Positions 1 through 64,000 of a stretch of 64,000 nucleotides of DNA are shown here, in pieces. This DNA comes from Pseudoxanthomonas sp. GM95 (GTDB taxonomy: Bacteria > Pseudomonadota > Gammaproteobacteria > Xanthomonadales > Xanthomonadaceae): NCBI RefSeq assembly GCF_900109775.1, contig NZ_FOAX01000001.1, positions 248,001 through 312,000 of the forward strand, read 5' to 3'. A program made the translations under genes and the position numbers. The notes below the pieces were generated by a model. That model was not told the origin of the DNA. It searched no databases and worked only from the letters and a program-made list of their open reading frames with translations. Position 1 is the stretch's first letter. Each line of letters begins with the position of its first letter.

Positions 1-662
1 CCGATGATGTTGATCGCCAGGATCAGGATGCCGGCGATGGCGTCGCCACGGACGAACTTGGACGCACCGTCCATCGAGCCGTAGAAGTCCGCTTCCTCGC
101 GCACTTCCTGGCGGCGGGCCTTGGCTTCCTCACGGGTCAGCAGGCCGGCGTTGAGGTCGGCGTCGATCGCCATCTGCTTGCCGGGCAGGGCGTCGAGGAT
201 GAAGCGCGCCGACACTTCCGAAATGCGCCCGGCGCCCTTGGTGACCACCACGAAGTTGACGATGGTCAGGATCGCGAAGACCACGATGCCGACGGCGAAG
301 CTGCCGCCGATCACGAACTGGCCGAAGGATTCGATCACATGGCCGGCCGCGCCCGGGCCCTTGTGGCCGTGCAGCAGCACCACGCGGGTGGAAGCCACGT
401 TCAGCGCCAGGCGCAGCAGGGTGACCATCAGCAGGACGCTGGGGAAGATCGAGAATTCCAGCGGCCGCTTCACGTACACGACCGCCAGCATCACCACCAG
501 CGACAGCGCGATGTTGATGGTGAACAGGCCGTCCAGGACGATCGGCGCCAGCGGCACGATCACCATGGCCAACATCGCCACCACCACCAGCGGGGCCGCC
601 GCGCCGCTCTTGACTGCGCCCATCACGCCATTGACGGAGATCCGTCCCGGTTGTGCGCTCAC
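1..662 (-). CDS. flhA: FlhA, flagellar type III export gate protein (N-terminal part, cut by window edge)
   Basis: FlhA is the large inner-membrane subunit of the flagellar type III secretion gate. About 220 N-terminal residues are visible: a short polar leader followed by several hydrophobic segments and the loop typical of FlhA/LcrD proteins ([20 protein letters not shown], then a run beginning [16 protein letters not shown]). I chose the GTG at 662 because an AAGGAG Shine-Dalgarno lies 8 bases upstream and because GTG overlaps the flhB stop as GTGA, the coupling used throughout this operon. The C-terminal cytoplasmic domain lies outside the window. Confidence 0.97.
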
Positions 663-1822
663 GGCGACGACTCCTTGGCGCCGTGCGGATCGTAGTCGAC
701 CGCGCCCTCGGGGCCGGCGTCGATGCTCGCCAGCGACGGCATCGGGCCACGGCCGGGCGCCCAGGCGCGCAGCTGGTAGACGTAAGAGAGCACTTGAGCA
801 ACGGCAGCGTAGAGCTTCACCGGGATTTCCTGATCGACCTGCGCCTGCCTGTACAAGGACCGTGCCAGCGGCGGCGCCTCGACCACGGCGATGCGGTGCT
901 GCTCGGCCAGGTCGCGGATGGCCATGGCTATCTCGTCCACGCCCTTGGCCACCACCACCGGCGCGCGCATGCCGCCGTCGGCCTTATATTTCAGGGCCAC
1001 GGCGTAGTGGGTCGGGTTCATCAGGATCACATCGGCGGTGGGCACCGCTTCCATCATCCGGCGCCGCGACATCTGCATGGCCACCTGGCGCACGCGGGCC
1101 TTCATTTCCGGGTTGCCCTCGGCTTCCTTGTGCTCGTCGCGGATCTCCTGCTTGGTCATCTTCAGCTTGGAGCGGTACTGGAAGTGCTGCCACGGCACGT
1201 CGATCAGGGCCAGCGCGCCCAGCGCGCCGACCATCGCCAGCAGCGTAGTCATGGCCATCTGCACGCCGCCGGCGACCGACTGCTCCAGCGAGGCCTGCGG
1301 CATGCCCAGCAGGGCCTTGAAGGCGCGGTAGACCATCCAGGTGCCCACGCCGCCGATCAGCGCCACGCGCAGCAGCGAGCGAAGCACTTCGGCTAGGCTT
1401 TCCTTGCCCCACATGCGGGCGATGCCGGACATCGGGTTGAGCCGGCTGAAATCCGGCTGCAGCGACTGCCCGGCAAAGCGTAGGCTGCCCATGATGGCCG
1501 GCGAGATCAGGCAGGCGGCCAGCGCGGCGAAGATCATCGGCAGCATCGGCACCACCAGCGAGCCGAGCAGGCCGGCCGCGTGCGGCAGCAGCCGGTCGGG
1601 CGCATCCAGCAGGGCACGGTCGTAGTGCAGCGCACCCTGCATCCAGTCACGGCTGACCGCGCCGATGTGGCCGGCGCTGACCTTCAGCGCCAGCACCGCG
1701 CAGCCCAGCACCGCCACGTTGGCCAGCTCGCGCGAGCGCGGGACGTTGCCTTTCTCCCTGGCTTCGCGCAGGCGTTTTTCGGTTGGGGCCTCTGTGCGGT
1801 CTTCCTGGTCTTCGCTGCTCAT
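659..1822 (-). CDS. flhB: FlhB, flagellar export apparatus substrate-specificity switch
   Basis: FlhB is an inner-membrane export-gate protein that switches secretion from rod/hook to filament substrates after self-cleavage. The 387-residue protein starts with the charged FlhB leader ([18 protein letters not shown]), has about four hydrophobic segments, and carries the autocleavage tetrapeptide NPTH at residues 269-272, the same position as in Salmonella FlhB. It is translationally coupled to flhA (overlapping stop/start) and follows fliR after 29 bases. Length and motif order are normal for the family. Confidence 0.98.
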
Positions 1823-1851
1823 CGTGGTCCGGTCCTGTCAGGCAGCCGTGT

Positions 1852-2640
1852 TCAGCCAGTGATCGCGCGGGCGGCGGCAAAGGCCTGGTCGAACAGCGAC
1901 TGCACCGGTGCCTGCAGCTGGCGTGCCAGCAGCATCAGCAGGACCAGGCCGACCAGCAGCGAGACCGGCAGGCCGATCTGCATGGGATTGAGCTGCTGGG
2001 CCGCGCGGGCCAACACGCCGAACGCGATGTTCACCGCCAGCAGCGCCATGATCACCGGCAGCGCCAGCAGCACGCCGGCGCGCAGGCAGGCGCCGAAGAA
2101 ATCCGGCACCGCCGACAGCACCGCGTGGGTATCGGGCAGGGCCGCGCCGATGGGCAGGTTGCTGTAGCTGTCGGCCAGCAGGCTGATCAGCGCCAGGTGC
2201 CCGTCCAGGGTGAAGAACAGCAGCGAGAACACCAGGAAGAACCACTGCGACAGCACCGGCGAGGACGCGCCGGAGAGCGGATCGGCCATCGTCGCGAACG
2301 ACAGGCCCATGCCTTGGGAGACCAGTTCGCCGGCCAGCTGCCCGGCTTCGAACGCCAGCCGCAGCATCAGGCCGATGGCGATGCCGACGGTGAACTCGCG
2401 CAGCACGCCCAGCACCGTGGCCGAATCGATCGCCATCGGCGGTGCAGCGGGCAGCACCGTGGAGAGCGTGGCCGACAGCGCCAGCACCAGGATCAGCCGC
2501 ACCCGCGCCGGCAGCATGCGGCCGCCGATGACCGGCAACACCTGCACCGCCGCACCGATGCGCAGCGCGTGCCACAGCACCGTGGCCAGCAGACTGAACA
2601 GGTCCACGCCCGTGGACGTGGTCAGGGTGACGGCATCCAT
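1852..2640 (-). CDS. fliR: FliR, flagellar export gate membrane protein
   Basis: FliR is part of the FliPQR export-gate core in the centre of the MS ring. The 262-residue product is strongly hydrophobic with about six membrane segments. Conserved FliR stretches are visible, such as RIGAAVQVLPVIGGRMLP near residue 27 and GLSFATMADP near residue 115. It sits in the conserved order fliQ-fliR-flhB, starting 6 bases after the fliQ stop, so the two are almost certainly co-translated. No abnormality seen. Confidence 0.96.
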   Translation of the reverse strand: MDAVTLTTSTGVDLFSLLATVLWHALRIGAAVQVLPVIGGRMLPARVRLILVLALSATLSTVLPAAPPMAIDSATVLGVLREFTVGIAIGLMLRLAFEAGQLAGELVSQGMGLSFATMADPLSGASSPVLSQWFFLVFSLLFFTLDGHLALISLLADSYSNLPIGAALPDTHAVLSAVPDFFGACLRAGVLLALPVIMALLAVNIAFGVLARAAQQLNPMQIGLPVSLLVGLVLLMLLARQLQAPVQSLFDQAFAAARAITG

Positions 2641-2646
2641 CGTGCC

Positions 2647-2916
2647 TCAGCCGATCAGCTGCGGGATGCGCTGGAACAGGTCGATGGTGAAGCTGGTCAG
2701 CCGCCCCAGCAGGAAGTTGCCGGCCACCGCCAAGGTCGCCACCAGGGTCAGCGCCTTGACCACGAAAGCGATGGTCGGCTCGTTGATCTGGGTGGCCGCC
2801 TGCAGGATGCCCACCACCACGCCGATCACCAGCACCGCCAGCAACGGCGGCGCGCCCAGGACCAGGGCGATCTCCAGCCCACGGGAAATTTCGGTCATGG
2901 CGGTTTCGGGGGTCAT
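2647..2916 (-). CDS. fliQ: FliQ, flagellar export gate membrane protein
   Basis: FliQ is a small two-helix subunit of the FliPQR gate. The open frame extends further upstream, but the extension runs into a GC-rich repeat and is not FliQ-like. The ATG at 2916 gives 89 residues, the usual FliQ length, beginning MTPETAMTEISRGLEIAL. A second ATG six codons in (2898) is possible. Two hydrophobic helices flank the conserved loop ILQAATQINEPTIAFVVKA. Unlike in most genomes, fliQ is separated from fliP by about 790 bp carrying a plus-strand nuclease-like gene and two palindromic repeats, so it may need its own promoter or read-through. Confidence 0.95.
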   Translation of the reverse strand: MTPETAMTEISRGLEIALVLGAPPLLAVLVIGVVVGILQAATQINEPTIAFVVKALTLVATLAVAGNFLLGRLTSFTIDLFQRIPQLIG

Positions 2917-3020
2917 GGCGGTCGGCGCATCAGGAGGCAAGGGAAGGCGCCGGAAGCCCGGCGCGTGCCGCAACGGCTGCAAGCGGCGTGCCGCCGTGGA
3001 AAAATGCGACACCAAGGGCA

Positions 3021-3148
3021 TAACCTCTCCCCAGCCCTCCCCTTGGCCTGCGGCTAAAGGGAGGGGGTCAAAACGGTGCACCATCAGGTCGCAGGATCCG
3101 CTCCCTCCCTTGCGAAGCAGGGGAGGGCTGGGGAGGGGTTGGCTTTTC
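3021..3148. repeat. Palindromic GC-rich repeat, copy A (fliQ side of the DUF559 gene)
   Basis: A roughly 128-bp imperfect palindrome. The outer arms 3022-3042 and 3120-3140 are complementary at 20 of 21 positions. Each half contains its own smaller stem (CCCTCCCCTT with AAAGGGAGGG on the left; CTCCCTCCCTT with GGGGAGGG on the right). The central part (TGCACCATCAGGTCGCAGGA) resembles the centre of copy B (GCGCACCATCGGATCGCGAA), so A and B are homologous in direct orientation. The structure resembles paired REP/BIME units or a small non-autonomous element. Confidence 0.8.
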
Positions 3149-3198
3149 CGCCTTTCCGCCCAGCGCTAGTCTGGCGATCAGTCATAGGGGAGCCAGGC

Positions 3199-3540
3199 AT
3201 GGATGCCTTACGCCATCGCGCACGCACGCTGCGCAACGCGCCCACCGACGCCGAGCATCGCCTCTGGCAACGCTTGCGCGGCGGACAGCTGGCAGGCGTC
3301 AAGTTCCGCCGTCAGATGCCGATTGCCGGCTTCATTGCGGATTTCGCCGCGCCTTCCGCACGGTTGATCGTGGAGCTGGACGGCGGCCAGCATGGCGAAC
3401 AAATCGAAGCCGATGCGAGGCGGACGGCTGCATTGAATGCAGCGGGTTATCGTGTCGTGCGTTACTGGAATCACGACGTCCTTCAGCGAACCGAGATGGT
3501 GCTGGAGAACATCCTGCGGGCGTTGGGGAAGGTGGACTAG
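3199..3540 (+). CDS. DUF559-domain protein, PD-(D/E)XK-like endonuclease fold
   Basis: A 113-residue single-domain protein of the DUF559 group, related to Vsr-like very-short-patch endonucleases. Visible hallmarks are the N-terminal helix LRNAPTDAEHRLWQRLRGGQ, the core FRRQMPIAGFIADFAAPSAR with Asp48, and VELDGGQH with Glu59, Asp61 and His65, followed by AGYRVVRYWNHDVL. These are the expected acidic residues of a PD-(D/E)XK active site. An AGGGGAG ribosome site precedes the ATG. It lies alone on the plus strand inside the minus-strand flagellar operon, bracketed by two homologous palindromes (3021-3148 and 3565-3693). Its biological role is unknown; a role in moving the flanking repeats is only an inference. 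Confidence 0.9.
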   Translation: MDALRHRARTLRNAPTDAEHRLWQRLRGGQLAGVKFRRQMPIAGFIADFAAPSARLIVELDGGQHGEQIEADARRTAALNAAGYRVVRYWNHDVLQRTEMVLENILRALGKVD

Positions 3541-3564
3541 GGCGAAAGTGCCAAGCGCAGAAGC

Positions 3565-3693
3565 TAACCCCACCCCGGCCCTCCCCTTCGCTGCGCGAAA
3601 GGGAGGGAGCCAAAAGCAGCGCACCATCGGATCGCGAATTCTGCTCCCTCCCTTGCGTGCGCAGCACGGAGGGGAGGGCCGGGGAGGGGGTGG
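3565..3693. repeat. Palindromic GC-rich repeat, copy B (fliP side of the DUF559 gene)
   Basis: The partner of copy A, about 129 bp. Its left arm CCACCCCGGCCCTCCCC (3570-3586) pairs with GGGGAGGGCCGGGG and the following bases on the right (3671-3693). Internal stems formed by CCCTCCCCTTCG/CGAAAGGGAGGG and CTCCCTCCC/GGAGGGGAGGG match copy A in layout. It ends 9 bases from the fliP stop codon, so on the minus strand it would fold in the fliP mRNA 3' end and could act as a terminator or attenuator between fliP and fliQ. Confidence 0.8.
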
Positions 3694-3702
3694 CCTTTGC
3701 CG

Positions 3703-4575
3703 TCAGAACGGATTGAAGCTCGACGCCAGCGAACCCACCACCAGCACCCAGCCGTCGACCAGCACGAACAGCAGGATCTTGAACGGGGCGGAGATCAGCA
3801 TCGGCGAGAGCATCATCATGCCCATCGACATCAGCACGCTGGCCACCACCAGGTCGATGATCACGAACGGGATGTAGATCAGGAAGGCGATCTCGAACGC
3901 GGTCTTCAGCTCGCTGGTCAGGAAGGACGCAGCCAACACGCCGAACGGCACGTCCTGCGGATTGGCGTACGGCCCGGTGTGGGACAGGCTGGCGAAGGTC
4001 ATCAGATCGTTCTGGCGTACCTGGGCCAGCATGAAGCCGCGGAACGGATCGATCGCCGCCGCCCAGGCGGTCTTGAAGTCCATCGTCTTGTCCAGGTACG
4101 GCGCAATGCCGTGCGCCCAGGAGGCGTCGAACACCGGCGTCATCACCATGAAGGTCAGGAACAGCGCCAGCGCCAGCAGCACCTGGTTGGACGGGGTCTG
4201 GCCGGTGCCGAGCGCCTGCCGCAGCAGGCCCAGCACGATGATGATGCGGGTGAAGGCCGTCATGCCCAGCAGCGCGGCCGGCAGCAGCGTGATGCTGGTC
4301 ATCAGCAGTAGCACCTGCAGCGGCATGCTGACCTTCTCGCCGCCGACCTGGCCGACGTTCAACTGCGGCAGCGTCTGCCCGGCCAGGTCGCTGACCGTGG
4401 GCAGGTTGTTCTGCGCCGGCGCGGCGGCCGGGGAGGGTGCCTGGGCCTGCGGCGCGGCCGGGGCGGCGGCCTGTTGTGCGAAAGCACCGCCAGCCAGCGG
4501 CAGGGCGATGCTCAGCAGCAGGACGACCAGCAGGCGGATCAGGCGGGAGCGTGACAACAGACGCGAACGGCTCAT
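3703..4575 (-). CDS. fliP: FliP, flagellar export gate protein
   Basis: FliP forms the ring at the heart of the flagellar export gate. The 290-residue precursor starts with a cleavable-looking hydrophobic leader ending near GGAFAQQ, then an Ala/Pro/Gln-rich stretch. The FliP core follows: LLMTSITLLPAALLGMTAF, RIIIVLGLLRQALGTGQTPS and the C-terminal LLVLVDGW-like helix pair. The ATG overlaps the fliO stop (ATGA). The next flagellar gene, fliQ, is displaced by the palindrome-flanked DUF559 insert. Confidence 0.97.
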   Translation of the reverse strand: MSRSRLLSRSRLIRLLVVLLLSIALPLAGGAFAQQAAAPAAPQAQAPSPAAAPAQNNLPTVSDLAGQTLPQLNVGQVGGEKVSMPLQVLLLMTSITLLPAALLGMTAFTRIIIVLGLLRQALGTGQTPSNQVLLALALFLTFMVMTPVFDASWAHGIAPYLDKTMDFKTAWAAAIDPFRGFMLAQVRQNDLMTFASLSHTGPYANPQDVPFGVLAASFLTSELKTAFEIAFLIYIPFVIIDLVVASVLMSMGMMMLSPMLISAPFKILLFVLVDGWVLVVGSLASSFNPF

Positions 4576-5237
4576 TGCTTCTTACCGAAGTGTTGCGCCA
4601 GCACCTGCGCGAAGGCCGGCGGCGCTTTGGTCGGGGTGACGGGCAACGGCGTGTCGAGCTGATGCAGGACGCGGGTGCCGCCGGCGCCGGTGCCCAGCAC
4701 CAGCTGGGTGTCTCCGACGGCCACGACCACCACGCGTTCGCGCGGGCTCAAGGACAGCGATCCGATCACTTTCAACGCCGGATTGCTGGCGCCGCCGATG
4801 CCCGGCATGCGCTTGGCCAGCCATCCCAGAACGAGGATCAAGCCGACCACCAGGACCAGTGCAAGGACTGCGCCACCGATGCTGCCCGCCCCGCCGGGCT
4901 TGGCCGCTGGCGCGCCGAGCGGCATGCCGACCTGCGTGGTGGTGGTCGATGCGGCCGGGCGGCCGGGGACGGTGAACTGCTTTTCCACCTGCGCGGTGGT
5001 GGCGGGCGCCGCGGACTGTGTGGTCGCCGTGTCCTGCGTCGGCGCGGGCGTGGATGAAGTCGCCAGCGCTGGTGCCGGATTCCCGACGTCCTGCGTCGTC
5101 GCAGCGGTCTTGGGCACAGACGCATCGGCCTGCGCGGCGTCGGTCGTGGCCATCGCCATCGCCGGCACGCCGATCAACGGGGCGGCGGCCTCCGCGATCG
5201 GCGCGGGCAGGGCCGGCGCCGGTGCGGACGCCGCCAT
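4572..5237 (-). CDS. fliO: FliO, flagellar export gate assembly protein
   Basis: FliO helps assemble the FliP ring. The 221-residue product has an unusually long Ala/Thr/Pro-rich N-terminal half (about residues 1-115), one membrane segment (GGAVLALVLVVGLILVLGW) and a cytoplasmic FliO domain with IGSLSLSPRERVVVVAVGD and a Gln-Leu-Val-Leu-Gly-Thr stretch. I chose the ATG at 5237, three bases after the fliN stop; an in-frame GTG at 5243 overlapping that stop is an alternative. Upstream continuation of the frame lies inside fliN and was rejected. Confidence 0.9.
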   Translation of the reverse strand: MAASAPAPALPAPIAEAAAPLIGVPAMAMATTDAAQADASVPKTAATTQDVGNPAPALATSSTPAPTQDTATTQSAAPATTAQVEKQFTVPGRPAASTTTTQVGMPLGAPAAKPGGAGSIGGAVLALVLVVGLILVLGWLAKRMPGIGGASNPALKVIGSLSLSPRERVVVVAVGDTQLVLGTGAGGTRVLHQLDTPLPVTPTKAPPAFAQVLAQHFGKKQ

Positions 5238-5239
5238 GC

Positions 5240-5572
5240 TCACTTGAGCCTCTTGATGCGCTCGGCCGGGCTGACCACGTCGGTCAGGCGCACGCCGAAG
5301 CGGTCGTTCACCACCACCACTTCTCCCTGGGCGATCAGGGTGCCGTTGACGTACACGTCCAGCGGTTCGCCGGCCGCCCGCTCCAGTTCCACCACCGAGC
5401 CGGCGGTGAGTTGCAGCAGGTTGCGGATCGGGATGCGGGTGCGGCCCACTTCCAGCGACAGCTGCACCGGCACGTCGAGGATGACGTCCAGGTTCAGGTC
5501 GCCGGCCACGGACGCGCCGGGTTCGGCGGTCAGCGGATCGAAGGCGGCGGGGGCGGCGTTCTCGGTGCTCAT
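5240..5572 (-). CDS. fliN: FliN, flagellar motor switch C-ring protein
   Basis: FliN forms the lower part of the C ring with FliM and FliG and docks the FliH-FliI export complex. The 110-residue protein has a short acidic N terminus and a C-terminal SpoA domain with conserved segments ILDVPVQLSLEVGRT, LLQLTAGSVVEL and VVVVNDRFGVRLTDVVS. This is the short FliN type without a CheC-like extension. The ATG overlaps the fliM stop. Confidence 0.97.
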   Translation of the reverse strand: MSTENAAPAAFDPLTAEPGASVAGDLNLDVILDVPVQLSLEVGRTRIPIRNLLQLTAGSVVELERAAGEPLDVYVNGTLIAQGEVVVVNDRFGVRLTDVVSPAERIKRLK

Positions 5573-6573
5573 GGGGCGACAAGCTCTTGGGAATCGTTGG
5601 AGGAGGGCATGCGCGGGAACTGCACCTGCGTGACCTTGAAGGCGTTGAAGCCGTTATGGGTGCCGAACTCGCCGGCGAACATCGGCGTGCGCTCGACTTC
5701 CAGATGCACGGGGCGTGCCAGCTCGATCGGGATGATGTCGCCGACCTTCAGTCGCGACAGGTCGCGCAGGCTGATCTGGCGATGGGCGATGGACAGGCTC
5801 AGCTCCAGGTCAGCTTCCTGCACGCCGGCGCGCAGGGCGCGGGCCCAGCTGGTGTCCGGTTCGGCGCGCGGGCGCTTGGAGGCTTCCAAATCTTCGCGCA
5901 GCGGTTCGAGCATCTTGTAGGGCATGGCGATGGCGAAATCGCCGCCGCCGGTGTCCAGCGCCACCGAGAAGCGGCTGACCACCATGTGGTCGCGGCCGTC
6001 CATCAGTTCGGCCAGCTGCGTGTTGGGATCGTGCGGCAGCGCTTCGAAGGTCACCGCCAGCAGCGGCGTCCAGGCCTCGGCCAGGTCGGTGAAGGTCTGC
6101 TTGAGCATCAGCTGGATCACGCGCTGCTCGGACGGGGTGAAGGCGCGGTTCTCGAAACGCGCCGGCATCCGCCCGGTGCCGCCGAAGAAGTTCTCCACCA
6201 CGGTGAACACCAGGCGCGGCTCGTACACCACCAGTGCGGTGCCCTTGAGCGGGCCCATCTGCACGCGGTTGACGCTGGCCGGCACCGGCAGCGAGTTGGC
6301 GTATTCGTCGAAGCGGACCACGTCGGTGCCGCGGTAGGTCAGCTCCGGCGCGCGTCGCAGCAGGTTGAACAGGCCGGTCTTGAAGTTGCGCACGAAGCGC
6401 TCGTTGACCGTGTCCAGGCCCGGCAGGCGGCCACGGACCACACGCCCGGCGCTCTTGAAATCGTAGATGCGCACTTCGCCCGGCGCCGCGGACGGCCCCA
6501 TGCCGACCGCACCGCTGTCCACGCCATGCAACAGGGCGTCGATTTCATCCTGGGACAGCAGCTCGTTGCTCAT
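5569..6573 (-). CDS. fliM: FliM, flagellar motor switch protein
   Basis: FliM binds phospho-CheY and sets rotation direction. The 334-residue protein begins with the CheY-binding peptide (LLSQDEIDALLHGV), then the CheC-like middle domain with ENFFGGTGR near residue 140, and a C-terminal SpoA domain ending near VTQVQFPRM. The ATG at 6573 overlaps the fliL stop (ATGA); a GTG one codon upstream is possible. The N-terminal peptide implies a CheY in the genome, outside this window. Confidence 0.97.
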   Translation of the reverse strand: MSNELLSQDEIDALLHGVDSGAVGMGPSAAPGEVRIYDFKSAGRVVRGRLPGLDTVNERFVRNFKTGLFNLLRRAPELTYRGTDVVRFDEYANSLPVPASVNRVQMGPLKGTALVVYEPRLVFTVVENFFGGTGRMPARFENRAFTPSEQRVIQLMLKQTFTDLAEAWTPLLAVTFEALPHDPNTQLAELMDGRDHMVVSRFSVALDTGGGDFAIAMPYKMLEPLREDLEASKRPRAEPDTSWARALRAGVQEADLELSLSIAHRQISLRDLSRLKVGDIIPIELARPVHLEVERTPMFAGEFGTHNGFNAFKVTQVQFPRMPSSNDSQELVAP

Positions 6574-7067
6574 CACTGCACGACCAGGCTGGTGAAGATG
6601 ACCGCTTCGGGCTTGTTGGGACCGCCTTCGGCGGCCAGCACTTTCTTGACTTCCTCAAGCGCGGCGTCCTGCAGGCGCTCCTTGCCGCTGCGCTGGGCCA
6701 ACTGCACCGAGGTCTGCTGGCCGAACAGCAGCAGCAGGCGGTTGCGGATGGCCGGCGCCTGGGCCTCGATGGCCTTGAGCGTGTCCGGATCGCGGGTCAT
6801 CACCTGCACGTCGCCCTGCAGGTAGCGGTTGGCGTCGGTATCGGCCAGGTTGACCACGAAGGCCGGCTCCAGCGCGAAGTAGGTCGCCACGGCCTTGGTC
6901 GGCGCCGCGGCGTGCTCGGCTTCGGCCGGGGCGGCATGGGCCGCGCCGCGCTGCTGCATGAACCAGCCGCCGGCCAGGCCACCGCCCAGCAATACGACCG
7001 CGCCGATGATCAGCGGCAGCTTGCTCTTCTTCTTGGGCGCATCGGCCGCTGCGGGTTTGGTGGCCAC
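6573..7067 (-). CDS. fliL: FliL, flagellar basal-body-associated protein
   Basis: FliL is a single-pass inner-membrane protein that associates with the stator. The 164-residue product has a Lys-rich cytoplasmic start (PKKKSKLP), one membrane helix (LIIGAVVLLGGGLAGGWF), a linker, and the periplasmic FliL domain (YFALEPAFVVNLADTDANRYLQGDV). It is the first gene of fliLMNOP and lies 32 bases downstream of the start predicted from a sigma-54-type promoter at 7111-7125. Confidence 0.95.
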   Translation of the reverse strand: MATKPAAADAPKKKSKLPLIIGAVVLLGGGLAGGWFMQQRGAAHAAPAEAEHAAAPTKAVATYFALEPAFVVNLADTDANRYLQGDVQVMTRDPDTLKAIEAQAPAIRNRLLLLFGQQTSVQLAQRSGKERLQDAALEEVKKVLAAEGGPNKPEAVIFTSLVVQ

Positions 7068-7110
7068 GGGAAGACTCCGGTATCAAAAAAGGGGGACTCG
7101 CCCCTGTACT

Positions 7111-7125
7111 GCAAGCCGCGTGCCG
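7111..7125 (-). promoter_or_regulatory. Sigma-54-type promoter for fliLMNOP
   Basis: On the minus strand the site reads CGGCACG-CGGC-TTGC, keeping the GG-N10-GC core of the RpoN consensus TGGCACG-N4-TTGC. The predicted start is near 7099, about 32 bases before the fliL ATG. RpoN and FleQ are both encoded in this cluster. Confidence 0.8.
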
Positions 7126-7462
7126 CGATCCTGGCGGCGTCGCACTGGCGGCCGACGGATCGCCGACGGCGGGCGCGGCGGGATTCCGACGGGGATGGCC
7201 CTGGGTGCGATGCGGGTTTCGTGCCGCGGCCGGCCGGGCTTCGGGGCGCGTCGAGGGTGTCCGCCTTGCGCGGGCGCTCGGCGAAAGCGCGGCGGCGACC
7301 GCAGCAGCCCGGAGCGACGGCGCGATTGAAACCCCGCCGCCAGACCCTTGACGGCCGTCACGCCGGATCGAACAATTCGGCCACACGCGACGCGTGCAGG
7401 GGCGGGCGCCGCGAAGGGACGCGGCATCCGGGCAACAAGGTCGTTGAACACAGGGGGCAAGG
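7126..7462. other. Intergenic region between fliL and a divergent small-gene cassette
   Basis: Together with the fliL promoter this leaves about 395 bases without a gene. The stretch is very GC-rich. I see no conserved protein, no hairpin of note and no further promoter match for fliL; any enhancer (FleQ) sites for the fliL promoter would be expected here, but I cannot identify them. Confidence 0.5.
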
Positions 7463-7858
7463 ATGAATAACCCATACCAGGGCCCGCGCGCCAATGTCGC
7501 GCCGCTCCCGCTTGCCAGCGCCGTGCTGGACGATGTCGCTGCCGGGCAGCGTTGGGTGGTCTACGCGATCCTGCTGTACTTCGTGGCGATGCTGGCCGCC
7601 AACGCGATCACCGCGCCGGTCGCCAGCCTGCTGATCACGACCTTGATCGTATTCGCCTGCGTCGGTCTGTCCTGGGCTGGCATCTATCGATTGAGCCGCG
7701 GCCTGGGCTACCCGCTGTGGTGGCGCATCGGGCTGCTGGTGCTGATGCTGATCCCGCTGGTCGGCCTGCTGATCCTGGTCATGCTCAGCAGTCGCGCGAC
7801 CAAGCGCCTGCGCGCGGCGGGGTATCGCGTCGGCCTGCTCGGGGCACGCGCCAGCTGA
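7463..7858 (+). CDS. Small three-helix membrane protein of unknown function
   Basis: A 131-residue protein I cannot assign. After a soluble N terminus (MNNPYQGPRANVAPL) there are three hydrophobic segments at about residues 32-50, 53-75 and 87-108, followed by a basic tail (SSRATKRLRAAGYRV). The MNNPYQxP start with short membrane segments is common among small uncharacterised proteins of this bacterial family. It is the first of five small plus-strand genes between fliL and fliK, a position where most relatives have no genes. Confidence 0.7.
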   Translation: MNNPYQGPRANVAPLPLASAVLDDVAAGQRWVVYAILLYFVAMLAANAITAPVASLLITTLIVFACVGLSWAGIYRLSRGLGYPLWWRIGLLVLMLIPLVGLLILVMLSSRATKRLRAAGYRVGLLGARAS

Positions 7859-7916
7859 TCGCGCGATGCCGGACGCATCGCGCCACGCCATTCGACTTTC
7901 AAGGAGCTTCACCGAC

Positions 7917-8180
7917 ATGGACAAGATCCAGGCCGACGCGATCATCCGCGCGCTGCTCACCCCCGATCCACAACACCGCGCCGACGTGGCCTTCCGCCGC
8001 GAACGCGAAGCCCGGCAGCTGTTGCGCCAGCGCCGCATGGCCTGGCTGAGCCTGGCCGGCGTCGTGCTCGGTGCGACTTGTGCGGTGCTCCTCGATCAGC
8101 GCCTGGTGGTCGGCGCGCTGTGGGGCGGTATCTGCGGCCAACTGCTCGGCCACGCCCTCAACCCGCGTCCGCTGGCCTGA
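7917..8180 (+). CDS. Small hypothetical membrane protein
   Basis: An 87-residue protein starting at an ATG with a clear AAGGAG ribosome site 10 bases upstream. The N-terminal half is charged and helical (PDPQHRADVAFRREREARQLLRQRR). The C-terminal half has two short hydrophobic segments (LSLAGVVLGATCAVLL and VVGALWGGICGQLLGHAL). Function unknown. It follows the three-helix protein by 58 bases and is probably co-transcribed. Confidence 0.65.
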   Translation: MDKIQADAIIRALLTPDPQHRADVAFRREREARQLLRQRRMAWLSLAGVVLGATCAVLLDQRLVVGALWGGICGQLLGHALNPRPLA

Positions 8181-8230
8181 GCCTCGCTCGCCTTCTTTTT
8201 TCCCTTTCTTCTTTCATCGGAACCCCCGTC

Positions 8231-8413
8231 ATGTACGCCACCGAGATCGCACTCTTCATCGGCGGCCTCGTGCTGCTGGTCATCGGCTATCGCAGGAACA
8301 CCCGAAACCTGATGGCCACGGCCGCGCTGCTGCTATTCCTCTCGGGCGCGGCTGCACCGGCCTGGGAAGGTTTCAGGGACGGGCTTGAACATTCGAGCGG
8401 CCACGCGCTGTAA
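8231..8413 (+). CDS. Small hypothetical membrane protein (60 residues)
   Basis: A 60-residue reading frame with an N-terminal hydrophobic helix (EIALFIGGLVLLVIGY), a basic turn (RRNTRN) and a second hydrophobic stretch (LMATAALLLFLSGAAAPAW). The ribosome site is weak (CGGAAC). It lies 50 bases after the previous small gene, in the same direction. The start is uncertain because the frame is open further upstream; I kept the ATG closest to the first hydrophobic helix. Confidence 0.5.
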   Translation: MYATEIALFIGGLVLLVIGYRRNTRNLMATAALLLFLSGAAAPAWEGFRDGLEHSSGHAL

Positions 8414-8522
8414 AGCGCCTGGCCTGGTGAGGTGCTTATCGTTGCAGCGTGCAACGCCTTGCCCGGATCGAATCGATGAACCCTGACGCGCCGCCCGTCT
8501 CACCTGACAACGTTGCGATGAC

Positions 8523-8999
8523 ATGTGGGAAGTAGCGCTTCGCGGGCTGACCTACGACGGCTGCGTGCTGCACAGCGTGATCAATCACGGCTTGTGCGTG
8601 GTGATGACGGTGGCATTGGCCTGGAAAACACCGTCCAGCGGTCGAAGGCATGCCGGTTGGCTGGTTTGCCTGCTGCTGGTCTCGGCGCTGCAGGTGATGC
8701 TGTGGTGGTTCGGCGCGATGGGCGTGTCGCTGGTGTGGTGCGCGCTGTGCGGTTATGGGCTCACGCAGTTCCGTGGCACGCGCGGCGCCGCACGTGTCGG
8801 GTTGGTAGTTGCACTGCTGCTGGCAGTGGCAGGCCTGGTGTTCTACGCGATGACATTTCCAGCCATCACCACGGTGGCGCATGCATGTGCGGTGCTGGTA
8901 GGCGTGGTGATCGGCAAGGTCTGGAACGGGCTGGAGGGCGCGGTATCGGGCGCGCGAACGGCGAGATCGCGGAAGCACGCAAAGGATGACATCGGTTAG
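8523..8999 (+). CDS. Hypothetical multi-pass membrane protein
   Basis: A 158-residue protein of unknown function with about four hydrophobic segments (around HGLCVVMTVALAW, WLVCLLLVSALQVMLWWF, VGLVVALLLAVAGLVFYAM and TVAHACAVLVGVVIG) and a basic C-terminal tail (ARTARSRKHAKDD). No ribosome site is obvious at the ATG, so the start is uncertain. It is the fourth gene of the plus-strand cassette. Confidence 0.55.
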   Translation: MWEVALRGLTYDGCVLHSVINHGLCVVMTVALAWKTPSSGRRHAGWLVCLLLVSALQVMLWWFGAMGVSLVWCALCGYGLTQFRGTRGAARVGLVVALLLAVAGLVFYAMTFPAITTVAHACAVLVGVVIGKVWNGLEGAVSGARTARSRKHAKDDIG

Positions 9000-9069
9000 C
9001 GGTGCTGGACCTGATGTGCACGCCGGGCGCGTTAGGATCAACGTGACTGTCGCGTCCAGGGAGGACAGA

Positions 9070-9396
9070 ATGATTTCGCGGATCTGGCATGGGTATACCT
9101 CGCACGATTGCGCCGATGCGTACGAGGATCTGTTGCGCGAGGACGTATTTGCCGGCATCCGGGCGCGGGGCATCGCGGGTTTCATCGATGTGCAGATGTT
9201 GCGTCGGGTGCATGATCGCGAGGTGGAGTTCGTGACCATCATGCGGTTCGACGACATGGAAGCGGTCAAGGGGTATGCCGGTTCGGATTACGAAACGGCC
9301 AGGGTGCCGTCGAAGGCCGGCGCGTTGCTGGCGCGCTTCGATGAGCGCGTCCAGCATTACGAAGTCAGGATCCTGGCAGATGGATCCCGCGGTTGA
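9070..9396 (+). CDS. Antibiotic-biosynthesis-monooxygenase-like (ABM fold) protein
   Basis: A 108-residue protein with the look of a dimeric alpha-beta-barrel ABM-superfamily member. It begins MISRIWHGYTSHDCADAYEDLL, a common start for the group, and continues with MLRRVHDREVEFVTIMRFDDMEAVKGYAG and ARFDERVQHYEV. Such proteins are often small monooxygenases or stress enzymes without cofactors; the substrate cannot be told. The ATG at 9070 has a GGGAGGAC ribosome site. It closes the plus-strand cassette and is followed by a terminator hairpin. Confidence 0.75.
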   Translation: MISRIWHGYTSHDCADAYEDLLREDVFAGIRARGIAGFIDVQMLRRVHDREVEFVTIMRFDDMEAVKGYAGSDYETARVPSKAGALLARFDERVQHYEVRILADGSRG

Positions 9397-9462
9397 TCGA
9401 AGCGATGCCGTTGCAGGCTGACGCGCATCCGACTTGATGCCACGCATCGCCCTTGAACGAAC

Positions 9463-9490
9463 AAGGCCCGCTTGCGCGGGCCTTCTCTTT
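9463..9490. terminator. Bidirectional rho-independent terminator between the ABM gene and fliK
   Basis: A perfect 9-bp stem (AAGGCCCGC/GCGGGCCTT) with a TTGC loop, followed on the plus strand by CTCTTT and preceded by bases that give a weak T-rich tail on the minus strand. It separates the plus-strand cassette from the convergent fliK gene and could serve both. Confidence 0.8.
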
Positions 9491-9533
9491 GCAGGTTGAT
9501 CGATGCGTGTGCAGCGCGGTCCAACAACGCTGA

Positions 9534-10988
9534 TCAGGCGTACTCGTCGAGCAGCCCCCGGCTGCGCACCACGATCGGCGCGACCGTGGAAACAACCGTG
9601 CTGGCCGACCCACCGCCGTCCGCGGTGCTGCCCGCGGAGCCGCGCGCGCTGGACTGCCCCTGCTGCGACTGCTGCTGGGCCTGGCGCTGGCCGATATCGG
9701 CATTGCCCAGCTGCATGCCCTGCTGGCCGAGCATCTCGCGCAGGCGCGGCAGGCTGGCCTCCAGCGCCTGGCGCACATCGGCGTTGGCGCTGTTGAAGCT
9801 GGCGTTGACCTGGGTGCCATCCAGCTGGATGCGAACGTCGATCGGGCCGGCGTGTTCCGGATTCAAACGGATCTCGGCATGGCCGAGTTTCTGTTCGGCC
9901 ATCCACGCGATGCGCGTGCCCAGTCCATCGTCGAAGCCATCGTCCAGGTGCGTGGGCATTGCCAGCGGGGTGGCGGCCACGGCATTGGTGGTCAGCGGGC
10001 GATCCAGCGTCTGGCTGGTGCCGGTCAAGCCGCCCAGGCCGAACAGCGAGGTCTTGTCGTCCTTGGTGTCGGGCAGGGCGAAGCTGCTGCCGGCATCGCG
10101 ATCCAGGGCGACGTTCATCGCCAGCTTGAGCGCGTCGGCAGGCGTGTCGGTGGTGGCGGCCGTCTTGGGATCTAGCAGCGCGGAGAGCGCGCCGGTCTGG
10201 GCCAGGCCAGGCGACTGCTGCAGCTGGGTGGCGGCGTTTCCGGCGATCAACGCGGCAGTTGCGCCATTGCCCGCGCCGGTGGCGCTGGGATCGACGCTCG
10301 GCAACGTTACCGCCGCCTGCGCCGGCTGCGTGGGCGCGGTGATCGCCAGGCTGCCGGCGAGCAGCGCAAGCATCTGCTGCGACAGCGTGGCATCGGCGGG
10401 ATTGGCCGGCGCCGGTGCCGTGGCGTCCTTGTCGCTGTCGGTCGAAGCGGCGACGGTCACCGGCGCGGCGGGCGTCGTCGGCGCGGTTGCATCGACGGTG
10501 TCGGCCGGCTGTAGCGCGGCCACCATCGACAACGCACCGGCTGGCGCAGCGGTCTTGGCGGCATCGGTCTGGACGGCGGTCGCCGCGGCGAGCTTGGCGG
10601 CGTTGGCGCTCACCGCGGCGGCCTGTTCGGCCGTGGCAGCGGCCAGGCGCGCGGCATTGGCCGACAGCGCGGCGGCTTGCGCGGCGGCCGTCGTGGTCGC
10701 CTGCTGCAGGGAGGTGATGTTCTGCATGGGCAGCGCGGTCTGTGGCGTCGCCGCGGTCGCGGTGGCGCTGGCGGTTGTCGTGGTCGGCGTCGCAGAAGGC
10801 GCAGGCGCCGTGGTCGCCGATGTAGCGCTGTCCTGCGCGGCGGCCGTGGCGGCGTAGTCGGCGAAGCTGGCGCCATCGCCGCTGGCATCGCTGCGCGTCG
10901 CGGAGGAGGTAGCAGTGCTCGCATTCGCGCCATTGGCGCCGAGCAAGGCGAAGCCGTTCTGCACGGCACTGGCACCGTTGCCGATCAT
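9534..10988 (-). CDS. fliK: FliK, flagellar hook-length control protein
   Basis: FliK is the secreted molecular ruler that stops hook growth and triggers the FlhB switch. The 484-residue product has a long Ala/Thr-rich N-terminal region and a C-terminal hook-length domain at about residues 355-450 (WMAEQKLGHAEIRLNPEHAG, then IQLDGTQVNASFNSANADVR and LREMLGQQGMQLGNADI), ending in a Gln/Ser-rich tail. Residues 105-122 and 123-140 are an 18-residue tandem duplication. The ATG overlaps the fliJ stop (ATGA), so it belongs to the fliEFGHIJK operon. Confidence 0.93.
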   Translation of the reverse strand: MIGNGASAVQNGFALLGANGANASTATSSATRSDASGDGASFADYAATAAAQDSATSATTAPAPSATPTTTTASATATAATPQTALPMQNITSLQQATTTAAAQAAALSANAARLAAATAEQAAAVSANAAKLAAATAVQTDAAKTAAPAGALSMVAALQPADTVDATAPTTPAAPVTVAASTDSDKDATAPAPANPADATLSQQMLALLAGSLAITAPTQPAQAAVTLPSVDPSATGAGNGATAALIAGNAATQLQQSPGLAQTGALSALLDPKTAATTDTPADALKLAMNVALDRDAGSSFALPDTKDDKTSLFGLGGLTGTSQTLDRPLTTNAVAATPLAMPTHLDDGFDDGLGTRIAWMAEQKLGHAEIRLNPEHAGPIDVRIQLDGTQVNASFNSANADVRQALEASLPRLREMLGQQGMQLGNADIGQRQAQQQSQQGQSSARGSAGSTADGGGSASTVVSTVAPIVVRSRGLLDEYA

Positions 10989-11443
10989 GCGCTCTCTCCT
11001 TCGCCGACCGCGAGCGCGGCGGTGTTGGTGCGACGGCGGCTGCCGATCTCGTCCAGCTCGCGCTGGGCCTTGGCCTGTTCGACCTGGGCTTCCTGGGCGC
11101 GATAGCTGTCGGCCAGTTTTTCCAGCACCAGGGTTTCGCGGCTGGCCAGCATCAGGCGCGCGCGCTCGACATCGCTGACGCGACGGCTCTGGTCGACGAT
11201 GCCGGCCTGCTGCACGACGGCGGCGTTGAGCCGCTCGCGGAAGGCAATGCGATTGACCAGCAATGCCGGCGAGATGGTCGCGTTGGCTGGCGAGGCGGCG
11301 TATTCCTCGGCGTAGCGGCGCAGCGCGTCCAGGCGCTCCTGCTGCTCGCGCACGACCTGCTCGCGCTCGGCCACGGTGCGGGCGGCGTCATCCTGGCGCT
11401 GTTGGGTCACCTTGATCAGCGGATCGAGCCGTTGGGAGCGCAT
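10985..11443 (-). CDS. fliJ: FliJ, flagellar export chaperone-escort protein
   Basis: FliJ is the small coiled-coil stalk of the export ATPase complex. The 152-residue product is almost entirely charged helix (DPLIKVTQQRQDDAARTVAE, then QQERLDALRRYAEEYA and EKLADSYRAQEAQVEQAKAQ), consistent with the antiparallel coiled coil of FliJ. Its position between fliI and fliK is conserved. Sequence similarity in this family is low, so the call rests on context, length and coiled-coil pattern. Confidence 0.9.
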   Translation of the reverse strand: MRSQRLDPLIKVTQQRQDDAARTVAEREQVVREQQERLDALRRYAEEYAASPANATISPALLVNRIAFRERLNAAVVQQAGIVDQSRRVSDVERARLMLASRETLVLEKLADSYRAQEAQVEQAKAQRELDEIGSRRRTNTAALAVGEGESA

Positions 11444-11504
11444 GGGCGTGGTTCTCTTGCGTGGGGGCTACGTGTGGGGTGTTGAAGCGTTGTTGCTTGA
11501 GCGG

Positions 11505-12917
11505 CTATTGCTTGAGCGGAAATGGCTGGCCTTGCGCGTTGTTGTCATCCAGCAGGCGCGACAGCGCATCGCGGCTGGCGGGGACATCGGACGATTCGCG
11601 CACGTCCTGGCCAAGGAAGTTCTGGATCGCCGGCCAACGCGCCATCGCTTCGTCGACATTCGGATCGCTGCCGCGCTGGTAGGCGCCGATGGCGATCAGG
11701 TCGCGCTGCGCGCTGTGCGCGGCCATCAGGCGCTTGAGCTTGCGGATGCGTTCGCGCCACGGCGCGTCGGTGATGTCCTGCATCACGCGGCTGACGGACT
11801 GCTCGATGTCGATGGCCGGATACTGGCCCGAATCTGCGATGCGGCGGGTCAGCACGATGTGGCCATCGAGGATTGCGCGCGACGCATCGGCGATGGGTTC
11901 CTGCTGGTCGTCGCCTTCGGTCAGCACCGTGTAGAACGCGGTGATCGAACCGCGCCCATCGGCGCCCATGCCGGCGCGCTCCACCAGCGCCGGCAGCTTG
12001 GCGAACACGCTGGGCGGATAGCCGCGCGTGGTCGGCGGCTCGCCCACCGACAGGCCGATCTCGCGCTGCGCCTGGGCGAAGCGGGTCAGCGAATCCATCA
12101 GCAGCAGCACGTCCAGGCCCTGGTCGCGATACCACTCGGCGATCGCGGTCGCCCGAAGCGCGCCATGCAAACGCGCGAGCGGCGGACGGTCGGCCGGTGC
12201 GGCGACCACGACCGAGCGGCGCAGGCCTTCCTCGCCCAGCGTGGCTTCGACGAAATCGCGCACTTCGCGGCCACGTTCACCGATCAGCCCGACCACGATG
12301 ACATCGGCCGAGGTGAAGCGGGTCATCATGCCCAGCAGCGTCGACTTACCCACGCCCGAACCAGCGAACAGGCCCACGCGCTGGCCGCGGCCGATCGGCA
12401 GCATCGCGTTGATCGCGCGCACGCCGACATCGAGCGATTCCTCGATCGGCTGGCGCGAGAGCGGATTGATCGGCGTGCCGGCCAGCGGCACGTAGCTTTC
12501 GGCGCGGATCGGGCCCTTGCCGTCCAGCGGCGCGCCATCGTTGTCGATCACGCGGCCGAGCAGGCCTTCGCCCACGGCCACTTCACCCTTGCGGCGGGTG
12601 GAGACCACGCGCGCGTTGGGCAGCAGGCCCTGCAGGTCGCCGGTCGGCATCAGGTAGGTACGGTCGCCGGAGAAGCCGACCACTTCGGCATCCACCCAGC
12701 GCCCGCCGGAGGTCGCCACGCGGCAGCGCGAGCCCATCGGCGCGCTGCAGCCGGAGGCCTCCAGCGTCAAACCGACGGCGCGACGCAGCACGCCTTCGCG
12801 GACCAGGCCCATGTTGGGCGAATCGGGCATCGCCGCGCGCAGCCGTTCGGCCAGGCGCAGGTTGCGTGCGCCCTGCAGGCCGTCAACGGTGGCATCGCGA
12901 TGCGCGGTGGTGTTCAT
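11505..12917 (-). CDS. fliI: FliI, flagellum-specific export ATPase
   Basis: FliI is the F1-beta-like ATPase that energises substrate docking at the export gate. The 470-residue protein has an N-terminal beta-barrel region, Walker A AGSGVGKS at residues 185-192 (catalytic-site Lys191), Walker B-like LDVLLLMDSLTRFAQAQREI, and the signature PPSVFAKLPALVERAG. The ATG overlaps the fliH stop (ATGA). All catalytic motifs appear intact. Confidence 0.98.
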   Translation of the reverse strand: MNTTAHRDATVDGLQGARNLRLAERLRAAMPDSPNMGLVREGVLRRAVGLTLEASGCSAPMGSRCRVATSGGRWVDAEVVGFSGDRTYLMPTGDLQGLLPNARVVSTRRKGEVAVGEGLLGRVIDNDGAPLDGKGPIRAESYVPLAGTPINPLSRQPIEESLDVGVRAINAMLPIGRGQRVGLFAGSGVGKSTLLGMMTRFTSADVIVVGLIGERGREVRDFVEATLGEEGLRRSVVVAAPADRPPLARLHGALRATAIAEWYRDQGLDVLLLMDSLTRFAQAQREIGLSVGEPPTTRGYPPSVFAKLPALVERAGMGADGRGSITAFYTVLTEGDDQQEPIADASRAILDGHIVLTRRIADSGQYPAIDIEQSVSRVMQDITDAPWRERIRKLKRLMAAHSAQRDLIAIGAYQRGSDPNVDEAMARWPAIQNFLGQDVRESSDVPASRDALSRLLDDNNAQGQPFPLKQ

Positions 12918-13525
12918 TCGATGGCTTCGGCGTCGTGGCTGGCCGCCAGGGTGGCGTCCAGGACCGACTGCAGCCGTGCATGAAGCGTGCCGTCGATGCG
13001 CACGCCCTCACTGTTCAGGCGCAGCTCGCCGCGGCCCAGCGATGCGTCCGCCGTCAGGCGCACGCCATCCAGGCCCGCCAGGTGCGGGGCGAGCACGCTG
13101 AAGTCATCGCCGTGCAGGCGCAGTTCGATCTCGCGGCTGCCACTGCCGACCGCATCCAGCGCTTCGCGCACCAGGTCGGCCAGCAGGCTCGGATCGGCCG
13201 CGTAGGCATGGCCGACCAGCACGCCGGCGATACGCACGGAGAGATCGGAGAGCGCATCGGCCACCTCGCCATCCAGGCGTGCCAGCGGACGGGTGAAGCC
13301 GTCCAGCACGCTCTGGATCTGGGCGATGCGGCGCTGCACTTCGGCCTGGCCGGCGGCGTAACCGGCGGCATAGCCGGCAGCGTGGCCTTCGGACTGCGCG
13401 GCGCTGGTGATCTGGTCGATCTCGGCGGCGGTCGGCGGCTTGGGCACGACCGGGTCGGCCGCACGCGGGCCTAAGCCCGGGGCGTTCCAGCGCACGGCAT
13501 CGGCGGCGGCGGAAAATCCGTGCAT
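12914..13525 (-). CDS. fliH: FliH, regulator of the flagellar export ATPase
   Basis: FliH binds and restrains FliI and links it to the C ring. The 203-residue product shows the GxxxG/AxxxG repeat helix characteristic of FliH (EGHAAGYAAGYAAGQAEVQ at about residues 48-66). A C-terminal V-ATPase-E-like domain follows (SIRIAG-type strand, then DLVREALDAVGSGSREIELR). The gene overlaps both fliG and fliI as part of the coupled operon. Confidence 0.94.
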   Translation of the reverse strand: MHGFSAAADAVRWNAPGLGPRAADPVVPKPPTAAEIDQITSAAQSEGHAAGYAAGYAAGQAEVQRRIAQIQSVLDGFTRPLARLDGEVADALSDLSVRIAGVLVGHAYAADPSLLADLVREALDAVGSGSREIELRLHGDDFSVLAPHLAGLDGVRLTADASLGRGELRLNSEGVRIDGTLHARLQSVLDATLAASHDAEAIE

Positions 13526-14529
13526 CAGACCAGGGCCTCAGTGCGGGTGCTGATGGAGATGTCGCCGGCTTCGGCCATCTTGCGGACCTGGTCCAGGATG
13601 TCCTTCTGCGCGGCTTCCACTTCAGCCAGACGCACCGGGCCGCGCGCTTCCATGTCGTCGAGCAGGATTTCGGCCGCGCGCTGGGACATGTTCTTGGTGA
13701 TCTTGTCGCGCACGCGCGCATCGGCGCCGCGCATGGCCAGGGCGAGCTTATCGGTGGAGACCTCGCGCAGGATCGCCTGCATCGTGCGGTCTTCCAGGCC
13801 GGCCAGGTTGTCGAACACGAACATCAGGTCGCGGATCTCGGTGCCCAGGCCATCGTCGACTTCGGCGATGGCCTTGAGCAGGGTTTCGTCCTGGCCGGCC
13901 TCGACGAAGTTGAGGATGTTGGCTGCGACCTTGGCGCCGCCGATGGCCGACGGCTTGGACTGGGTGCCGCTGAACTGGCGCGCCATCACGTCGTTGAGTT
14001 CGGCCAGCGCGTGCGGCGGGATGCCGTCCAGCGTGGCGATGCGCACCAGCAGGTCGCCGTGGACTTCGGCCGGGATGTGCTTGAGCACTTCAGCGGCCTG
14101 GTCGCCTTCCAGGTGGGCCATGACGATCGCAATGATCTGCGGGTGCTCGTTGCGCACCAGCTGGGCGATGGCCTTGGGCTCCATCCATTTGAGCGCTTCC
14201 AGGCCCGGCGTGTTGCGGCCGGTGAGGATGCGGTCGATCAGGCCACTGGCGCGTTCTTCGCCCAGCGCCTGCATCAGCACCGCGCGCACGTATTCGTCGG
14301 CGCCGTCGCCGATCTTGGCCGGCTGCTCCAGGGTGTCGACGAACTGGCCGATGACCTGCTCGACGACCTTGTGCGAGATGTCGCCGACGCTGGCCATGGC
14401 CAGGCCGAGCTTCTGCACTTCCTTGGCGCCCATGTGCTTGAGCACTTCGGCGGCCTGGGCTTCGCCCAGCGACAGCAGCACGACGGCTGCACGCTGGGTT
14501 CCGGAGAGGGTTCCGTCCTGATCAGCCAT
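13525..14529 (-). CDS. fliG: FliG, flagellar motor switch protein
   Basis: FliG joins the MS ring to the C ring and meets the stator protein MotA. The 334-residue product has the FliG N domain (GTQRAAVVLLSLGEAQAAEV), the middle domain with the EHPQ motif (RNEHPQIIAIVMAHL), and the C-terminal domain with the charged torque helix (KLALAMRGADARVRDKITKN). The start lies 8 bases inside the end of fliF. Family length and motifs are normal. Confidence 0.98.
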   Translation of the reverse strand: MADQDGTLSGTQRAAVVLLSLGEAQAAEVLKHMGAKEVQKLGLAMASVGDISHKVVEQVIGQFVDTLEQPAKIGDGADEYVRAVLMQALGEERASGLIDRILTGRNTPGLEALKWMEPKAIAQLVRNEHPQIIAIVMAHLEGDQAAEVLKHIPAEVHGDLLVRIATLDGIPPHALAELNDVMARQFSGTQSKPSAIGGAKVAANILNFVEAGQDETLLKAIAEVDDGLGTEIRDLMFVFDNLAGLEDRTMQAILREVSTDKLALAMRGADARVRDKITKNMSQRAAEILLDDMEARGPVRLAEVEAAQKDILDQVRKMAEAGDISISTRTEALV

Positions 14530-16240
14530 CGGAGGCCACCATCTCGCGCACGACCTGGGCCACGCGCTTGGGATCTGCGCTGGCCACGTCGCGGGCGCTC
14601 TGTAGTTTCTGGTCGAAGCCCGGGGCCGGCGGCAGTGCCGGCTTGGGCGAATAGGCGGGCGAGAGCTTCACCGGGACTTCGTCGTCATCCACCATCTCGG
14701 CGGTCACCGTCGGCATCACCTGCGGGCCACCGGCGCCGGCACCGGCCATGACCATCGCGGTGCCATTGGCGCCACGCGGGGACAGCATGGATTTGAAGGC
14801 CGGGCGCAGCACGAAGATGATCAGGCCCAGCACCGCCAGCCCACCCAGGGCCAGGCGCGCGATGTTGAGGTTGCGCGGGTCCTGCCACAGCGGGATCGCG
14901 GTATCGGGCGCATCGACCGTGGCCGGCGCGAACGGTGCGTTGACCACCGAGACCACGTCGCCACGCTGCTGGTCGAAGCCGATCGCCTGCTGCACCAGGG
15001 TTTCGATGCGCTTGAGTTCGGCATCGTTGAGCGCACGCGTCGCGGCGGGCTTGCCGGCTGCGGCCGGGACGCCGGGCACGTTGTCCACCAGCACCGCGGC
15101 GGTGACGCGGCGGATGCGCGGGGTGGCCTGGCGGGTGTGGGTCAGGGTGCGGTCGATCTCGTAGTTGCGCACCGAGCTGCGCGTGCCCTGACCGCCGCTG
15201 CTGGTGTTGGCCGCGGTGGCATTGGCGGCCGGCGCGGCGCCGTTGGCCGGCGCGGCAGGCGCGGTGTTGGCGTTCGGCGTGTTGCTGGCGCTGCCGGGCA
15301 CGCCCTGCGCATTGGCATTGGAGGCCGACAGGTTGCCGGATTCGCTCAGCTGTTCGCTGCGCACGATCGCCGGTTGCGGGCCGTAGGTTTCGCTGGCCTG
15401 TTCGGTCTGGGCGAAGTCCATGTCCACGCTGACCTTGGCGCTGACGCGGCCCGGGCCGGTCATCGGCGCCAGCAGTTCCTCGATGCGCTGCACGTACATC
15501 GCTTCCTGGCGGCGCTGCTGTTCGAACTGCTTGTTGCTCACGGCCTCGTCGCTGGTCGGATCGTCCTGCGACAGCAGGCGGCCGAACTGGTCGACCACGG
15601 TCACGCGCTCAGGGCTCAGGTCCGACACCGACGAAGCGACCAGGCGCTCGATCGCATCGATCTGGTTCTGTTCCAGCGACTGGCCGGCGTTGAGCTGCAG
15701 CACCACCGAGGCGCTGGCCGGCTCGTTCTGGCGGGTGAAGGCCGACGGCTTGGGCATGGCCAGGTGCACGCGGGCTTCGCGCACCGGGCGCAGCTGGGTG
15801 ATGGTGCGGGCCAGCTCGATTTCCATCGCGTGCTGGTAGCGCGCGTTCTCGACGAACTGGCTGGTGCCGAAGCCCTGGTCGCCCTGCAGCGATTCATACC
15901 CGGCCGGGTTGGAGGCGGTGATGCCGGCGCTGGCCATGGTCATGCGCGCCGCGCCGGCCTGGTCGGCCGGGACGGTCAGCGCGCCGGTGGCGTTGTCCAG
16001 CTTGAACGGGATCTGCGCGGTGCGCAGCGCATCGGAGGCCTCGGCGGTGGACTTGGCGTCCAGCCCGGCCTGCACGGTCACGTAGTCCGGCTTCTGCGTC
16101 CAGAAGAACAGCCACAGGCCCAGCGCGATGGCGGCTGCGGCCAGCACGAACACGCCCAGCTGGCGCACGACCGGGATGTCCTGGAAACGACCGAGGTCGC
16201 GCAGGGCGTTGGCAGCTTTGGGAAGGGCGGTTGCGCTCAT
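14522..16240 (-). CDS. fliF: FliF, flagellar MS-ring protein
   Basis: FliF builds the MS ring in the inner membrane. The 572-residue protein has an N-terminal membrane helix (VFVLAAAAIALGLWLFFW), a YscJ/FliF ring-building region with GYESLQGDQGFGTSQFVE and ARVHLAMPKPSAFTR, an Asn/Ala/Pro-rich variable stretch at about 290-350, and a second membrane helix (LALGGLAVLGLIIFVLRPAF). The FliG-binding tail ends at VVREMVASDG. It follows fliE after 71 bases in the sigma-54-driven operon. Confidence 0.98.
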   Translation of the reverse strand: MSATALPKAANALRDLGRFQDIPVVRQLGVFVLAAAAIALGLWLFFWTQKPDYVTVQAGLDAKSTAEASDALRTAQIPFKLDNATGALTVPADQAGAARMTMASAGITASNPAGYESLQGDQGFGTSQFVENARYQHAMEIELARTITQLRPVREARVHLAMPKPSAFTRQNEPASASVVLQLNAGQSLEQNQIDAIERLVASSVSDLSPERVTVVDQFGRLLSQDDPTSDEAVSNKQFEQQRRQEAMYVQRIEELLAPMTGPGRVSAKVSVDMDFAQTEQASETYGPQPAIVRSEQLSESGNLSASNANAQGVPGSASNTPNANTAPAAPANGAAPAANATAANTSSGGQGTRSSVRNYEIDRTLTHTRQATPRIRRVTAAVLVDNVPGVPAAAGKPAATRALNDAELKRIETLVQQAIGFDQQRGDVVSVVNAPFAPATVDAPDTAIPLWQDPRNLNIARLALGGLAVLGLIIFVLRPAFKSMLSPRGANGTAMVMAGAGAGGPQVMPTVTAEMVDDDEVPVKLSPAYSPKPALPPAPGFDQKLQSARDVASADPKRVAQVVREMVASDG

Positions 16241-16311
16241 CGAGGCAGGTCTGCGAAGAAGATCGGTTGAAGGAGATCAGCGGTACTGCGGAAGCGGAGA
16301 AAGCGCGCCGG

Positions 16312-16680
16312 TCAGACCGGCATGTTCATCACGTCCTGGTAGGCCTGGACCAGTCGATTGCGGACTTCGACCGTGGCGCGGAACGCGATCTGGGACTGCT
16401 GCATGGCGACCATCGTGCGGGCCAGGTCGGCGCGCGGATCGCCCAGTTCGAAGGCGGTCTGCAGCGATGAGGCGTTGGCCTGGGTCTCGCTGACGTTGTC
16501 GATCGCCTTGGACAACAATTGGCCGAAGCCGGCGCCGTTGGACGGGGTGGTTTCGTTGCTGCGACCGACATTGCCGACGTTGCCGAAACCACCGACGTCG
16601 ATGGCGTTGCTGACCCCTTCCCGGGTACGCGATTCGTGTGCGCGGATCTGGGAGAGGATCGATGAGATGGCGTCGGTCAT
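16312..16680 (-). CDS. fliE: FliE, MS-ring/rod junction protein
   Basis: FliE is the first exported rod-side subunit joining FliF to the rod. The 122-residue product ends with the conserved FliE stretch (NVSETQANASSLQTAFELGD, followed by DLARTMVAMQQSQIAFRATVEVRNRLVQAYQDVMNMPV split over adjacent helices). It is the first gene of the fliEFGHIJK operon, with a good sigma-54 promoter about 40 bases upstream. Confidence 0.96.
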   Translation of the reverse strand: MTDAISSILSQIRAHESRTREGVSNAIDVGGFGNVGNVGRSNETTPSNGAGFGQLLSKAIDNVSETQANASSLQTAFELGDPRADLARTMVAMQQSQIAFRATVEVRNRLVQAYQDVMNMPV

Positions 16681-16718
16681 GGCGGCTTATCCGGCGGACG
16701 GGTTCTTGACGTGAATAG

Positions 16719-16733
16719 GCAAGTCCCGTGCCA
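16719..16733 (-). promoter_or_regulatory. Sigma-54-type promoter for fliEFGHIJK
   Basis: On the minus strand TGGCACG-GGAC-TTGC, a full match to the RpoN consensus TGGCACG-N4-TTGC. The predicted start is near 16707, 27 bases before the fliE ATG. It lies in the 62-bp gap after fleQ, whose product is the likely enhancer-binding activator. Confidence 0.92.
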
Positions 16734-16742
16734 CCGACCCGG

Positions 16743-18277
<1,535 letters not shown>

Positions 18278-18278
<1 letters not shown>

Positions 18279-19675
18279 TAGGCGGCGACCTGGTGGTTGA
18301 TCTGGCGGGACATCTGGCGGGCCTTGGCCGGACCGATGGAGAGCTGGTCGCGGTACTTGGCAACGGTGCGGCGGGCGATGCGCACGCCCTGGCGGGCGAG
18401 CAGGCCGGCGATGACGTCATCGGCCAGCGGGGCGGTGCGGGGTTCGTCGTCGATCAGGCGCTTGACCATGGCGCGCACGGCGCTGCCGGAGACATCGGCG
18501 CCTTCCAGGCGCACGGCGAACAGGCGCTTGAGTTCGATCGTGCCGCGCGGGGTCTGGATGTACTTGCCCGAGACGATGCGCGAGACGGTGGATTCGTGGA
18601 CGCCGATGGCATCGGCCACTTCGCGCAGGGTCAGCGGCAGGATGGCTTCTTCGCCGCGCTCCAGGAACCCGCGCTGGCGCTCGACCAGCAGCTGGGCGGT
18701 GCGCATCAGGGTGTCGTTGCGCATCGCCAGGCCGCGGACCAGCCAGCGGGCTTCGTCCAGCAGGCCGCGCAGCACGGCGTTGTCGCCGCCGTTGCCCGAC
18801 AGCGCACGCTCGCAATGGGCCGAGATGCGCACGCGCGGGGTGGTGTGGCGGCCCAGCGCGACGCGCCAGGCGCCACCGGCAAACCACACCACCACGTCGG
18901 GCAGGATGTGGCTGGCTTCGGCCGAGGCCGGGGCTTCGACCGGATGGGCGCGCAGCGACATCACCAGGGCGACGGCGGCCTTCACTTCATCCAGCGACGC
19001 GCCGGTGGCGGCAGCCAGCGCGGCATCGTCGTGCGCGGCCAGCAGGTCCAGGTGATCGGCCAGGATGCGCGCGGCCAGCATGTTGGCCGGGCCTTCCGGG
19101 GCGACGCGCAGCTGGGCGCGCAGGCACTCGGCCGGGTTGGCGGCGGCCATGCCGGCCCACTCGCCGTGCAGCAGGCGCTGGCGCACGACCTGCAGGTCGT
19201 CGGCGTCGTAGGAGGCAGCGCCTTCGGCCAGCAGTTCGTCCAGCGGCTGCTCCAGGTAGCCGTTGTCGTCGCAACGGTCCAGCCACCAGGCGGCCATGGT
19301 CAGGTCGGTCTTGTTCCAGTGCAGGGCCAGCAGGTCCAGCAGGCGCAGGCGCATGTCGGTGGACTCGCCTTCGGCGATGCGGGCGCTGGCGTCTTCCAGG
19401 TCACCGCCGCCGGCGCTGTTGCCGGACAGGCCGGACATGAAGGCCGCTTCGGGCAGCTCGTCCCATGCGGCCGTTTCCATCTGGGCGTCGATGACCTCGA
19501 CGCTGGCGTCCTCGGACTCGGCGTCCTCGGTCTCCAGCAGCGGGTTGCGGTCCAGGGTCTGGGCCAGTTCGAGCTCCAGCTGCTGGCTGGTCAGCTGCAG
19601 CAGGCGGATGGACTGGAGCAGTTGCGGCGTCAGGTTGACGCCTTGCGCCATCTTGGCGGTCAGGGTGCCTTTCAC
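18278..19675 (-). CDS. rpoN: RNA polymerase sigma-54 factor (RpoN2-type, in flagellar cluster)
   Basis: Sigma-54 recognises the GG-N10-GC promoters found in this cluster. The 465-residue protein has region I ([25 protein letters not shown] Gln/Leu-rich start, preceded by a short leader), an acidic region II ([16 protein letters not shown]), the core-binding and HTH segments ([21 protein letters not shown]), and the C-terminal RpoN box ARRTVAKYR. Xanthomonads commonly carry two rpoN genes; this one, beside fleQ, corresponds to the flagellar rpoN2. It appears complete. Confidence 0.96.
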
Positions 19676-20032
19676 GTTACGGATCTCCGTCGCATCCGGC
19701 CGAAGTGCCGGTGTGGAGATATCGTGAAGTTGACGCGACGACTCTCGAATCAGGGCGAACCCTGTAGGGATTCAGGGCATTCCTGTCGCCTTGTCAGGCG
19801 GTCCCTGACTTTGCGTCGTAAATATGACGTGAAAGCTGGCTGAATGACGAAAGGTGACACGGTGCGTCACGTGCGACGTAAGTCACAAGCCGGGATTTTG
19901 TCGGCCGAAGCGCCACATTTGGCGGGTTTGCATTCAGTAGCGCGATCCGGCCGGCAGATGCAACGCGCATGCCGCGGCTGGCGAGGCGCTGTTGGCGCTC
20001 GCTCCGTGGCGTTGGACGAGGAATTGGGGGGG
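19676..20032. other. rpoN upstream region with several short palindromes
   Basis: A 357-base stretch without a supported gene between rpoN and the response-regulator gene. It holds a small hairpin (CAGGG-CGAA-CCCTG near 19753-19766) and two related dyads built from GACGT/ACGTC words near 19813-19835 and 19861-19886. These could be operators for the rpoN promoter, but no sigma-70 element convinces me. Confidence 0.4.
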
Positions 20033-20665
20033 TTAAGGACGATCGTGGTGGCGCATGGCCACGCGCAGCAGTTCGCCGGCATTCCGGCAGCCCAGCGCTT
20101 CCATCATGCGGGCGCGATGGGTTTCCACCGTCTTGACGCTGATGTCCAGGTCGGCGGCGATCTGCTTGGTGGTGCGGCCGGCGCCCAGTGCATCGAGGAT
20201 TTCGCGCTGGCGGCGGGGCAGGCTTTCGACATCGCCCGGTTCGCGTGCGGTGCGGTAGCCGCGCAGCTGCGGCGCCGACACCTGGGGGCTGAGGAAGTTG
20301 CGGCCGGCGGCCGCGGCGCGCAGGGCGATTTCCAGTTCGGCCGGCGACGAGTCCTTGACGACGTAGCAGAGCGCGCCACGCGACAAGGCTTCGCGCACGT
20401 GCAGCACGTCGTCGTGCATGGACAGCACGACCACGGCGGCGTCGGCATAGGTGCGGCGCAGTTCGGCCAGGGCATCGAAACCACTGCGGCCCTTGAGGGA
20501 CAGGTCCAGCACGATGATGTCCGGCAGGACCTGCTTGGCCTTGATCACCACTTCGTCGGCGTTGGCGGCTTCGCCCACGACCTCCACGCCGTCCATGGTC
20601 TCCAGCAGGCGCTTCACGCCGGCCCGGACCAGGGCATGGTCATCGCAAATCAGCACACGCAGCAC
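20033..20665 (-). CDS. NarL/FixJ-type response regulator, orphan
   Basis: A 210-residue two-component response regulator. The receiver domain carries Asp8-Asp9, the predicted phospho-acceptor Asp54 (IVLDLS), Ser82 and Lys104 (YVVKDSS). The C-terminal LuxR-type HTH (about 148-205) contains LPRRQREILDALGAGRTTKQ and the recognition helix VKTVETHRARMM. No histidine kinase is adjacent. Its place between rpoN and the flagellar chaperone genes suggests a role in motility control, but its signal and targets are unknown. Confidence 0.92.
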   Translation of the reverse strand: MLRVLICDDHALVRAGVKRLLETMDGVEVVGEAANADEVVIKAKQVLPDIIVLDLSLKGRSGFDALAELRRTYADAAVVVLSMHDDVLHVREALSRGALCYVVKDSSPAELEIALRAAAAGRNFLSPQVSAPQLRGYRTAREPGDVESLPRRQREILDALGAGRTTKQIAADLDISVKTVETHRARMMEALGCRNAGELLRVAMRHHDRP

Positions 20666-20756
20666 GGTGTAACTCCTGTTCCGGCCCCCTGGCCACGTGC
20701 AACCTTAACGAACCGGTTGCCGGGACAACAAGACCGTCGTCACGGTGTGCCGCCGC

Positions 20757-21338
20757 TTAGCGCTCCCTGCGACTGTGTGCCACGGCGCGGCGGTGGATGC
20801 GGAACACGTGGCGTTCCAGCGCCGATTCCATCGCTGCGGAAAGCTGCTCGAAGCCCAGCCACACGCGGGATGCGCCGGTTTCCTGCCGCACGGCCAGCAC
20901 GCGCGACGGCAGCAATAGCGGCGTCGGCAGCCAGTCCGAGGCGCGCACGCGGAACATGCCTTCCTGTCCCGGCGCGGGCGCGTTGGGCAGCGTCAGTTCA
21001 ACGCCACGGGCCGACCAGACCAGGGCTTGACGCGCATCGCTGCGATCGTGTGCCGCAGCCAGGTCGGCGACCAGCAGGGTCAGGATGTCCAGTTTCGCTT
21101 CCATCCGCAGCAGCGCCGGATCGGCCTGCTGATCGGGGTCATCGATGCGTGCCGCGCCGTCGTCGATCACCGCCAGCGAGCGCAGCAGCGCTTCGCCCTG
21201 TGCGGCAGCATCGTGCAGGGCCGAAGGCGTCAGCGCGCCAGGCAGGAAGGTGGCCGCGCGCGTTTCTTCCAGGGTGAGGATCTCGTCGAACAGCGCGGCG
21301 TGGGCCTGTTCGGGCGTCATGGATGCGGCGTGGGTCAT
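20757..21338 (-). CDS. Non-canonical PilZ-domain-like protein of the flagellar cluster
   Basis: A 193-residue protein: an Ala-rich helical N-terminal region (about 1-100) and a C-terminal PilZ-like barrel (ALVWSARGVELTLP, then EGMFRVRASDWLP and ASRVWLGFEQLSAAMESALERHVFRIHRR). The c-di-GMP-binding (D/N)xSxxG motif is degenerate (VWSARG, lacking the Asp/Asn), and the only RxxxR (RSDAR) sits too close to it to be canonical. Atypical helical PilZ proteins are known from Xanthomonas flagellar loci. It probably acts in a protein complex rather than as a direct c-di-GMP receptor, which is inference. Confidence 0.7.
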   Translation of the reverse strand: MTHAASMTPEQAHAALFDEILTLEETRAATFLPGALTPSALHDAAAQGEALLRSLAVIDDGAARIDDPDQQADPALLRMEAKLDILTLLVADLAAAHDRSDARQALVWSARGVELTLPNAPAPGQEGMFRVRASDWLPTPLLLPSRVLAVRQETGASRVWLGFEQLSAAMESALERHVFRIHRRAVAHSRRER

Positions 21339-21420
21339 GCGGGCCTTCCTCGGGTGCTGGCGCGCAGGATCGCCTGCTTCGCGTCGGTGGCGCGTGTGCC
21401 ACCGGTCCAGGCCATTGGGC

Positions 21421-21732
21421 TTACTTCAGTGCGCGCAGCCAGGCATTAGCGCCGCGGCGCCCGGCGCCCAGGCGGGCGAGTTCGGCACTGGCGGCATCGC
21501 GGCCCTCGCGCAGTTCGTCCATCAGGCCGCGGTGCTCGGACAGCAGGTCCAGCCACGGGCCGCGATCGGCGGTCTTCAGGTCGACCTTGGCCAGCGCCAG
21601 CACCAGTTGGTGCTGGTGGTGGGAGAGCAGGTCTTCGGCCTGTTCCCAGTCTTCCACGTGGATCGCGTGGCGGATCGCCTCGATCGGCAGCTCGGGCACG
21701 CGCGCCAGCATGGGATGCGGCGTGCCGTCCAT
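21421..21732 (-). CDS. fliT: FliT-like flagellar chaperone
   Basis: A 103-residue helical, charged protein directly after fliS, where FliT (the FliD chaperone) is expected. Recognisable features are only the helical heptad character (AEDLLSHHQHQLVLALAKVD, then LDLLSEHRGLMDELREGRDAA). FliT sequences diverge strongly, so the call leans on position and size. The ATG at 21732 overlaps the fliS stop; a GTG immediately upstream is an alternative start. Confidence 0.65.
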   Translation of the reverse strand: MDGTPHPMLARVPELPIEAIRHAIHVEDWEQAEDLLSHHQHQLVLALAKVDLKTADRGPWLDLLSEHRGLMDELREGRDAASAELARLGAGRRGANAWLRALK

Positions 21733-22121
21733 CACGGCACCTGCGGCGCGATCTGGCGCCAGGCCGATTCGATATCGCCCAGGATGCTGTCGATTTCGTG
21801 CAGCGGGGCGACGTCGTTGTTGAGGTTGGCCGCCAGCAGGCGACGCTGGCAGTAGTCGTACAGCGCGGCCAGGCCATCGGCGATCTCGCCGCCGGCTTCC
21901 ATGTTCAGCGAGCTGTTGAGGCCGCCGATGATCGCGCAGGTGTCGGTGATCGCATGCGCCTTGCGGGTCACGTCGCCGCGCTCCAGCGAGGCGACGGCCA
22001 ACCGGATGCGCTCGCGCGCGGTCGACAGCATGATCGCGATCAGCTGGTGCGGGCTGGCGTCCAGCGTGGCACTGCTGGCGCCGGTCTGCTTGTACTGGTT
22101 GGCAAGGCTGCGGGCGTTCAT
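21732..22121 (-). CDS. fliS: FliS, flagellin export chaperone
   Basis: FliS binds the C terminus of flagellin and prevents early polymerisation. The 129-residue product shows the FliS core: LANQYKQTGASSATLDASPH, IAIMLSTARERIRLAVASLE, then ITDTCAIIGGLNSSLNMEAG and LYDYCQRRLLAANLNND. It follows fliD after 15 bases. No anomalies. Confidence 0.96.
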   Translation of the reverse strand: MNARSLANQYKQTGASSATLDASPHQLIAIMLSTARERIRLAVASLERGDVTRKAHAITDTCAIIGGLNSSLNMEAGGEIADGLAALYDYCQRRLLAANLNNDVAPLHEIDSILGDIESAWRQIAPQVP

Positions 22122-22136
22122 CGGATCACGGCTCGG

Positions 22137-23489
22137 TTAGTCATCACTGCTGCTCTTGGCGAGCTGCTGGGTCAAAAAATCGCTGGTGCTCTGGAGCTGG
22201 GTCATCAGGGTATCCAGCGCGGTGAACTGCGCCTTGTAGCGCGCCTCGGCGGCGGCCATGCGGACGTCCAGGGCGTCCTTCTGCGCGTCCAGTTTCTTGG
22301 TCTGGGCAGTCAAAGTGTCACTACGCGAGTCAAGCAAACCGCCGCTATCGGTCAGGCCCTTCAGGACAGTCGAGACCTTGCCGACCATCGTGTCCGTCCC
22401 ACTGCCGAAGACCTTGGCCAGCGTGGAGGAATCCGCGGTCATGGCCGCGGTGAAGTCGGACTGAGACAGCGTTAGCTTGCCGTCTTTCGCGATGGTGATA
22501 CCCAGGGCTTTCAGGTCGACCACGCTACTGCCGACCAGGTCGCGAAGTTGCCGCGTTGTACCGCGGACCATCGAATCGCCGTTCAGTGCAGCGGCTGTCT
22601 GTGTGGTGCTGTCGTAGCTCGTGGCGGTCGCGATTGCGGCCAATGCGGCGTTGTACTTGTCGACAAACGCCTGCACTGCAGTGACTTGGGACGCAGCGTC
22701 ATTGGTAATGGTCATCTGGACCGTCGTGCCAGGACTAGCATTGGTCAGATTGAAAGTGACGCCATCGACCAGGTTAGTGATCGTGTTACTGGAACTCGTT
22801 CGGACGACGCCATCCACGACTACTTCGGAATCGCTGGCCGCGACCAGTTGGGTCATGCCGGAGGTGGTACCTGCACTGTATGTAAGCCCGGCCAGGCTGC
22901 CGTTGTCATTGCTGGCCGTTATCGTGATCGCGTTGCTCGTCCCGCCGTCAAGCGAGGTCAGCACGAGGTGTGCGCCATCGTCGCCGGTCACAATGCTGGC
23001 CGTCACGCCCTTGCCACCCGCGGCGGCGTTGATGGCATCGCGGATTCCAACCAGCGAGTTGTTGGAAGAGTTGATATCGACGGACAGGTTGGTGCTGCCG
23101 AAGCTGATGCCCAACGTGCCTGTGCCGACCGTAGTATCGCGCGAGGCATACCCAGCAGAGGACAGCTTCTGAGCGGTGGCGAGCGCGCGAACTTCGACCG
23201 AGTAGCTGCCAGTCGCAGCGCCAGCTGCAGCCGTCGCGGTAAAGCCTGCGCCGGTGCCGACCGTGGCCAAGCGGGCGCTCGTTGTCGTTTTGCTCGTCAG
23301 TGTGGTGATGGCTGAATTGAGTGCGGAAAACGCCGAGCGCAGGGTGGCCACCGCCGAGACCTGGGACTTGATCTTGGTCTCGGTGGCAGCGTAACGCGTG
23401 TCAGTCGGCGCCCGCTCCGCAGCGACCAGCTGAGCCGCCATCGTGGTCGGATCAATGCTACTGCTACTGGTGGTCCCGATGGTGGTCAT
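22137..23489 (-). CDS. fliD: FliD, flagellar filament cap protein
   Basis: FliD forms the cap under which flagellin polymerises. The 450-residue product has conserved coiled-coil ends (N terminus IDPTTMAAQLVAAERAPTDT; C terminus DALDVRMAAAEARYKAQF, then ALDTLMTQLQSTSDFLTQQL). A variable Ser/Thr-rich middle includes NAAAGGKGVTASIVTGDDG. I chose the ATG at 23489, which has a GGAGG ribosome site 8 bases upstream. The frame continues upstream through a repetitive stretch that is not FliD-like. Confidence 0.95.
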   Translation of the reverse strand: MTTIGTTSSSSIDPTTMAAQLVAAERAPTDTRYAATETKIKSQVSAVATLRSAFSALNSAITTLTSKTTTSARLATVGTGAGFTATAAAGAATGSYSVEVRALATAQKLSSAGYASRDTTVGTGTLGISFGSTNLSVDINSSNNSLVGIRDAINAAAGGKGVTASIVTGDDGAHLVLTSLDGGTSNAITITASNDNGSLAGLTYSAGTTSGMTQLVAASDSEVVVDGVVRTSSSNTITNLVDGVTFNLTNASPGTTVQMTITNDAASQVTAVQAFVDKYNAALAAIATATSYDSTTQTAAALNGDSMVRGTTRQLRDLVGSSVVDLKALGITIAKDGKLTLSQSDFTAAMTADSSTLAKVFGSGTDTMVGKVSTVLKGLTDSGGLLDSRSDTLTAQTKKLDAQKDALDVRMAAAEARYKAQFTALDTLMTQLQSTSDFLTQQLAKSSSDD

Positions 23490-23623
23490 GCGCGTCCTCC
23501 AGGAAGGGACTTGGCGTCTGGCAGCGTGTTGGCGTTGCGCATGGCGCGGTCCTCGCAAAACGAAGGAGACAGGAGGTGCAACGGACGTCCAGCGGCTGTT
23601 TGCTGAGCGCGGTCGGGCGTTTT

Positions 23624-23696
23624 GCGTCCTGTTCCAAGCCCGCACTGTAGGCACAGTGCGGGCTTGGAACAGGACGCGACCATGTGGTCGCGTCCT
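23624..23696. terminator. Two overlapping perfect hairpins downstream of fliC
   Basis: A perfect 25-bp stem (23624-23648 with 23653-23677, loop AGGC) overlaps a second perfect 12-bp stem (23671-23682 with 23685-23696, loop TG). The word GCGTCCT/AGGACGC takes part in both, so the folds are mutually exclusive at that segment. The pair begins 12 bases after the fliC stop on the minus strand. No clear T-run follows, so it may be a terminator or an mRNA 3' stabiliser. Confidence 0.7.
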
Positions 23697-23708
23697 GAGA
23701 TTGCTGGG

Positions 23709-24533
23709 TTACGAGATCAGTTTCAGCACGCCGGAGCTGCTCTGGTTGGCCTGGGCCAGCATCGCGGTACCGGCCTGCTGCAGGATCTGGTTGCGGGTCA
23801 GCGCAGCCGATTCCTTGGCATAGTCGGTGTCCTGGATACGGCTACGGGCAGCCGACAGGTTTTCCGATGTGGTCGACAGATTGGCTACGACCGAGGTGAA
23901 GCGGTTCTGCACGGCACCAAGGTCGGCGCGCGCGCCGCTGACAAGCGTCAATGCATCATCGATCGCGGTCAGCTGGTCCGCGACGCCCGTGCCGGCCGTC
24001 ACGCCCGTGACGTCAAAAGCGTCTGTGTCAATGTCGAGGCCGGGGACGACGATATCGATCTGGTCGTTCGCGGTGGCATTCGAGCCAACCTGGATCGAGA
24101 TGGTGTTGGGGTCGGTGCCGAACAACGTCTTGCCGTTGAACTGGGTGTTGGCCAGCACGCGGCCGATTTCGCTACCCAGGGCGGTGATTTCCTTCTGGAT
24201 TGCGGCCTGGTCGTCGTCGGAGTTCGTACCGTTGGCGGCCTGCACGGTCAGTTCGCGGATGCGCTGCAGGTTGTCACCGATGGTGCTCAGCGCGCCTTCG
24301 GCGGTCTGGGCCAGCGAGATGCCGTCGTTGGCATTGCGGGCAGCCTGGTCTAGGCCCTTGATCTGGGTGGTCATGCGCTGGCTGATGGCGAGGCCAGCGG
24401 CGTCGTCCTTGGCGCTGTTGATGCGCAGGCCCGAGGACAGGCGCTGCAGCGAGGTGGCGAGGTCGTTGCCGGACGCGGTCAGGTTGCGCTGGGCGTTCAA
24501 CGACATCACGTTGGTGTTGATGACTGACGACAT
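23709..24533 (-). CDS. fliC: Flagellin FliC
   Basis: The filament protein. The 274-residue product is a short flagellin with intact conserved ends: the N terminus starts MSSVINTNVMSLNAQRNLTA and continues to GLAISQRMTTQIKGLDQA; the C terminus includes LGAVQNRFTSVVANLSTTSE and ends near MLAQANQSSSGVLKLIS. The central surface domain is small. Only one flagellin gene is present in the window. A FliA-type promoter, a leader of about 94 bases with a hairpin, and a strong 3' hairpin pair surround it. Confidence 0.98.
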   Translation of the reverse strand: MSSVINTNVMSLNAQRNLTASGNDLATSLQRLSSGLRINSAKDDAAGLAISQRMTTQIKGLDQAARNANDGISLAQTAEGALSTIGDNLQRIRELTVQAANGTNSDDDQAAIQKEITALGSEIGRVLANTQFNGKTLFGTDPNTISIQVGSNATANDQIDIVVPGLDIDTDAFDVTGVTAGTGVADQLTAIDDALTLVSGARADLGAVQNRFTSVVANLSTTSENLSAARSRIQDTDYAKESAALTRNQILQQAGTAMLAQANQSSSGVLKLIS

Positions 24534-24569
24534 GAGAAGTCTCCTGAGTGTGATGGTCCGGCGGCGACT

Positions 24570-24618
24570 GAGAGGGCTAGGCCGGGTTCCGCAGGGTGTG
24601 GCCGGGATTGGCCCTCTC
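24570..24618 (-). promoter_or_regulatory. Hairpin in the fliC 5' leader
   Basis: Within the predicted fliC leader an 8-bp perfect stem (GAGAGGGC at 24618-24611 on the minus strand with GCCCTCTC at 24577-24570) closes a loop of about 33 bases. Several GGA triplets lie in and beside it, one in the Shine-Dalgarno region (CAGGAGAC). This layout could suit CsrA/RsmA control, which is inference. Confidence 0.4.
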
Positions 24619-24632
24619 CGCTGCTGATAGGT

Positions 24633-24659
24633 TTAACGGCACCTCGTGCGCCGCCTTTA
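24633..24659 (-). promoter_or_regulatory. FliA (sigma-28) promoter for fliC
   Basis: Minus strand TAAAGGCG-N11-GCCGTTAA, close to the sigma-28 consensus TAAAGTTT-N11-GCCGATAA with exact spacing. The predicted start near 24627 gives a 5' leader of about 94 bases before the fliC ATG. Confidence 0.88.
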
Positions 24660-24966
24660 GCCCTGTGTCGAAAATATTTTGACTTTTCGACGCTGGGCCA
24701 CTTTCAAAGGCCTTGCAAAGTTGCTAACGCGTCCGGCCGTGTCAGGTGTGTCATGCTGCGACACAGATGCGTTCCCCCGTTGTAACGGCAGGGTCCGCAG
24801 GAACTTGAGGCCGGTTCAAACATCCTCTTTGGAGCGCGGTGCAACGCTCCGCAGAGGCAATGACAGCAAATGTTTCTGGTTCGATGCGGGAGCCGCTTCA
24901 GCGGCGATGAACGGCCGAGCTAAAGCCACGTCGCTGCTGAAGCAGCTCCCACAAGGTGCTTGGGGT
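24660..24966. repeat. fliC-flgL intergenic region with a REP-like palindrome
   Basis: Together with the fliC leader and promoter this leaves 433 bases without a gene. At 24886-24953 there is an imperfect palindrome (GGGAGCCGCTTCAGCGGCGA with, inverted, GGGAGCTGCTTCAGCAGCGA), the type of extragenic repeat common in pseudomonads and xanthomonads. It lies just downstream of flgL on the minus strand and may end that transcript. Nothing else recognisable. Confidence 0.7.
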
Positions 24967-26169
24967 TTACAGCAGGTCGAACAGGGATTTGCTCTGGACG
25001 GCCAGCATCGTTTTCTGCGCTGCTTCCAGGGCGATCTGTTGCAGGGACAGTTTGCTCGCCGCTTCGGCCGGGTCGACATCGCGCAGGTTGGAGAGGGTGG
25101 TTTCCAGATTGACGCCATAGGCGCTGCGCGCGTCGGTGGCGTCATCGATCGCTGCCAGACGCGAGCCGGTCTGCGAGCGACTGAGCAGGAAGTGATCCTG
25201 CGCCGTGCTGATATTGCCCAGCGCCGTGCTGAGCGCGTTGCTGCGGACGGCTTTCTCCTGCGCGGTCGTCGCTGGTGCCTCGAGTGCGCTGGCCAAGGCA
25301 TCAAGCGTGCTGAAGATGTCCTGGTTCGGCGCCTTGCCCAAGGTGAAGCTATCGCCGGCGGCCGGCGCCCCGCTGATGGTCATCTGCACGCCGGCGCCCG
25401 TGATGGTGCTGCCCTGGGTGTAGGTGCCCGCGGCAAGCGCATTGCCGCTGCTGTCCAGGATTTGATAGGTGTCCGGTGCGGTGAACTTCACCGTGACCGA
25501 CTGCCCATTCCATGCGCTGTTATCGGTGACGGCGCTGCCGGTCAGTACGCCGGTGCCGGTATTGGTACTGTCCGCCGAGGCTGCGCTGGTGCCGTCGCCG
25601 GTGCGGATGCGTAGGAACAGATCGCTACCGGGATCAGTGTCGGCCACCTTCAGGGCTGGCGCGATCTCGACCTGGTTCTGGCCGTCATCCCCCACATAGG
25701 TGACATTGCCATTGGCATCCTGTGTGAAAGGAATCACGGCATCGCGCGAGCCGGCGAAGAGCTGGTGTCCGGTGCCGTCGTCACGATTGGCGATGGACAA
25801 AATCGCAGAGCGGATCTGGCGCAGTTCGTCTGCGATGGATTTTCGGTCTGAATCGGATAGTGTGTCGCTGCTGGCCTGTAGGGTCAGTACACGCGCACGG
25901 TCCAACTGCGTACCTACGTCCGCTAGCGCTTGCTCCTGAGAACGCAATCGATTTTCCAGGAGCGCCGAATCCTTATCCTGCTGATCCAGCGTCGCCAGCG
26001 CATGATCTAGGCGTTGGGCCTGCGCCATGCCGCTCGGATCGTCGGCGGCGGTGATCAGCTTCTTCTGCGTGGTCAATTCCAGCTGAGAGCGCGAGACATT
26101 CGCCTGCTGGGCCAGCATCGCCGCCAGGCTTTGCTGGTGCATGCCGTTGGTGGAAAGACGGAGGGTCAT
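24967..26169 (-). CDS. flgL: FlgL, hook-filament junction protein
   Basis: FlgL is the second junction protein between hook and filament. The 400-residue product has flagellin-like ends (MTLRLSTNGMHQQSLAAMLA; ITAADDPSGMAQAQRLDHAL; C terminus ASKLSLQQIALEAAQKTMLA ending SLFDLL). A variable middle contains Thr/Gly-rich stretches. It follows flgK after 12 bases in the flgJKL operon. Confidence 0.96.
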   Translation of the reverse strand: MTLRLSTNGMHQQSLAAMLAQQANVSRSQLELTTQKKLITAADDPSGMAQAQRLDHALATLDQQDKDSALLENRLRSQEQALADVGTQLDRARVLTLQASSDTLSDSDRKSIADELRQIRSAILSIANRDDGTGHQLFAGSRDAVIPFTQDANGNVTYVGDDGQNQVEIAPALKVADTDPGSDLFLRIRTGDGTSAASADSTNTGTGVLTGSAVTDNSAWNGQSVTVKFTAPDTYQILDSSGNALAAGTYTQGSTITGAGVQMTISGAPAAGDSFTLGKAPNQDIFSTLDALASALEAPATTAQEKAVRSNALSTALGNISTAQDHFLLSRSQTGSRLAAIDDATDARSAYGVNLETTLSNLRDVDPAEAASKLSLQQIALEAAQKTMLAVQSKSLFDLL

Positions 26170-26181
26170 GGTCGGGTCCTA

Positions 26182-28077
26182 TCAGCGTGCCACGGCGGAG
26201 AGCAGGGTCTGGAACAGGGTGTCGGCGGTCTTGAGTACCTGCGCGGCCGCCTGGTAGGCCTGCTGGAACTTCATCATGTCGGCGGCTTCTTCATCGAGGT
26301 TGACGCCGCTGACCGACTCGCGCTCGGCGGTGACCTGCGCGTCGATGGCCTGCTGCGCCTCCAGGCTCAACTGAGCGTGGCTGGCCTCGGTGCCGGCCTT
26401 GGCGGTGAGCTGGCTCATGGCCATCGTCAGCGACTGGGTGCCGCCGCTGAGCACCTGCTTGCTGTCCAGCGTGGAGAACAGCTGCGCGTTGGCATTGCTG
26501 GACGAGCGCGCCGGGGTCTTGCCCAGGCTGAAGCTGTCGCCGGCGCTGGGCGTGCCGCTGAGCGTGATCGACCAGCCGGTCGCCGGATCGATGATCGCGC
26601 CGCCGGCGGTGTAGGTCTGCGGCGTGCCGCCGTTGATGGTGTAGGTGCTGTCGTCGATGAACTCGATCGATGCGCCGGCGAACGACGCGAACGCCGTCGC
26701 ATTGGTCACCGAGGTGGAGGCCACCGCCGCGTTGCCCAGGTTGGTCGTGGTCGCGCTGGCGCTCATCGCGCCGGCTGCGGCAATCGTGGTCGGGTCGGTC
26801 AGCAGCACCGAGAGGCTGCCGGCCGCGCCGGTGGTCGGGCGCACGGTGAACTTGTCGCCCACCGCCGCGCTTCCGGACAGCACCAGGGACACGCCATCGA
26901 CCTGGAAGGGATTGGCCGCCGAGCCATCGCCGCTCATCGGCACCACCGCGCCGGTGTCGGCGCGCTGCGCGGTCCAGCCGCTGGCGCTGTAGCGCAGCAC
27001 GACATCGCTGTTGGTGAGCTTGGAGACATCGCTGGCTGAGGCGGTGATGCCGGCCGTGCCGGTGTTGCCGCTGTTGCTGACCACGGCCGGGGCGGCGATC
27101 TTGAACAGATCCGTGCCCACGTCGCCGTTGTAGTCCACGCCGCTGGCCTGGGCCTGGTTGAAGGTCATCGCCACGCTGGTGGCCAGGCGGCCGAGTTCGG
27201 CACGGGCCGGATCCAGCACGCTGGTGCGGAACTGCAGCAGGCCGCCCAGTTCGCCGGAGATCGACGAATCGGGCAGCCGCACCGGCGTGCCGTTGCCGGT
27301 GTCCAGGCCCACCTGCGAGCGCTCGGGGCGATCGGGGTCCTGCAACGCGGTCAGCGTGTTGGCCTTGGCGCCCACCACCAACGGCTGGCCGCCGATCGTG
27401 AACACATTGAGCGAGCCGTCGCTCTGGGCGACCGTGGTCGCGCCGATCAGCGTGGCCAGCTTGGTGATGCGCAGGTCGCGCGCGTCCAGCAGCTCGGCCG
27501 AGGCGTTGCCGCCGGCCGAGGAGATCGACTTGTTGAGGTCGGCGATTTCCGTGGACAGCTGATTAACGTCGCCGATCTTGTTCTTGAGGTTCTCGTTGGT
27601 CTCGTCGTCGATCGTGGACAGCTGGTTGTCCAGCGAGTTGAAACGGCTGGCCAGCGACTTGGCCGCGGCCAGCAGCGCATCGCGCGCACTGGTGCTGGTC
27701 GGATCGCTGGAGACGCCGCGCGCGGCGGTGAAGAAGGCCGACATCGGCGTGGACAGGCCGGTGGCCGAATCGGACAGCAGCGAATCTACGCGCCCGGCCA
27801 TCGAGGACAGGCTGGTCAGGCGGCCGACTTCGCCGCTGCTGTCCACCTGACGGGCGAACACCAGGCCATCGGCCAGGCGCTGCAGCGAGGCCACGTCCAC
27901 GCCCTGGCCGTTGTAGCCCACACCCGAGGCGATGTTGCTGCCGATGCGCGCGGCCAGGTCCACGCGCTGGCGGCTGTAGCCCTCGGTGGTGGCGTTGGCG
28001 ACGTTGTTGCTGACAGTGCCGAGCGCGCGCTGGAACGCCAGCAGCGCGGAACTTCCCGTGGAGAGCAGGCTGGTCAT
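26182..28077 (-). CDS. flgK: FlgK, hook-associated protein 1
   Basis: FlgK is the first hook-filament junction protein. The 631-residue product begins with the rod/hook-type helix (TGSSALLAFQRALGTVSNNV, then NATTEGYSRQRVDLAA) and ends with the matching C-terminal helix (SGVNLDEEAADMMKFQQAYQ, then VLKTADTLFQTLLSAV). The middle is Ala/Ser/Thr-rich and variable. It starts 10 bases after the flgJ stop. Length is in the usual range. Confidence 0.97.
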   Translation of the reverse strand: MTSLLSTGSSALLAFQRALGTVSNNVANATTEGYSRQRVDLAARIGSNIASGVGYNGQGVDVASLQRLADGLVFARQVDSSGEVGRLTSLSSMAGRVDSLLSDSATGLSTPMSAFFTAARGVSSDPTSTSARDALLAAAKSLASRFNSLDNQLSTIDDETNENLKNKIGDVNQLSTEIADLNKSISSAGGNASAELLDARDLRITKLATLIGATTVAQSDGSLNVFTIGGQPLVVGAKANTLTALQDPDRPERSQVGLDTGNGTPVRLPDSSISGELGGLLQFRTSVLDPARAELGRLATSVAMTFNQAQASGVDYNGDVGTDLFKIAAPAVVSNSGNTGTAGITASASDVSKLTNSDVVLRYSASGWTAQRADTGAVVPMSGDGSAANPFQVDGVSLVLSGSAAVGDKFTVRPTTGAAGSLSVLLTDPTTIAAAGAMSASATTTNLGNAAVASTSVTNATAFASFAGASIEFIDDSTYTINGGTPQTYTAGGAIIDPATGWSITLSGTPSAGDSFSLGKTPARSSSNANAQLFSTLDSKQVLSGGTQSLTMAMSQLTAKAGTEASHAQLSLEAQQAIDAQVTAERESVSGVNLDEEAADMMKFQQAYQAAAQVLKTADTLFQTLLSAVAR

Positions 28078-28087
28078 CGTCTAATCC

Positions 28088-29272
28088 TCAGTAGCTCGCC
28101 ACGGCGCGGTAGCGGTTGCCCAGCGCGGCGAACATCGCGCTGGTGTCGACATTCGCGCCGGAGACGGCGTTGGTGGCCGGTGCGGCACTGGCCAGGCGGG
28201 CATCGCTGCCGTAGCTGCCCAGCGCGCTGTTGCCCGGCAGGTTGGCCAGGGCACGGCTGATGGTGGCGCCGTTGGCGATCGCGGTCAGCTTGGAGGCGTA
28301 GTGCGGATCGGTGGCGTAGCCGGCGCGCTGCAGTGCGGTGGCGAAGCGGTGCGTGTCCTGGCCGGTGCCGCGCGCGGCGGCGTAGCGGTCGTTGCCCAGC
28401 AGCCGGGTGTAGTCGGCGAAGCTGTCGGCGGCCGAGCCATAGGCGCGGAAGTTGGCACGTTCGGCATGGCGCACGCCGTTGGTGTATTCGGTGGTGGCGA
28501 CGTTGACGCTGTCGCCGTCCCAGCTGCTGCCGGCCTTGATGCCGAACAGGTTGTTGGAGGTCACGCCCTGCTTGCCGGCCAGGCGACGGCCCCAGCCGGT
28601 TTCCAGCGCGGCCTGGGCGACCAGCGCCTTGGCCGGCACGCCCAGGGCTTCGGCGGCTTTCTGCGCGTGCGGCCAGATCGACTGGACGAAGGCTTCCGGG
28701 CTGCTGCAGTCCAGCTGACAGTCGCTCAGGTCGAGTTCCTGCGGCGCCTGCGGCATCGCCATCGCCGGCATCGCCTGCAGCGACACGCCGGCGCTGGACG
28801 AGGCCAGCGACAGGCTGCCGCCGGTGGCCACCGGCACTGCGCCATTGGCGCTGGTCGGCGCGCGCAGCGGCAGCTGGCTGGTGGTGAACGGGAACGCGGT
28901 GCCCGAGGTGCTCTGCGGGCGCAGCGGCATCGGCGCGCCGGTATTCGAATGGGCCGAAGGCAGCGTGGTGTCCAACGCCTTCGTGTCCTGCGCACCGCCG
29001 TTGTCGCGGCTCAGCTGCTTTTCGATGACCGAGGACAGACCCAGGCCGCGGCCCTTGGTCAGTTCCTTGGCCAGCTGCTGGTCGTACATGTCGCGATAGG
29101 TGGTGTCGTTGCCACCCAGCGGATCGCCGCCGGTGGTGCTACGCATCGACTTGACCAGCATTGAGGCGAACTGGGTCTCCAGCTCTTTCGAGGCTTTCTT
29201 GATCTGCTCGGGCGAAGCCGTAGTCGACTTGCTCAACGAGAGTGCAGTGGTGCCGGGCAGCTGCATGGTCAT
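28088..29272 (-). CDS. flgJ: FlgJ, rod-capping protein with peptidoglycan hydrolase domain
   Basis: FlgJ caps the growing rod and cuts peptidoglycan for it. The 394-residue product has the N-terminal rod-binding domain (about 20-90; ELETQFASMLVKSMRSTTGG, YRDMYDQQLAKELTKGRGLG), a Ser/Thr/Pro linker at about 95-180, and a C-terminal glucosaminidase-type domain with AALETGWGRR (putative catalytic Glu224) and NLFGIKAGSSWDGDSV. A 55-residue extension follows the enzyme domain. It is the first gene after a sigma-54-type promoter. Confidence 0.96.
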   Translation of the reverse strand: MTMQLPGTTALSLSKSTTASPEQIKKASKELETQFASMLVKSMRSTTGGDPLGGNDTTYRDMYDQQLAKELTKGRGLGLSSVIEKQLSRDNGGAQDTKALDTTLPSAHSNTGAPMPLRPQSTSGTAFPFTTSQLPLRAPTSANGAVPVATGGSLSLASSSAGVSLQAMPAMAMPQAPQELDLSDCQLDCSSPEAFVQSIWPHAQKAAEALGVPAKALVAQAALETGWGRRLAGKQGVTSNNLFGIKAGSSWDGDSVNVATTEYTNGVRHAERANFRAYGSAADSFADYTRLLGNDRYAAARGTGQDTHRFATALQRAGYATDPHYASKLTAIANGATISRALANLPGNSALGSYGSDARLASAAPATNAVSGANVDTSAMFAALGNRYRAVASY

Positions 29273-29321
29273 GACGGAAGGGCCGGGTGGCGGTGCGTTG
29301 AAAGGTGTGTGTCCTTCCTAG

Positions 29322-29336
29322 GCAAGTCCCGTGCCG
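29322..29336 (-). promoter_or_regulatory. Sigma-54-type promoter for flgJKL
   Basis: Minus strand CGGCACG-GGAC-TTGC, one mismatch to the RpoN consensus with GG-N10-GC intact. The predicted start near 29310 lies 38 bases before the flgJ ATG. Confidence 0.85.
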
Positions 29337-29387
29337 CGGCTTGTCGATTTCCCGTCACCGGCGGTGTTGGCGGCCCTTGAAACGCAA

Positions 29388-29419
29388 CGCCCCGCCGTTT
29401 CATGCGAAAGGGCGGGGCG
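29388..29419 (-). terminator. Hairpin after flgI, possible terminator
   Basis: A 9-bp perfect stem (CGCCCCGCC/GGCGGGGCG) with a 14-base loop, about 27 bases after the flgI stop on the minus strand. The following bases TTGCGTTT are only moderately T-rich. It separates flgHI from the flgJKL promoter. Confidence 0.5.
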
Positions 29420-29445
29420 GGTCGAACGCACTGGGCGCAGAAGGG

Positions 29446-30561
29446 TTAGATGATTTCCAGCTCCGCCCGCAGGGCACCGGCGCGTTTGAGCGCTTCCAGG
29501 ATCGCGACCAGGTCGCCTGGGGCGGCGCCGACGGCGTTGACCGCGCGGACGATGGCTTCCAGCGAGGTGCCGCCCTGGAACATGAACATCTTGCCGCCCT
29601 CGCTGGTCGTGCTGATCGTGGACTGCGGCACCACCGCGGTCTGGCCGCCGCGCGAGAACGCCTCGGGCTGGCTGACCAGGTTGTTCTCGCTGATCGAGAC
29701 GGTGAGCGAGCCATGCGACACCGCCGCCGGCAGCACCGAGATGTTGCCGCCCATCACCACCGTGCCGGTGCGCGCATTGACCACCACCTTGGCCGCGGCC
29801 GCGCCGGGGCTGACGTCCAGCGATTCCAGCTGGGCCATGAAGCCGATGCGGTTGTTGCCGGGTGCGGCGACCTGGATGGTCACCGGGTCCACGGCCTGGG
29901 CACGGCCCTCGCCGAAGGTGCGGTTGACCGCATCGACGATCCGCGAGGCGGTAGTGAAGTCGGCCTCGTGCAGGTTCAGGGTGACCACGCCGTTGTCAGC
30001 GCCGCCGCCGGGCGCGGCGCGCTCGACCGTGGCGCCGTTGGGGATGCTGCCGCCGTTGGGCGCGTTGACCGAGATCTTGGAGCCGTCCTTGCCCGAGGCG
30101 CCGAAGCCGCTGACCACCAGCGTGCCCTGGGCGATCGCGTAGATCTGGCCGTCGGCACCGCGCAGCGGCGCCATCAGCAGCGCACCGCCGCGCAGCGAGC
30201 CGGCGTTGCCGATCGAGGACACGGTGACGTCAATGGTCTGGCCGGGCTTGGAATACGGCGGCAGTTCGGCCTGGATGGCCACCGCGGCGACGTTCTTCAG
30301 CTGCGGATTGGTGCCCGGCGGGATGGTCACGCCCAGCTGGTCGAGCATGGTCTTCAGGCTCTGCACCGTGAAGGGCGTCTGGCTGGTGCGGTCGCCGCTG
30401 CCATCCAGGCCGACCACCAGGCCGTAGCCGACGAGCTGGTTGCCGCGGACGCCGGCCACCTGGGCCAGGTCCTTGATGCGTTCGGCCTGGGCCGGTGCGG
30501 AAGCCAGCGTGGCCAGGGCCAGCGAGGCGGCCACGAGGGAACGGAAGAAGGTCGCGCGCAT
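29446..30561 (-). CDS. flgI: FlgI, flagellar P-ring protein
   Basis: FlgI forms the periplasmic P ring round the rod. The 371-residue precursor has a signal peptide (cleavage probably after ASAPAQA near residue 27) followed by the FlgI core [20 protein letters not shown], then [19 protein letters not shown] and [20 protein letters not shown]. It ends in the typical [15 protein letters not shown]. It follows flgH after 11 bases. Confidence 0.98.
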
Positions 30562-30572
30562 GATGGCGATGC

Positions 30573-31358
30573 TCAGTACGGTGCAGCGGCGGAGTTGAAG
30601 AAGCGGCCCAGCCAGCCCATGGCGTTGGAACGCGCCACGGCGCCGCGGCCGCCATAGACGATCTGCGCGTTGCCCACGCGATCGGAGGTGACGCGGTTGT
30701 CCGGGCCGATGTCGGCGATGCGGACGATGCCCTGCACCTGCACCAGCTCGTCGCCCTGGTTCAGGCGCAGCTGCTTCTGGCCGGACACGCGGATGTTGCC
30801 GTTGCCCAGGCGCTCGACCACGGTCACGGTCACATCGCCATCCAGCGAGTTGCTCTGCTGGGTGTCGCCGGCGCCGTTGAAGCCGCGCTTGGCGTCCACT
30901 TCGGCCTGCAGCAGGTTCTTGCCGTTATAGGTGATGCTCTGGCCCAGGACGGTCGGCGCGCCCATGGCGATCGACGAATCCTTGCTGATGCCCGTCTTGG
31001 CGTTGGACTTGGCGCTGGTGCTTTCCACCAAAACGATCGTCAGCAGGTCGCCGACCTCGCGTGCCTTGTTGTCCTGGAACAGGCGGATGCCGCGATTGCC
31101 GCTGCCATCGGAGGCGCTGGCGAAGATCGAGCCGCCGCCGTCGCCCACGCCCGGCCGCGCGTAACCCTGCGCCACCGCGCCGGGCTGGGCCTGGCTGGAA
31201 GCGGGCTGCGCGTAGCCGGGCGGGACCGGCTGCGGCGGCACCACGCCGTTGGGCGCGGGCGGCTGTTCGGCGAAGGGACGCACATCGCCCATGACGGTGG
31301 CGCAGCCGGAGAGCGCCCCGAGGCAGGCAATGACAGCGGTGGCAAGGACGATGCGCAT
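30573..31358 (-). CDS. flgH: FlgH, flagellar L-ring lipoprotein
   Basis: FlgH forms the outer-membrane L ring. The 261-residue precursor starts with a lipoprotein signal ([18 protein letters not shown], lipidation Cys19). A Pro/Gln/Ala-rich linker follows (about 30-80), then the FlgH core: [60 protein letters not shown] chose the ATG at 31358 because it opens directly on the signal peptide; an in-frame GTG at 31367 overlapping the flgG stop would add three residues. Confidence 0.96.
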
Positions 31359-31363
31359 GGCGA

Positions 31364-32149
31364 TCACAGGTTCTGGTTGAGGAAGCCCAGCATCGAATCG
31401 ACGGTGCTGATGGCCTTGGCGTTGGTTTCGTAGGCGCGCTGGGTTTCGATCATCGAGACCAGCTCTTCGACGCTGTTGACGTTGGAGCTTTCCAGCGAGC
31501 CTTGGATCAGCAGGCCGGCGCCGCTTTCGCCCGGGGCGCCGGTCTGGGCCGGGCCGGAGGCGCCGGTTTCCGAGTACAGGTTGCCGCCCATCGCATGCAG
31601 GCCCGGCGGATTGACGAAATCGGTGATGGTCAGCTGGCCGACCTGGGTGGCCGCGGCCTGGCCCTGCAGCTGGACGCTGACGGTGCCGTCGCTGCCGATG
31701 GTGATGCTCTGCGCGCCCTCGGGGATCTGCAGGCCCGGCTGCACCGGATAGCCTTCGTTGGTGACCAGCTCGTTCTCGGCGTTGACCTGGAAGGCGCCGT
31801 CGCGGGTGTAGGCGCTGCTGCCGTCCGGCATCAGCACTTCGAAGAAGCCGCGGCCGTTGATCGCCACGTCCAGCGCGTTGCCGGTCTGGCTCAGGTTGCC
31901 CTGCACGAACGACTTGGCCGTGGTGGCCACGCGCACGCCGGTGCCGGTTTCCATGCCCGAGGGCAGCATCGTCTGCTCGGAGGTCGCACCGCCGGGCTGG
32001 CGCTGGGTCTGGTACAGCAGGTCCTCGAAATTGGCACGGTCGCGCTTGAAGCCGGTCGTGTTGATGTTGGCGAGGTTGTTGGAAATGACCGCCATGCGCG
32101 TCTGCTGCGCGTCGAGGCCGGTCTTGGCAATCCAGAGCGCCTGGGTCAT
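31364..32149 (-). CDS. flgG: FlgG, distal rod protein
   Basis: FlgG builds the distal rod. The 261-residue protein begins [20 protein letters not shown] with the conserved [20 protein letters not shown] motif, contains [24 protein letters not shown] central sequence (here [20 protein letters not shown]) and ends with the typical [20 protein letters not shown] helix. It lies 31 bases after flgF. Confidence 0.98.
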
Positions 32150-32180
32150 GGCGGTTCTCCGTCAGGAAAAGGTCAAGGAA

Positions 32181-32927
32181 TCAACGCGAGGACAACAACG
32201 AGTTGGAGCTCTGCGCGGTTTCATCACCGCTGTGCAAGACGCGTACCTGCATCTCGAACTGGCGCGCCAGCTCGATCATCGACACCAGCGCGCCGGTCGC
32301 ATCGACGTTGCTGCTTTCCAGCACGCCGGTGGACAGGGCCGCGCCGGTGGCCGGCGTCGGCGCCGGCGCGCCTGGCGCCTGGCGCATCAGGCTGTCTTCG
32401 CCGCGCACCAAGTTGGCGGTGCTGGTCTGGACCACCTGCAGGCGGCCGATCTGGGTCATGGATGAAGCCGGCGAGCCCTGCGGGATCACCGAGATCGTGC
32501 CGTCGGCGCCGATGTCCATGCCATCGTTGGGCGGGATCACCATCGGTGCGCCGCCGGCATCCAGCAGCTGCAGGCCTGACGAGGTGGTGAGCAGGCCGTT
32601 CTGGGTGATTTTGAGGTCGCCGGCGCGGGTGTAGGCGGTGCCGCCGTTCTTGTCCTGCACGGCGAACCAGTTGCCTGGGTTCAGGGCCACGTCCAGCGGG
32701 TTGCCCGTGGTGCTGAGCGATCCGCTGGCGTCGGAGACGCCGACCATGCGTTCGGCCGTGGCCACGCGCGAGGCCAGCCCGTTGCCGGTCACCGGCATGG
32801 CCTGGGTCGCGCTCAAGGTGGCCTGGAAGCCGACCGTGTTGGCGTTGGCCAGGTTGTGCGAATTGGTGGCCTGCGCCTTCAGCGTGGCGCTGGCGCCGGT
32901 CATGGCGATGTAGAGGGCTCTGTCCAT
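32181..32927 (-). CDS. flgF: FlgF, proximal rod protein
   Basis: FlgF is a proximal rod subunit. The 248-residue protein begins MDRALYIAMTGASATLKAQA with the rod signature SHNLANANTVGFQA, and ends with a GALVSMIELARQFEMQVRVL helix. I chose the ATG at 32927 because MDRALY is the standard FlgF start; a GTG three codons upstream is less likely. The sigma-54-type site just upstream predicts a transcript start only about one base before this ATG. Confidence 0.96.
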   Translation of the reverse strand: MDRALYIAMTGASATLKAQATNSHNLANANTVGFQATLSATQAMPVTGNGLASRVATAERMVGVSDASGSLSTTGNPLDVALNPGNWFAVQDKNGGTAYTRAGDLKITQNGLLTTSSGLQLLDAGGAPMVIPPNDGMDIGADGTISVIPQGSPASSMTQIGRLQVVQTSTANLVRGEDSLMRQAPGAPAPTPATGAALSTGVLESSNVDATGALVSMIELARQFEMQVRVLHSGDETAQSSNSLLSSR

Positions 32928-32939
32928 GCCCAACACCCT

Positions 32940-32954
32940 GCAAGTGCCGTGCCG
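32940..32954 (-). promoter_or_regulatory. Sigma-54-type promoter for flgFGHI
   Basis: Minus strand CGGCACG-GCAC-TTGC (followed by A), with GG-N10-GC intact. Twelve bases downstream of the -12 cytosine falls at about 32928, right beside the flgF ATG, so the transcript would be essentially leaderless unless the true start is shifted. Confidence 0.72.
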
Positions 32955-33008
32955 CGGCGCCCCAAAAGGAAAGCGCCGGCACGGGGCCGGCGCTTTCAGG
33001 TTGCTTCT

Positions 33009-33150
33009 GCCCCCGCCCTTGCGAAGCAGGGGGAGCTCGAAGTCGCGTCCTAGCGACTGAGGGGGAGGGGCTGGCTTTTCGCTTTTGCCGCGAACAGCAC
33101 CCCACCCCGACCCTCTCCTCCGCGCTACGCGCGCAAGGGAGGGAGTTACA
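33009..33150. repeat. Palindromic GC-rich repeat, copy C (between flgE and flgF)
   Basis: This region is related to the repeats beside the DUF559 gene: it contains CCCCCGCCCTTGCGAAGCAGGGGG, GGGGGAGGGGCTGGCTTTTCGC and, further on, ACCCTCTCC with CAAGGGAGGGAG. The order of parts differs from copies A and B, so it looks rearranged. It ends 8 bases from the flgE stop codon on the minus strand and may terminate or attenuate the flgBCDE transcript. Confidence 0.7.
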
Positions 33151-33157
33151 TCAGCGA

Positions 33158-34378
33158 TTACCGCAGGTTGATGATCGTCTGGGTGATCTGGTCCTGGGTC
33201 TGGATCATCTGCGCGTTGGCCTGGAAGTTGCGCTGGGCGCTGATCATGTTCACCAGCTCGGCGGTCTGGTCGACGTTGGAGGCTTCCAGCGCGCCGCCCT
33301 GGATCAGGCCGAACTTGGATGTGCCCGGTGCGCCGCGCAGCGCCTGGCCCGAGGCGTAGGTCTCGGAGAACGAGTTGTCGCCGTTCTGCTGCAGGCCCTG
33401 TGGGTTGGCGAACATGGTCATGGCGACCTGGCCGATCGACTTGGTTACGCCGTTGGAATAGCTGGCCTGGACCACGCCTTCGGCCGAGACCGAGATGCTG
33501 GACAGGCTGCCGGTGCCATAGCCGTCCTGGTTCAGGGCCGACACCGCGAACTTCTGGCCGTACTGGCTGGAGGTGCCCAGGTCGACAGTGAGGGCCATCG
33601 GGCCGGCGCCGCCCGGCGGGGTATAGGCCGGCAGGGCGATGTCGCCACCGACCGGGCTCACCAGCGCGCCGGCCGAGTCATAGGTCAGGGTCTGCGGGGT
33701 GCCCACGTCATTGCCGTCGATCTGGGTCTGGACGGTCCACTCGTTGTCGTTGGCGGTCTTGGTGAAGTACAGCGACTGGCTGTGCGAGGCGCCCAGCGAG
33801 TCGTACACCGTCAGCGAGGTGGTGTGGTTGTAGGTGGTCGGGTCGGCCGCGTTGAACGGGCTGTTGGTCGGCACCGTCGCGTTGCCCGGCAGGGTCACGC
33901 TGGCCTGGACGCTGGTGGACACCTTGGGCGCGGCATCGCCGGTGGCCAGCTGGATGTCGGTCATCTTGCCGGTGTTGAAAGTGGTGCCATCGGCATTGGG
34001 CTGGAACACCTGCAGGCGCTGGCCCGACGGATTGACCACATAGCCCTGCGAATCGGTGCTGAAGTTGCCGGCGCGCGAGTAGACCGTGCTGCCGTTGTTG
34101 GACAGGGTGAAGAAGCCTTCGCCCGAGACCGCCATGTCCAGCGCGTTGCCGGTGAAATCGATGTTGCCCTGGGTGAACTGCTGGGCCACGCGCTGCAGGC
34201 GCGCGCCGGCGCCGGTGGCGTTGCTGGCCAGGCCGTAGGCCGACACGGCGAACACGTCGCCGAACTCGGCGCGGCTGGTCTTGAAGCCGGTGGTGTTGGA
34301 GTTGGCGATGTTGTTGGAAACGACGTTCAGGTCGGACGAGGCGGCGTTCATGCCGCTCAGGGAAATGCGGAAGCTCAT
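33158..34378 (-). CDS. flgE: FlgE, flagellar hook protein
   Basis: FlgE polymerises into the hook. The 406-residue protein begins MSFRISLSGMNAASSDLNVV with NNIANSNTTGFKTSRAEFGD and FAVSAYGLASNATGAGAR. It has a Thr/Gly-rich middle and ends with the conserved AELVNMISAQRNFQANAQMI and QTIINLR. It follows flgD after 64 bases; no separate promoter was recognised. Confidence 0.98.
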   Translation of the reverse strand: MSFRISLSGMNAASSDLNVVSNNIANSNTTGFKTSRAEFGDVFAVSAYGLASNATGAGARLQRVAQQFTQGNIDFTGNALDMAVSGEGFFTLSNNGSTVYSRAGNFSTDSQGYVVNPSGQRLQVFQPNADGTTFNTGKMTDIQLATGDAAPKVSTSVQASVTLPGNATVPTNSPFNAADPTTYNHTTSLTVYDSLGASHSQSLYFTKTANDNEWTVQTQIDGNDVGTPQTLTYDSAGALVSPVGGDIALPAYTPPGGAGPMALTVDLGTSSQYGQKFAVSALNQDGYGTGSLSSISVSAEGVVQASYSNGVTKSIGQVAMTMFANPQGLQQNGDNSFSETYASGQALRGAPGTSKFGLIQGGALEASNVDQTAELVNMISAQRNFQANAQMIQTQDQITQTIINLR

Positions 34379-34442
34379 GGGAAGGTCTCCGTGAAAACGT
34401 GGCGGGACGTGCGGTTCGTGGAAGGGAAGGGCGGGTCAGGCC

Positions 34443-35126
34443 CTAGCTGACGCGGCGGATGGACGACAACGGGAACCCGCCCACGCCCGCAAGGTTCAGG
34501 GTGAGTCCGGAGGACTCGATCGAGACGCTGTCCACGTGCGCCAACACCCCGATCTCCAGGGAGGTGGCCTTGGACACGTCCGAGGCGGCGACTGAACCGG
34601 TCACCGCTTTGAGCGAATAGGTGCCAGAACCGGCGGCGGTGCCGCTGTCGGTCAGGCCATCCCAGTGGAAATTGGTCGCGCCGGCGCTGGTCGCATCGAC
34701 CTGCAGCGTGCGCACCACGGTGCCGTTGCTGTCGGTGATCTGCAGGGTCACCGGGCCGGAGGTGGCCGCGGTGATCTCCCCGTCCAGGCTGCCGCCGGCC
34801 GTATGGCTGATGGAGGAGGCCGTCACCATCGCGTCGTGGCCGACCAGCGAGGCCGCGCGCAGCGTCTGGTCCGATTCCATGACGCTGGCCATCGAGCCCA
34901 TCGCCGTCTGCATCTCCTCGATGCCCTGCACGGTGGAGAACTGCGCCAGCTGGCCCAGGAACTGCTGGCTGTCCAGCGGCTTGAGCGGGTCCTGGTTCTT
35001 CAGCTGCTCGGTCATCAGCTTGAGGAAGTCGGCCTGGCCGATCGCGCCGGTGGAGGCGGTCTTGGTCGTGGTGCTGGAACTGGTCAGGCCCAGCGAGGCG
35101 AGCTTGGTGGTATCGACGGTGGCCAT
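34443..35126 (-). CDS. flgD: FlgD, hook-capping (scaffold) protein
   Basis: FlgD is the temporary cap needed for hook assembly. The 227-residue protein has a flexible N terminus, the conserved block ADFLKLMTEQLKNQDPLKPL and FLGQLAQFSTVQGIEEMQTA, then a FlgD Tudor/FlgD-Ig region (TLQITDSNGTVVRTLQVD, FHWDGLTDSGTAAGSGTYSL). Family length and order are normal. Confidence 0.97.
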   Translation of the reverse strand: MATVDTTKLASLGLTSSSTTTKTASTGAIGQADFLKLMTEQLKNQDPLKPLDSQQFLGQLAQFSTVQGIEEMQTAMGSMASVMESDQTLRAASLVGHDAMVTASSISHTAGGSLDGEITAATSGPVTLQITDSNGTVVRTLQVDATSAGATNFHWDGLTDSGTAAGSGTYSLKAVTGSVAASDVSKATSLEIGVLAHVDSVSIESSGLTLNLAGVGGFPLSSIRRVS

Positions 35127-35178
35127 GGTCAGGCGGTCTCAGGTGGCGGTGCGGTCAATCGGGCGAGGGGGCGGGCCA

Positions 35179-35586
35179 TCAGCGGCCCATGTTCAGGGTG
35201 GCGGTCGCCGTTTCCTTGGCGCTGTTGAAGACCTCCACGTTGGCCTGGTAGCTGCGCGTGGCCGAGATCAGGTCGACCATCTGCGCCACCGGATCGATGT
35301 CCGGCGCGTACACGTAGCCATTGCCGTCGGCCAGCGGATTGCCGGGCTCGTAGCGCTTGATCGGCGCGGCGTTGGAGTCCTGCACCGCGGCCGTGCGCAC
35401 CCCGACCAGGGCCGGGTTGTTGCCGACCTGTTCGGTGGTGAAGACCGGCTGCTTGGCGCGGAAGACGGTATTGGGATCGCCGGACACCGAGTCGGCGTTG
35501 GCGAGGTTGGAGGCCACCGTGCTCAGGCGCACCGACTGGGCGTTCATCGCCGAACCGGCGACGTCGAAGATGGGCAGGTTGCTCAT
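35179..35586 (-). CDS. flgC: FlgC, proximal rod protein
   Basis: FlgC is a proximal rod subunit. The 135-residue protein begins MSNLPIFDVAGSAMNAQSVR with STVASNLANADSVSGDPNTV and ends with the rod helix AQMVDLISATRSYQANVEVF. It follows flgB after 13 bases. Confidence 0.98.
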   Translation of the reverse strand: MSNLPIFDVAGSAMNAQSVRLSTVASNLANADSVSGDPNTVFRAKQPVFTTEQVGNNPALVGVRTAAVQDSNAAPIKRYEPGNPLADGNGYVYAPDIDPVAQMVDLISATRSYQANVEVFNSAKETATATLNMGR

Positions 35587-35599
35587 GGCGATGCGTTCC

Positions 35600-35977
35600 T
35601 TACTGGCCGGTGATGGCGGTCAGCATCGACCGCACCTTGGATTCGACGAAGGACAGCGAGGCCTTGTATTCCAGCGTCGCCTGGGCGAACGCCGCGTTCT
35701 CGCGGTCGCCGTCCACGGTGTTGCCATCCAGGCTGGGCTGGCTGGACGGGCGGTAGAAGTGCGCCGCCGCGCTGGCCTGGCCGATCGCATTGCCGCCCTC
35801 CAACGCGTTGCCGCCGGCGCCGGGCGCCTGCAGGGCCGCGCTCAGGGCCGCATTGAAGTTCAGGTCCTGGGCCTGGTAGCCCGGGGTGTCGGCATTGGCG
35901 ATGTTGGCCGACAGCAACTGCAGCCGCTGCTCGCGGATGGCCAGCGCAGTGCCGTGGATACCAAGGAAATCGGACAT
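35600..35977 (-). CDS. flgB: FlgB, proximal rod protein
   Basis: FlgB starts the proximal rod. The 125-residue protein begins MSDFLGIHGTALAIREQRLQ with LLSANIANADTPGYQAQDLN and ends with ATLEYKASLSFVESKVRSML. It is the first gene of the flgBCDE operon, 24 bases behind the start predicted from a sigma-54-type promoter. Confidence 0.97.
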   Translation of the reverse strand: MSDFLGIHGTALAIREQRLQLLSANIANADTPGYQAQDLNFNAALSAALQAPGAGGNALEGGNAIGQASAAAHFYRPSSQPSLDGNTVDGDRENAAFAQATLEYKASLSFVESKVRSMLTAITGQ

Positions 35978-36012
35978 GGGACGCTCCGGGGAAAAGGTTC
36001 ACCCCCGACAAG

Positions 36013-36027
36013 GCAAGCGCCGTGCCA
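36013..36027 (-). promoter_or_regulatory. Sigma-54-type promoter for flgBCDE
   Basis: Minus strand TGGCACG-GCGC-TTGC, a full match to the RpoN consensus. The predicted start near 36001 gives a 24-base leader before the flgB ATG. Confidence 0.9.
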
Positions 36028-36256
36028 CGCCTGCTGTTGCCAGCCCCACGCCGGCATCCCGACAGCCCTTGCCGCGCCCGCCTGCACCCGTTCCCGCGCG
36101 CGCTGCTTCTATAGGCAGGCCGCTGCAGCGCCAAAATCAGATCGCCGCCAGCGGCCTGCAAGCGTGATCCAGCAAGGCTTTCGCCAAAAAACCGGCGCCG
36201 GTGTTTGCCAGAAGAAGCATTTCGGCAAAGCGGCAATCGTTCACCGCCCTGCGCCG

Positions 36257-36294
36257 GACCCTCACCCCAACCCCTCTCCCGAGGGGAGAGGGGC
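36257..36294. repeat. Short palindrome, copy D (flgB-flgA intergenic)
   Basis: A 10-bp perfect stem CCCCTCTCCC/GGGAGAGGGG (36271-36280 with 36284-36293) preceded by CCCTCACCCCAA. The word content matches the arms of the palindromes beside the DUF559 gene and downstream of flgE, so it looks like a solo half-element. The surrounding flgB-flgA gap (701 bases) otherwise holds the two divergent sigma-54 promoters and the larger repeat described next. Confidence 0.6.
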
Positions 36295-36420
36295 TCAAGC
36301 GTTGCTTCCCGTTTGCTGCCGTTGCACACGCTCGCCTTGGCTTCTGTTTGGGCTCTGCTGTGCCTGGCCTGGCCTGGCTTCGCTTGGCTTTGGCTCTTCG
36401 CATTTGATCCACCGAGCCGT

Positions 36421-36632
36421 AAAGCGAGCCGAGCACCGCAGGCTGAATTGGCCGAAGAGGCGCGGGTGTCTGAGCGAAGCGAGTTCCCGCGCCGTGCCAT
36501 TTCAGGCGAGGAGCACAGGGCACCGATGCGGCTTCACCGCATCGGCTCGCGTCCCGGCGAAGACGGTTTTGCCTACTTTTGCCAAGGCAAAAGTAGGACG
36601 CGCCAAAGGCGCGGAAGCCTTTGCTTTCAACG
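36421..36632. repeat. About 210-bp dispersed repeat, left copy (upstream of flgA)
   Basis: This segment recurs, inverted, at 38955-39161. Shared blocks in order include AAAGCGAGCCGAGCACCGCAG, GGCCGAAGAGGCG, TGAGCGAAGCGAG, CGAGGAGCACAGGGCACCGA, a CACCGATGC...GCATCGG hairpin, and a perfect 11-bp hairpin CTACTTTTGCC/GGCAAAAGTAG (36573-36596). It ends with TTTGCTTTCAA about 20 bases before the flgA promoter. It looks like a family-specific intergenic repeat rather than coding DNA. Confidence 0.8.
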
Positions 36633-36651
36633 CAGGCCAAAGCGAGCGCTG

Positions 36652-36666
36652 GGGCACAAGACTTGC
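36652..36666 (+). promoter_or_regulatory. Sigma-54-type promoter for flgA
   Basis: Plus strand GGGCACA-AGAC-TTGC (followed by A), with GG-N10-GC intact. The start predicted 12 bases after the -12 cytosine is about 36678, one base before the flgA ATG, so the mRNA would be leaderless, as also predicted for flgF. Confidence 0.72.
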
Positions 36667-36678
36667 AAAACCCCAACC

Positions 36679-37350
36679 ATGAAACGCCCAACCCTCCAAC
36701 GCGTCCTATTGCTCGCGGCCCTGGCGACCTGCAAGGCTCAGGCCGCCACCACCGGCCTGCAGCCGCTGGACAGCGTCCGCGCTGCCGCGCTCCAGGCCGT
36801 CGGCGGTCCCCAGGCGCAAGGCGAGGCCCGGTTGGATTCCAGCCTGCGCCTGCCCGCCTGCGGCCAGCCGCTGCAGGCAGTGGCTTCGGGCACGCGCATG
36901 GCCCAGGTCCGCTGCGACGACGCGCCGGGCTGGAAGATCTTCGTCCCGGTCACCGTGCGTCGCGAGGCCGACGTGGTCGTGGTCGGCGCGCCGCTGCGCC
37001 CGGGCCAGCCGCTGTCCGACGCCCAGCTGCTGGTCCAGCGCCGCGATCTGGGCACCACCGAGGGCGCAACCTTCAGCGATCCGGCCCAGCTGGCCGGCAG
37101 CGTCACCCGCCGCGCCCTGAGCGCGGGCGACGTGGTCACCGCCGCCGACCTGCAGGAGGGCGAACCCCTGAAGCGCGGCGACCCGGTGGTGCTGGTCTCG
37201 CGCGTGGGTGGGGCCGAGATCCGCATGCCCGGCGTGGCCCTGGGCAACGCCCAGGTCGGCCAGCGCGTGGCGGTACAGAACAGTTCCTCCAACAAGGTCA
37301 TCCGCGGCAAGGTCTCGGCCGAACCGGGGGTGGTCGAGGTCGTCCAGTGA
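36679..37350 (+). CDS. flgA: FlgA, P-ring assembly chaperone
   Basis: FlgA is a periplasmic chaperone for FlgI. The 223-residue precursor has a signal peptide (MKRPTLQRVLLLAALATC up to KAQA, residues 1-22). The SAF-type FlgA core includes DSSLRLPACGQPLQAVASG, ALSAGDVVTAADLQEGEPLK and RGDPVVLVSRVGGAEIRMPG, ending in KVSAEPGVVEVVQ. The ATG at 36679 was chosen because it opens on the signal peptide; upstream frame lies in the repeat. It is divergent from flgBCDE, the usual layout. Confidence 0.95.
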   Translation: MKRPTLQRVLLLAALATCKAQAATTGLQPLDSVRAAALQAVGGPQAQGEARLDSSLRLPACGQPLQAVASGTRMAQVRCDDAPGWKIFVPVTVRREADVVVVGAPLRPGQPLSDAQLLVQRRDLGTTEGATFSDPAQLAGSVTRRALSAGDVVTAADLQEGEPLKRGDPVVLVSRVGGAEIRMPGVALGNAQVGQRVAVQNSSSNKVIRGKVSAEPGVVEVVQ

Positions 37351-37388
37351 AGCTGAACGGCCGGCTGACAAAAAATGTCACCTGCCCC

Positions 37389-37415
37389 TCAAGTTCCCTG
37401 CGGACCCGCCGTTAC
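37389..37415 (+). promoter_or_regulatory. FliA (sigma-28) promoter for flgM
   Basis: Plus strand TCAAGTTC-N11-GCCGTTAC, matching the sigma-28 consensus TAAAGTTT-N11-GCCGATAA with correct spacing. It sits between flgA and flgM, so FlgM would be made both from the flgA transcript and from its own FliA-dependent start, the classic feedback arrangement. Confidence 0.82.
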
Positions 37416-37447
37416 CGGGTTCGACAAAAGAACTTTGGGAGTGCCCC

Positions 37448-37759
37448 ATGAGCTACAAGATCGACGGGCTGACGCCTGCCACGCGTGCGGCGGATGTCGC
37501 TGCGACCGTGGCCGCCAGCCGCACCGGTGGCGCCCGCAATGAACCCATCTCGGCTGCGGCCGAGCCAGACCGCCTCAGCCTGACCGGCGACGCCGAAGGA
37601 CTCAAAGCCATGGGACGCGAACTCGGTGCCGCTCCGGCGGGGATCGACATGGGCCGTGTAAACGCGCTCAAGGCCGCCATCGCCGATGGCAGCTACAAGA
37701 TCGACGCGCAGGCCATCGCCTCGCGCATGCTGGACCTGGACCGCGAACTGGGACGCTGA
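37448..37759 (+). CDS. flgM: FlgM, anti-sigma-28 factor
   Basis: FlgM holds FliA inactive until the hook is complete and FlgM is exported. The 103-residue product has a disordered N-terminal half and a C-terminal FliA-binding helix region (RVNALKAAIADGSYKIDAQA, then IASRMLDLDREL) that is the clear FlgM signature. A GGGAG ribosome site precedes the ATG. fliA itself is not in this window. Confidence 0.95.
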   Translation: MSYKIDGLTPATRAADVAATVAASRTGGARNEPISAAAEPDRLSLTGDAEGLKAMGRELGAAPAGIDMGRVNALKAAIADGSYKIDAQAIASRMLDLDRELGR

Positions 37760-37760
37760 C

Positions 37761-38108
37761 ATGAGCCTTTCCAACACCGACGCAAGCCCGCTGGGCGCGC
37801 TGGAGCAGGCGCTGCAGGAAGAGCGCCGCGCCCTACTGGACAACGACGTGCTGGCGCTGCTGGCCTCCACCGAAGCCAAGGTGCGCGCCCTGCGCCAGGC
37901 CGAAGCCGCCCCGCCGGACCATTCGGCTGCCGAGCGCGTCAACGCCCTGCGCCAGCTCAACCAGGCCAACGGCATCCTGCTGGCGCGTCGTCGCCGCGAA
38001 GTGGACTGGGCGCTGCGCCATCTGGGCCGCGTCGAATCGACCGGCACGTACAATGCTGCGGGCCTGGCCGGCACGCGCGCACAGGGGCGCAGCCTCGCCG
38101 TCGTGTAA
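37761..38108 (+). CDS. flgN: FlgN-like flagellar export chaperone
   Basis: FlgN is the chaperone for FlgK and FlgL. The 115-residue product is helical and charged (ALEQALQEERRALLDNDVLA, RQLNQANGILLARRRREVDW), with a C terminus containing TYNAAGLAGT, typical of FlgN proteins. It starts one base after the flgM stop. Similarity in this family is low; position and the RQLNQANG-type helix carry the call. Confidence 0.88.
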   Translation: MSLSNTDASPLGALEQALQEERRALLDNDVLALLASTEAKVRALRQAEAAPPDHSAAERVNALRQLNQANGILLARRRREVDWALRHLGRVESTGTYNAAGLAGTRAQGRSLAVV

Positions 38109-38159
38109 CACCCATCCGTGGTGGCCAGGCACACCCTCGCCCCACGGAGTTGTCCCTCG

Positions 38160-38891
38160 ATGAAGCGCCTCCTGCTGTCCGTCCTGTGCACTGCCGCCCT
38201 GGCCGGCTGCACCGACCACGAAGCCGAACAACGTCAGCAGGCCGCCGCCCTGGCCGCCCAACAGCAGCAGGCGTCGGAAAAACTCGCCGCCCAGTTCGAC
38301 GAGGCCTACACCGCCCAGAACTGGGACCTGGCCCGCGCCCACGGCAGCGCCCTGATCGACCAGTACCCCGACACGCCGGCGGCGCAGAAGATCAAGCCGC
38401 AGTACGACGACGCCAAGGTCAAATCCGACACCGCGCGCGAAGATCGCCGCCTGGCCGGCCTGTGGAACTACAACCAGGTGATGATCGGCAAGGGCGCACA
38501 GGTCTCGGCCTCGATCATGAGCCACCTGCCATTGGACACCGACGGCAGCGGCAAGAAGCAGGACGTGCAGCTGGTCTTCCGCGACCACCCCGAGTGGAAG
38601 CAGAGTTCCTACCTGGTGCTCAAGGCCGGCGATTTCCCCTGCCTGAAGGGCTGCAAGGTCAAGGTGACCGTCGACGACGGCAAGCCCAAGGCGATGGATG
38701 CCTGGCGTCCGGACACCGATGAGGCCATCGCGATGTTCATCACCGACTACAAGGGCCTGTGGAAGTTGGCCGCGCATGCCAAGACCTTGAAGATCGAATT
38801 TCCGGTGAAGTCCGGTGGGACGCAGACGGCGGAGTTCGAGACCGGTGGGTTGGATGTGGCGCAGATGCCGGGATGGGATGCAGGGAAGTGA
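38160..38891 (+). CDS. Putative lipoprotein of unknown function
   Basis: A 243-residue protein with a lipoprotein signal (MKRLLLSVLCTAALAGC, lipidation Cys17). A Gln/Ala-rich helical segment (EAEQRQQAAALAAQQQQASE) and a TPR-like stretch (DEAYTAQNWDLARAHGSALI) follow, and a C-terminal beta-rich region contains GDFPCLKGCKVKVTVDDGKP. I do not recognise a family. The ATG has GGAG about 9 bases upstream. It follows flgN after 51 bases and may be co-transcribed, but has no known flagellar role. It lies just inside the right copy of the inverted repeat. Confidence 0.8.
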   Translation: MKRLLLSVLCTAALAGCTDHEAEQRQQAAALAAQQQQASEKLAAQFDEAYTAQNWDLARAHGSALIDQYPDTPAAQKIKPQYDDAKVKSDTAREDRRLAGLWNYNQVMIGKGAQVSASIMSHLPLDTDGSGKKQDVQLVFRDHPEWKQSSYLVLKAGDFPCLKGCKVKVTVDDGKPKAMDAWRPDTDEAIAMFITDYKGLWKLAAHAKTLKIEFPVKSGGTQTAEFETGGLDVAQMPGWDAGK

Positions 38892-38954
38892 TCGTTTTGC
38901 TTCTCTTCTGATTGCTCGACTACGCGAGCTGCCAGGCGGCGTTCGAATCAAAGG

Positions 38955-39161
38955 CCTTTAAAGCAAAGCTTTCACGCTGCTTCGCAGCGCGCCTTCCTTT
39001 TGTCTTGGCAAAAGGAAGCAAAACCGCCAGCGCCTGACACTCGCCGATGCTTCGCATCGGTGCCCTGTGCTCCTCGTCTGATCGGGCACGGCGCCCAAAC
39101 TCGCTTCGCTCAAACAGGGCGCCTCTTCGGCCCGATCAGCCTGCGGTGCTCGGCTCGCTTT
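38955..39161. repeat. About 210-bp dispersed repeat, right copy (inverted)
   Basis: This is the inverted counterpart of 36421-36632, with the same ordered blocks on the opposite strand. Its CTTCCTTTTG/CAAAAGGAAG hairpin (38993-39018) matches the left copy in shape but not in sequence, meaning the stem has changed with compensating bases. The two copies bracket flgA, flgM, flgN and the lipoprotein gene. Confidence 0.8.
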
Positions 39162-39234
39162 GAAGGCGCTGAAGATCAAGAGCGGAGCAACAGCAAAAGC
39201 AAAATCGGCACCGCGCGCGGTGCTGCTCTTGCTT

Positions 39235-39510
39235 GCGCTTTGAAATCTCCGTGAGGCGCGGCGAAGGGGCGAGGCAAAGACCCGTAGGGCGACGTGCATG
39301 GATGCACGTCGTTTTTGGAAGGGACAAGGATGTCCCTTCCAAAAATCCCTCGCCCCGTAGCGAACCTGCGAAGCGGGCGTGCCGCCCGGAGTGTGTTGAC
39401 CAGACATGCGTCTGTGGAAAAGCGCTTCTTTGCCTAGCTTTCTTTGCACAAGCAAAGAAAGTAGGTCGGGCGGCGAAGCCGCACGAAAGCTCTGCTTTCA
39501 AAAGCTAAAG
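39235..39510. repeat. Stem-loop-rich intergenic element
   Basis: The remainder of the 651-base gap between the lipoprotein gene and the acyl-CoA synthetase gene. It contains three perfect hairpins: GACGTGCAT/ATGCACGTC (39291-39310), a 15-bp stem TTTTTGGAAGGGACA/TGTCCCTTCCAAAAA (39312-39345), and CTTTCTTTGC/GCAAAGAAAG (39438-39461). The last, followed by GTAGGTCGGGCGGCGAAGCC, mirrors the layout at the end of the 210-bp repeat. Short frames cross it but none looks like a protein. Confidence 0.7.
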
Positions 39511-39542
39511 TGCGAACTTGCAGCGCACTGCAAGCGGAAAAG

Positions 39543-41033
39543 CTAGGCCGCCTTTGGCGCCACCTCAAACCTCCGCTGCAACGCCCGCCGATCCACCTTT
39601 CCCACGCCATTGACCGGCAAGGTCTTCAGGAAATGGATCTCCTGCGGCACATACGTCCGCGCCAGCTTCTGCCGGATCAGGCCCTGCAGCGCGTCGGCAT
39701 CGACCGCAGGCGCGGACGGGTCCAGCACCACGAACGCCACCGGCACTTCGCCCAGGTCGTGGTGCGGCAGGCCGACCACGCAGCATTCGGCGACCGACGC
39801 ATGGCGGCTCAACTCGGCCTCGATCAGCGCGGGCGAGATGTTCTCGCCACCGCGGATGATCACGTCCTTGATGCGGCCGGTGATCGACAGATAACCGTCT
39901 TCATCGAAGCGGCCCAGGTCGCCGGTGAGCAGCCAGCCGCGTTCGATCGGCTGGGCGGCATCGGTGCCGATGTAGCCCAGCATCAGCGCCTCGCCGCCGA
40001 TGCGGATCTCGCCTTCGCCGCGATCAACGACCTCATCGGTGCCGGGCTTGAACAGCTTGACCACCTGGCCTTCCAGCACGGTGCCGATACTGCCGATGCG
40101 GCGCGCACCCGGCGGATTCATCGTGGAGGTGCAGGTGGCTTCGGATAGGCCGTAAGACACCAGCAGCTGCACGCCGAAGGCTTCCTCGATCTGTACCTGC
40201 AACGCGGGCGTGATCGGCGCCGAACCGCAGCGCAGGAAACGCAACGAGGGGAAGCGCTCGCCTTCCTTCAAAAACGGCAGCATGCGTGCATACATCGTCG
40301 GCACGCCGGTGAGGTAGGTCGGCGCGTAATCGCGCAGCTGCTGCACGCAGTCTTCGGCGCGGAAGCGCTCGATCAGCACCACCTGCGCGCCGCACAGGAA
40401 CGGTGCGATCAACTGGTTGTTGACGCCGTTGGTGTGGTGGACCGGCATGGCATGCAGCAGGCGATCGTCCGGGGTGATCTGCGTGTGCGCGATCACGCCG
40501 CTGGCGTTGCTGTCCAGGCCGCGATGCGGCTGCAGCACGCCCTTGGATTTTCCGGTGCTGCCGCTGGTGAACAGGATCTGCGCGCGGTCGTCCGGGCTCA
40601 GGCCGTCATCGATCCAGCTGCCGTCGCCGGAAAGCGCCTCGAGTGCGATCACCTGCAGGCCCGGCACCAGCGCCTGCAGCTGCGCGCCGGCCTCGGCGTC
40701 TTCCACCACCAGGCGCAACATGCCCACGGCCAGCATGCGCTCGGCCGCGGCGTCGAGGGCCAGGCCCGGTTCCATGAAGCCGGGGCAGCCGCCGGCCTGC
40801 ATCAGGCCGAAGAACGCGGCGATGGCCTCGGGCGTCTTGCGCGTGACCAGGCCGACCAGTTCGCCGCGCTGCAAGCCGTGGTCATGCGCGGCGGCCGCGG
40901 CGGCATCGATATCGCGTGCAAGCTGCGCGTAGGACACCTCGCCGAACGGGCCGATCAAGGCGGTGTGGCCTGCGGCCGCGTGGGCCTGCAGCGCGCTGCG
41001 CAGGCGATGGCTGATGGATTGGACTGTCGACAC
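39543..41033 (-). CDS. Acyl-CoA synthetase (AMP-forming, class I adenylate-forming)
   Basis: A 496-residue acid-CoA ligase that would activate a carboxylic acid as its adenylate and then thioester. The P-loop-like motif LFTSGSTGKSKGV is at 154-166. Further motifs are YGLSEATCTSTMNP (A5 region), GWLLTGDLGRFDEDGYLSIT and GRIKDVIIRGGENISP (A7-A8), and the catalytic-lysine region LPVNGVGKVDRRAL near the C terminus. It is the last gene of the minus-strand operon, 122 bases after the CoA-transferase B-subunit gene. The substrate cannot be told from sequence; neighbours suggest a small polar carboxylate. Confidence 0.93.
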   Translation of the reverse strand: MSTVQSISHRLRSALQAHAAAGHTALIGPFGEVSYAQLARDIDAAAAAAHDHGLQRGELVGLVTRKTPEAIAAFFGLMQAGGCPGFMEPGLALDAAAERMLAVGMLRLVVEDAEAGAQLQALVPGLQVIALEALSGDGSWIDDGLSPDDRAQILFTSGSTGKSKGVLQPHRGLDSNASGVIAHTQITPDDRLLHAMPVHHTNGVNNQLIAPFLCGAQVVLIERFRAEDCVQQLRDYAPTYLTGVPTMYARMLPFLKEGERFPSLRFLRCGSAPITPALQVQIEEAFGVQLLVSYGLSEATCTSTMNPPGARRIGSIGTVLEGQVVKLFKPGTDEVVDRGEGEIRIGGEALMLGYIGTDAAQPIERGWLLTGDLGRFDEDGYLSITGRIKDVIIRGGENISPALIEAELSRHASVAECCVVGLPHHDLGEVPVAFVVLDPSAPAVDADALQGLIRQKLARTYVPQEIHFLKTLPVNGVGKVDRRALQRRFEVAPKAA

Positions 41034-41155
41034 GGCGACTCCTGAGCGTGAAGCGTGGAGGACGAGATGGCGGCGTGGGGTCCGTCAGGGAAGGTGCCGG
41101 CTTAGGACGCGCCGGCATGTGCTCATGCCCGCAGGTGCGGGCACGGGCGCTTGAC

Positions 41156-41890
41156 TCAATGCAGCTTGACCTTGGCATCGCGCTCGAACTGACCGGTTGG
41201 GTCGAGCGAACGCAGTGCATCGATTTCTTCCTGCGTGGGCAGTGGCGTGGGCGTGGCGCCGGTCGCGTCGAAGTCGAAACCGGTGCGCGCCTTCACTTCT
41301 TCCAGCGTCACCTCGGGATGCCAGGACGCCAGCGCCAGTTTGTCGTCGCGCTTGATGAACACTGCGATCGGCGTGACCACGCCGGCCAGTCCGCCGGCGG
41401 CAGTGACGAAGTCCAGCTTCTCCACCAGCGTGCGCGTGGAGTGCTCGGTGCGCCAGGTGCAGGCGCGGCGTGCGGTCGGCAGCATCACCGCGCCGCCACC
41501 GCCGCCGGGCAGGCGCACCTTCGGTGCATGCCAGTCGCCGATCGACGAGACGTTGGTGCGACCCAGTCCGTCGATCTGCGCCGCGCCGAGGAAGCACAGG
41601 TCCATTCGCCCGCGCGTGCACAGGTCATAGAAATCCTCGTTGGCGAAGATCGCGGTCGAGCGCTCGGCCAGCACCGGATCGGAGCTGGAAATCGGGATCA
41701 TCGACGGCTGCGGATCGACGCCGCCGGCCACATTGATGAAGGTGAACTCGAAATCGTAGGCGCGCTTGGCCATCAGGCAGGCCAGCATCGGCAGCGTCGA
41801 GTTGACGCCGCTGAAGGTCACCTCCTGCGGGCGCACGAAGCGCGCCAGGTTGGTGACGATGTACGAGAACCCGGACCAGGACTCAGACAT
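41156..41890 (-). CDS. Family I CoA-transferase/IpdB-like beta subunit
   Basis: A 244-residue protein of the glutaconate-CoA-transferase B/IpdB type (Pfam CoA_trans fold), starting MSESWSGFSYIVTNLARFVR. It includes LCFLGAAQIDGLGRTNVSSI and a Gly-rich block LPGGGGGAVMLPTARRACTW. Where ordinary family I transferases carry the catalytic Glu in an E-[NSP]-G context, this subunit reads INVAGGVDPQPSMIPISSSD with no Glu. IpdAB-type enzymes, which hydrolyse a cyclic ketone CoA ester instead of transferring CoA, belong to the same fold. The ATG lies inside the end of the alpha-subunit gene. Confidence 0.85.
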   Translation of the reverse strand: MSESWSGFSYIVTNLARFVRPQEVTFSGVNSTLPMLACLMAKRAYDFEFTFINVAGGVDPQPSMIPISSSDPVLAERSTAIFANEDFYDLCTRGRMDLCFLGAAQIDGLGRTNVSSIGDWHAPKVRLPGGGGGAVMLPTARRACTWRTEHSTRTLVEKLDFVTAAGGLAGVVTPIAVFIKRDDKLALASWHPEVTLEEVKARTGFDFDATGATPTPLPTQEEIDALRSLDPTGQFERDAKVKLH

Positions 41891-42719
41891 GGGCGGCCTC
41901 CGTTTCGCGGGCTTCGGGCGCGGCATCCAGATGTGCGTCGAGCACACCGGGCGCGTCCTCCAGGTACGCGGTGACCGCGGGGTAATCCACTTCGTACTCG
42001 GGCCAGCACGAGCCCGGCCACGCGCCACCGGGCACGATGGCGTAGGCGGTGGTCATGAAGTGCGGCACCAGGGTGAGTTCGGGCTGGGTGCGGAAACTTT
42101 CCTCGCTGGCCACACGCTCGGCGACCACGATCACCTTGTCGGCGGCGCGGGTCATGATGCGATCCCAGTGCGAGGTGCCATAGACGCGCACGTCGCCGTC
42201 GGGGCTGACCTCATTGACGTGCAGCACGGCGAAGTCCGGCTTGATCGCGGGGATCACGTAGGTCGGCTCGCCCTGGCCGTAGGGATCGTCGAGCGCCTTC
42301 CAGCCGTTGAGTTCCACCAATGCAGAACCGTGTACGCCACCGACGGGCTGGAACGGCACGCCGAACGCAGAGGCACGCAGGCCAGCGGTCAGCGTGGCGC
42401 ATGCGTGTTCTTCCAGTTCGATCTGTTGCTGTTCGACCGCCTTGCGATACCACGGCGCCAGGCCGAAGTTGCCTTCCATCGCCACGATCCCGGCGCGGGT
42501 GCGACGCACCGCGCCGGCGCGGCACAGCAGGTCGATGTCGTAGCCGGGCGACTGCTTGATAATTTCCAGATCCTTGCGGCCCTGGCGGATCAGCTCGCGC
42601 ACCAGCGCGAACGGCCCGCGATGCAGGAAGCTGCCGCCCAGCGCCAGCGAGGCGCCATCGGGCACGAGGGCGGCCAGATCACTGATCGACAACTGCTTCT
42701 TTGAGGTGGTGGTGCTCAT
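41883..42719 (-). CDS. Family I CoA-transferase/IpdA-like alpha subunit
   Basis: A 278-residue partner of the preceding subunit, similar to glutaconate CoA-transferase A and IpdA. It shows DGASLALGGSFLHRGPFALV, SPGYDIDLLCRAGAVRRTRA, HACATLTAGLRASAFGVPFQ, PVGGVHGSALVELNG and RAADKVIVVAERVASEESFR. The C-terminal stretch ends in a 25-residue Ala/Glu-rich tail. The ATG overlaps the crotonase-gene stop (ATGA). Whether the pair transfers CoA or hydrolyses a C-C bond is open; the B-subunit motif favours the second, by inference. Confidence 0.85.
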   Translation of the reverse strand: MSTTTSKKQLSISDLAALVPDGASLALGGSFLHRGPFALVRELIRQGRKDLEIIKQSPGYDIDLLCRAGAVRRTRAGIVAMEGNFGLAPWYRKAVEQQQIELEEHACATLTAGLRASAFGVPFQPVGGVHGSALVELNGWKALDDPYGQGEPTYVIPAIKPDFAVLHVNEVSPDGDVRVYGTSHWDRIMTRAADKVIVVAERVASEESFRTQPELTLVPHFMTTAYAIVPGGAWPGSCWPEYEVDYPAVTAYLEDAPGVLDAHLDAAPEARETEAAHV

Positions 42720-43456
42720 GCGCGAGCTCCTTCGCGATAGCGGCGGATGCGTTCGTGGATGCCGGGCACCGCGGCCGAAGCGACCAGCGCGGCCATGTCG
42801 GCGTCGCGCGTGTCGGCCAGCAGGGCGCTGTCCAGGCGACGCCAGGCATCGCCGCTCAGGCGCGGCAAGGTGGTGGTTTGCAGTTGTTCCAGCAGGGCAG
42901 GCCAAGTGTCGGTCTCGGCAATCTGCGTGAGGAAGCCGTCGTGCACGGCGGTGGCCGCATCGAAGGTCATGCCATCGCCCAGCACGCTGCGTGCGCGCAC
43001 TGCGCCGACGCGCGCGGCATAGCGGCGCGTGCCCAGCACCAGGCCGAAGCCCAGGCCCGGCATCATGAAGCTGGCATCGGCACTGGCGATGCGACGATCG
43101 CAGCTGCAGATCAGGTCCACGCCGGCGCCGAAGTTGCGGCCATGCACCAACGCCACGGTTTCGAACGGTGCGTGCGCCACAGCCTGCAGCAGCTGCTCGA
43201 TGTGCACGAAGCGCAGCAACAGGTCGCCCTCGGAGGCTTCGGCGTAATCGGACAGGTCGAAGCCCGCGCAGAAATTCTTGCCTTCGCCGCGCAGTACCAG
43301 CAGCTCGGTGCCGTCGTGATATGCCGCCTGTACGGCGCCCAGCAGCGCATCGACCAGCGACGGCGACAGCGCATTGCGCTTGTCGGCGCGATCCAGCGTG
43401 AGCGTCAGCGTCGTGCCGGCGCGCTCAACGCGCAGCTCCTTCACCTGATCAAGCAT
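42716..43456 (-). CDS. Enoyl-CoA hydratase/isomerase (crotonase) family protein, divergent active site
   Basis: A 246-residue crotonase-fold protein. The oxyanion-hole segments are present (GKNFCAGFDLSDYAE and GRNFGAGVDLICSCDRRIAS). The two catalytic Glu of true hydratases are not conserved: the GGGCEL-type Glu is Asp (GAGVDL), and the PE-type Glu is Gly (FMMPGLGFGL). It may therefore catalyse another crotonase-family reaction such as isomerisation, decarboxylation or ring cleavage. The start at 43456 overlaps the CaiB-gene stop by eight bases; upstream frame belongs to that gene. Confidence 0.85.
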   Translation of the reverse strand: MLDQVKELRVERAGTTLTLTLDRADKRNALSPSLVDALLGAVQAAYHDGTELLVLRGEGKNFCAGFDLSDYAEASEGDLLLRFVHIEQLLQAVAHAPFETVALVHGRNFGAGVDLICSCDRRIASADASFMMPGLGFGLVLGTRRYAARVGAVRARSVLGDGMTFDAATAVHDGFLTQIAETDTWPALLEQLQTTTLPRLSGDAWRRLDSALLADTRDADMAALVASAAVPGIHERIRRYREGARA

Positions 43457-44651
43457 GACGGGCCACCTTCTGCAGCGGCGCATCGTCTGTATCGCGTGCG
43501 GCGATCAACGCATCGACTTCGGCGAAGACTTCGGCGTTGTGCTGGCCCAGCGACGGCGGATTGCGCGTGATCGGAAAGCCCTCGCCGGAGAACCGCAGCG
43601 GCGAGCCGAACGTGCGCGCGCTGCCGCCGCCGGGCAGGTCGATCTGCGAGATCCAGCCCATGTGTTCCACCTGGGGATCGGCCAGCGCTTCGGAATAGGT
43701 GTTGATCGGCGAGCACGGCACGCCGGCCGCGCGGAAGCGCGCTAGCAGGTCGGCCGCATCGAGCTTGGAGAACACGCGCTCGTCCAGCAGCGCTTTCAGT
43801 TCGCTCTGGTGCTGGGCACGCAATGAGGTCGAGGCGAAGCGCACGTCATCGGCCAGTTCCGGCCAGTCGATCGCCTTGCACGCGGCCTTGAACAGCGCGT
43901 TGTTGCCGGCGGCCATCGCGAACCAGCCGTCGCGCGCCTGGAACGCTTGGTACGGCGCGTTGCGCGGATGGGCCGAACCCAGCTTGCGCGGATCGCGGCC
44001 GCTGCCGAAGTACTCGCTGGTCTGCAGCGCGGCCACGGCCAGCGAGGCGCCGAACATCGATGCGTCGATGTGCGTGCCCTGGCCGCCGGCGCGTGCCTGC
44101 ATCAGCGCTGCGGCGATCGCGTAGGCCGCGTATAGGCCAGTGCAGAAATCCGAGAGCGGCACGCCGCACTTCACCGGCGCGCCGCCTTCTTCGCCGGTCA
44201 CGCTCATGATCCCGCTCATCGCCTGCAGGGTCAGGTCGAAGCCGGCCTCGCGCGAGCGCGGGCCTTCCTGGCCGAAGGCCGAGATCGAGCAGTACACCAG
44301 CGCCGGATTGGCCTGCACAGCGCTGGCGTAATCCAGGCCCAGGCGCTGCATCACGCCAGGACGATTGTTCTCCAGCACCACCTGCGCGCTGTCGATCAGC
44401 GCCTTGGCGCGGGCGTTGTCGGTCGGATCCTTGAGGTCCAGCGTGATCGCGCGCTTGTTGCGGTTGACCGAGGCGAAGTTCTCGCTGAAGCCTTCGGTCA
44501 GCGGCGGCCAGGCACGCATGGAATCGCCGCCGTCCGGGTTCTCGACCTTGATCACGTCCGCGCCCATGTCGGCCAGCAGCATCGAGCAGAACGGGCCGGC
44601 GGCCACGGAGCAGAATTCCACGACGCGCACGCCGGAAAGGGGAAGTTGCAT
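43449..44651 (-). CDS. CaiB/BaiF (family III) CoA-transferase
   Basis: A 400-residue family III CoA-transferase, which moves CoA between acids through an Asp anhydride. Signature segments are GVRVVEFCSVAAGPFCSMLL, ADMGADVIKVENPDGGDSMR, RNKRAITLDLKDP, SISAFGQEGPRSREAGFDLT and SDFCTGLYAAYAIAAALMQA, with the likely catalytic Asp168. The ATG at 44651 has an AAGGAG site 7 bases upstream. It is the first enzyme gene after the IclR-type regulator, 26 bases downstream of it. Donor and acceptor acids are unknown. Confidence 0.93.
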   Translation of the reverse strand: MQLPLSGVRVVEFCSVAAGPFCSMLLADMGADVIKVENPDGGDSMRAWPPLTEGFSENFASVNRNKRAITLDLKDPTDNARAKALIDSAQVVLENNRPGVMQRLGLDYASAVQANPALVYCSISAFGQEGPRSREAGFDLTLQAMSGIMSVTGEEGGAPVKCGVPLSDFCTGLYAAYAIAAALMQARAGGQGTHIDASMFGASLAVAALQTSEYFGSGRDPRKLGSAHPRNAPYQAFQARDGWFAMAAGNNALFKAACKAIDWPELADDVRFASTSLRAQHQSELKALLDERVFSKLDAADLLARFRAAGVPCSPINTYSEALADPQVEHMGWISQIDLPGGGSARTFGSPLRFSGEGFPITRNPPSLGQHNAEVFAEVDALIAARDTDDAPLQKVARHA

Positions 44652-44677
44652 GGGGGACTCCTTGTGCATCGTCAGGC

Positions 44678-45463
44678 TCAGGCCGCGGCGCGATCGCCGG
44701 CCGCGGGAAGGGGTTCGTACCGGGTGCAGCCCATCGCACGCGAGACCTCGCGGGCGGCTTCGACCACGCGCTCGGCGTGCTTGCGTAGCGTGGCCGGGCG
44801 CAGGCGTTCGGCCGGGCCGGAGACGCCGACCGCGGCGATCACCTGGCGCTGCGCGTCCAGGATCACCGCGGCCGCGCCGCATACGCCTTCGCGCCATTCG
44901 CCGCGGTTGATCGCATAGCCCAGTTCGCGCACCTGCTGGGTTTCGGTGAGCAGGGCCTTGCGCCCGGCCAGCGTGCGCGAGGTGGTGCGCTCGAAGGTCT
45001 CCGGCAGCAGGGCCAAGGTGGATTCGTCCTGCCAGGCCAGCATTGCCTTGCCGGTGGCCACCGCGTAGGCCGGCGCGCGGCCGCCGACGCTGGAATAGGC
45101 GCGCACCGGCTGGATGCTCTCGATCTTGTGCAAATAAATCACCTCCAGCCGGTCGAGCACGGCCAGGTGGATGCTCTCCTGGGTCTTGGCCGCCAACGCC
45201 TGCATGGCCGGTTCGGCCAGCTGGCGCACGTCCAGGCGGGCGACCAGCGGGCTGGCCAGTTCGAACAGTTTCAGCGTGCAGGCGTAGGTGCCCTGACGCA
45301 GGCCTTGGTGCACGTAACCAGCCGACACCAGGGTCTGCAGCGTGCGGTGCACGTTGCTCTTGGTCAGGTTGAGTGCGCGGGCGATATCGGAAACGCCCTT
45401 GGGCTGCTCGCTCTGGGCGAGCAGCTCCAACACGTTGAGGCCTTTCAGCAGGGTGGTGTCCAT
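44678..45463 (-). CDS. IclR-family transcriptional regulator
   Basis: A 261-residue IclR regulator. The N-terminal winged HTH (about 5-65: LNVLELLAQSEQPKGVSDIA, LTKSNVHRTLQTLVSAGYVH) is followed by the effector-binding domain (RLEVIYLHKIESIQPVRAYS, GKAMLAWQDESTLALLPETF, AAAVILDAQRQVIAAVGVSG). It is the promoter-proximal gene of the minus-strand operon and divergent from the symporter gene, so it probably controls both directions in response to the substrate or a CoA ester. Effector unknown. Confidence 0.94.
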   Translation of the reverse strand: MDTTLLKGLNVLELLAQSEQPKGVSDIARALNLTKSNVHRTLQTLVSAGYVHQGLRQGTYACTLKLFELASPLVARLDVRQLAEPAMQALAAKTQESIHLAVLDRLEVIYLHKIESIQPVRAYSSVGGRAPAYAVATGKAMLAWQDESTLALLPETFERTTSRTLAGRKALLTETQQVRELGYAINRGEWREGVCGAAAVILDAQRQVIAAVGVSGPAERLRPATLRKHAERVVEAAREVSRAMGCTRYEPLPAAGDRAAA

Positions 45464-45670
45464 CGTTCCAAATACCGGAATGGCGTTTCGAAATACGCTA
45501 CGCCTGACGAAATTTAGCTGTCAACCCACTCTGGCGAGGATCACTTTTTCGACTTTCCACATGCCGAAACGCCATCATTTCGCATGTCAGAACATGCTGC
45601 ACTGCACGTTGACCGGCCTCGAAAGCGTCTGATCTAGTCGTTTCAGGATACAAAACATCGTTCCGAAATG
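45464..45670. promoter_or_regulatory. Repeated TTYCGAAAT-like motifs, candidate IclR operators
   Basis: The divergent intergenic region carries CGTTCCAAATA (45464-45474), CGTTTCGAAATACG (45484-45497), a dyad ATGCCGAAA...ATTTCGCAT (45561-45585) and CGTTCCGAAATG (45659-45670). The related words cluster at both promoter ends of the two divergent transcripts, as expected for operators of the IclR-type protein. The consensus is my reading from four sites. Confidence 0.5.
45495..45524 (-). promoter_or_regulatory. Candidate sigma-70 promoter of the IclR-CoA operon
   Basis: Minus strand TTGACA (45524-45519), an 18-base spacer and TAGCGT (45500-45495). The -10 is imperfect. A TTTCGAAAT motif overlaps it, so autoregulation is plausible. 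Confidence 0.55.
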
Positions 45671-45711
45671 TAGAACACTTTCGCTGGCAGGTTTCTTTGG
45701 AGAACCAGGCA

Positions 45712-47061
45712 ATGTCTGCACAACCCCTCTCGAATGTGAGCAAGCGAGGCTCGGTGTTCCGCGTGGTCAGCGGCAACTTCCTCGAAATGTTCGACTTCAT
45801 GGTCTACGGCTTCTATGCCTCGGCCATCGCCAAGGCCATGTTCCCCAGCGACAACGAGTTCGTGTCGCTGATGCTGTCGCTGATGACCTTCGGCGTCGGC
45901 TTCCTGATGCGTCCGCTGGGCGCGATCGTGCTGGGCGGCTACATCGATCGCCATGGCCGCCGCGCCGGCCTGCTGATGAGCTTAGGGATCATGTCCGCCG
46001 GCGTGCTGCTGATCGCGCTGACGCCCAGCTACGCCACTATCGGCCTGGCCGCGCCGGTCCTGATCGTGGTCGGCCGCCTGCTGCAGGGCTTCTCCGCCGG
46101 CGCCGAATCCGGCGGCGTGTCGGTCTATCTGGCCGAGATCGCCACGCCGGGCAAGCGCGGTTTCTACGTGAGCTGGCAGTCGGCCAGCCAGCAGGTGGCG
46201 GTGGTATTCGCCGCGATCATCGGCGTGGGCCTGCGCTTCACCCTGAGCGAAGACCAGATGCAGGCCTGGGGCTGGCGCGTGCCGTTCCTGATCGGCTGCC
46301 TGATCGTGCCGTTCCTGTTCTTCATCCGCCGCTCGCTGCAGGAAACCGAGGATTTCAAGCAGCGCGCGGCCACGACCAAGCGGCCGTCGCTGCGCGAGGT
46401 CTACGGCGCACTGGCGCGCGACTGGCGCATCGTGCTGCTGGCGGTGTTCCTGGTGACGCTGACCAGCGTGATGTTCTACCTGATCACGGCCTACACGCCG
46501 ACCTTCGGCAAGCGCGAGCTGGGCCTGACCGACATGGACAGCTTCGTCTGCACCGTGGCCGTGGGCATCGCCAACTTCATCTGGATCCCGCTGATGGGCT
46601 CGCTGTCCGACCGGGTCGGGCGCTTCCGGGTGCTGCTGGTGTTCTCGGCGCTGATCGCGCTGACCGCATATCCGGCGATGCTGTGGCTGGTGGCCGAGCC
46701 GTCGTTCGGCCGTCTGTTGGCGACATTGATGTGGTTCTCGTTCCTGTACGGCGGCTACCAGGGGGTGATGGTGGTGACGCTGACCGAGATCATGCCGGCC
46801 AACGTCCGTGCGACCGGCTTTTCGCTGGCTTACAGCCTGGCCCAGGCGATCTTCGGCGGGTTTACCCCGGCGATTTCGACCTGGCTGATCCAGTCCACCG
46901 GCAACAAGGCCATGCCCGGCGCGTGGCTGGCGGCCTCCGCCGTGGTGGCAGTCCTAGGCGCGGTGCTGCTGTACCGCCGCGGGGCGTTCTCCGACGATTT
47001 GGCTATACGGGCATCCGGGCGCACCCGCGTACAGTCGCGCCTGCATTCATCACATGGCTGA
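45712..47061 (+). CDS. Metabolite:H+ symporter, MFS (MHS family, citrate/tricarballylate-transporter-like)
   Basis: A 449-residue 12-helix major facilitator of the metabolite:H+ symporter group. Typical segments are FRVVSGNFLEMFDFMVYGFY, RPLGAIVLGGYIDRHGRRAG, RLLQGFSAGAESGGVSVYLA and MGSLSDRVGRFRVLLVFSAL. The resemblance is to CitA and TcuC-type transporters of di- and tricarboxylates, so the cargo is probably a carboxylate used by the divergent CoA operon. I chose the ATG at 45712; a TTG 15 bases upstream is possible. Confidence 0.92.
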   Translation: MSAQPLSNVSKRGSVFRVVSGNFLEMFDFMVYGFYASAIAKAMFPSDNEFVSLMLSLMTFGVGFLMRPLGAIVLGGYIDRHGRRAGLLMSLGIMSAGVLLIALTPSYATIGLAAPVLIVVGRLLQGFSAGAESGGVSVYLAEIATPGKRGFYVSWQSASQQVAVVFAAIIGVGLRFTLSEDQMQAWGWRVPFLIGCLIVPFLFFIRRSLQETEDFKQRAATTKRPSLREVYGALARDWRIVLLAVFLVTLTSVMFYLITAYTPTFGKRELGLTDMDSFVCTVAVGIANFIWIPLMGSLSDRVGRFRVLLVFSALIALTAYPAMLWLVAEPSFGRLLATLMWFSFLYGGYQGVMVVTLTEIMPANVRATGFSLAYSLAQAIFGGFTPAISTWLIQSTGNKAMPGAWLAASAVVAVLGAVLLYRRGAFSDDLAIRASGRTRVQSRLHSSHG

Positions 47062-47135
47062 CACAGCCGTCACTAAAAGATGCCGCGCCCGCAGCCACCG
47101 CGGGCACGGCATTTGAATTGAAAACGGGAGAGAAC

Positions 47136-48260
47136 ATGAAGCGGACATTGCTCAGCGCAAGTCTGTTGTGCATCGCAGGCACCGCCGCGGCGGCCGATTG
47201 GCCGACGTCATACAAATTCGATAATGGCGGTCAGCTGGCCATCACGGGCAACTTTGCCTATGACCAGAACCACTTCAGCGGTGACGATGCCCGCTTCGAG
47301 AACGCGGATGACATGCGTCGCAAGGAGTTCGGCGCGACGTACAAGCTCGATGGCGTCTTCGATGCAATGGCGTACTACGATTTCCAGGCCGAGGTCTGGC
47401 TGGACATCTACATGCGCTTCCAGACCAAGGCCTGGTTCGGCAAGGACTACGGCGCGATCCGTGTCGGTTATATCAAGACGCCGGTCGGGCTTGATTCGGT
47501 TGGCTCCTCACGCTCGATCTCTTTCCTCGAAGCGCCACTGGCCACGCAGGCCATCTATGAGGGTCGCCGCACCGGCGTGGAGTGGGCGCTGACCCGCAAG
47601 ACCTGGAACCTGCAGCTGCAGGGTTTTGCCGGCGGCACCCCGGAAGGGACCAACCACGGCACCACCATGGCCGGCCACTTCACCTGGACGCCGCATAAGG
47701 CCGAAGGCGACGTGATCCACCTGGGCGTGGGTTACTCGGTCGAAAATCCGGATACGACCTCCCAGCGCGTGCGCGCCAAGATCGAAGCGGGCCTGACCGA
47801 TACGCGCCTGATCGACAGCGGCGCGCTGCCGGGCACCAGCCATATCGAACGCGGTGGCCTGGAATTCATCCGCATCGCCGGCCCGTTCACCGTGCTGGCC
47901 GAGCACCTGGAAGAAAACGTCGCCCGCGGCGACGGTTTCGACGACTTCCACGCGCAGGGCAACACCGTGTACGGCAGCTGGGTCGTCACCGGCGAATCGC
48001 GTGCCTACACCGGCACCCTGGGCAACGTGACGCCGAAGGGCCCGGCCGGCGCACTGGAACTGCTGCTGCGCTACAGCGACCTGGACCTCAACGACGGCAA
48101 CATCCAGGGTGGCTACCAGCACGACTGGACCGTGGGCGCGAACTACTACTTCAGCAAGCACTTCAAGGTGCAGGCCAACTACATCAAGGCCAGCAGCCGC
48201 CGTGCCGGGGTGACGATCGAGCCGGACGCGGTCGAGATGCGCGCGCAGGTCATGTTCTGA
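47136..48260 (+). CDS. OprP/OprO-type outer-membrane porin
   Basis: A 374-residue precursor with a signal peptide (MKRTLLSASLLCIAGTAAAA) and a phosphate-selective-porin-like beta barrel. Alternating strands include QLAITGNFAYDQNHFSGDDA, FGKDYGAIRVGYIKTPVGLD and VLAEHLEENVARGDGF, and the C terminus ends in VEMRAQVMF with terminal Phe. It follows the symporter gene after 74 bases and is probably in the same transcript, supplying outer-membrane entry for an anionic substrate (inference). A GGGAG ribosome site is present. Confidence 0.9.
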   Translation: MKRTLLSASLLCIAGTAAAADWPTSYKFDNGGQLAITGNFAYDQNHFSGDDARFENADDMRRKEFGATYKLDGVFDAMAYYDFQAEVWLDIYMRFQTKAWFGKDYGAIRVGYIKTPVGLDSVGSSRSISFLEAPLATQAIYEGRRTGVEWALTRKTWNLQLQGFAGGTPEGTNHGTTMAGHFTWTPHKAEGDVIHLGVGYSVENPDTTSQRVRAKIEAGLTDTRLIDSGALPGTSHIERGGLEFIRIAGPFTVLAEHLEENVARGDGFDDFHAQGNTVYGSWVVTGESRAYTGTLGNVTPKGPAGALELLLRYSDLDLNDGNIQGGYQHDWTVGANYYFSKHFKVQANYIKASSRRAGVTIEPDAVEMRAQVMF

Positions 48261-48285
48261 TCTGACGCATTGCCGCGTGCAACAC

Positions 48286-48317
48286 AAAAAGGCAGGCCCT
48301 GCGGGGCCTGCCTTTTT
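48286..48317. terminator. Bidirectional rho-independent terminator
   Basis: A perfect 14-bp stem AAAAAGGCAGGCCC/GGGCCTGCCTTTTT with a TGCG loop, giving T-runs in both directions. It serves the porin gene (plus) and the convergent glycosyltransferase gene (minus). Confidence 0.95.
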
Positions 48318-48331
48318 CATTGTGCGGATGC

Positions 48332-49354
48332 TTAGTGCGAGGGTTCCATGGCGCGACGCGCGCGTCGTCGATCGAGCAGGCGCGTGGACAGGTGGCGCAG
48401 CTTGATGGTGGTCGAACGTGCGGTGTAGCGCCACACCACCGGCAGCGCGAACAGGCCCAGTAGCGCATGCACGCGCCCGCGGTACAGGTCGGTCTTGAGC
48501 TGTTCGAAACGCTCCAGGCCGCGCGCGCCGGACTTGCAGCGCACCAGTTCGCGCCTGACCACCGGCGACAGGCGTCCGCCATAGCGTTGCAGTAGCTGGT
48601 CGATGTTGCGCAGCACCGGCTTCAGGTTGAGCACGGTGCGCGAGTGCGGCGAGCGCGTGGCGGAGTAATCGCTGTAGGCCAGCGTGTAGACGTAATAGGC
48701 CTGCGGCACCAGCGCCGCACGCGCGCCTTCCAGCAGGCAGCGGATGTGCAGGTCGAAGTCCTCGCCGATCTTGCAGGCTGGGTCGTAGCGCAGCCCGTGC
48801 TGGGTGAGGAAATCGCGACGGATCATCGGCTTGATCAGCGGGGAATACGTCCCGCGATGGCCAGACAGGATTTCGCGCAGGCTCGGGATGTTGTTGGCGC
48901 GCTTGAGGAAGGTCAGCGCATCCATGGCCTTGAGCTGCGCGGTGGGGTTGAAGGCCGTTGCACCGACATGGCGACCCAGGTGCAGGTCGAGCAGCACCTG
49001 GTTGTCGCCCACCACATCGAGCTGCTGCGCTTCGGCCTGCTGGACCAGGTGTTCGAGCCGCTCGGGCAGGAAGATGTCATCGGCATCGAGGAAGGCGATG
49101 TAGCGTCCGCGGGCCTGGTCGATGCCGGTGTTACGGGCGACGGCGACGCCGCCGTTTTTTTCCTGCCTGAGCAGGCGGATCTCGGCGCCTTCGGCGATCA
49201 GCGCTTCGACCGTGGCGATGGTGTCGTCGGTGGACGCGTCATCGACCACCAGGATCTCCAGATCGGTCAGGGTCTGCTGCTGGATCGAAGCGACGCTGCG
49301 ATGGATGAAGGCGGCCGCGTTGTAGGCAGGGATGACGATCGAGACGAGGGGCAT
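48332..49354 (-). CDS. Family 2 glycosyltransferase
   Basis: A 340-residue inverting GT-A glycosyltransferase. Recognisable are the nucleotide-binding start MPLVSIVIPAYNAAAFIHRS, LEILVVDDASTDDT, NGGVAVARNTGIDQARGRYI and the metal-binding FLDADD. A helical C-terminal part lacks membrane segments apart from a short hydrophobic stretch (HALLGLFALPVVW). It follows the flippase gene after 15 bases, so the pair probably acts on one surface glycan. The sugar and acceptor are unknown. Confidence 0.92.
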   Translation of the reverse strand: MPLVSIVIPAYNAAAFIHRSVASIQQQTLTDLEILVVDDASTDDTIATVEALIAEGAEIRLLRQEKNGGVAVARNTGIDQARGRYIAFLDADDIFLPERLEHLVQQAEAQQLDVVGDNQVLLDLHLGRHVGATAFNPTAQLKAMDALTFLKRANNIPSLREILSGHRGTYSPLIKPMIRRDFLTQHGLRYDPACKIGEDFDLHIRCLLEGARAALVPQAYYVYTLAYSDYSATRSPHSRTVLNLKPVLRNIDQLLQRYGGRLSPVVRRELVRCKSGARGLERFEQLKTDLYRGRVHALLGLFALPVVWRYTARSTTIKLRHLSTRLLDRRRARRAMEPSH

Positions 49355-49369
49355 AAGTGCTGGGGTTCC

Positions 49370-50893
49370 CTATGCGTGCGGAAGGGGTTTTCGAACCAGG
49401 TAACTGCGCAGCAGCGAGCTGCCCGCCGCTGCGCCGGCCATGACGCACAGGCCCATCGCGCCCAGCGCCAGGAAGATCTCGACACGGTTCAACTGCATGA
49501 CGGCGTCGCGCGACAGCACGACTACCAGCGCGAGCATCAGCGCCGCGCCCACCGCCACCGGCAACAAATCGCGCTGCAGCCACGGGCGATACAGGCCGGG
49601 CGTGAGCCGGCGCTGCACCAGCGGCGGATAGGAGATGAAGGTCAACGCCTGCAGCACGCACCACACCACCGCGGTGCCCATCGCGCCGAAGCGGTACGCC
49701 GCCAGCACGATGAGCGGCGTGCCGATCACCGCCTGCAGCGTGGACACCCGGATGTTCAGCGCCAGGTCTCCGTAGGCGTATTGCAGGTAGTACTGGTAGG
49801 AGGTGAAGGTGAGGAAGGTATTGCCGACCATGTACCAGCACAGGATCGACGCTGCCCAGGTGGCCGCGGCCAGGTCGCCGGTCCAGGCATACATCAGCTC
49901 CCGGCCGAACACCGCGACCATGCCGGTCAGGGGGATCATCACCACGGCGGTGAGCTGGGTGGCATGGCGGAACAGGCGCCGCAGCTGTTCGGTCTCGCCG
50001 CGCGAGTGCAGGTAGGTCAGGCGCGGGATCAGCGCATTGCTGATCGGCGAAGCGGCCAGCATCACCGCACCGGACAGGGCGGTGACCAGCGAGAAGTATC
50101 CGTACTGTGCCAGCGGCAACAGCCCGGACAGCAGCAGCCGGTCCAGCTGCGACAGCAGCATCCACAACACCGAGGTGTAGGCCACGCCCAGGCCAAAGGG
50201 CAGGGCGGCGCGCAGTTCCTGCCGGGCAAAGGCCAGGCCGATGCGCGTGGCCGTCGGCGGGAACACGCGATAGCAGCGTCGCGCCAGGATCAGCGGCTCC
50301 AGCACGCCCAGCACCAGCTGGAACAGGAAGAACGCCAGTGGGGTCGGACTCACGAAGACCAGCACCGCCAGCGAACCCAGCGCTTTCGCCAAGGCCAAAA
50401 CCGTGTTGATCGCGTTGAGCGAGACCTGTGCTTCCATCCCGTTGAGCGCGGTGCGGTAGATCGAGGCGAAGAACCTCAGTCCGATCATCCAGCCCATCAG
50501 CATCACGCACTGGCTGACCTGCGCCGGGTCCAGTGCCTGCACCTTGAACCAGTGCGCGGCCAGCAGCGGGCTGGCCAGGGTGATCGCCAGCCCGGTGGCC
50601 AGGGCGATACCGGCGAAGATCAGCTCGACGCTGCGCAGGACCCGGCGAAAGTCGTCGAACCCGGCCGGAAGCGCCCGGGCCCGGGCGACCTCGCGGTTGA
50701 GCATCGGCGACAGGCCCACGTCCAGCAGTCCCAGCCACAGCTGCAGGACCACGAAAAAACCGACCAGCCCGTACGCCTCGGCCCCGAGATACTGGAGATA
50801 AACCGGCACGAAGACGATGCCGACCAGGGTCGACACGCCTTGCCCAAGGACATTGGCCAGTGCGTTCAAGCGCACGGAGGGGGAATGGGTCAT
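49370..50893 (-). CDS. Oligosaccharide/polysaccharide flippase-like membrane protein (MOP superfamily)
   Basis: A 507-residue integral membrane protein with about 12-14 hydrophobic helices, of the Wzx/RfbX type. Features are LGQGVSTLVGIVFVPVYLQY near the start, GLVGFFVVLQLWLGLLDVGL with MLNREVARAR, and SQLDRLLLSGLLPLAQYGYF in the middle. Such proteins move lipid-linked sugars across the inner membrane. It lies in an isolated two-gene unit with the glycosyltransferase; no polymerase or ligase is nearby. Confidence 0.88.
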   Translation of the reverse strand: MTHSPSVRLNALANVLGQGVSTLVGIVFVPVYLQYLGAEAYGLVGFFVVLQLWLGLLDVGLSPMLNREVARARALPAGFDDFRRVLRSVELIFAGIALATGLAITLASPLLAAHWFKVQALDPAQVSQCVMLMGWMIGLRFFASIYRTALNGMEAQVSLNAINTVLALAKALGSLAVLVFVSPTPLAFFLFQLVLGVLEPLILARRCYRVFPPTATRIGLAFARQELRAALPFGLGVAYTSVLWMLLSQLDRLLLSGLLPLAQYGYFSLVTALSGAVMLAASPISNALIPRLTYLHSRGETEQLRRLFRHATQLTAVVMIPLTGMVAVFGRELMYAWTGDLAAATWAASILCWYMVGNTFLTFTSYQYYLQYAYGDLALNIRVSTLQAVIGTPLIVLAAYRFGAMGTAVVWCVLQALTFISYPPLVQRRLTPGLYRPWLQRDLLPVAVGAALMLALVVVLSRDAVMQLNRVEIFLALGAMGLCVMAGAAAGSSLLRSYLVRKPLPHA

Positions 50894-51059
50894 GTCCGGC
50901 CGGGGGATGCCTGCACGTTGTGTTCGAAAGGGCTAACGTCATGCCCGGCCGTTTCAGGACGTCCGGAAGCGCGCGGATGCGCCTGTCTGACAGGACTGAC
51001 ACGGTCCGGTCAGCCGCCGGGATCCCCGGTGGTGCTTGATCTCCCAGGGGCGGCCAAAC

Positions 51060-51083
51060 AAAAAGGCGGCCTCGTGGCCGCCT
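51060..51083 (-). terminator. Rho-independent terminator after the PfkB kinase gene
   Basis: An 8-bp perfect stem AGGCGGCC/GGCCGCCT with a four-base loop; on the minus strand it is followed by TTTTTGTTT. It lies 25 bases after the kinase stop codon. Confidence 0.92.
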
Positions 51084-51107
51084 CTCGTGACTGCAGTGGG
51101 CCGCGCC

Positions 51108-52040
51108 TTACAGCGCGTAGCCGAACTGCTGCTTGAACTGGTCGTTGAACTCGTCGAAGTCGAAGCGCTGGTTCTGGGTGCCCGGATGCTCGACCTTGAG
51201 CGCGCCCATCAGGTTGCCCATGCGGCCGATGGTCAGCCAGTCGCAGCCCTTTTCGATGCCGAAGATCAGGCCGGCGCGGAACGCGTCGCCGCAGCCGGTC
51301 GGATCGACCACGCGGCGCTCGTGGGCCGGCGGCACGTCGTAGGTCTTGCCCGGCGTGTGCACCAGCGCGCCCTTGGGGCCCTGGGTGGTGATGTAGGCCT
51401 TGACCCGGCTGACGATGGCTTTCTCGTCCCATCCGGTGCGCTCCTGCAGCAGGTTGGACTCGTAGTCGTTGACCACCACGTAGTCGGCCTGCTCGATGAA
51501 GGTGCGCAGCTCCGGGCCGTTGAACAGCGGCATGGCCTGGCCCGGGTCGAAGATGAAGGGCACGCCGCCGGCGGCGAATTCCTCGGCGTTCTGGATCATG
51601 CCTTCGCGCCCGTCCGGGCCGACCAGGCCCAGGGTCACGCCCGGCACGTCCTTCACGTGGTTCTCGTAGCTGCGCATCATCGCGCCGGGATGGAAGGCGG
51701 TGATCTGGTTGTTGTCGTGGTCGGTGGTGATGAAGGCCTGCGGGGTGAACAGTTCCTCGATCACCTTCACGCGCGACAGGTCGATGCCCAGGGTTTCGAA
51801 ATGCTCGCGGTACGGGCCGAAATCCTGGCCCACAGTGCCCATCGGGATCGGGTTGCCGCCCAGCAGATGCAGGTTGTAGGCGATGTTGCCGGCGCAGCCG
51901 CCGAACTCGCGGCGCATGCGCGGGACCAGGAACGACACATTCAGGATGTGCACCTTGTCCGGCAGGATGTGGTTCTTGAACTGGTCCGGGAACACCATGA
52001 TGGTGTCGTAGGCGAGGGAACCACAGATCAGTGCGGACAT
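51108..52040 (-). CDS. PfkB-family carbohydrate/nucleoside kinase (adenosine-kinase-like)
   Basis: A 310-residue ribokinase-fold kinase. It starts MSALICGSLAYDTIMVFPDQ, has the PfkB N-terminal motif region REFGGCAGNIAYNLHLLGGN, the motif VVNDYESNLL, and the C-terminal ATP/catalytic motif RRVVDPTGCGDAFRAGLIFG with its catalytic Asp. In xanthomonads this gene next to mreB is usually labelled adenosine or carbohydrate kinase; the true substrate cannot be told here. It is divergent from mreB, with 294 bases between them. Confidence 0.9.
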   Translation of the reverse strand: MSALICGSLAYDTIMVFPDQFKNHILPDKVHILNVSFLVPRMRREFGGCAGNIAYNLHLLGGNPIPMGTVGQDFGPYREHFETLGIDLSRVKVIEELFTPQAFITTDHDNNQITAFHPGAMMRSYENHVKDVPGVTLGLVGPDGREGMIQNAEEFAAGGVPFIFDPGQAMPLFNGPELRTFIEQADYVVVNDYESNLLQERTGWDEKAIVSRVKAYITTQGPKGALVHTPGKTYDVPPAHERRVVDPTGCGDAFRAGLIFGIEKGCDWLTIGRMGNLMGALKVEHPGTQNQRFDFDEFNDQFKQQFGYAL

Positions 52041-52259
52041 GGCGGCCTTGGCAGGGGTGGCGCAGCCTCCGGCGTGCCGATCGCACGCCAGGGGACGTTG
52101 AAGGAGTGCCGACGCAAGCCGGCAAGAGTTGCCAAGGTTACCGGCTGATGCCGGACAGGGCCAGCCGAGCAGTCGGTCCCAACCCCGTCGCGACCCAGCT
52201 GAAAGGCTTGTTCATGCTGCGATTTTCCTTGTATGCCGCAAGGGGGGTTGCTAGGCTAG

Positions 52260-53381
<1,122 letters not shown>

Positions 53382-53447
53382 CGGCGCCGGACGCCGCGGC
53401 AAGGGGCAGGGAACGCGGGCCCCTTCCGCCGCAGGCCGGGGTGCTGC

Positions 53448-54671
53448 ATGCGCCAGGCCTCTCTTTCTTTCTCATCCGGTCATCGCCCCGCCCACGTGCC
53501 TTCCTACGCCGGCCCTCCCGTTGCTCCTCGTCCCGGCGAGATCGCCAGCTCCCTCCGGCTGCTGGCCTATCTGGCGCTGGGCGTGGCCCTGGTGATCCTG
53601 GACCACCAGGGCGGCTGGCTGGCGCGGGCCAAGCAGGAGGTCAGCCTGGCGGCCGGACCGCTGTGGCTGGTCGCCGGCCTGCCGGGCAAGCTGGGCACGC
53701 GGTTGCAGGATGACGCGGCCACCTTGGGCCAGCTGACCAGCGAGAACCGCCGCCTGCGTGACGAACTGCTGGTCTCCAACGCCCGCCTGACCCGGCTGAG
53801 CGCGGCGGTGGCCGACAACGCCCAGCTGCGTGCGCTGCTGGGCGCAGCCGGGAATCGCGGCCTGGACGTGCAGCTGGCCGCAGTGCTCAACATCGACCTG
53901 GATCCGACCCGCCAGCGCCTGGTGCTGGATGCCGGCGCGCGCGATGGCGTGTACGTGGGCCAGCCGGTGATCGATGCCGGCGGCCTGCTCGGCCAGATCG
54001 TGCAGGTGATGCCGACCTATTCGACCGTGCTGCTGCTGACCGACCCGGACCACGCGGTGCCGGTGATGGTGCAGCGCAACGGTGTGCGCCTGCTGGCTTA
54101 CGGCAACGGCCGCAGCGACCAGCTGCAGCTGGTCAACGTCCCGCTGAACGCGGACATCAAGGATGGCGACGTGGTGGTGACCTCGGGCCTGGGCGGGCGT
54201 TTCCCGGCGGGCTTCCCGGTCGGCACGGTGGCCGACCTGCATGCCGATGACAGTCGCACCTTCCTGGTGGGCGAACTGACCCCAGCCGCGCACCTGGACC
54301 GGGGCCGGAACGTGCTGCTGCTCAAGGCCTCCGACATCGCGCCGCCGCTGCCGGTACCGCCGGGTGCGAACGGCCCGGCCGCGCAGGTGCCCGCGCCGGC
54401 CGCCAACGCGGCCGGCAAGCCGGCTTCGACCGTGACGCCTGCGAAACCGGCCGCTGGCGGGACTGCGCCGCCCGTGACGCCACCGGCCACTGGCGCTGCG
54501 ACGACTGCCCCGCGCACGCCTGCCGCCGCTGCCGGTCGCCAGCCGTCCACGACGCCGGCCGGTGCTTCCCCTCAAACCAGCGCGCCAGCCACCGCACCCG
54601 CCACGCCGCGCCCGCAGGCTATGCCGCCCGCGACCACCGCCACGCCCGCCAGCACGGAGCCGGGCCGATGA
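53448..54671 (+). CDS. mreC: MreC, rod-shape-determining protein
   Basis: MreC links MreB to the periplasmic wall machinery. The 407-residue product has a short cytoplasmic start, one membrane helix (RLLAYLALGVALVILDH), a coiled coil (GQLTSENRRLRDELLVSNAR) and the two beta-barrel domain (AAVLNIDLDPTRQRLVLDAG, GDVVVTSGLGGRFPAGFPVG). From about residue 300 a Pro/Ala/Thr-rich low-complexity tail of about 105 residues extends beyond the usual MreC. Confidence 0.95.
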   Translation: MRQASLSFSSGHRPAHVPSYAGPPVAPRPGEIASSLRLLAYLALGVALVILDHQGGWLARAKQEVSLAAGPLWLVAGLPGKLGTRLQDDAATLGQLTSENRRLRDELLVSNARLTRLSAAVADNAQLRALLGAAGNRGLDVQLAAVLNIDLDPTRQRLVLDAGARDGVYVGQPVIDAGGLLGQIVQVMPTYSTVLLLTDPDHAVPVMVQRNGVRLLAYGNGRSDQLQLVNVPLNADIKDGDVVVTSGLGGRFPAGFPVGTVADLHADDSRTFLVGELTPAAHLDRGRNVLLLKASDIAPPLPVPPGANGPAAQVPAPAANAAGKPASTVTPAKPAAGGTAPPVTPPATGAATTAPRTPAAAAGRQPSTTPAGASPQTSAPATAPATPRPQAMPPATTATPASTEPGR

Positions 54672-55147
54672 GCCGCACCCGCAATGCCTGGGTGCTGCCA
54701 ACCAGCGTGGTGTTGGCACTGCTGCTGTCGCTGGTGCCGCTGCCGCCGATGGTGCAGGCGCTGCGCCCGTACTGGCTCGCGCTGGTGCTGGCTTACTGGG
54801 TGATCGAAGAACCCGAGCGCGTCGGCCTGGGCTTTGTCTTCATCATGGGCCTGATCGCCGATATCAGTTTCGGCGGGCTGCTGGGCGAACAGGCGCTGCG
54901 GCTGGTGGTGATGGCCTTCATCCTGCAGCGCTTCCGCGCGCGGCTGCGGTTCTTCCCGCTGTCCCAGCAGGCGCTGGCGATCGGTGGCCTGCTGCTGAAC
55001 GATCGCATCGTCGCCAGCGCGATCCATTTCGCGGTCGGCGAGCCGATGCTGCCGTGGACGTACTGGTGGGCGCCGCTGATCGGCCTGCTGCTGTGGCCGC
55101 CGCTGTTCGTGCTGCTCGATGGCCTGCGCCTGGGGCGCCGCAGCTGA
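54668..55147 (+). CDS. mreD: MreD, rod-shape-determining membrane protein
   Basis: MreD is a small integral membrane partner of MreC. The 159-residue protein has about five hydrophobic helices, including LALVLAYWVIEEPERVGLGF and FIMGLIADISFGGLLGEQAL, typical of the family. The ATG overlaps the mreC stop (ATGA). Confidence 0.95.
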   Translation: MSRTRNAWVLPTSVVLALLLSLVPLPPMVQALRPYWLALVLAYWVIEEPERVGLGFVFIMGLIADISFGGLLGEQALRLVVMAFILQRFRARLRFFPLSQQALAIGGLLLNDRIVASAIHFAVGEPMLPWTYWWAPLIGLLLWPPLFVLLDGLRLGRRS

Positions 55148-55156
55148 GCCGCGCCC

Positions 55157-57244
55157 ATGATCTCCAGCCGCCGCCCGCTCAAGAACGCGCACGCTGAAGC
55201 CGACCAGTTTCGCCGCCGCGCGGTGCTGGGCTTCGTCGCCGTGTTCCTGTGCCTGGCCGGCCTGGGCGGCTGGTATTTCAAGCTGCAGGTGGTGGACCAC
55301 GCCGAGTACGCCACGCGCTCGGAGGCCAACCGCATCAAGCTGCGTCCGGTGGTGCCGGCGCGCGGCAGCATCTACGACCGCAACGGCGTGCTGCTGGCCG
55401 AAAACATCCCCGCCTACCGCCTGGACGTGGTGCCCGACCAGGCCGGCGATCCGGCCACCTGGCTGGACGAACTGGGTAAGGTGATCGCGCTGGATCCGGA
55501 AGAAGTGCAGCACTTCCTGGCCACGCGCAAGGTCAGCCGCGGGTTTCGCGGCATCACCATCAAGCCCAAGCTGAGCGAAGAAGAGATCGCCGTGCTGGCG
55601 GTCAACCGCTGGCGCTTTCCCGGCGTGGAAGTGGTGCCTTACCTGACCCGCCATTACCCGTATGGGCCGCTGATGGCGCACATCATCGGCTACGTTGGCC
55701 GCGTGGACGAGGCTGACCTGCAGCAGCTGGGCGAGGTCAATTCGGCGCTGACCCACATGGGCAAGAGCGGCCTGGAGCGCTATTACGAGCAGCAGCTGCG
55801 CGGCAAGGTCGGTTACGAGAAGGTCGAGACCAACGTGGAAGGCCGCGCGCTGGGCGTGGTCGGCCGCGTGCCCGCGCAGGCCGGCACCGACCTGAAGTTG
55901 TCCATCGACATCAAGCTGCAGCAGGCCATGACCGAAGCCTTCGGCCAGTACGAGGGTTCGGCCGTGGCGATGGACCCGCGCACCGGTGAGATCCTGGCGA
56001 TGGTCAGCCTGCCGAGCTTCGACACCAACCTGTTCGTCAACGGCATCTCGTCGAAGGATTTCAAGGCACTCAACGACAATCCCTCGCGGCCGCAGTTCAA
56101 CCGGCTGGTGCTGGGCGGCGTGGCGCCGGGCTCGACGATCAAGCCGCTGATGGGCCTGGCCGGCCTGGACAGCGGTGCGCGCAAGCCGGAAGACCGGATC
56201 CTCTCCACCGGCATGTTCTACCTGCCAGGCGTCAGCCGTGGCTGGGGCGATTCGCACCGCGGCGGCCACGGCTGGACCGACCTGCGCAAGTCCATCGCCC
56301 AGTCGGTGAACACCTACTACTACAAGCTCGCCATCGACATGGGCATCGGCAAGGTCGATGACTACATGACCAAGTACGGCTTCGGCTCGCCCACCGGCAT
56401 CGATTTGACCGGCGAGATCGGCGGCATCGTGCCGTCGCCGGCGTTCAAGATGAAGAGCCGCAAGGAAGGCTGGTATCCGGGCGATACGGTCAACATCGCC
56501 ATCGGCCAGGGCGACTGGAAGGTCACGCCGCTGCAGCTGGTGCGCGCAGTCTCGGGCATCGCCGATGGCCAGCTGCGCACGCCGCACCTGGTGATGGACC
56601 AGCGCAACGGCTTCGACCAGCCCTGGCAGCCGCGTGCGCCGGGCCCGAGCAAGCCGATCAGCGACAACCCGACCAACGTGCAGTGGGTGCGCGAGGGCAT
56701 GAAGGACACCATGCGCCCGGGCGGCACCGGCTTTGCCATCACCGGCGGGGCGCCGTACCAGATGGCGGGCAAGACCGGCACCGCGCAGGTCGCCAGCCGC
56801 AAGGGCACCGCGGCGGTGGACCCGCGCAGCCTGCCGATGCACCTGCGCCATCGCGGCCTGTTCGAAGGCTATGCGCCGGCCGACAACCCGACCATCGCCG
56901 TGGCCGTGGCGGTCGAGGCCGGTGGCTTCGGCACCAGCTCGGCCGCGCCGATCGCGCGCAAGATCTTCGACGCCTGGCTGCTGGGCAAGATGCCGGGCAC
57001 CGACGAGAACGGCACCGAGGTCGTGGCCACCGAAATGGAAGGCGAGCAGGCCGACGCCAACGCCGAGCAGGGCGTGGACGACGTCGATCCGGCGCTGGTC
57101 CAGTCGCCGCCGGCCAGCAGCGGGCCAGTCACGCCCGCGCCCGCTCCGGGCGCACCGCCGCCTGCACCCGCAGCGCCGGCCGGCGCCAACCGTGCGGAGA
57201 CGTCCGAGCCCGCCAAACCATCGACGGACGACGCGCCGCGATGA
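55157..57244 (+). CDS. mrdA: Penicillin-binding protein 2, elongasome transpeptidase
   Basis: PBP2 cross-links peptidoglycan during cell elongation. The 695-residue protein has an N-terminal membrane helix (AVLGFVAVFLCLAGLGGWYF) and a pedestal domain (RPVVPARGSIYDRNGVLLAE). The transpeptidase domain carries Ser326-x-x-Lys329 (APGSTIKP), SVN (AQSVNTYYYKL) and KTG (MAGKTGTAQ). After the catalytic domain there is a Pro/Ala-rich tail of about 60 residues. It starts 9 bases after mreD. Confidence 0.97.
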   Translation: MISSRRPLKNAHAEADQFRRRAVLGFVAVFLCLAGLGGWYFKLQVVDHAEYATRSEANRIKLRPVVPARGSIYDRNGVLLAENIPAYRLDVVPDQAGDPATWLDELGKVIALDPEEVQHFLATRKVSRGFRGITIKPKLSEEEIAVLAVNRWRFPGVEVVPYLTRHYPYGPLMAHIIGYVGRVDEADLQQLGEVNSALTHMGKSGLERYYEQQLRGKVGYEKVETNVEGRALGVVGRVPAQAGTDLKLSIDIKLQQAMTEAFGQYEGSAVAMDPRTGEILAMVSLPSFDTNLFVNGISSKDFKALNDNPSRPQFNRLVLGGVAPGSTIKPLMGLAGLDSGARKPEDRILSTGMFYLPGVSRGWGDSHRGGHGWTDLRKSIAQSVNTYYYKLAIDMGIGKVDDYMTKYGFGSPTGIDLTGEIGGIVPSPAFKMKSRKEGWYPGDTVNIAIGQGDWKVTPLQLVRAVSGIADGQLRTPHLVMDQRNGFDQPWQPRAPGPSKPISDNPTNVQWVREGMKDTMRPGGTGFAITGGAPYQMAGKTGTAQVASRKGTAAVDPRSLPMHLRHRGLFEGYAPADNPTIAVAVAVEAGGFGTSSAAPIARKIFDAWLLGKMPGTDENGTEVVATEMEGEQADANAEQGVDDVDPALVQSPPASSGPVTPAPAPGAPPPAPAAPAGANRAETSEPAKPSTDDAPR

Positions 57245-58356
57245 CCGATCTGATCCGCTATCTCGGCGACCTGGTCTGGCGCTTCCTGCGCAGCCTGGAC
57301 TGGGTGCTGTGCCTGGCCTTGGCCGGGGTGATGTGCTTCGGCCTGGCGGTGCTCAAGAGCGCCGGCGGCGCGACCGGCGGCACCCATCTGGTGATCGCGC
57401 AGGGCATCCGCTTTGCCATCGGCGCCGGCGCGATGTGGGCGCTGTCGCGGGTCTCGCTGCCGCGCCTGCGCGCGTGGACGCCGATGACCTATGCGCTGTC
57501 GATGCTGCCGCTGCTGGCGGTGTTCGTGCTGGGCACCGGCAAATACGGCCGCCAGTGGCTGGACCTGAAGGTGTTCTACCTGCAGCCGGCCGAGCTGCTG
57601 AAGATCAGCATGCCGATGATGGTGGCCTGGTACCTGCACCGCATGCCGCTGCCGCCCAGGATCCCGACGGTGCTGGTCGCGGCGGTGATCATCGGCATCC
57701 CGACCGGGCTGATCATGCTGCAGCCGGATTTCGGCACCGGCGTGCTGATCGCGGCCTCCGGCGCGTTCGCGCTGCTGCTGGCCGGCCTGCCGTGGTGGTG
57801 GGTGGGCATCGGCGTAGCTGGCGTGGCCAGTGCGGCGCCGGCGGCGTGGTTCTTCCTGCTGCGGCCCTACCAGAAGGACCGCATCATGATGTTCCTCAAT
57901 CCGGAGAACGATGCGCTGGGCGCGGGCTGGAACATCATCCAGTCCAAGATCGCGATCGGCTCGGGTGGGCTGACCGGCAAGGGCTGGGGCCTGGGCAGCC
58001 AGTCGCACCTGAACTTCATCCCCGAGCAGACCACCGATTTCGCGTTCTCGGTGTTGAGCGAGGAATTCGGCTGGGTCGGCGTGGCCACCGTGCTGACGTT
58101 GTACCTGGTGATCGTCGGCCGCTGCCTGTGGATCGCGATGGAAGCGCGCGACACCTATTCGCGCGTGCTGGCCGGCTCGCTGGGCTTGGCGTTCTTCGTC
58201 TACGTGCTGGTTAACGGCGGCATGATCTCCGGCCTGCTGCCGGTGGTGGGTGTGCCGATGCCGTTGATGAGTTACGGCGGCACCTCGGCGGTCTCGCTGC
58301 TGGCCGGGCTGGGATTGGTGATGGCGGTGCGCTCGCACCGGCCGGTGAATCGCTGA
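57241..58356 (+). CDS. rodA: RodA, elongasome SEDS peptidoglycan glycosyltransferase
   Basis: RodA polymerises glycan strands with PBP2. The 371-residue protein has about ten membrane helices and SEDS motifs: GTGKYGRQWLDLKVFYLQPA, LLMAGLPWWW-like hydrophobic centre, GWNIIQSKIAIGSGGLTGKG, PEQTTDFAFSVLSEEFGWVG and the C-terminal VVGVPMPLMSYGGTSAVSLL. The ATG overlaps the mrdA stop (ATGA). Confidence 0.97.
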   Translation: MTDLIRYLGDLVWRFLRSLDWVLCLALAGVMCFGLAVLKSAGGATGGTHLVIAQGIRFAIGAGAMWALSRVSLPRLRAWTPMTYALSMLPLLAVFVLGTGKYGRQWLDLKVFYLQPAELLKISMPMMVAWYLHRMPLPPRIPTVLVAAVIIGIPTGLIMLQPDFGTGVLIAASGAFALLLAGLPWWWVGIGVAGVASAAPAAWFFLLRPYQKDRIMMFLNPENDALGAGWNIIQSKIAIGSGGLTGKGWGLGSQSHLNFIPEQTTDFAFSVLSEEFGWVGVATVLTLYLVIVGRCLWIAMEARDTYSRVLAGSLGLAFFVYVLVNGGMISGLLPVVGVPMPLMSYGGTSAVSLLAGLGLVMAVRSHRPVNR

Positions 58357-58467
58357 CGCAGTGCGTTGTGGCGCCGTGCGAAACGCCGGTTGCACATGAA
58401 CAAACCGCGGCAAGTGACTGACAAGTCAGGGTTCATTTCCGCAGCGTGCGTGCTAACCTCGCGCCCG

Positions 58468-59631
58468 ATGATCCGACGTGCACTTGCCTGCCTGTTCACG
58501 CTTGGCCTGGTCGCCTGTGCGACCCAGCCCAAGCCCTCGACTCCTCCGAAACAGACCGTCCAGCAGCCCGCGCCCACGCGGCCGCCGGTCCCGGTGCCTG
58601 GTGGAAAACCGGCCGAGACCGCGGTCGAGCAGCGCGCCGATGCGCAGTTGCTGGACCTGACGCCTGTGCCGTTCGAGGTCTCGCGCGCCAACTTCATCCG
58701 CGATACCGCCGCGCGCTTCCAGCTGGACCCGGCCTGGATCGAAGCCACGCTCGCCCATGCCAACTGGCGCGAGGACACCATCAAGCTGATGTCCAAGCCG
58801 GCCGAGCGCACCATCGGCTGGAGCGAGTACCGCCCGCGCTTCATCACCGAGTCGCGCATCAGCGGCGGCCAGAAATTCCTCGCCACGCACCGCGCCGAAC
58901 TGATGCGCGTGCAGGAACGCACCGGCGTGCCGGCCGAAATCATCGTTGCGATCCTGGGCGTGGAAACCAGCTACGGCGGCTACACCGGCAAGACCCCGAT
59001 CGTCGATGCGCTGTACACGCTGGCATTCCGTTATCCGCGCACCGGCGATCCGGCGCGTGCCCAGTACGAAGCGCGCCGCGAGCTGTTCTTCCGCGACGAA
59101 CTCGCGCAGCTGTTCGCGCTGTCCAAGGAACAGAACCTCGACCTCACCACACTCACCGGCAGCTACGCCGGCGCGATGGGGCTGGGCCAGTTCATGCCGT
59201 CCAGCTACCGCGACTTCGGCGTGGACGGCGACGGCGACGGCCGCATCAACCTGCTGACCGATTTCGACGACATCTTCTCCTCGGTGGCCAACTACTTCGT
59301 CAAGAAGGGCGGCGCCTACGGCTGGGAGCGCGGCGGTCCGGTCGCGGTGCAGGCCACGCTGGCGCCGGGCAAGGCTGCGTTCGATCCGCTGGACTGGACC
59401 CCGACCTGGACCCAGGCCGATCTGGCCGCGCGCGGCTACACCGCGCTGGCGCCGGTACCGCCCGGCGAGACCGCCACGCCGGTGACGCTGGCGGCGAGCA
59501 ACGGGCCGCAGTACTGGCTCGGCTTCCGCAACTACTACGCGATCACCCGCTACAACAACTCCAAGATGTACGCGATGGCCGTATGGCAACTCTCCGAAGC
59601 GATCGCCGGCCGCCCGTTGCCGCCGGCATGA
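58468..59631 (+). CDS. mltB: MltB, membrane-bound lytic murein transglycosylase B
   Basis: MltB is an outer-membrane lipoprotein that cleaves glycan strands to anhydromuropeptides. The 387-residue precursor has a lipoprotein signal (LACLFTLGLVAC, Cys17), a Pro/Thr linker, and the family SLT_2 domain: AILGVETSYGGYTGKTPIVD with likely catalytic Glu166, SYAGAMGLGQFMPSSYRDFG, and the C-terminal NYYAITRYNNSKMYAMAVWQ. The ATG at 58468 opens on the signal sequence; upstream frame is not conserved. Confidence 0.96.
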   Translation: MIRRALACLFTLGLVACATQPKPSTPPKQTVQQPAPTRPPVPVPGGKPAETAVEQRADAQLLDLTPVPFEVSRANFIRDTAARFQLDPAWIEATLAHANWREDTIKLMSKPAERTIGWSEYRPRFITESRISGGQKFLATHRAELMRVQERTGVPAEIIVAILGVETSYGGYTGKTPIVDALYTLAFRYPRTGDPARAQYEARRELFFRDELAQLFALSKEQNLDLTTLTGSYAGAMGLGQFMPSSYRDFGVDGDGDGRINLLTDFDDIFSSVANYFVKKGGAYGWERGGPVAVQATLAPGKAAFDPLDWTPTWTQADLAARGYTALAPVPPGETATPVTLAASNGPQYWLGFRNYYAITRYNNSKMYAMAVWQLSEAIAGRPLPPA

Positions 59632-61037
59632 GGACCTGGCTGCTCCTGCTGGTGGTGGTGACGCTGGCCGCGTGCAGCAGCGCGCCGCGCAAGGCGTCCA
59701 AACCGGGCGAGGCCCTGGTCTCGGTGCCCAAGGGCGCGACGCCGCCCGCCGCGGTCGCGGCCGGCTGCCACGGCCGTTACGCACCGGCGCAGGAAGACCT
59801 CTCCACCCGCGGCGATTACACCGCCGGCGGCCTCTACAAGCCGGGCGTCTCGGACAGCACGCCGACCGAAGTACCCGACGTGGACTGCATCGCCGAGCCG
59901 AAGATCTCCTCCGAGCCGATGTCCGACTACGGCAACAAATCGCCCTATTCGGTGCTGGGCAAGGACTACAAGGTCCTGGATACCGCCGCCGACTACGACG
60001 AGCAGGGCCTGGCCTCGTATTACGGGCAGAAATTCCACGGCCGCAAGACCTCCAACCACGAGGTCTACGACATGTACCAGTTCACCGCCGCGCACAAGAC
60101 GCTGCCGCTGCCGAGCTTCGCGCTGGTGACCAACTTGGATAACGGCAAGGACGTGATCGTGCGCGTCAACGACCGCGGGCCGTTCCACGATGGCCGCGTG
60201 ATCGATCTCAGCTACGCCGCCGCGGTCAAGCTGGGCATCACCGCGCGCGGCACTGGCCGGGTCGAAGTCAAGGCGCTGCATCCGGACGATCCCAAGCTGC
60301 CGGCCTTGCTGGCCAGCCGCGGCCAGCCCGCCAGCCGCGTGCCCACCACGATCGCCACCGGTGTGCCGACCACCATCGCCACCGGCAAGCCGGCGCCGGT
60401 GAAGCCTTCGGGCATGGACCAGATGGTCGCTGGCCTGCCGGCCAAACCGGCCACGCCATCGCCAAGCGCAGCGACCAGCGCGGCGGTGGCCTCGACCAAG
60501 CCCGTGGCGGTGCCTGCGGCCGCGAGCAAGGCCAGCCCCAGCGATCCCTCGCTGCGCTACCACGTGATCCCCAACACCAAGGAGCCGGCCAGCGCCGACC
60601 GCTTCGAAGCCTGGATGCAGAGCCAGGGCGTGCACGTGGCCACCGGCAAGCCGGGCACGCCCGTCGCCGGCGCCAGCCAGGTTGCCGTTGCCACTGAAGC
60701 CAAGGTCGCGACGCCTGCGCCGGCGCGCCCGGTTGCGGTCGCAGCGCCTGCCAAGCCCGTCGCGGCCAAGCCCGAGACCAGCGCCGGCAGCTACGGCCAG
60801 GCCGCGATGAACGTGCTGCTGCAGGTCGCCAGCTTCGCCAGCCGCGACAACGCCGAGAAGGCCGTTGCCCGCCTGGTCGCGGCCGGGATTCCGACCGCAT
60901 CACTCAGCGATGTGATCGCCGGTGGCCGCACCCTGTGGCGCGTGCGGGTCGGTGCAGCGGACAATGCCGGGGCCGACGCGCTGGCTTCGCGCATCGCCGG
61001 CCTGGGGTTTTCGCGCCCGCAGGTCGTGCGCGAGTGA
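59628..61037 (+). CDS. rlpA: RlpA, septal-ring lytic transglycosylase lipoprotein with SPOR domain
   Basis: RlpA acts on denuded glycan at the septum. The 469-residue precursor has a lipoprotein signal (LLLLVVVTLAAC, Cys16) and a double-psi beta-barrel domain with QGLASYYGQKFHGRKTSNHE and VIVRVNDRGPFHDGRVIDLS. A long Ala/Pro/Thr linker (about 220-380) follows, then a C-terminal SPOR domain (LLQVASFASRDNAEKAVARL; TLWRVRVGAADNAGADALAS). The ATG overlaps the mltB stop. The frame is open far upstream across mltB, which is a high-GC artefact. Confidence 0.96.
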   Translation: MRTWLLLLVVVTLAACSSAPRKASKPGEALVSVPKGATPPAAVAAGCHGRYAPAQEDLSTRGDYTAGGLYKPGVSDSTPTEVPDVDCIAEPKISSEPMSDYGNKSPYSVLGKDYKVLDTAADYDEQGLASYYGQKFHGRKTSNHEVYDMYQFTAAHKTLPLPSFALVTNLDNGKDVIVRVNDRGPFHDGRVIDLSYAAAVKLGITARGTGRVEVKALHPDDPKLPALLASRGQPASRVPTTIATGVPTTIATGKPAPVKPSGMDQMVAGLPAKPATPSPSAATSAAVASTKPVAVPAAASKASPSDPSLRYHVIPNTKEPASADRFEAWMQSQGVHVATGKPGTPVAGASQVAVATEAKVATPAPARPVAVAAPAKPVAAKPETSAGSYGQAAMNVLLQVASFASRDNAEKAVARLVAAGIPTASLSDVIAGGRTLWRVRVGAADNAGADALASRIAGLGFSRPQVVRE

Positions 61038-61116
61038 ACCAACGCCGCAGGCCGTGGTCTGGTGCCTGCAGCCGTGTCATCCAACTCTTTCAAGATTCCC
61101 TAGGGGTGTGTTCTCC

Positions 61117-62313
61117 ATGAAGTTCCGTTTTGCCTTCGCCGCCCTGGCGACCGCCGCCTTCGGCGCGGCCATTGCCCAGACGCCGCCACCGGACGTCAGC
61201 ACCGCGCCGCCGCCGGAGGTCCAGATCCCCGACGCGCCGGCTCCGGCCGTGTCCAAGGCCTGGATCGTGATGGACGCGGCCAGCGGCCAGGTCCTGGCCG
61301 GCCAGAACATCAACGAGCATCTGGCCCCGGCCAGCATGACCAAGGTCATGACCTCCTACGTGCTGGCGTCGGAGCTGAAGAACGGCAAGATCAAGCGCGA
61401 CGACCAGGTCATGATGACCGAGCGCGCCTGGCGCGAAGGCGGCGCCGGCACCGACGGCAGCTACAGCGGCTTCCCCGTCAACCAGACCGCGCGCCTGGAA
61501 GACATGGAAAAAGGCATGGTGGTGCAGTCGGGCAACGACGCCGCCATCGCCCTGGCCGAGCACACCGCCGGCAGCGAGGAAGCCTTCGTCCAGCTGATGA
61601 ACGCCTATGCCCAGCGCATCGGCATGAAGGATTCGCACTTCGCCGACGTGCACGGCCTGGCGGCCGATGGTCACTACTCCAGCGCCTACGACATGGCGCT
61701 GCTGGGCCGCGCGCTGATCCGCGATTACCCGGACACCTACGCGTACAACAAGATCAAGGAGATGACCGTCAGCGGCATTACCCAGCCCAACCGCAACCTG
61801 CTGTTGTGGCGCGATCCGAGCGTGGACGGCATCAAGACCGGCCATACCTCGCAGGCCGGCTACTGCATCATGAATTCGGCGATCCGCGGCGACCAGCGCC
61901 TGATCACCGTGATCATGGGCGACGTGTCCGAGAAGCAGCGCGCCGACGATTCGCTGGCGCTGCTCAACTGGGGCTTCCGCTTCTTCGAAACCCACCGCCT
62001 GTACGAGCCGGGCAAGGCCCTGGCCACGCAGAAGGTGTGGAAGGGCGCAACCCAGCAGGTCCAGCTGGGCGTGGCCGCCCCGCTGCTGGTCGGCGTGCCG
62101 CGCGGCAAGTACGACCAGCTCAAGCCATCGATGGACGTGCCCAAGCAGCTGGTGGCGCCGATCAAGGCCGGCCAGCAGATCGGCATGGTCAAGGTGAACC
62201 TGGACGGCAAGACCATCGCCCAGGCGCCGCTGGTGGCGATCGAAGGCGTGGAGGAGGGGGGCTTCTTCCGTCGCCTGTGGGATGCCTTCTGGATGTGGTG
62301 GGAATCGGTCTGA
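61117..62313 (+). CDS. dacC: D-alanyl-D-alanine carboxypeptidase (PBP5/6 family)
   Basis: This enzyme trims the terminal D-Ala of pentapeptides. The 398-residue precursor has a signal peptide ending near GAAIAQ, then the active-site Ser73-x-x-Lys76 (APASMTKVM), SGN (VQSGNDAAIALAEHT) and KTG (GIKTGHTSQAGYC). The C-terminal beta domain ends in an amphipathic membrane anchor (FFRRLWDAFWMWW). A terminator follows. Naming as dacC rather than dacA is conventional, not proved. Confidence 0.95.
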   Translation: MKFRFAFAALATAAFGAAIAQTPPPDVSTAPPPEVQIPDAPAPAVSKAWIVMDAASGQVLAGQNINEHLAPASMTKVMTSYVLASELKNGKIKRDDQVMMTERAWREGGAGTDGSYSGFPVNQTARLEDMEKGMVVQSGNDAAIALAEHTAGSEEAFVQLMNAYAQRIGMKDSHFADVHGLAADGHYSSAYDMALLGRALIRDYPDTYAYNKIKEMTVSGITQPNRNLLLWRDPSVDGIKTGHTSQAGYCIMNSAIRGDQRLITVIMGDVSEKQRADDSLALLNWGFRFFETHRLYEPGKALATQKVWKGATQQVQLGVAAPLLVGVPRGKYDQLKPSMDVPKQLVAPIKAGQQIGMVKVNLDGKTIAQAPLVAIEGVEEGGFFRRLWDAFWMWWESV

Positions 62314-62339
62314 GGCATCACGCCTGACCTGATAGACCG

Positions 62340-62367
62340 AAAAAGCCGGCAGATGCCGGCTTTTTCG
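62340..62367 (+). terminator. Rho-independent terminator after dacC
   Basis: A perfect 11-bp stem AAAAAGCCGGC/GCCGGCTTTTT with an AGAT loop, starting 27 bases after the dacC stop. It separates the wall block from ybeD-lipB. Confidence 0.94.
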
Positions 62368-62434
62368 TGCCTGCAACACGGCCGGCGCCGGCGGCGACTT
62401 GGGTTTGGCCGGAGCCGACCCGATAATCGCGGGC

Positions 62435-62713
62435 ATGGATATCTCTTCTGACAACCCCGACCACGGCTTCCAGTTCCCCGGCACCTTCGAGCTCAGCGCC
62501 ATGGGCACGGCCGGCATCGCGCTGGAGACCGAGCTTCCCCGCCTGCTCACCGCCGCCGGCATCGAGGTGGTGGAAGAGCGCATCAGCTGGAAGCACTCCT
62601 CCAACGGCAAGTACGTCTCGGTGCGCATCGCCTTCCACGCGCAGGATCGTGCCCAGTACGACGCCGCGCATGAAGCGCTGCGCGAGCATCCGGAAGTGAA
62701 GTGGACGATCTGA
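62435..62713 (+). CDS. ybeD: YbeD-like (DUF493) protein
   Basis: A 92-residue DUF493 protein. It begins [20 protein letters not shown] with the conserved [11 protein letters not shown] context and [20 protein letters not shown], ending [11 protein letters not shown]493 proteins lie beside dac and lip genes in many proteobacteria and are thought to have an ACT-like regulatory fold. The ATG at 62435 was preferred over an upstream in-frame codon because it gives the conserved N terminus. Confidence 0.94.
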
Positions 62714-63423
62714 CCGACGCCTGCCCGGTGGCGGGCGTGGACGAGGCGAGCGTCGCGCGTGCGCCGCTGCCGGCGACGGTCTTCGACCTGGGTCGCCAGC
62801 ACTACGAACCGGTGTGGCGCGCGATGCAGGCCTTCACCGACGCGCGCGACGAGGCCACGCCCGATGCGCTGTGGATCGTCGAGCACGACCCGGTGTTCAC
62901 CCTGGGCCAGGCCGGCAAACCCGAGCACGTGTTGGCGGCCGGCGACATTCCGGTCATCCATGTCGACCGCGGCGGGCAGGTGACTTACCACGGCCCCGGC
63001 CAGCTGGTGGTCTATCCGCTGCTGGACCTCAAGCGCCTGAAGATCGGCGTGCGCGATTACGTGTGCCTGATCGAGCAGGCCATCATCGACACCTGCGCCG
63101 AGTGGAACATCGTGGCCGCGCGCAAGGACGGCGCGCCCGGCGTATACGTGGCCGGTGCCAAGATCGGCGCGCTCGGCATCCGCGTGCGTCGTGGCTGCAC
63201 CTTCCACGGCTTGAGCTTCAACATCGCCATGGATTTGGAGCCGTTCCGGCGCATCAATCCCTGCGGCTATCAGGGCCTGCAGACCATCGCGCTCTCCGAC
63301 CTGGGCGGCCCGGCGTCGATCGAGACGGTGAAGGCGGTGCTGCTGGAGAAGATCGCAGACCTGTTCAAGCTGGAACTACGTCGGATCGACGGGCTGCCGG
63401 ACGCGTTGCGGGCGGGCGAATAG
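62701..63423 (+). CDS. lipB: LipB, octanoyl-[ACP]:protein octanoyltransferase
   Basis: LipB transfers octanoate from ACP to lipoyl domains, the first step of lipoate assembly. The 240-residue protein carries [20 protein letters not shown], Lys154 in [19 protein letters not shown] and the catalytic Cys188 in NPCGYQG. It starts with GTG inside the last codons of ybeD (13-base overlap). lipA, the usual next gene, is not seen: a convergent gene overlaps the lipB end by 48 bases instead. Confidence 0.96.
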
Positions 63424-63933
63424 CAACGCCAAGCCATACACGCAGATGACCGCGGGCAGCGAAGCGATGAGTAAGACGCCGGTCCAGCTGCCGGGAATGA
63501 AGAGTCCGAAATGCCAGCCTGGCAGTAACGGCCAGAGTCCCGATGACAGGGCAAACAGCATCTTTCCCCAACGGGTACTGCTTAGATGGGCGCGAAGCGA
63601 GCCAGCGAGCGCGCCCCAGATGGGCAAGAAGAACAGTGATGCGAAGCCGCAGACGATGACGGCAGGCAGAATCGCCAGGAGTGAAGGTTGCAGGCCTGCG
63701 GCGTTTTGTCCTGTCAGGGTCTTTACGCTCCACTGGTGCAGAAAAAGTGCACCGGTGGCAGCCAGTCCGTAGGCGACCGAACCAATCAGTGGAAATACCA
63801 GGGCACCGATAACGATATCGGCTGCGATCCGCTTCAGGCTTCTTGCTGGAGTCGTGCGCTCGGAGCGCGGCGGTTGACCGAGGATAAGGGCGCTGGGTGG
63901 CATGTACGCGCTTGAGGACGTTTCATCTTGCAT
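63376..63933 (-). CDS. Hypothetical four-helix membrane protein
   Basis: A 185-residue protein of unknown function, with a polar N terminus ([20 protein letters not shown]) and about four hydrophobic segments ([60 protein letters not shown] and a shorter one near [15 protein letters not shown]). The ATG at 63933 has GGAAG about 12 bases upstream; the frame is open to 63999. Its last 48 bases overlap the end of lipB on the opposite strand. GC content looks slightly lower than its neighbours. Confidence 0.7.
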
Positions 63934-64000
63934 GTCGATGGTTCTTCCATGATGGATTACATGATCCGCGGTAATGCTTGATGCACACTTGCCGCCCATG

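Follow-up and report, generated by a model that had tools for sequence, protein, structure and literature searches.

DUF559 nuclease-like genes and their cognate inverted REP-like palindromes in Pseudoxanthomonas: a candidate REP-mobilising system

In the genus Pseudoxanthomonas, DUF559 genes and the REP-like palindromes that match them very probably form one linked system. The gene stands in a unit with inverted repeat ends, the enzyme clades match the repeats both in kind and in copy number, repeat doublets turn over between close genomes, a single site within one gene occurs in filled, empty and partial form, and the protein has a restriction-type fold in its predicted model and intact catalytic-type residues. 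We favour, with some reserve, the reading that the DUF559 protein is a Vsr-like nuclease dedicated to its repeats, which would cleave and mobilise them in a RAYT/REPIN-like manner. The unit found in the window, that is, the whole 64-kb stretch of DNA analysed here, is described in Table 1.

The neighbours of the DUF559 gene in the window are family matches to FliP, FliQ, FliR and FlhB, and the gene lies on the strand opposite to that of fliP and fliQ. The initial annotation had placed it between two homologous palindromic doublets at the fliP-fliQ junction; indeed, the protein matched PF04480 with 132 bits (cut-off, 20.6; E = 1e-38), and the left and right doublets were identical in 102 of 132 aligned columns, spacer included. 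The statement that each copy abuts a flagellar gene needs correction: the left doublet is 104 nt away from the start codon of fliQ and does not abut it, and on the right 9 nt separate the doublet from the stop codon of fliP. As wholes the doublets are direct copies, and the single elements that flank the gene are inverted, with their tails towards it. In folding, each doublet gave a single long hairpin (-83.0 and -96.7 kcal/mol). When as many as three mismatches were allowed, the arm pattern had six matches in the window, compared to a mean of 0.10 in shuffled sequences; four of the six were inside the doublets (0 to 1 mismatch) and two weaker ones were elsewhere. By reading, no GTAG or CGTC tag was found on either strand of the two doublets. 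Rfam matches to the palindromes were to microRNA families, far below the gathering scores, and were rejected as chance. The window genome (4.69 Mb in 9 contigs), in which a search for other copies had been suggested, contains this single DUF559 gene and the arm at three further places. The closest named relatives of the window gene are those of Pseudoxanthomonas spadix and P. winnipegensis.

Table 1. Features of the window at the fliP-fliQ junction
Feature	Position	Strand	Basis and remarks
DUF559 gene, 113 aa, Vsr-like nuclease	3199..3540	+	PF04480, E = 1e-38; model and fold search; start codon at 3199 inferred
Left palindromic doublet	3021..3141	.	Two inverted type A REP-like hairpins and spacer
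REP-like element 1	3021..3070	-	Tail towards fliQ; read from sequence, bounds approximate
REP-like element 2	3099..3141	+	Hairpin, then G-rich tail towards DUF559; bounds approximate
Right palindromic doublet	3565..3693	.	Repeat comparison, arm pattern, folding
REP-like element 3	3565..3610	-	Tail towards DUF559; read from sequence, bounds approximate
REP-like element 4	3643..3693	+	Tail towards fliP; read from sequence, bounds approximate
fliQ, one side of junction	2647..2916	-	PF01313, E = 6.8e-21
fliP, other side of junction	3703..4575	-	PF00813, E = 1.3e-73

Pfam detected only DUF559 and a sub-threshold match to MTES_1575 in the window protein. A fold search with its predicted model returned the homing endonuclease I-Bth0305I and Vsr, both pointing to a restriction-type fold, and the residues D48, E59 and D61, noted as intact from the window alone, were invariant across 28 aligned homologues. 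By the fold shared in the model and by these catalytic-type residues, we assign the DUF559 protein to the Vsr/EDxHD superfamily, and cleavage is predicted. The genes are under purifying selection, with a median dN/dS of 0.11 to 0.21 over eight clades and of 0.21 in the clade of the window gene. PF04480 was matched in 34 of 38 genomes of the genus (85 matches) and in 145 of 398 genomes of the phylum. Carriage by phages or plasmids was rejected, since only 42 records matched DUF559 among 72,556 from plasmids and only 2 among 50,697 from phages, and so was a role in defence, for which the sole PADLOC match was weak (DpdF, E = 4e-4). In Azospirillum, no empty DUF559 allele was found among seven matching records, because all seven matched over 99 to 100% of the stretch. 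At three loci (L145, L165 and L070), the DUF559 frame is open into the following gene (518, 611 and 482 aa), which looks like lysS. Among the titles and abstract beginnings searched, with bioRxiv and most subscription papers outside the search, none tied DUF559 to palindromic repeats, and no such paper was among the matches listed for Vsr or very short patch repair together with palindromes.

For the analysis of flanking DNA, 82 of the 85 genus matches were located (L185 to L187 were dropped), and 81 were used in the tests of flanks and tails. Two further sets were the loci of named close relatives of the window gene, five of which (L009, L010, L011, L023 and L044) come from genomes also in the genus set, and the 30 best-scoring, hence not random, loci of the phylum. 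Inverted flanking repeats (alignment score of 40) were found at 66 of 81 genus loci, compared to 0 of 478 sham positions in the same loci; the figures were 19 of 34 versus 5 of 1,785 for the named relatives and 14 of 30 versus 2 of 187 for the phylum. The sham positions were mostly in coding DNA. The initial annotation had regarded DUF559 genes elsewhere without such palindromes as evidence against its proposal; the association is clearly there. Direct matches between flanks were also frequent (27 of 81, 13 of 34 and 15 of 30), because several elements may lie in one flank, and when flanks were paired randomly across loci, inverted matches were seen in 18% (genus), 7.5% (named relatives) and 8% (phylum), because repeats are shared between loci. 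The inverted-repeat test replaced a first bilateral test that mixed direct and inverted matches and in which 27 of 93 loci scored at least 50, versus 1.7% of random pairs, with a sham position scoring that high at 5 of 34 loci.

A hairpin (stem score of at least 9) was present within 150 nt upstream of 67 of 82 genus DUF559 genes; for the other genes of these loci, this was so in only 3 of 39. At a score of at least 8, the corresponding values were 28 of 35 versus 15 of 99 for the named relatives and 19 of 30 versus 3 of 16 for the phylum. The hairpin is followed by a G-rich tail. Of 69 upstream hairpins, 56 had the tail pointing to the gene and 2 away from it; of 68 downstream ones, 58 and 8 did so. 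Both tails pointed inward at 40 of 81 genus genes. The ends can resemble the terminal inverted repeats of insertion sequences, as in L180, a unit inside a Mur-ligase-like gene, where they are 58 nt long and 90% complementary. In many type A elements (L189, L190, L196, L198, L205, L211, L212, L003 and L006), a CGAAGTCGCGGCTAGCGACTGA-like module replaces part of the tail, and in some genomes (L106, L107 and L011) hexamer-like tandem runs of the form (GCAACN)n lie between DUF559 and the downstream repeat.

Seventeen DUF559 clades were defined from protein identity alone; the flanks had been read before the repeat patterns were drawn up. Type A repeats were found at 7 of 8 genes of their clade, type N at 8 of 9, type K at 9 of 9 and 4 of 4, type H at 12 of 13, 7 of 7 and 4 of 5, and type P at 4 of 5, several clades sharing one repeat type. 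No typed repeat was assigned to 13 of the 82 genus genes, including all genes of clades 7, 15 and 10. For clades at one conserved site, the match of clade and repeat could be plain inheritance; clade A is found at fliP-fliQ, before a gene whose product starts with MKILVTGGGGFLG, and in at least one further place.

Copy numbers for types A, N and H were obtained in each of the 38 genus genomes, with reversed-pattern controls giving zero. Type A copies were present in 6 of 8 genomes with clade A, compared to 2 of 30 without it (AUC, 0.85; p = 2.7e-5), and the copies of types N and H followed their matching clades with AUCs of 0.95 (p = 4.7e-5) and 0.97 (p = 7.9e-7). Non-matching combinations of clade and type among A, N and H gave 0.28 to 0.56, and the K clade tested against H copies gave 0.73 (p = 0.043). 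When all copies within 600 nt of a DUF559 gene were removed, type A was still found in 5 of 8 versus 2 of 30 genomes (Fisher p = 0.002; AUC, 0.79), and the AUCs of N and H were 0.93 and 0.94. A Brownian PGLS on the fliQ-fliR tree of 27 genomes yielded p values of 0.042 (A), 0.0014 (N) and 1e-5 (H). Thus, the co-occurrence of DUF559 genes and palindromes, for which the initial annotation had suggested a test, was borne out across genomes for types A, N and H, in kind as well as in copy number. Gene and repeat also occur apart: hairpins are present without any PF04480 match in G006 (72 general, 18 type N) and in G021, a genome 94% complete (35 general); G004 and G025 have a clade A gene with no strict type A match elsewhere in the genome; and G010 and G030 have type A matches with no clade A gene.

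FliQ was found in 27 of the 38 genus genomes, and the length of the fliP-fliQ junction was taken between aligned ends. It was 13 to 19 nt in 14 of 27 genomes; the adjacency of fliP and fliQ, supposed from the window to hold in most genomes, applies to these, and an empty junction does exist in relatives. The DUF559 insert was present in 4 of 27, which are those with the most similar FliQ, the window genome included; 8 junctions held 107 to 160 nt of other sequence that was palindrome-like as judged by eye, and 1 held an 838-nt stretch, mostly of a 7-nt tandem repeat. DUF559 of the other three insert-bearing genomes was 86, 85 and 75% identical to the window copy, compared to 96, 90 and 90% for FliQ and 95, 93 and 95% for FliR; in these three comparisons at one site, DUF559 evolves faster than the genes beside it. 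The insert seems to be a derived state common to four species, and it might, as the initial annotation suggested, uncouple fliQR-flhBA from fliLMNOP. Since the gene is common to the four closest genomes and looks vertically inherited, we take it to be resident at fliP-fliQ. Occupation of one site in all relatives with a vertical phylogeny had been named at the outset as speaking against mobility; vertical inheritance does seem to apply at this junction, in the four closest genomes only, and not all relatives carry the gene there.

The palindrome-like sequence at the junctions of eight other genus genomes (L110 to L112, L114, L115, L117, L121 and L124) belongs to several different families, and across these genomes the junction is a hotspot for palindromic inserts. 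The junction of G001 (L108, about 640 to 1510) contains a very long tandem array with the 7-nt unit CCCCAAT.

Turnover of the repeats was followed between G035 and the close genome G034. The type A arm occurs 45 times in G035, and 30 loci were examined. With the fliP-fliQ site and L200/L201 left out, 23 repeat clusters were listed, of which 11 were comparable; L206/L207, where the flanks align and the middle sequence differs, was left out of the count. G034 keeps repeats at five of the 11 (L191, L196, L205, L215 and L217) and has none at four (L189, L195, L204 and L216). At the remaining two (L190 and L198/L199), it has a single hairpin, compared to one or two doublets in G035. At L215, repeats are present in G034 and G035, and two genes nearly abut in G000 and G033. 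No target-site duplication was seen by eye at the repeat sites compared, and no clean empty/filled pair of the cassette at the DNA level was among them.

In four genus genomes, a DUF559 gene with inverted K repeats lies in frame within a Mur-ligase-like gene. Among the best 120 of 6,575 Mur-ligase homologues, 47 carry DUF559 and 73 do not, and the DUF559 inserts occupy one common alignment gap. The 73 comprise 2 shortened forms (P0039 retains the DUF559 end, and P0041 consists of a doublet whose spacer is short), 13 with a remnant and 58 empty ones, among which P0065 and P0067 were counted although the proteins are truncated at the site. A looser pattern found repeat-derived residues in 26 of the 73, so the number of remnants depends on the pattern; empty alleles often have no REP. 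The search for empty and filled sites, put forward in the initial annotation, thus led to full, empty and partial states at one Mur-ligase site. Peptides at this site in P0111, P0115 and P0117 resemble translations of another REP type, so that the site may receive repeats of more than one family.

When the insert columns were removed and a tree of the remaining host alignment was built with FastTree, the states full and not full required at least 29 changes, 19 of which are forced by starred branches; shuffled states gave a mean of 37.5, and 1 of 500 shuffles was as low as observed. Identity of the inserts correlated with that of the hosts (Spearman, 0.74; a value reached in none of 500 permutations), and the probable history of the insert is therefore descent with repeated loss. 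There are outliers: P0034 and P0032, compared to P0021, P0023 and P0027, have host identities of 0.65 to 0.67 and insert identities of 0.80 to 0.87, and P0014 and P0007 share 0.91 of the host and 0.68 of the insert.

The E. coli DUF559 protein YcjD is 45% identical to the window protein over 111 aa. Downstream of ycjD there is a hairpin with a GGGTGAGGGG tail that is dispersed in E. coli and that we take to be box C. A 56-nt query with this hairpin was found in 5,357 of 5,426 E. coli genomes, at a median of 14 places per genome, whereas a sapF-ycjD-fabI query was at least 80% present in only 3,363 of the 5,426; therefore, the repeats are possible without the gene. In this respect YcjD differs, the repeats being abundant also where ycjD is absent. 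Between sapF and fabI, K-12 has ycjD and one ST131 strain has an RND/MFS efflux operon (L283 and L287), and clean excision of a cassette was therefore rejected as the explanation for the presence or absence of ycjD.

A DUF559 gene and its inverted flanking REP-like hairpins constitute a compact unit, REP-nuclease-REP, and REPs of the same types are also found gene-free around the genome, as doublets or singlets. We propose that the protein would recognise REPs of its own type by their hairpin and G-rich tail and cut at or near them. Repair of the cut would copy or move doublets and, more rarely, the gene cassette, loss would leave a single-hairpin scar, and the nuclease may thus drive the turnover of the REPs. 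Of the idea that the nuclease mobilises the repeats, the association of DUF559 and REP has held, and movement by the nuclease is what we infer.

Inverted flanking REPs, co-evolution, fast gene evolution and a correlation with REP abundance are described for RAYTs in passages of PMC2817692. As far as the passages of PMC2817692 and PMC3116915 go, the likeness to the RAYT/REP/REPIN system comprises the gene between inverted REPs, the matching of clade and repeat, gene-free inverted REP doublets, a copy number that follows the gene and a gene that changes faster than its neighbours. The RAYT-like layout seen in the window can be upheld to this extent, but not for the enzyme, which here is a DUF559 nuclease of restriction-type fold and in RAYTs an HUH tyrosine (IS200-type) transposase, nor for the tag, since the window repeats have a G-rich tail and no GTAG. 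CGTC-tagged REPs, from which the window repeats differ by lacking that tag as well, are said in passages of PMC3733652 to be without a dedicated transposase, and untagged families exist. The Rpn/transposase_31 nucleases are another family also proposed to act in DNA mobilisation (PMC5350276 and PMC10327210).

If REPs were spread by something else and DUF559 were a homing-type nuclease that targets them, they would be mere landing sites, and the gene would persist only where targets exist. The closest distant fold is that of the homing endonuclease I-Bth0305I (PDB 3r3p), from which the present system differs in that there is no intron or intein and the unit is bounded by inverted REPs. This fold fits such a scheme, as do the present and absent alleles at one conserved Mur-ligase site, which resemble those of a homing endonuclease gene, the patchiness of this insert with its at least 29 changes and the outlier pairs of P0034 and P0032 with P0021, P0023 and P0027 and of P0014 with P0007, and the repeats without gene in G006. 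However, the empty Mur-ligase alleles often have no REP. Moreover, genomes that lack the matching clade have few or no copies of types A and H (A in 2 of 30 genomes; H with a median of 1 in 18 genomes), which argues against this scheme, because a target older than the gene ought to be frequent in its absence; we consider it unlikely. The main functional rival is repair of the VsrA type. Caulobacter VsrA has a DUF559 domain and is proposed to act in very-short-patch repair of T/G mismatches in a methylated motif (passages of PMC12907096). If DUF559 were such a host mismatch-repair enzyme, like Vsr and VsrA in fold and VsrA in domain, the adjoining palindromes would be terminators or passengers; the VsrA passages make no mention of flanking palindromes (PMC12907096). 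Clade-specific repeats, their inverted arrangement, the match in copy number and REP-bounded units within a gene would then be left unexplained, and we give this reading rather little credence.

A role in keeping REPs harmless, by processing their hairpins or cruciforms, would account for purifying selection and, with causation reversed, for the match in copy number, REP-rich genomes keeping the matching enzyme. Alone, it does not explain why the gene lies inside the repeats and moves with them in one gene, and we think it quite improbable. That the REPs are moved in trans by RAYT or IS200-type tyrosine transposases, with DUF559 incidental, might be suggested by the 42 Y1_Tnp matches, which come from 14 of the 15 genomes examined, but none of 20 of these 42 loci (3.3 kb, about 1.5 kb per side) had the type A or general hairpin pattern, G034 has ten type A arms and no Y1_Tnp match, and the doublets of the window have neither a GTAG nor a CGTC tag; this we hold to be barely conceivable.

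REP-like palindromes are common in bacteria, and a mobiliser is known for only some of them. In our estimate, the odds are even that the DUF559 Vsr-like nucleases are dedicated mobilisers of a widespread class of proteobacterial REPs in which a G-rich tail follows a hairpin, the ycjD repeat among them. Next to RAYT there would then be another, unrelated REP-mobilising system, where a nuclease of restriction fold drives the copying and excision of REP doublets. If this is true, it would assign a function to a nuclease family that is small, common and little studied, orphan repeats would gain a candidate enzyme, the in-frame insertion of a nuclease and palindromes into a housekeeping-type gene would be explained, and the proposal would be testable in E. 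coli K-12 through ycjD. The strategy of RAYTs would then have had a second origin, with an unrelated catalytic fold.
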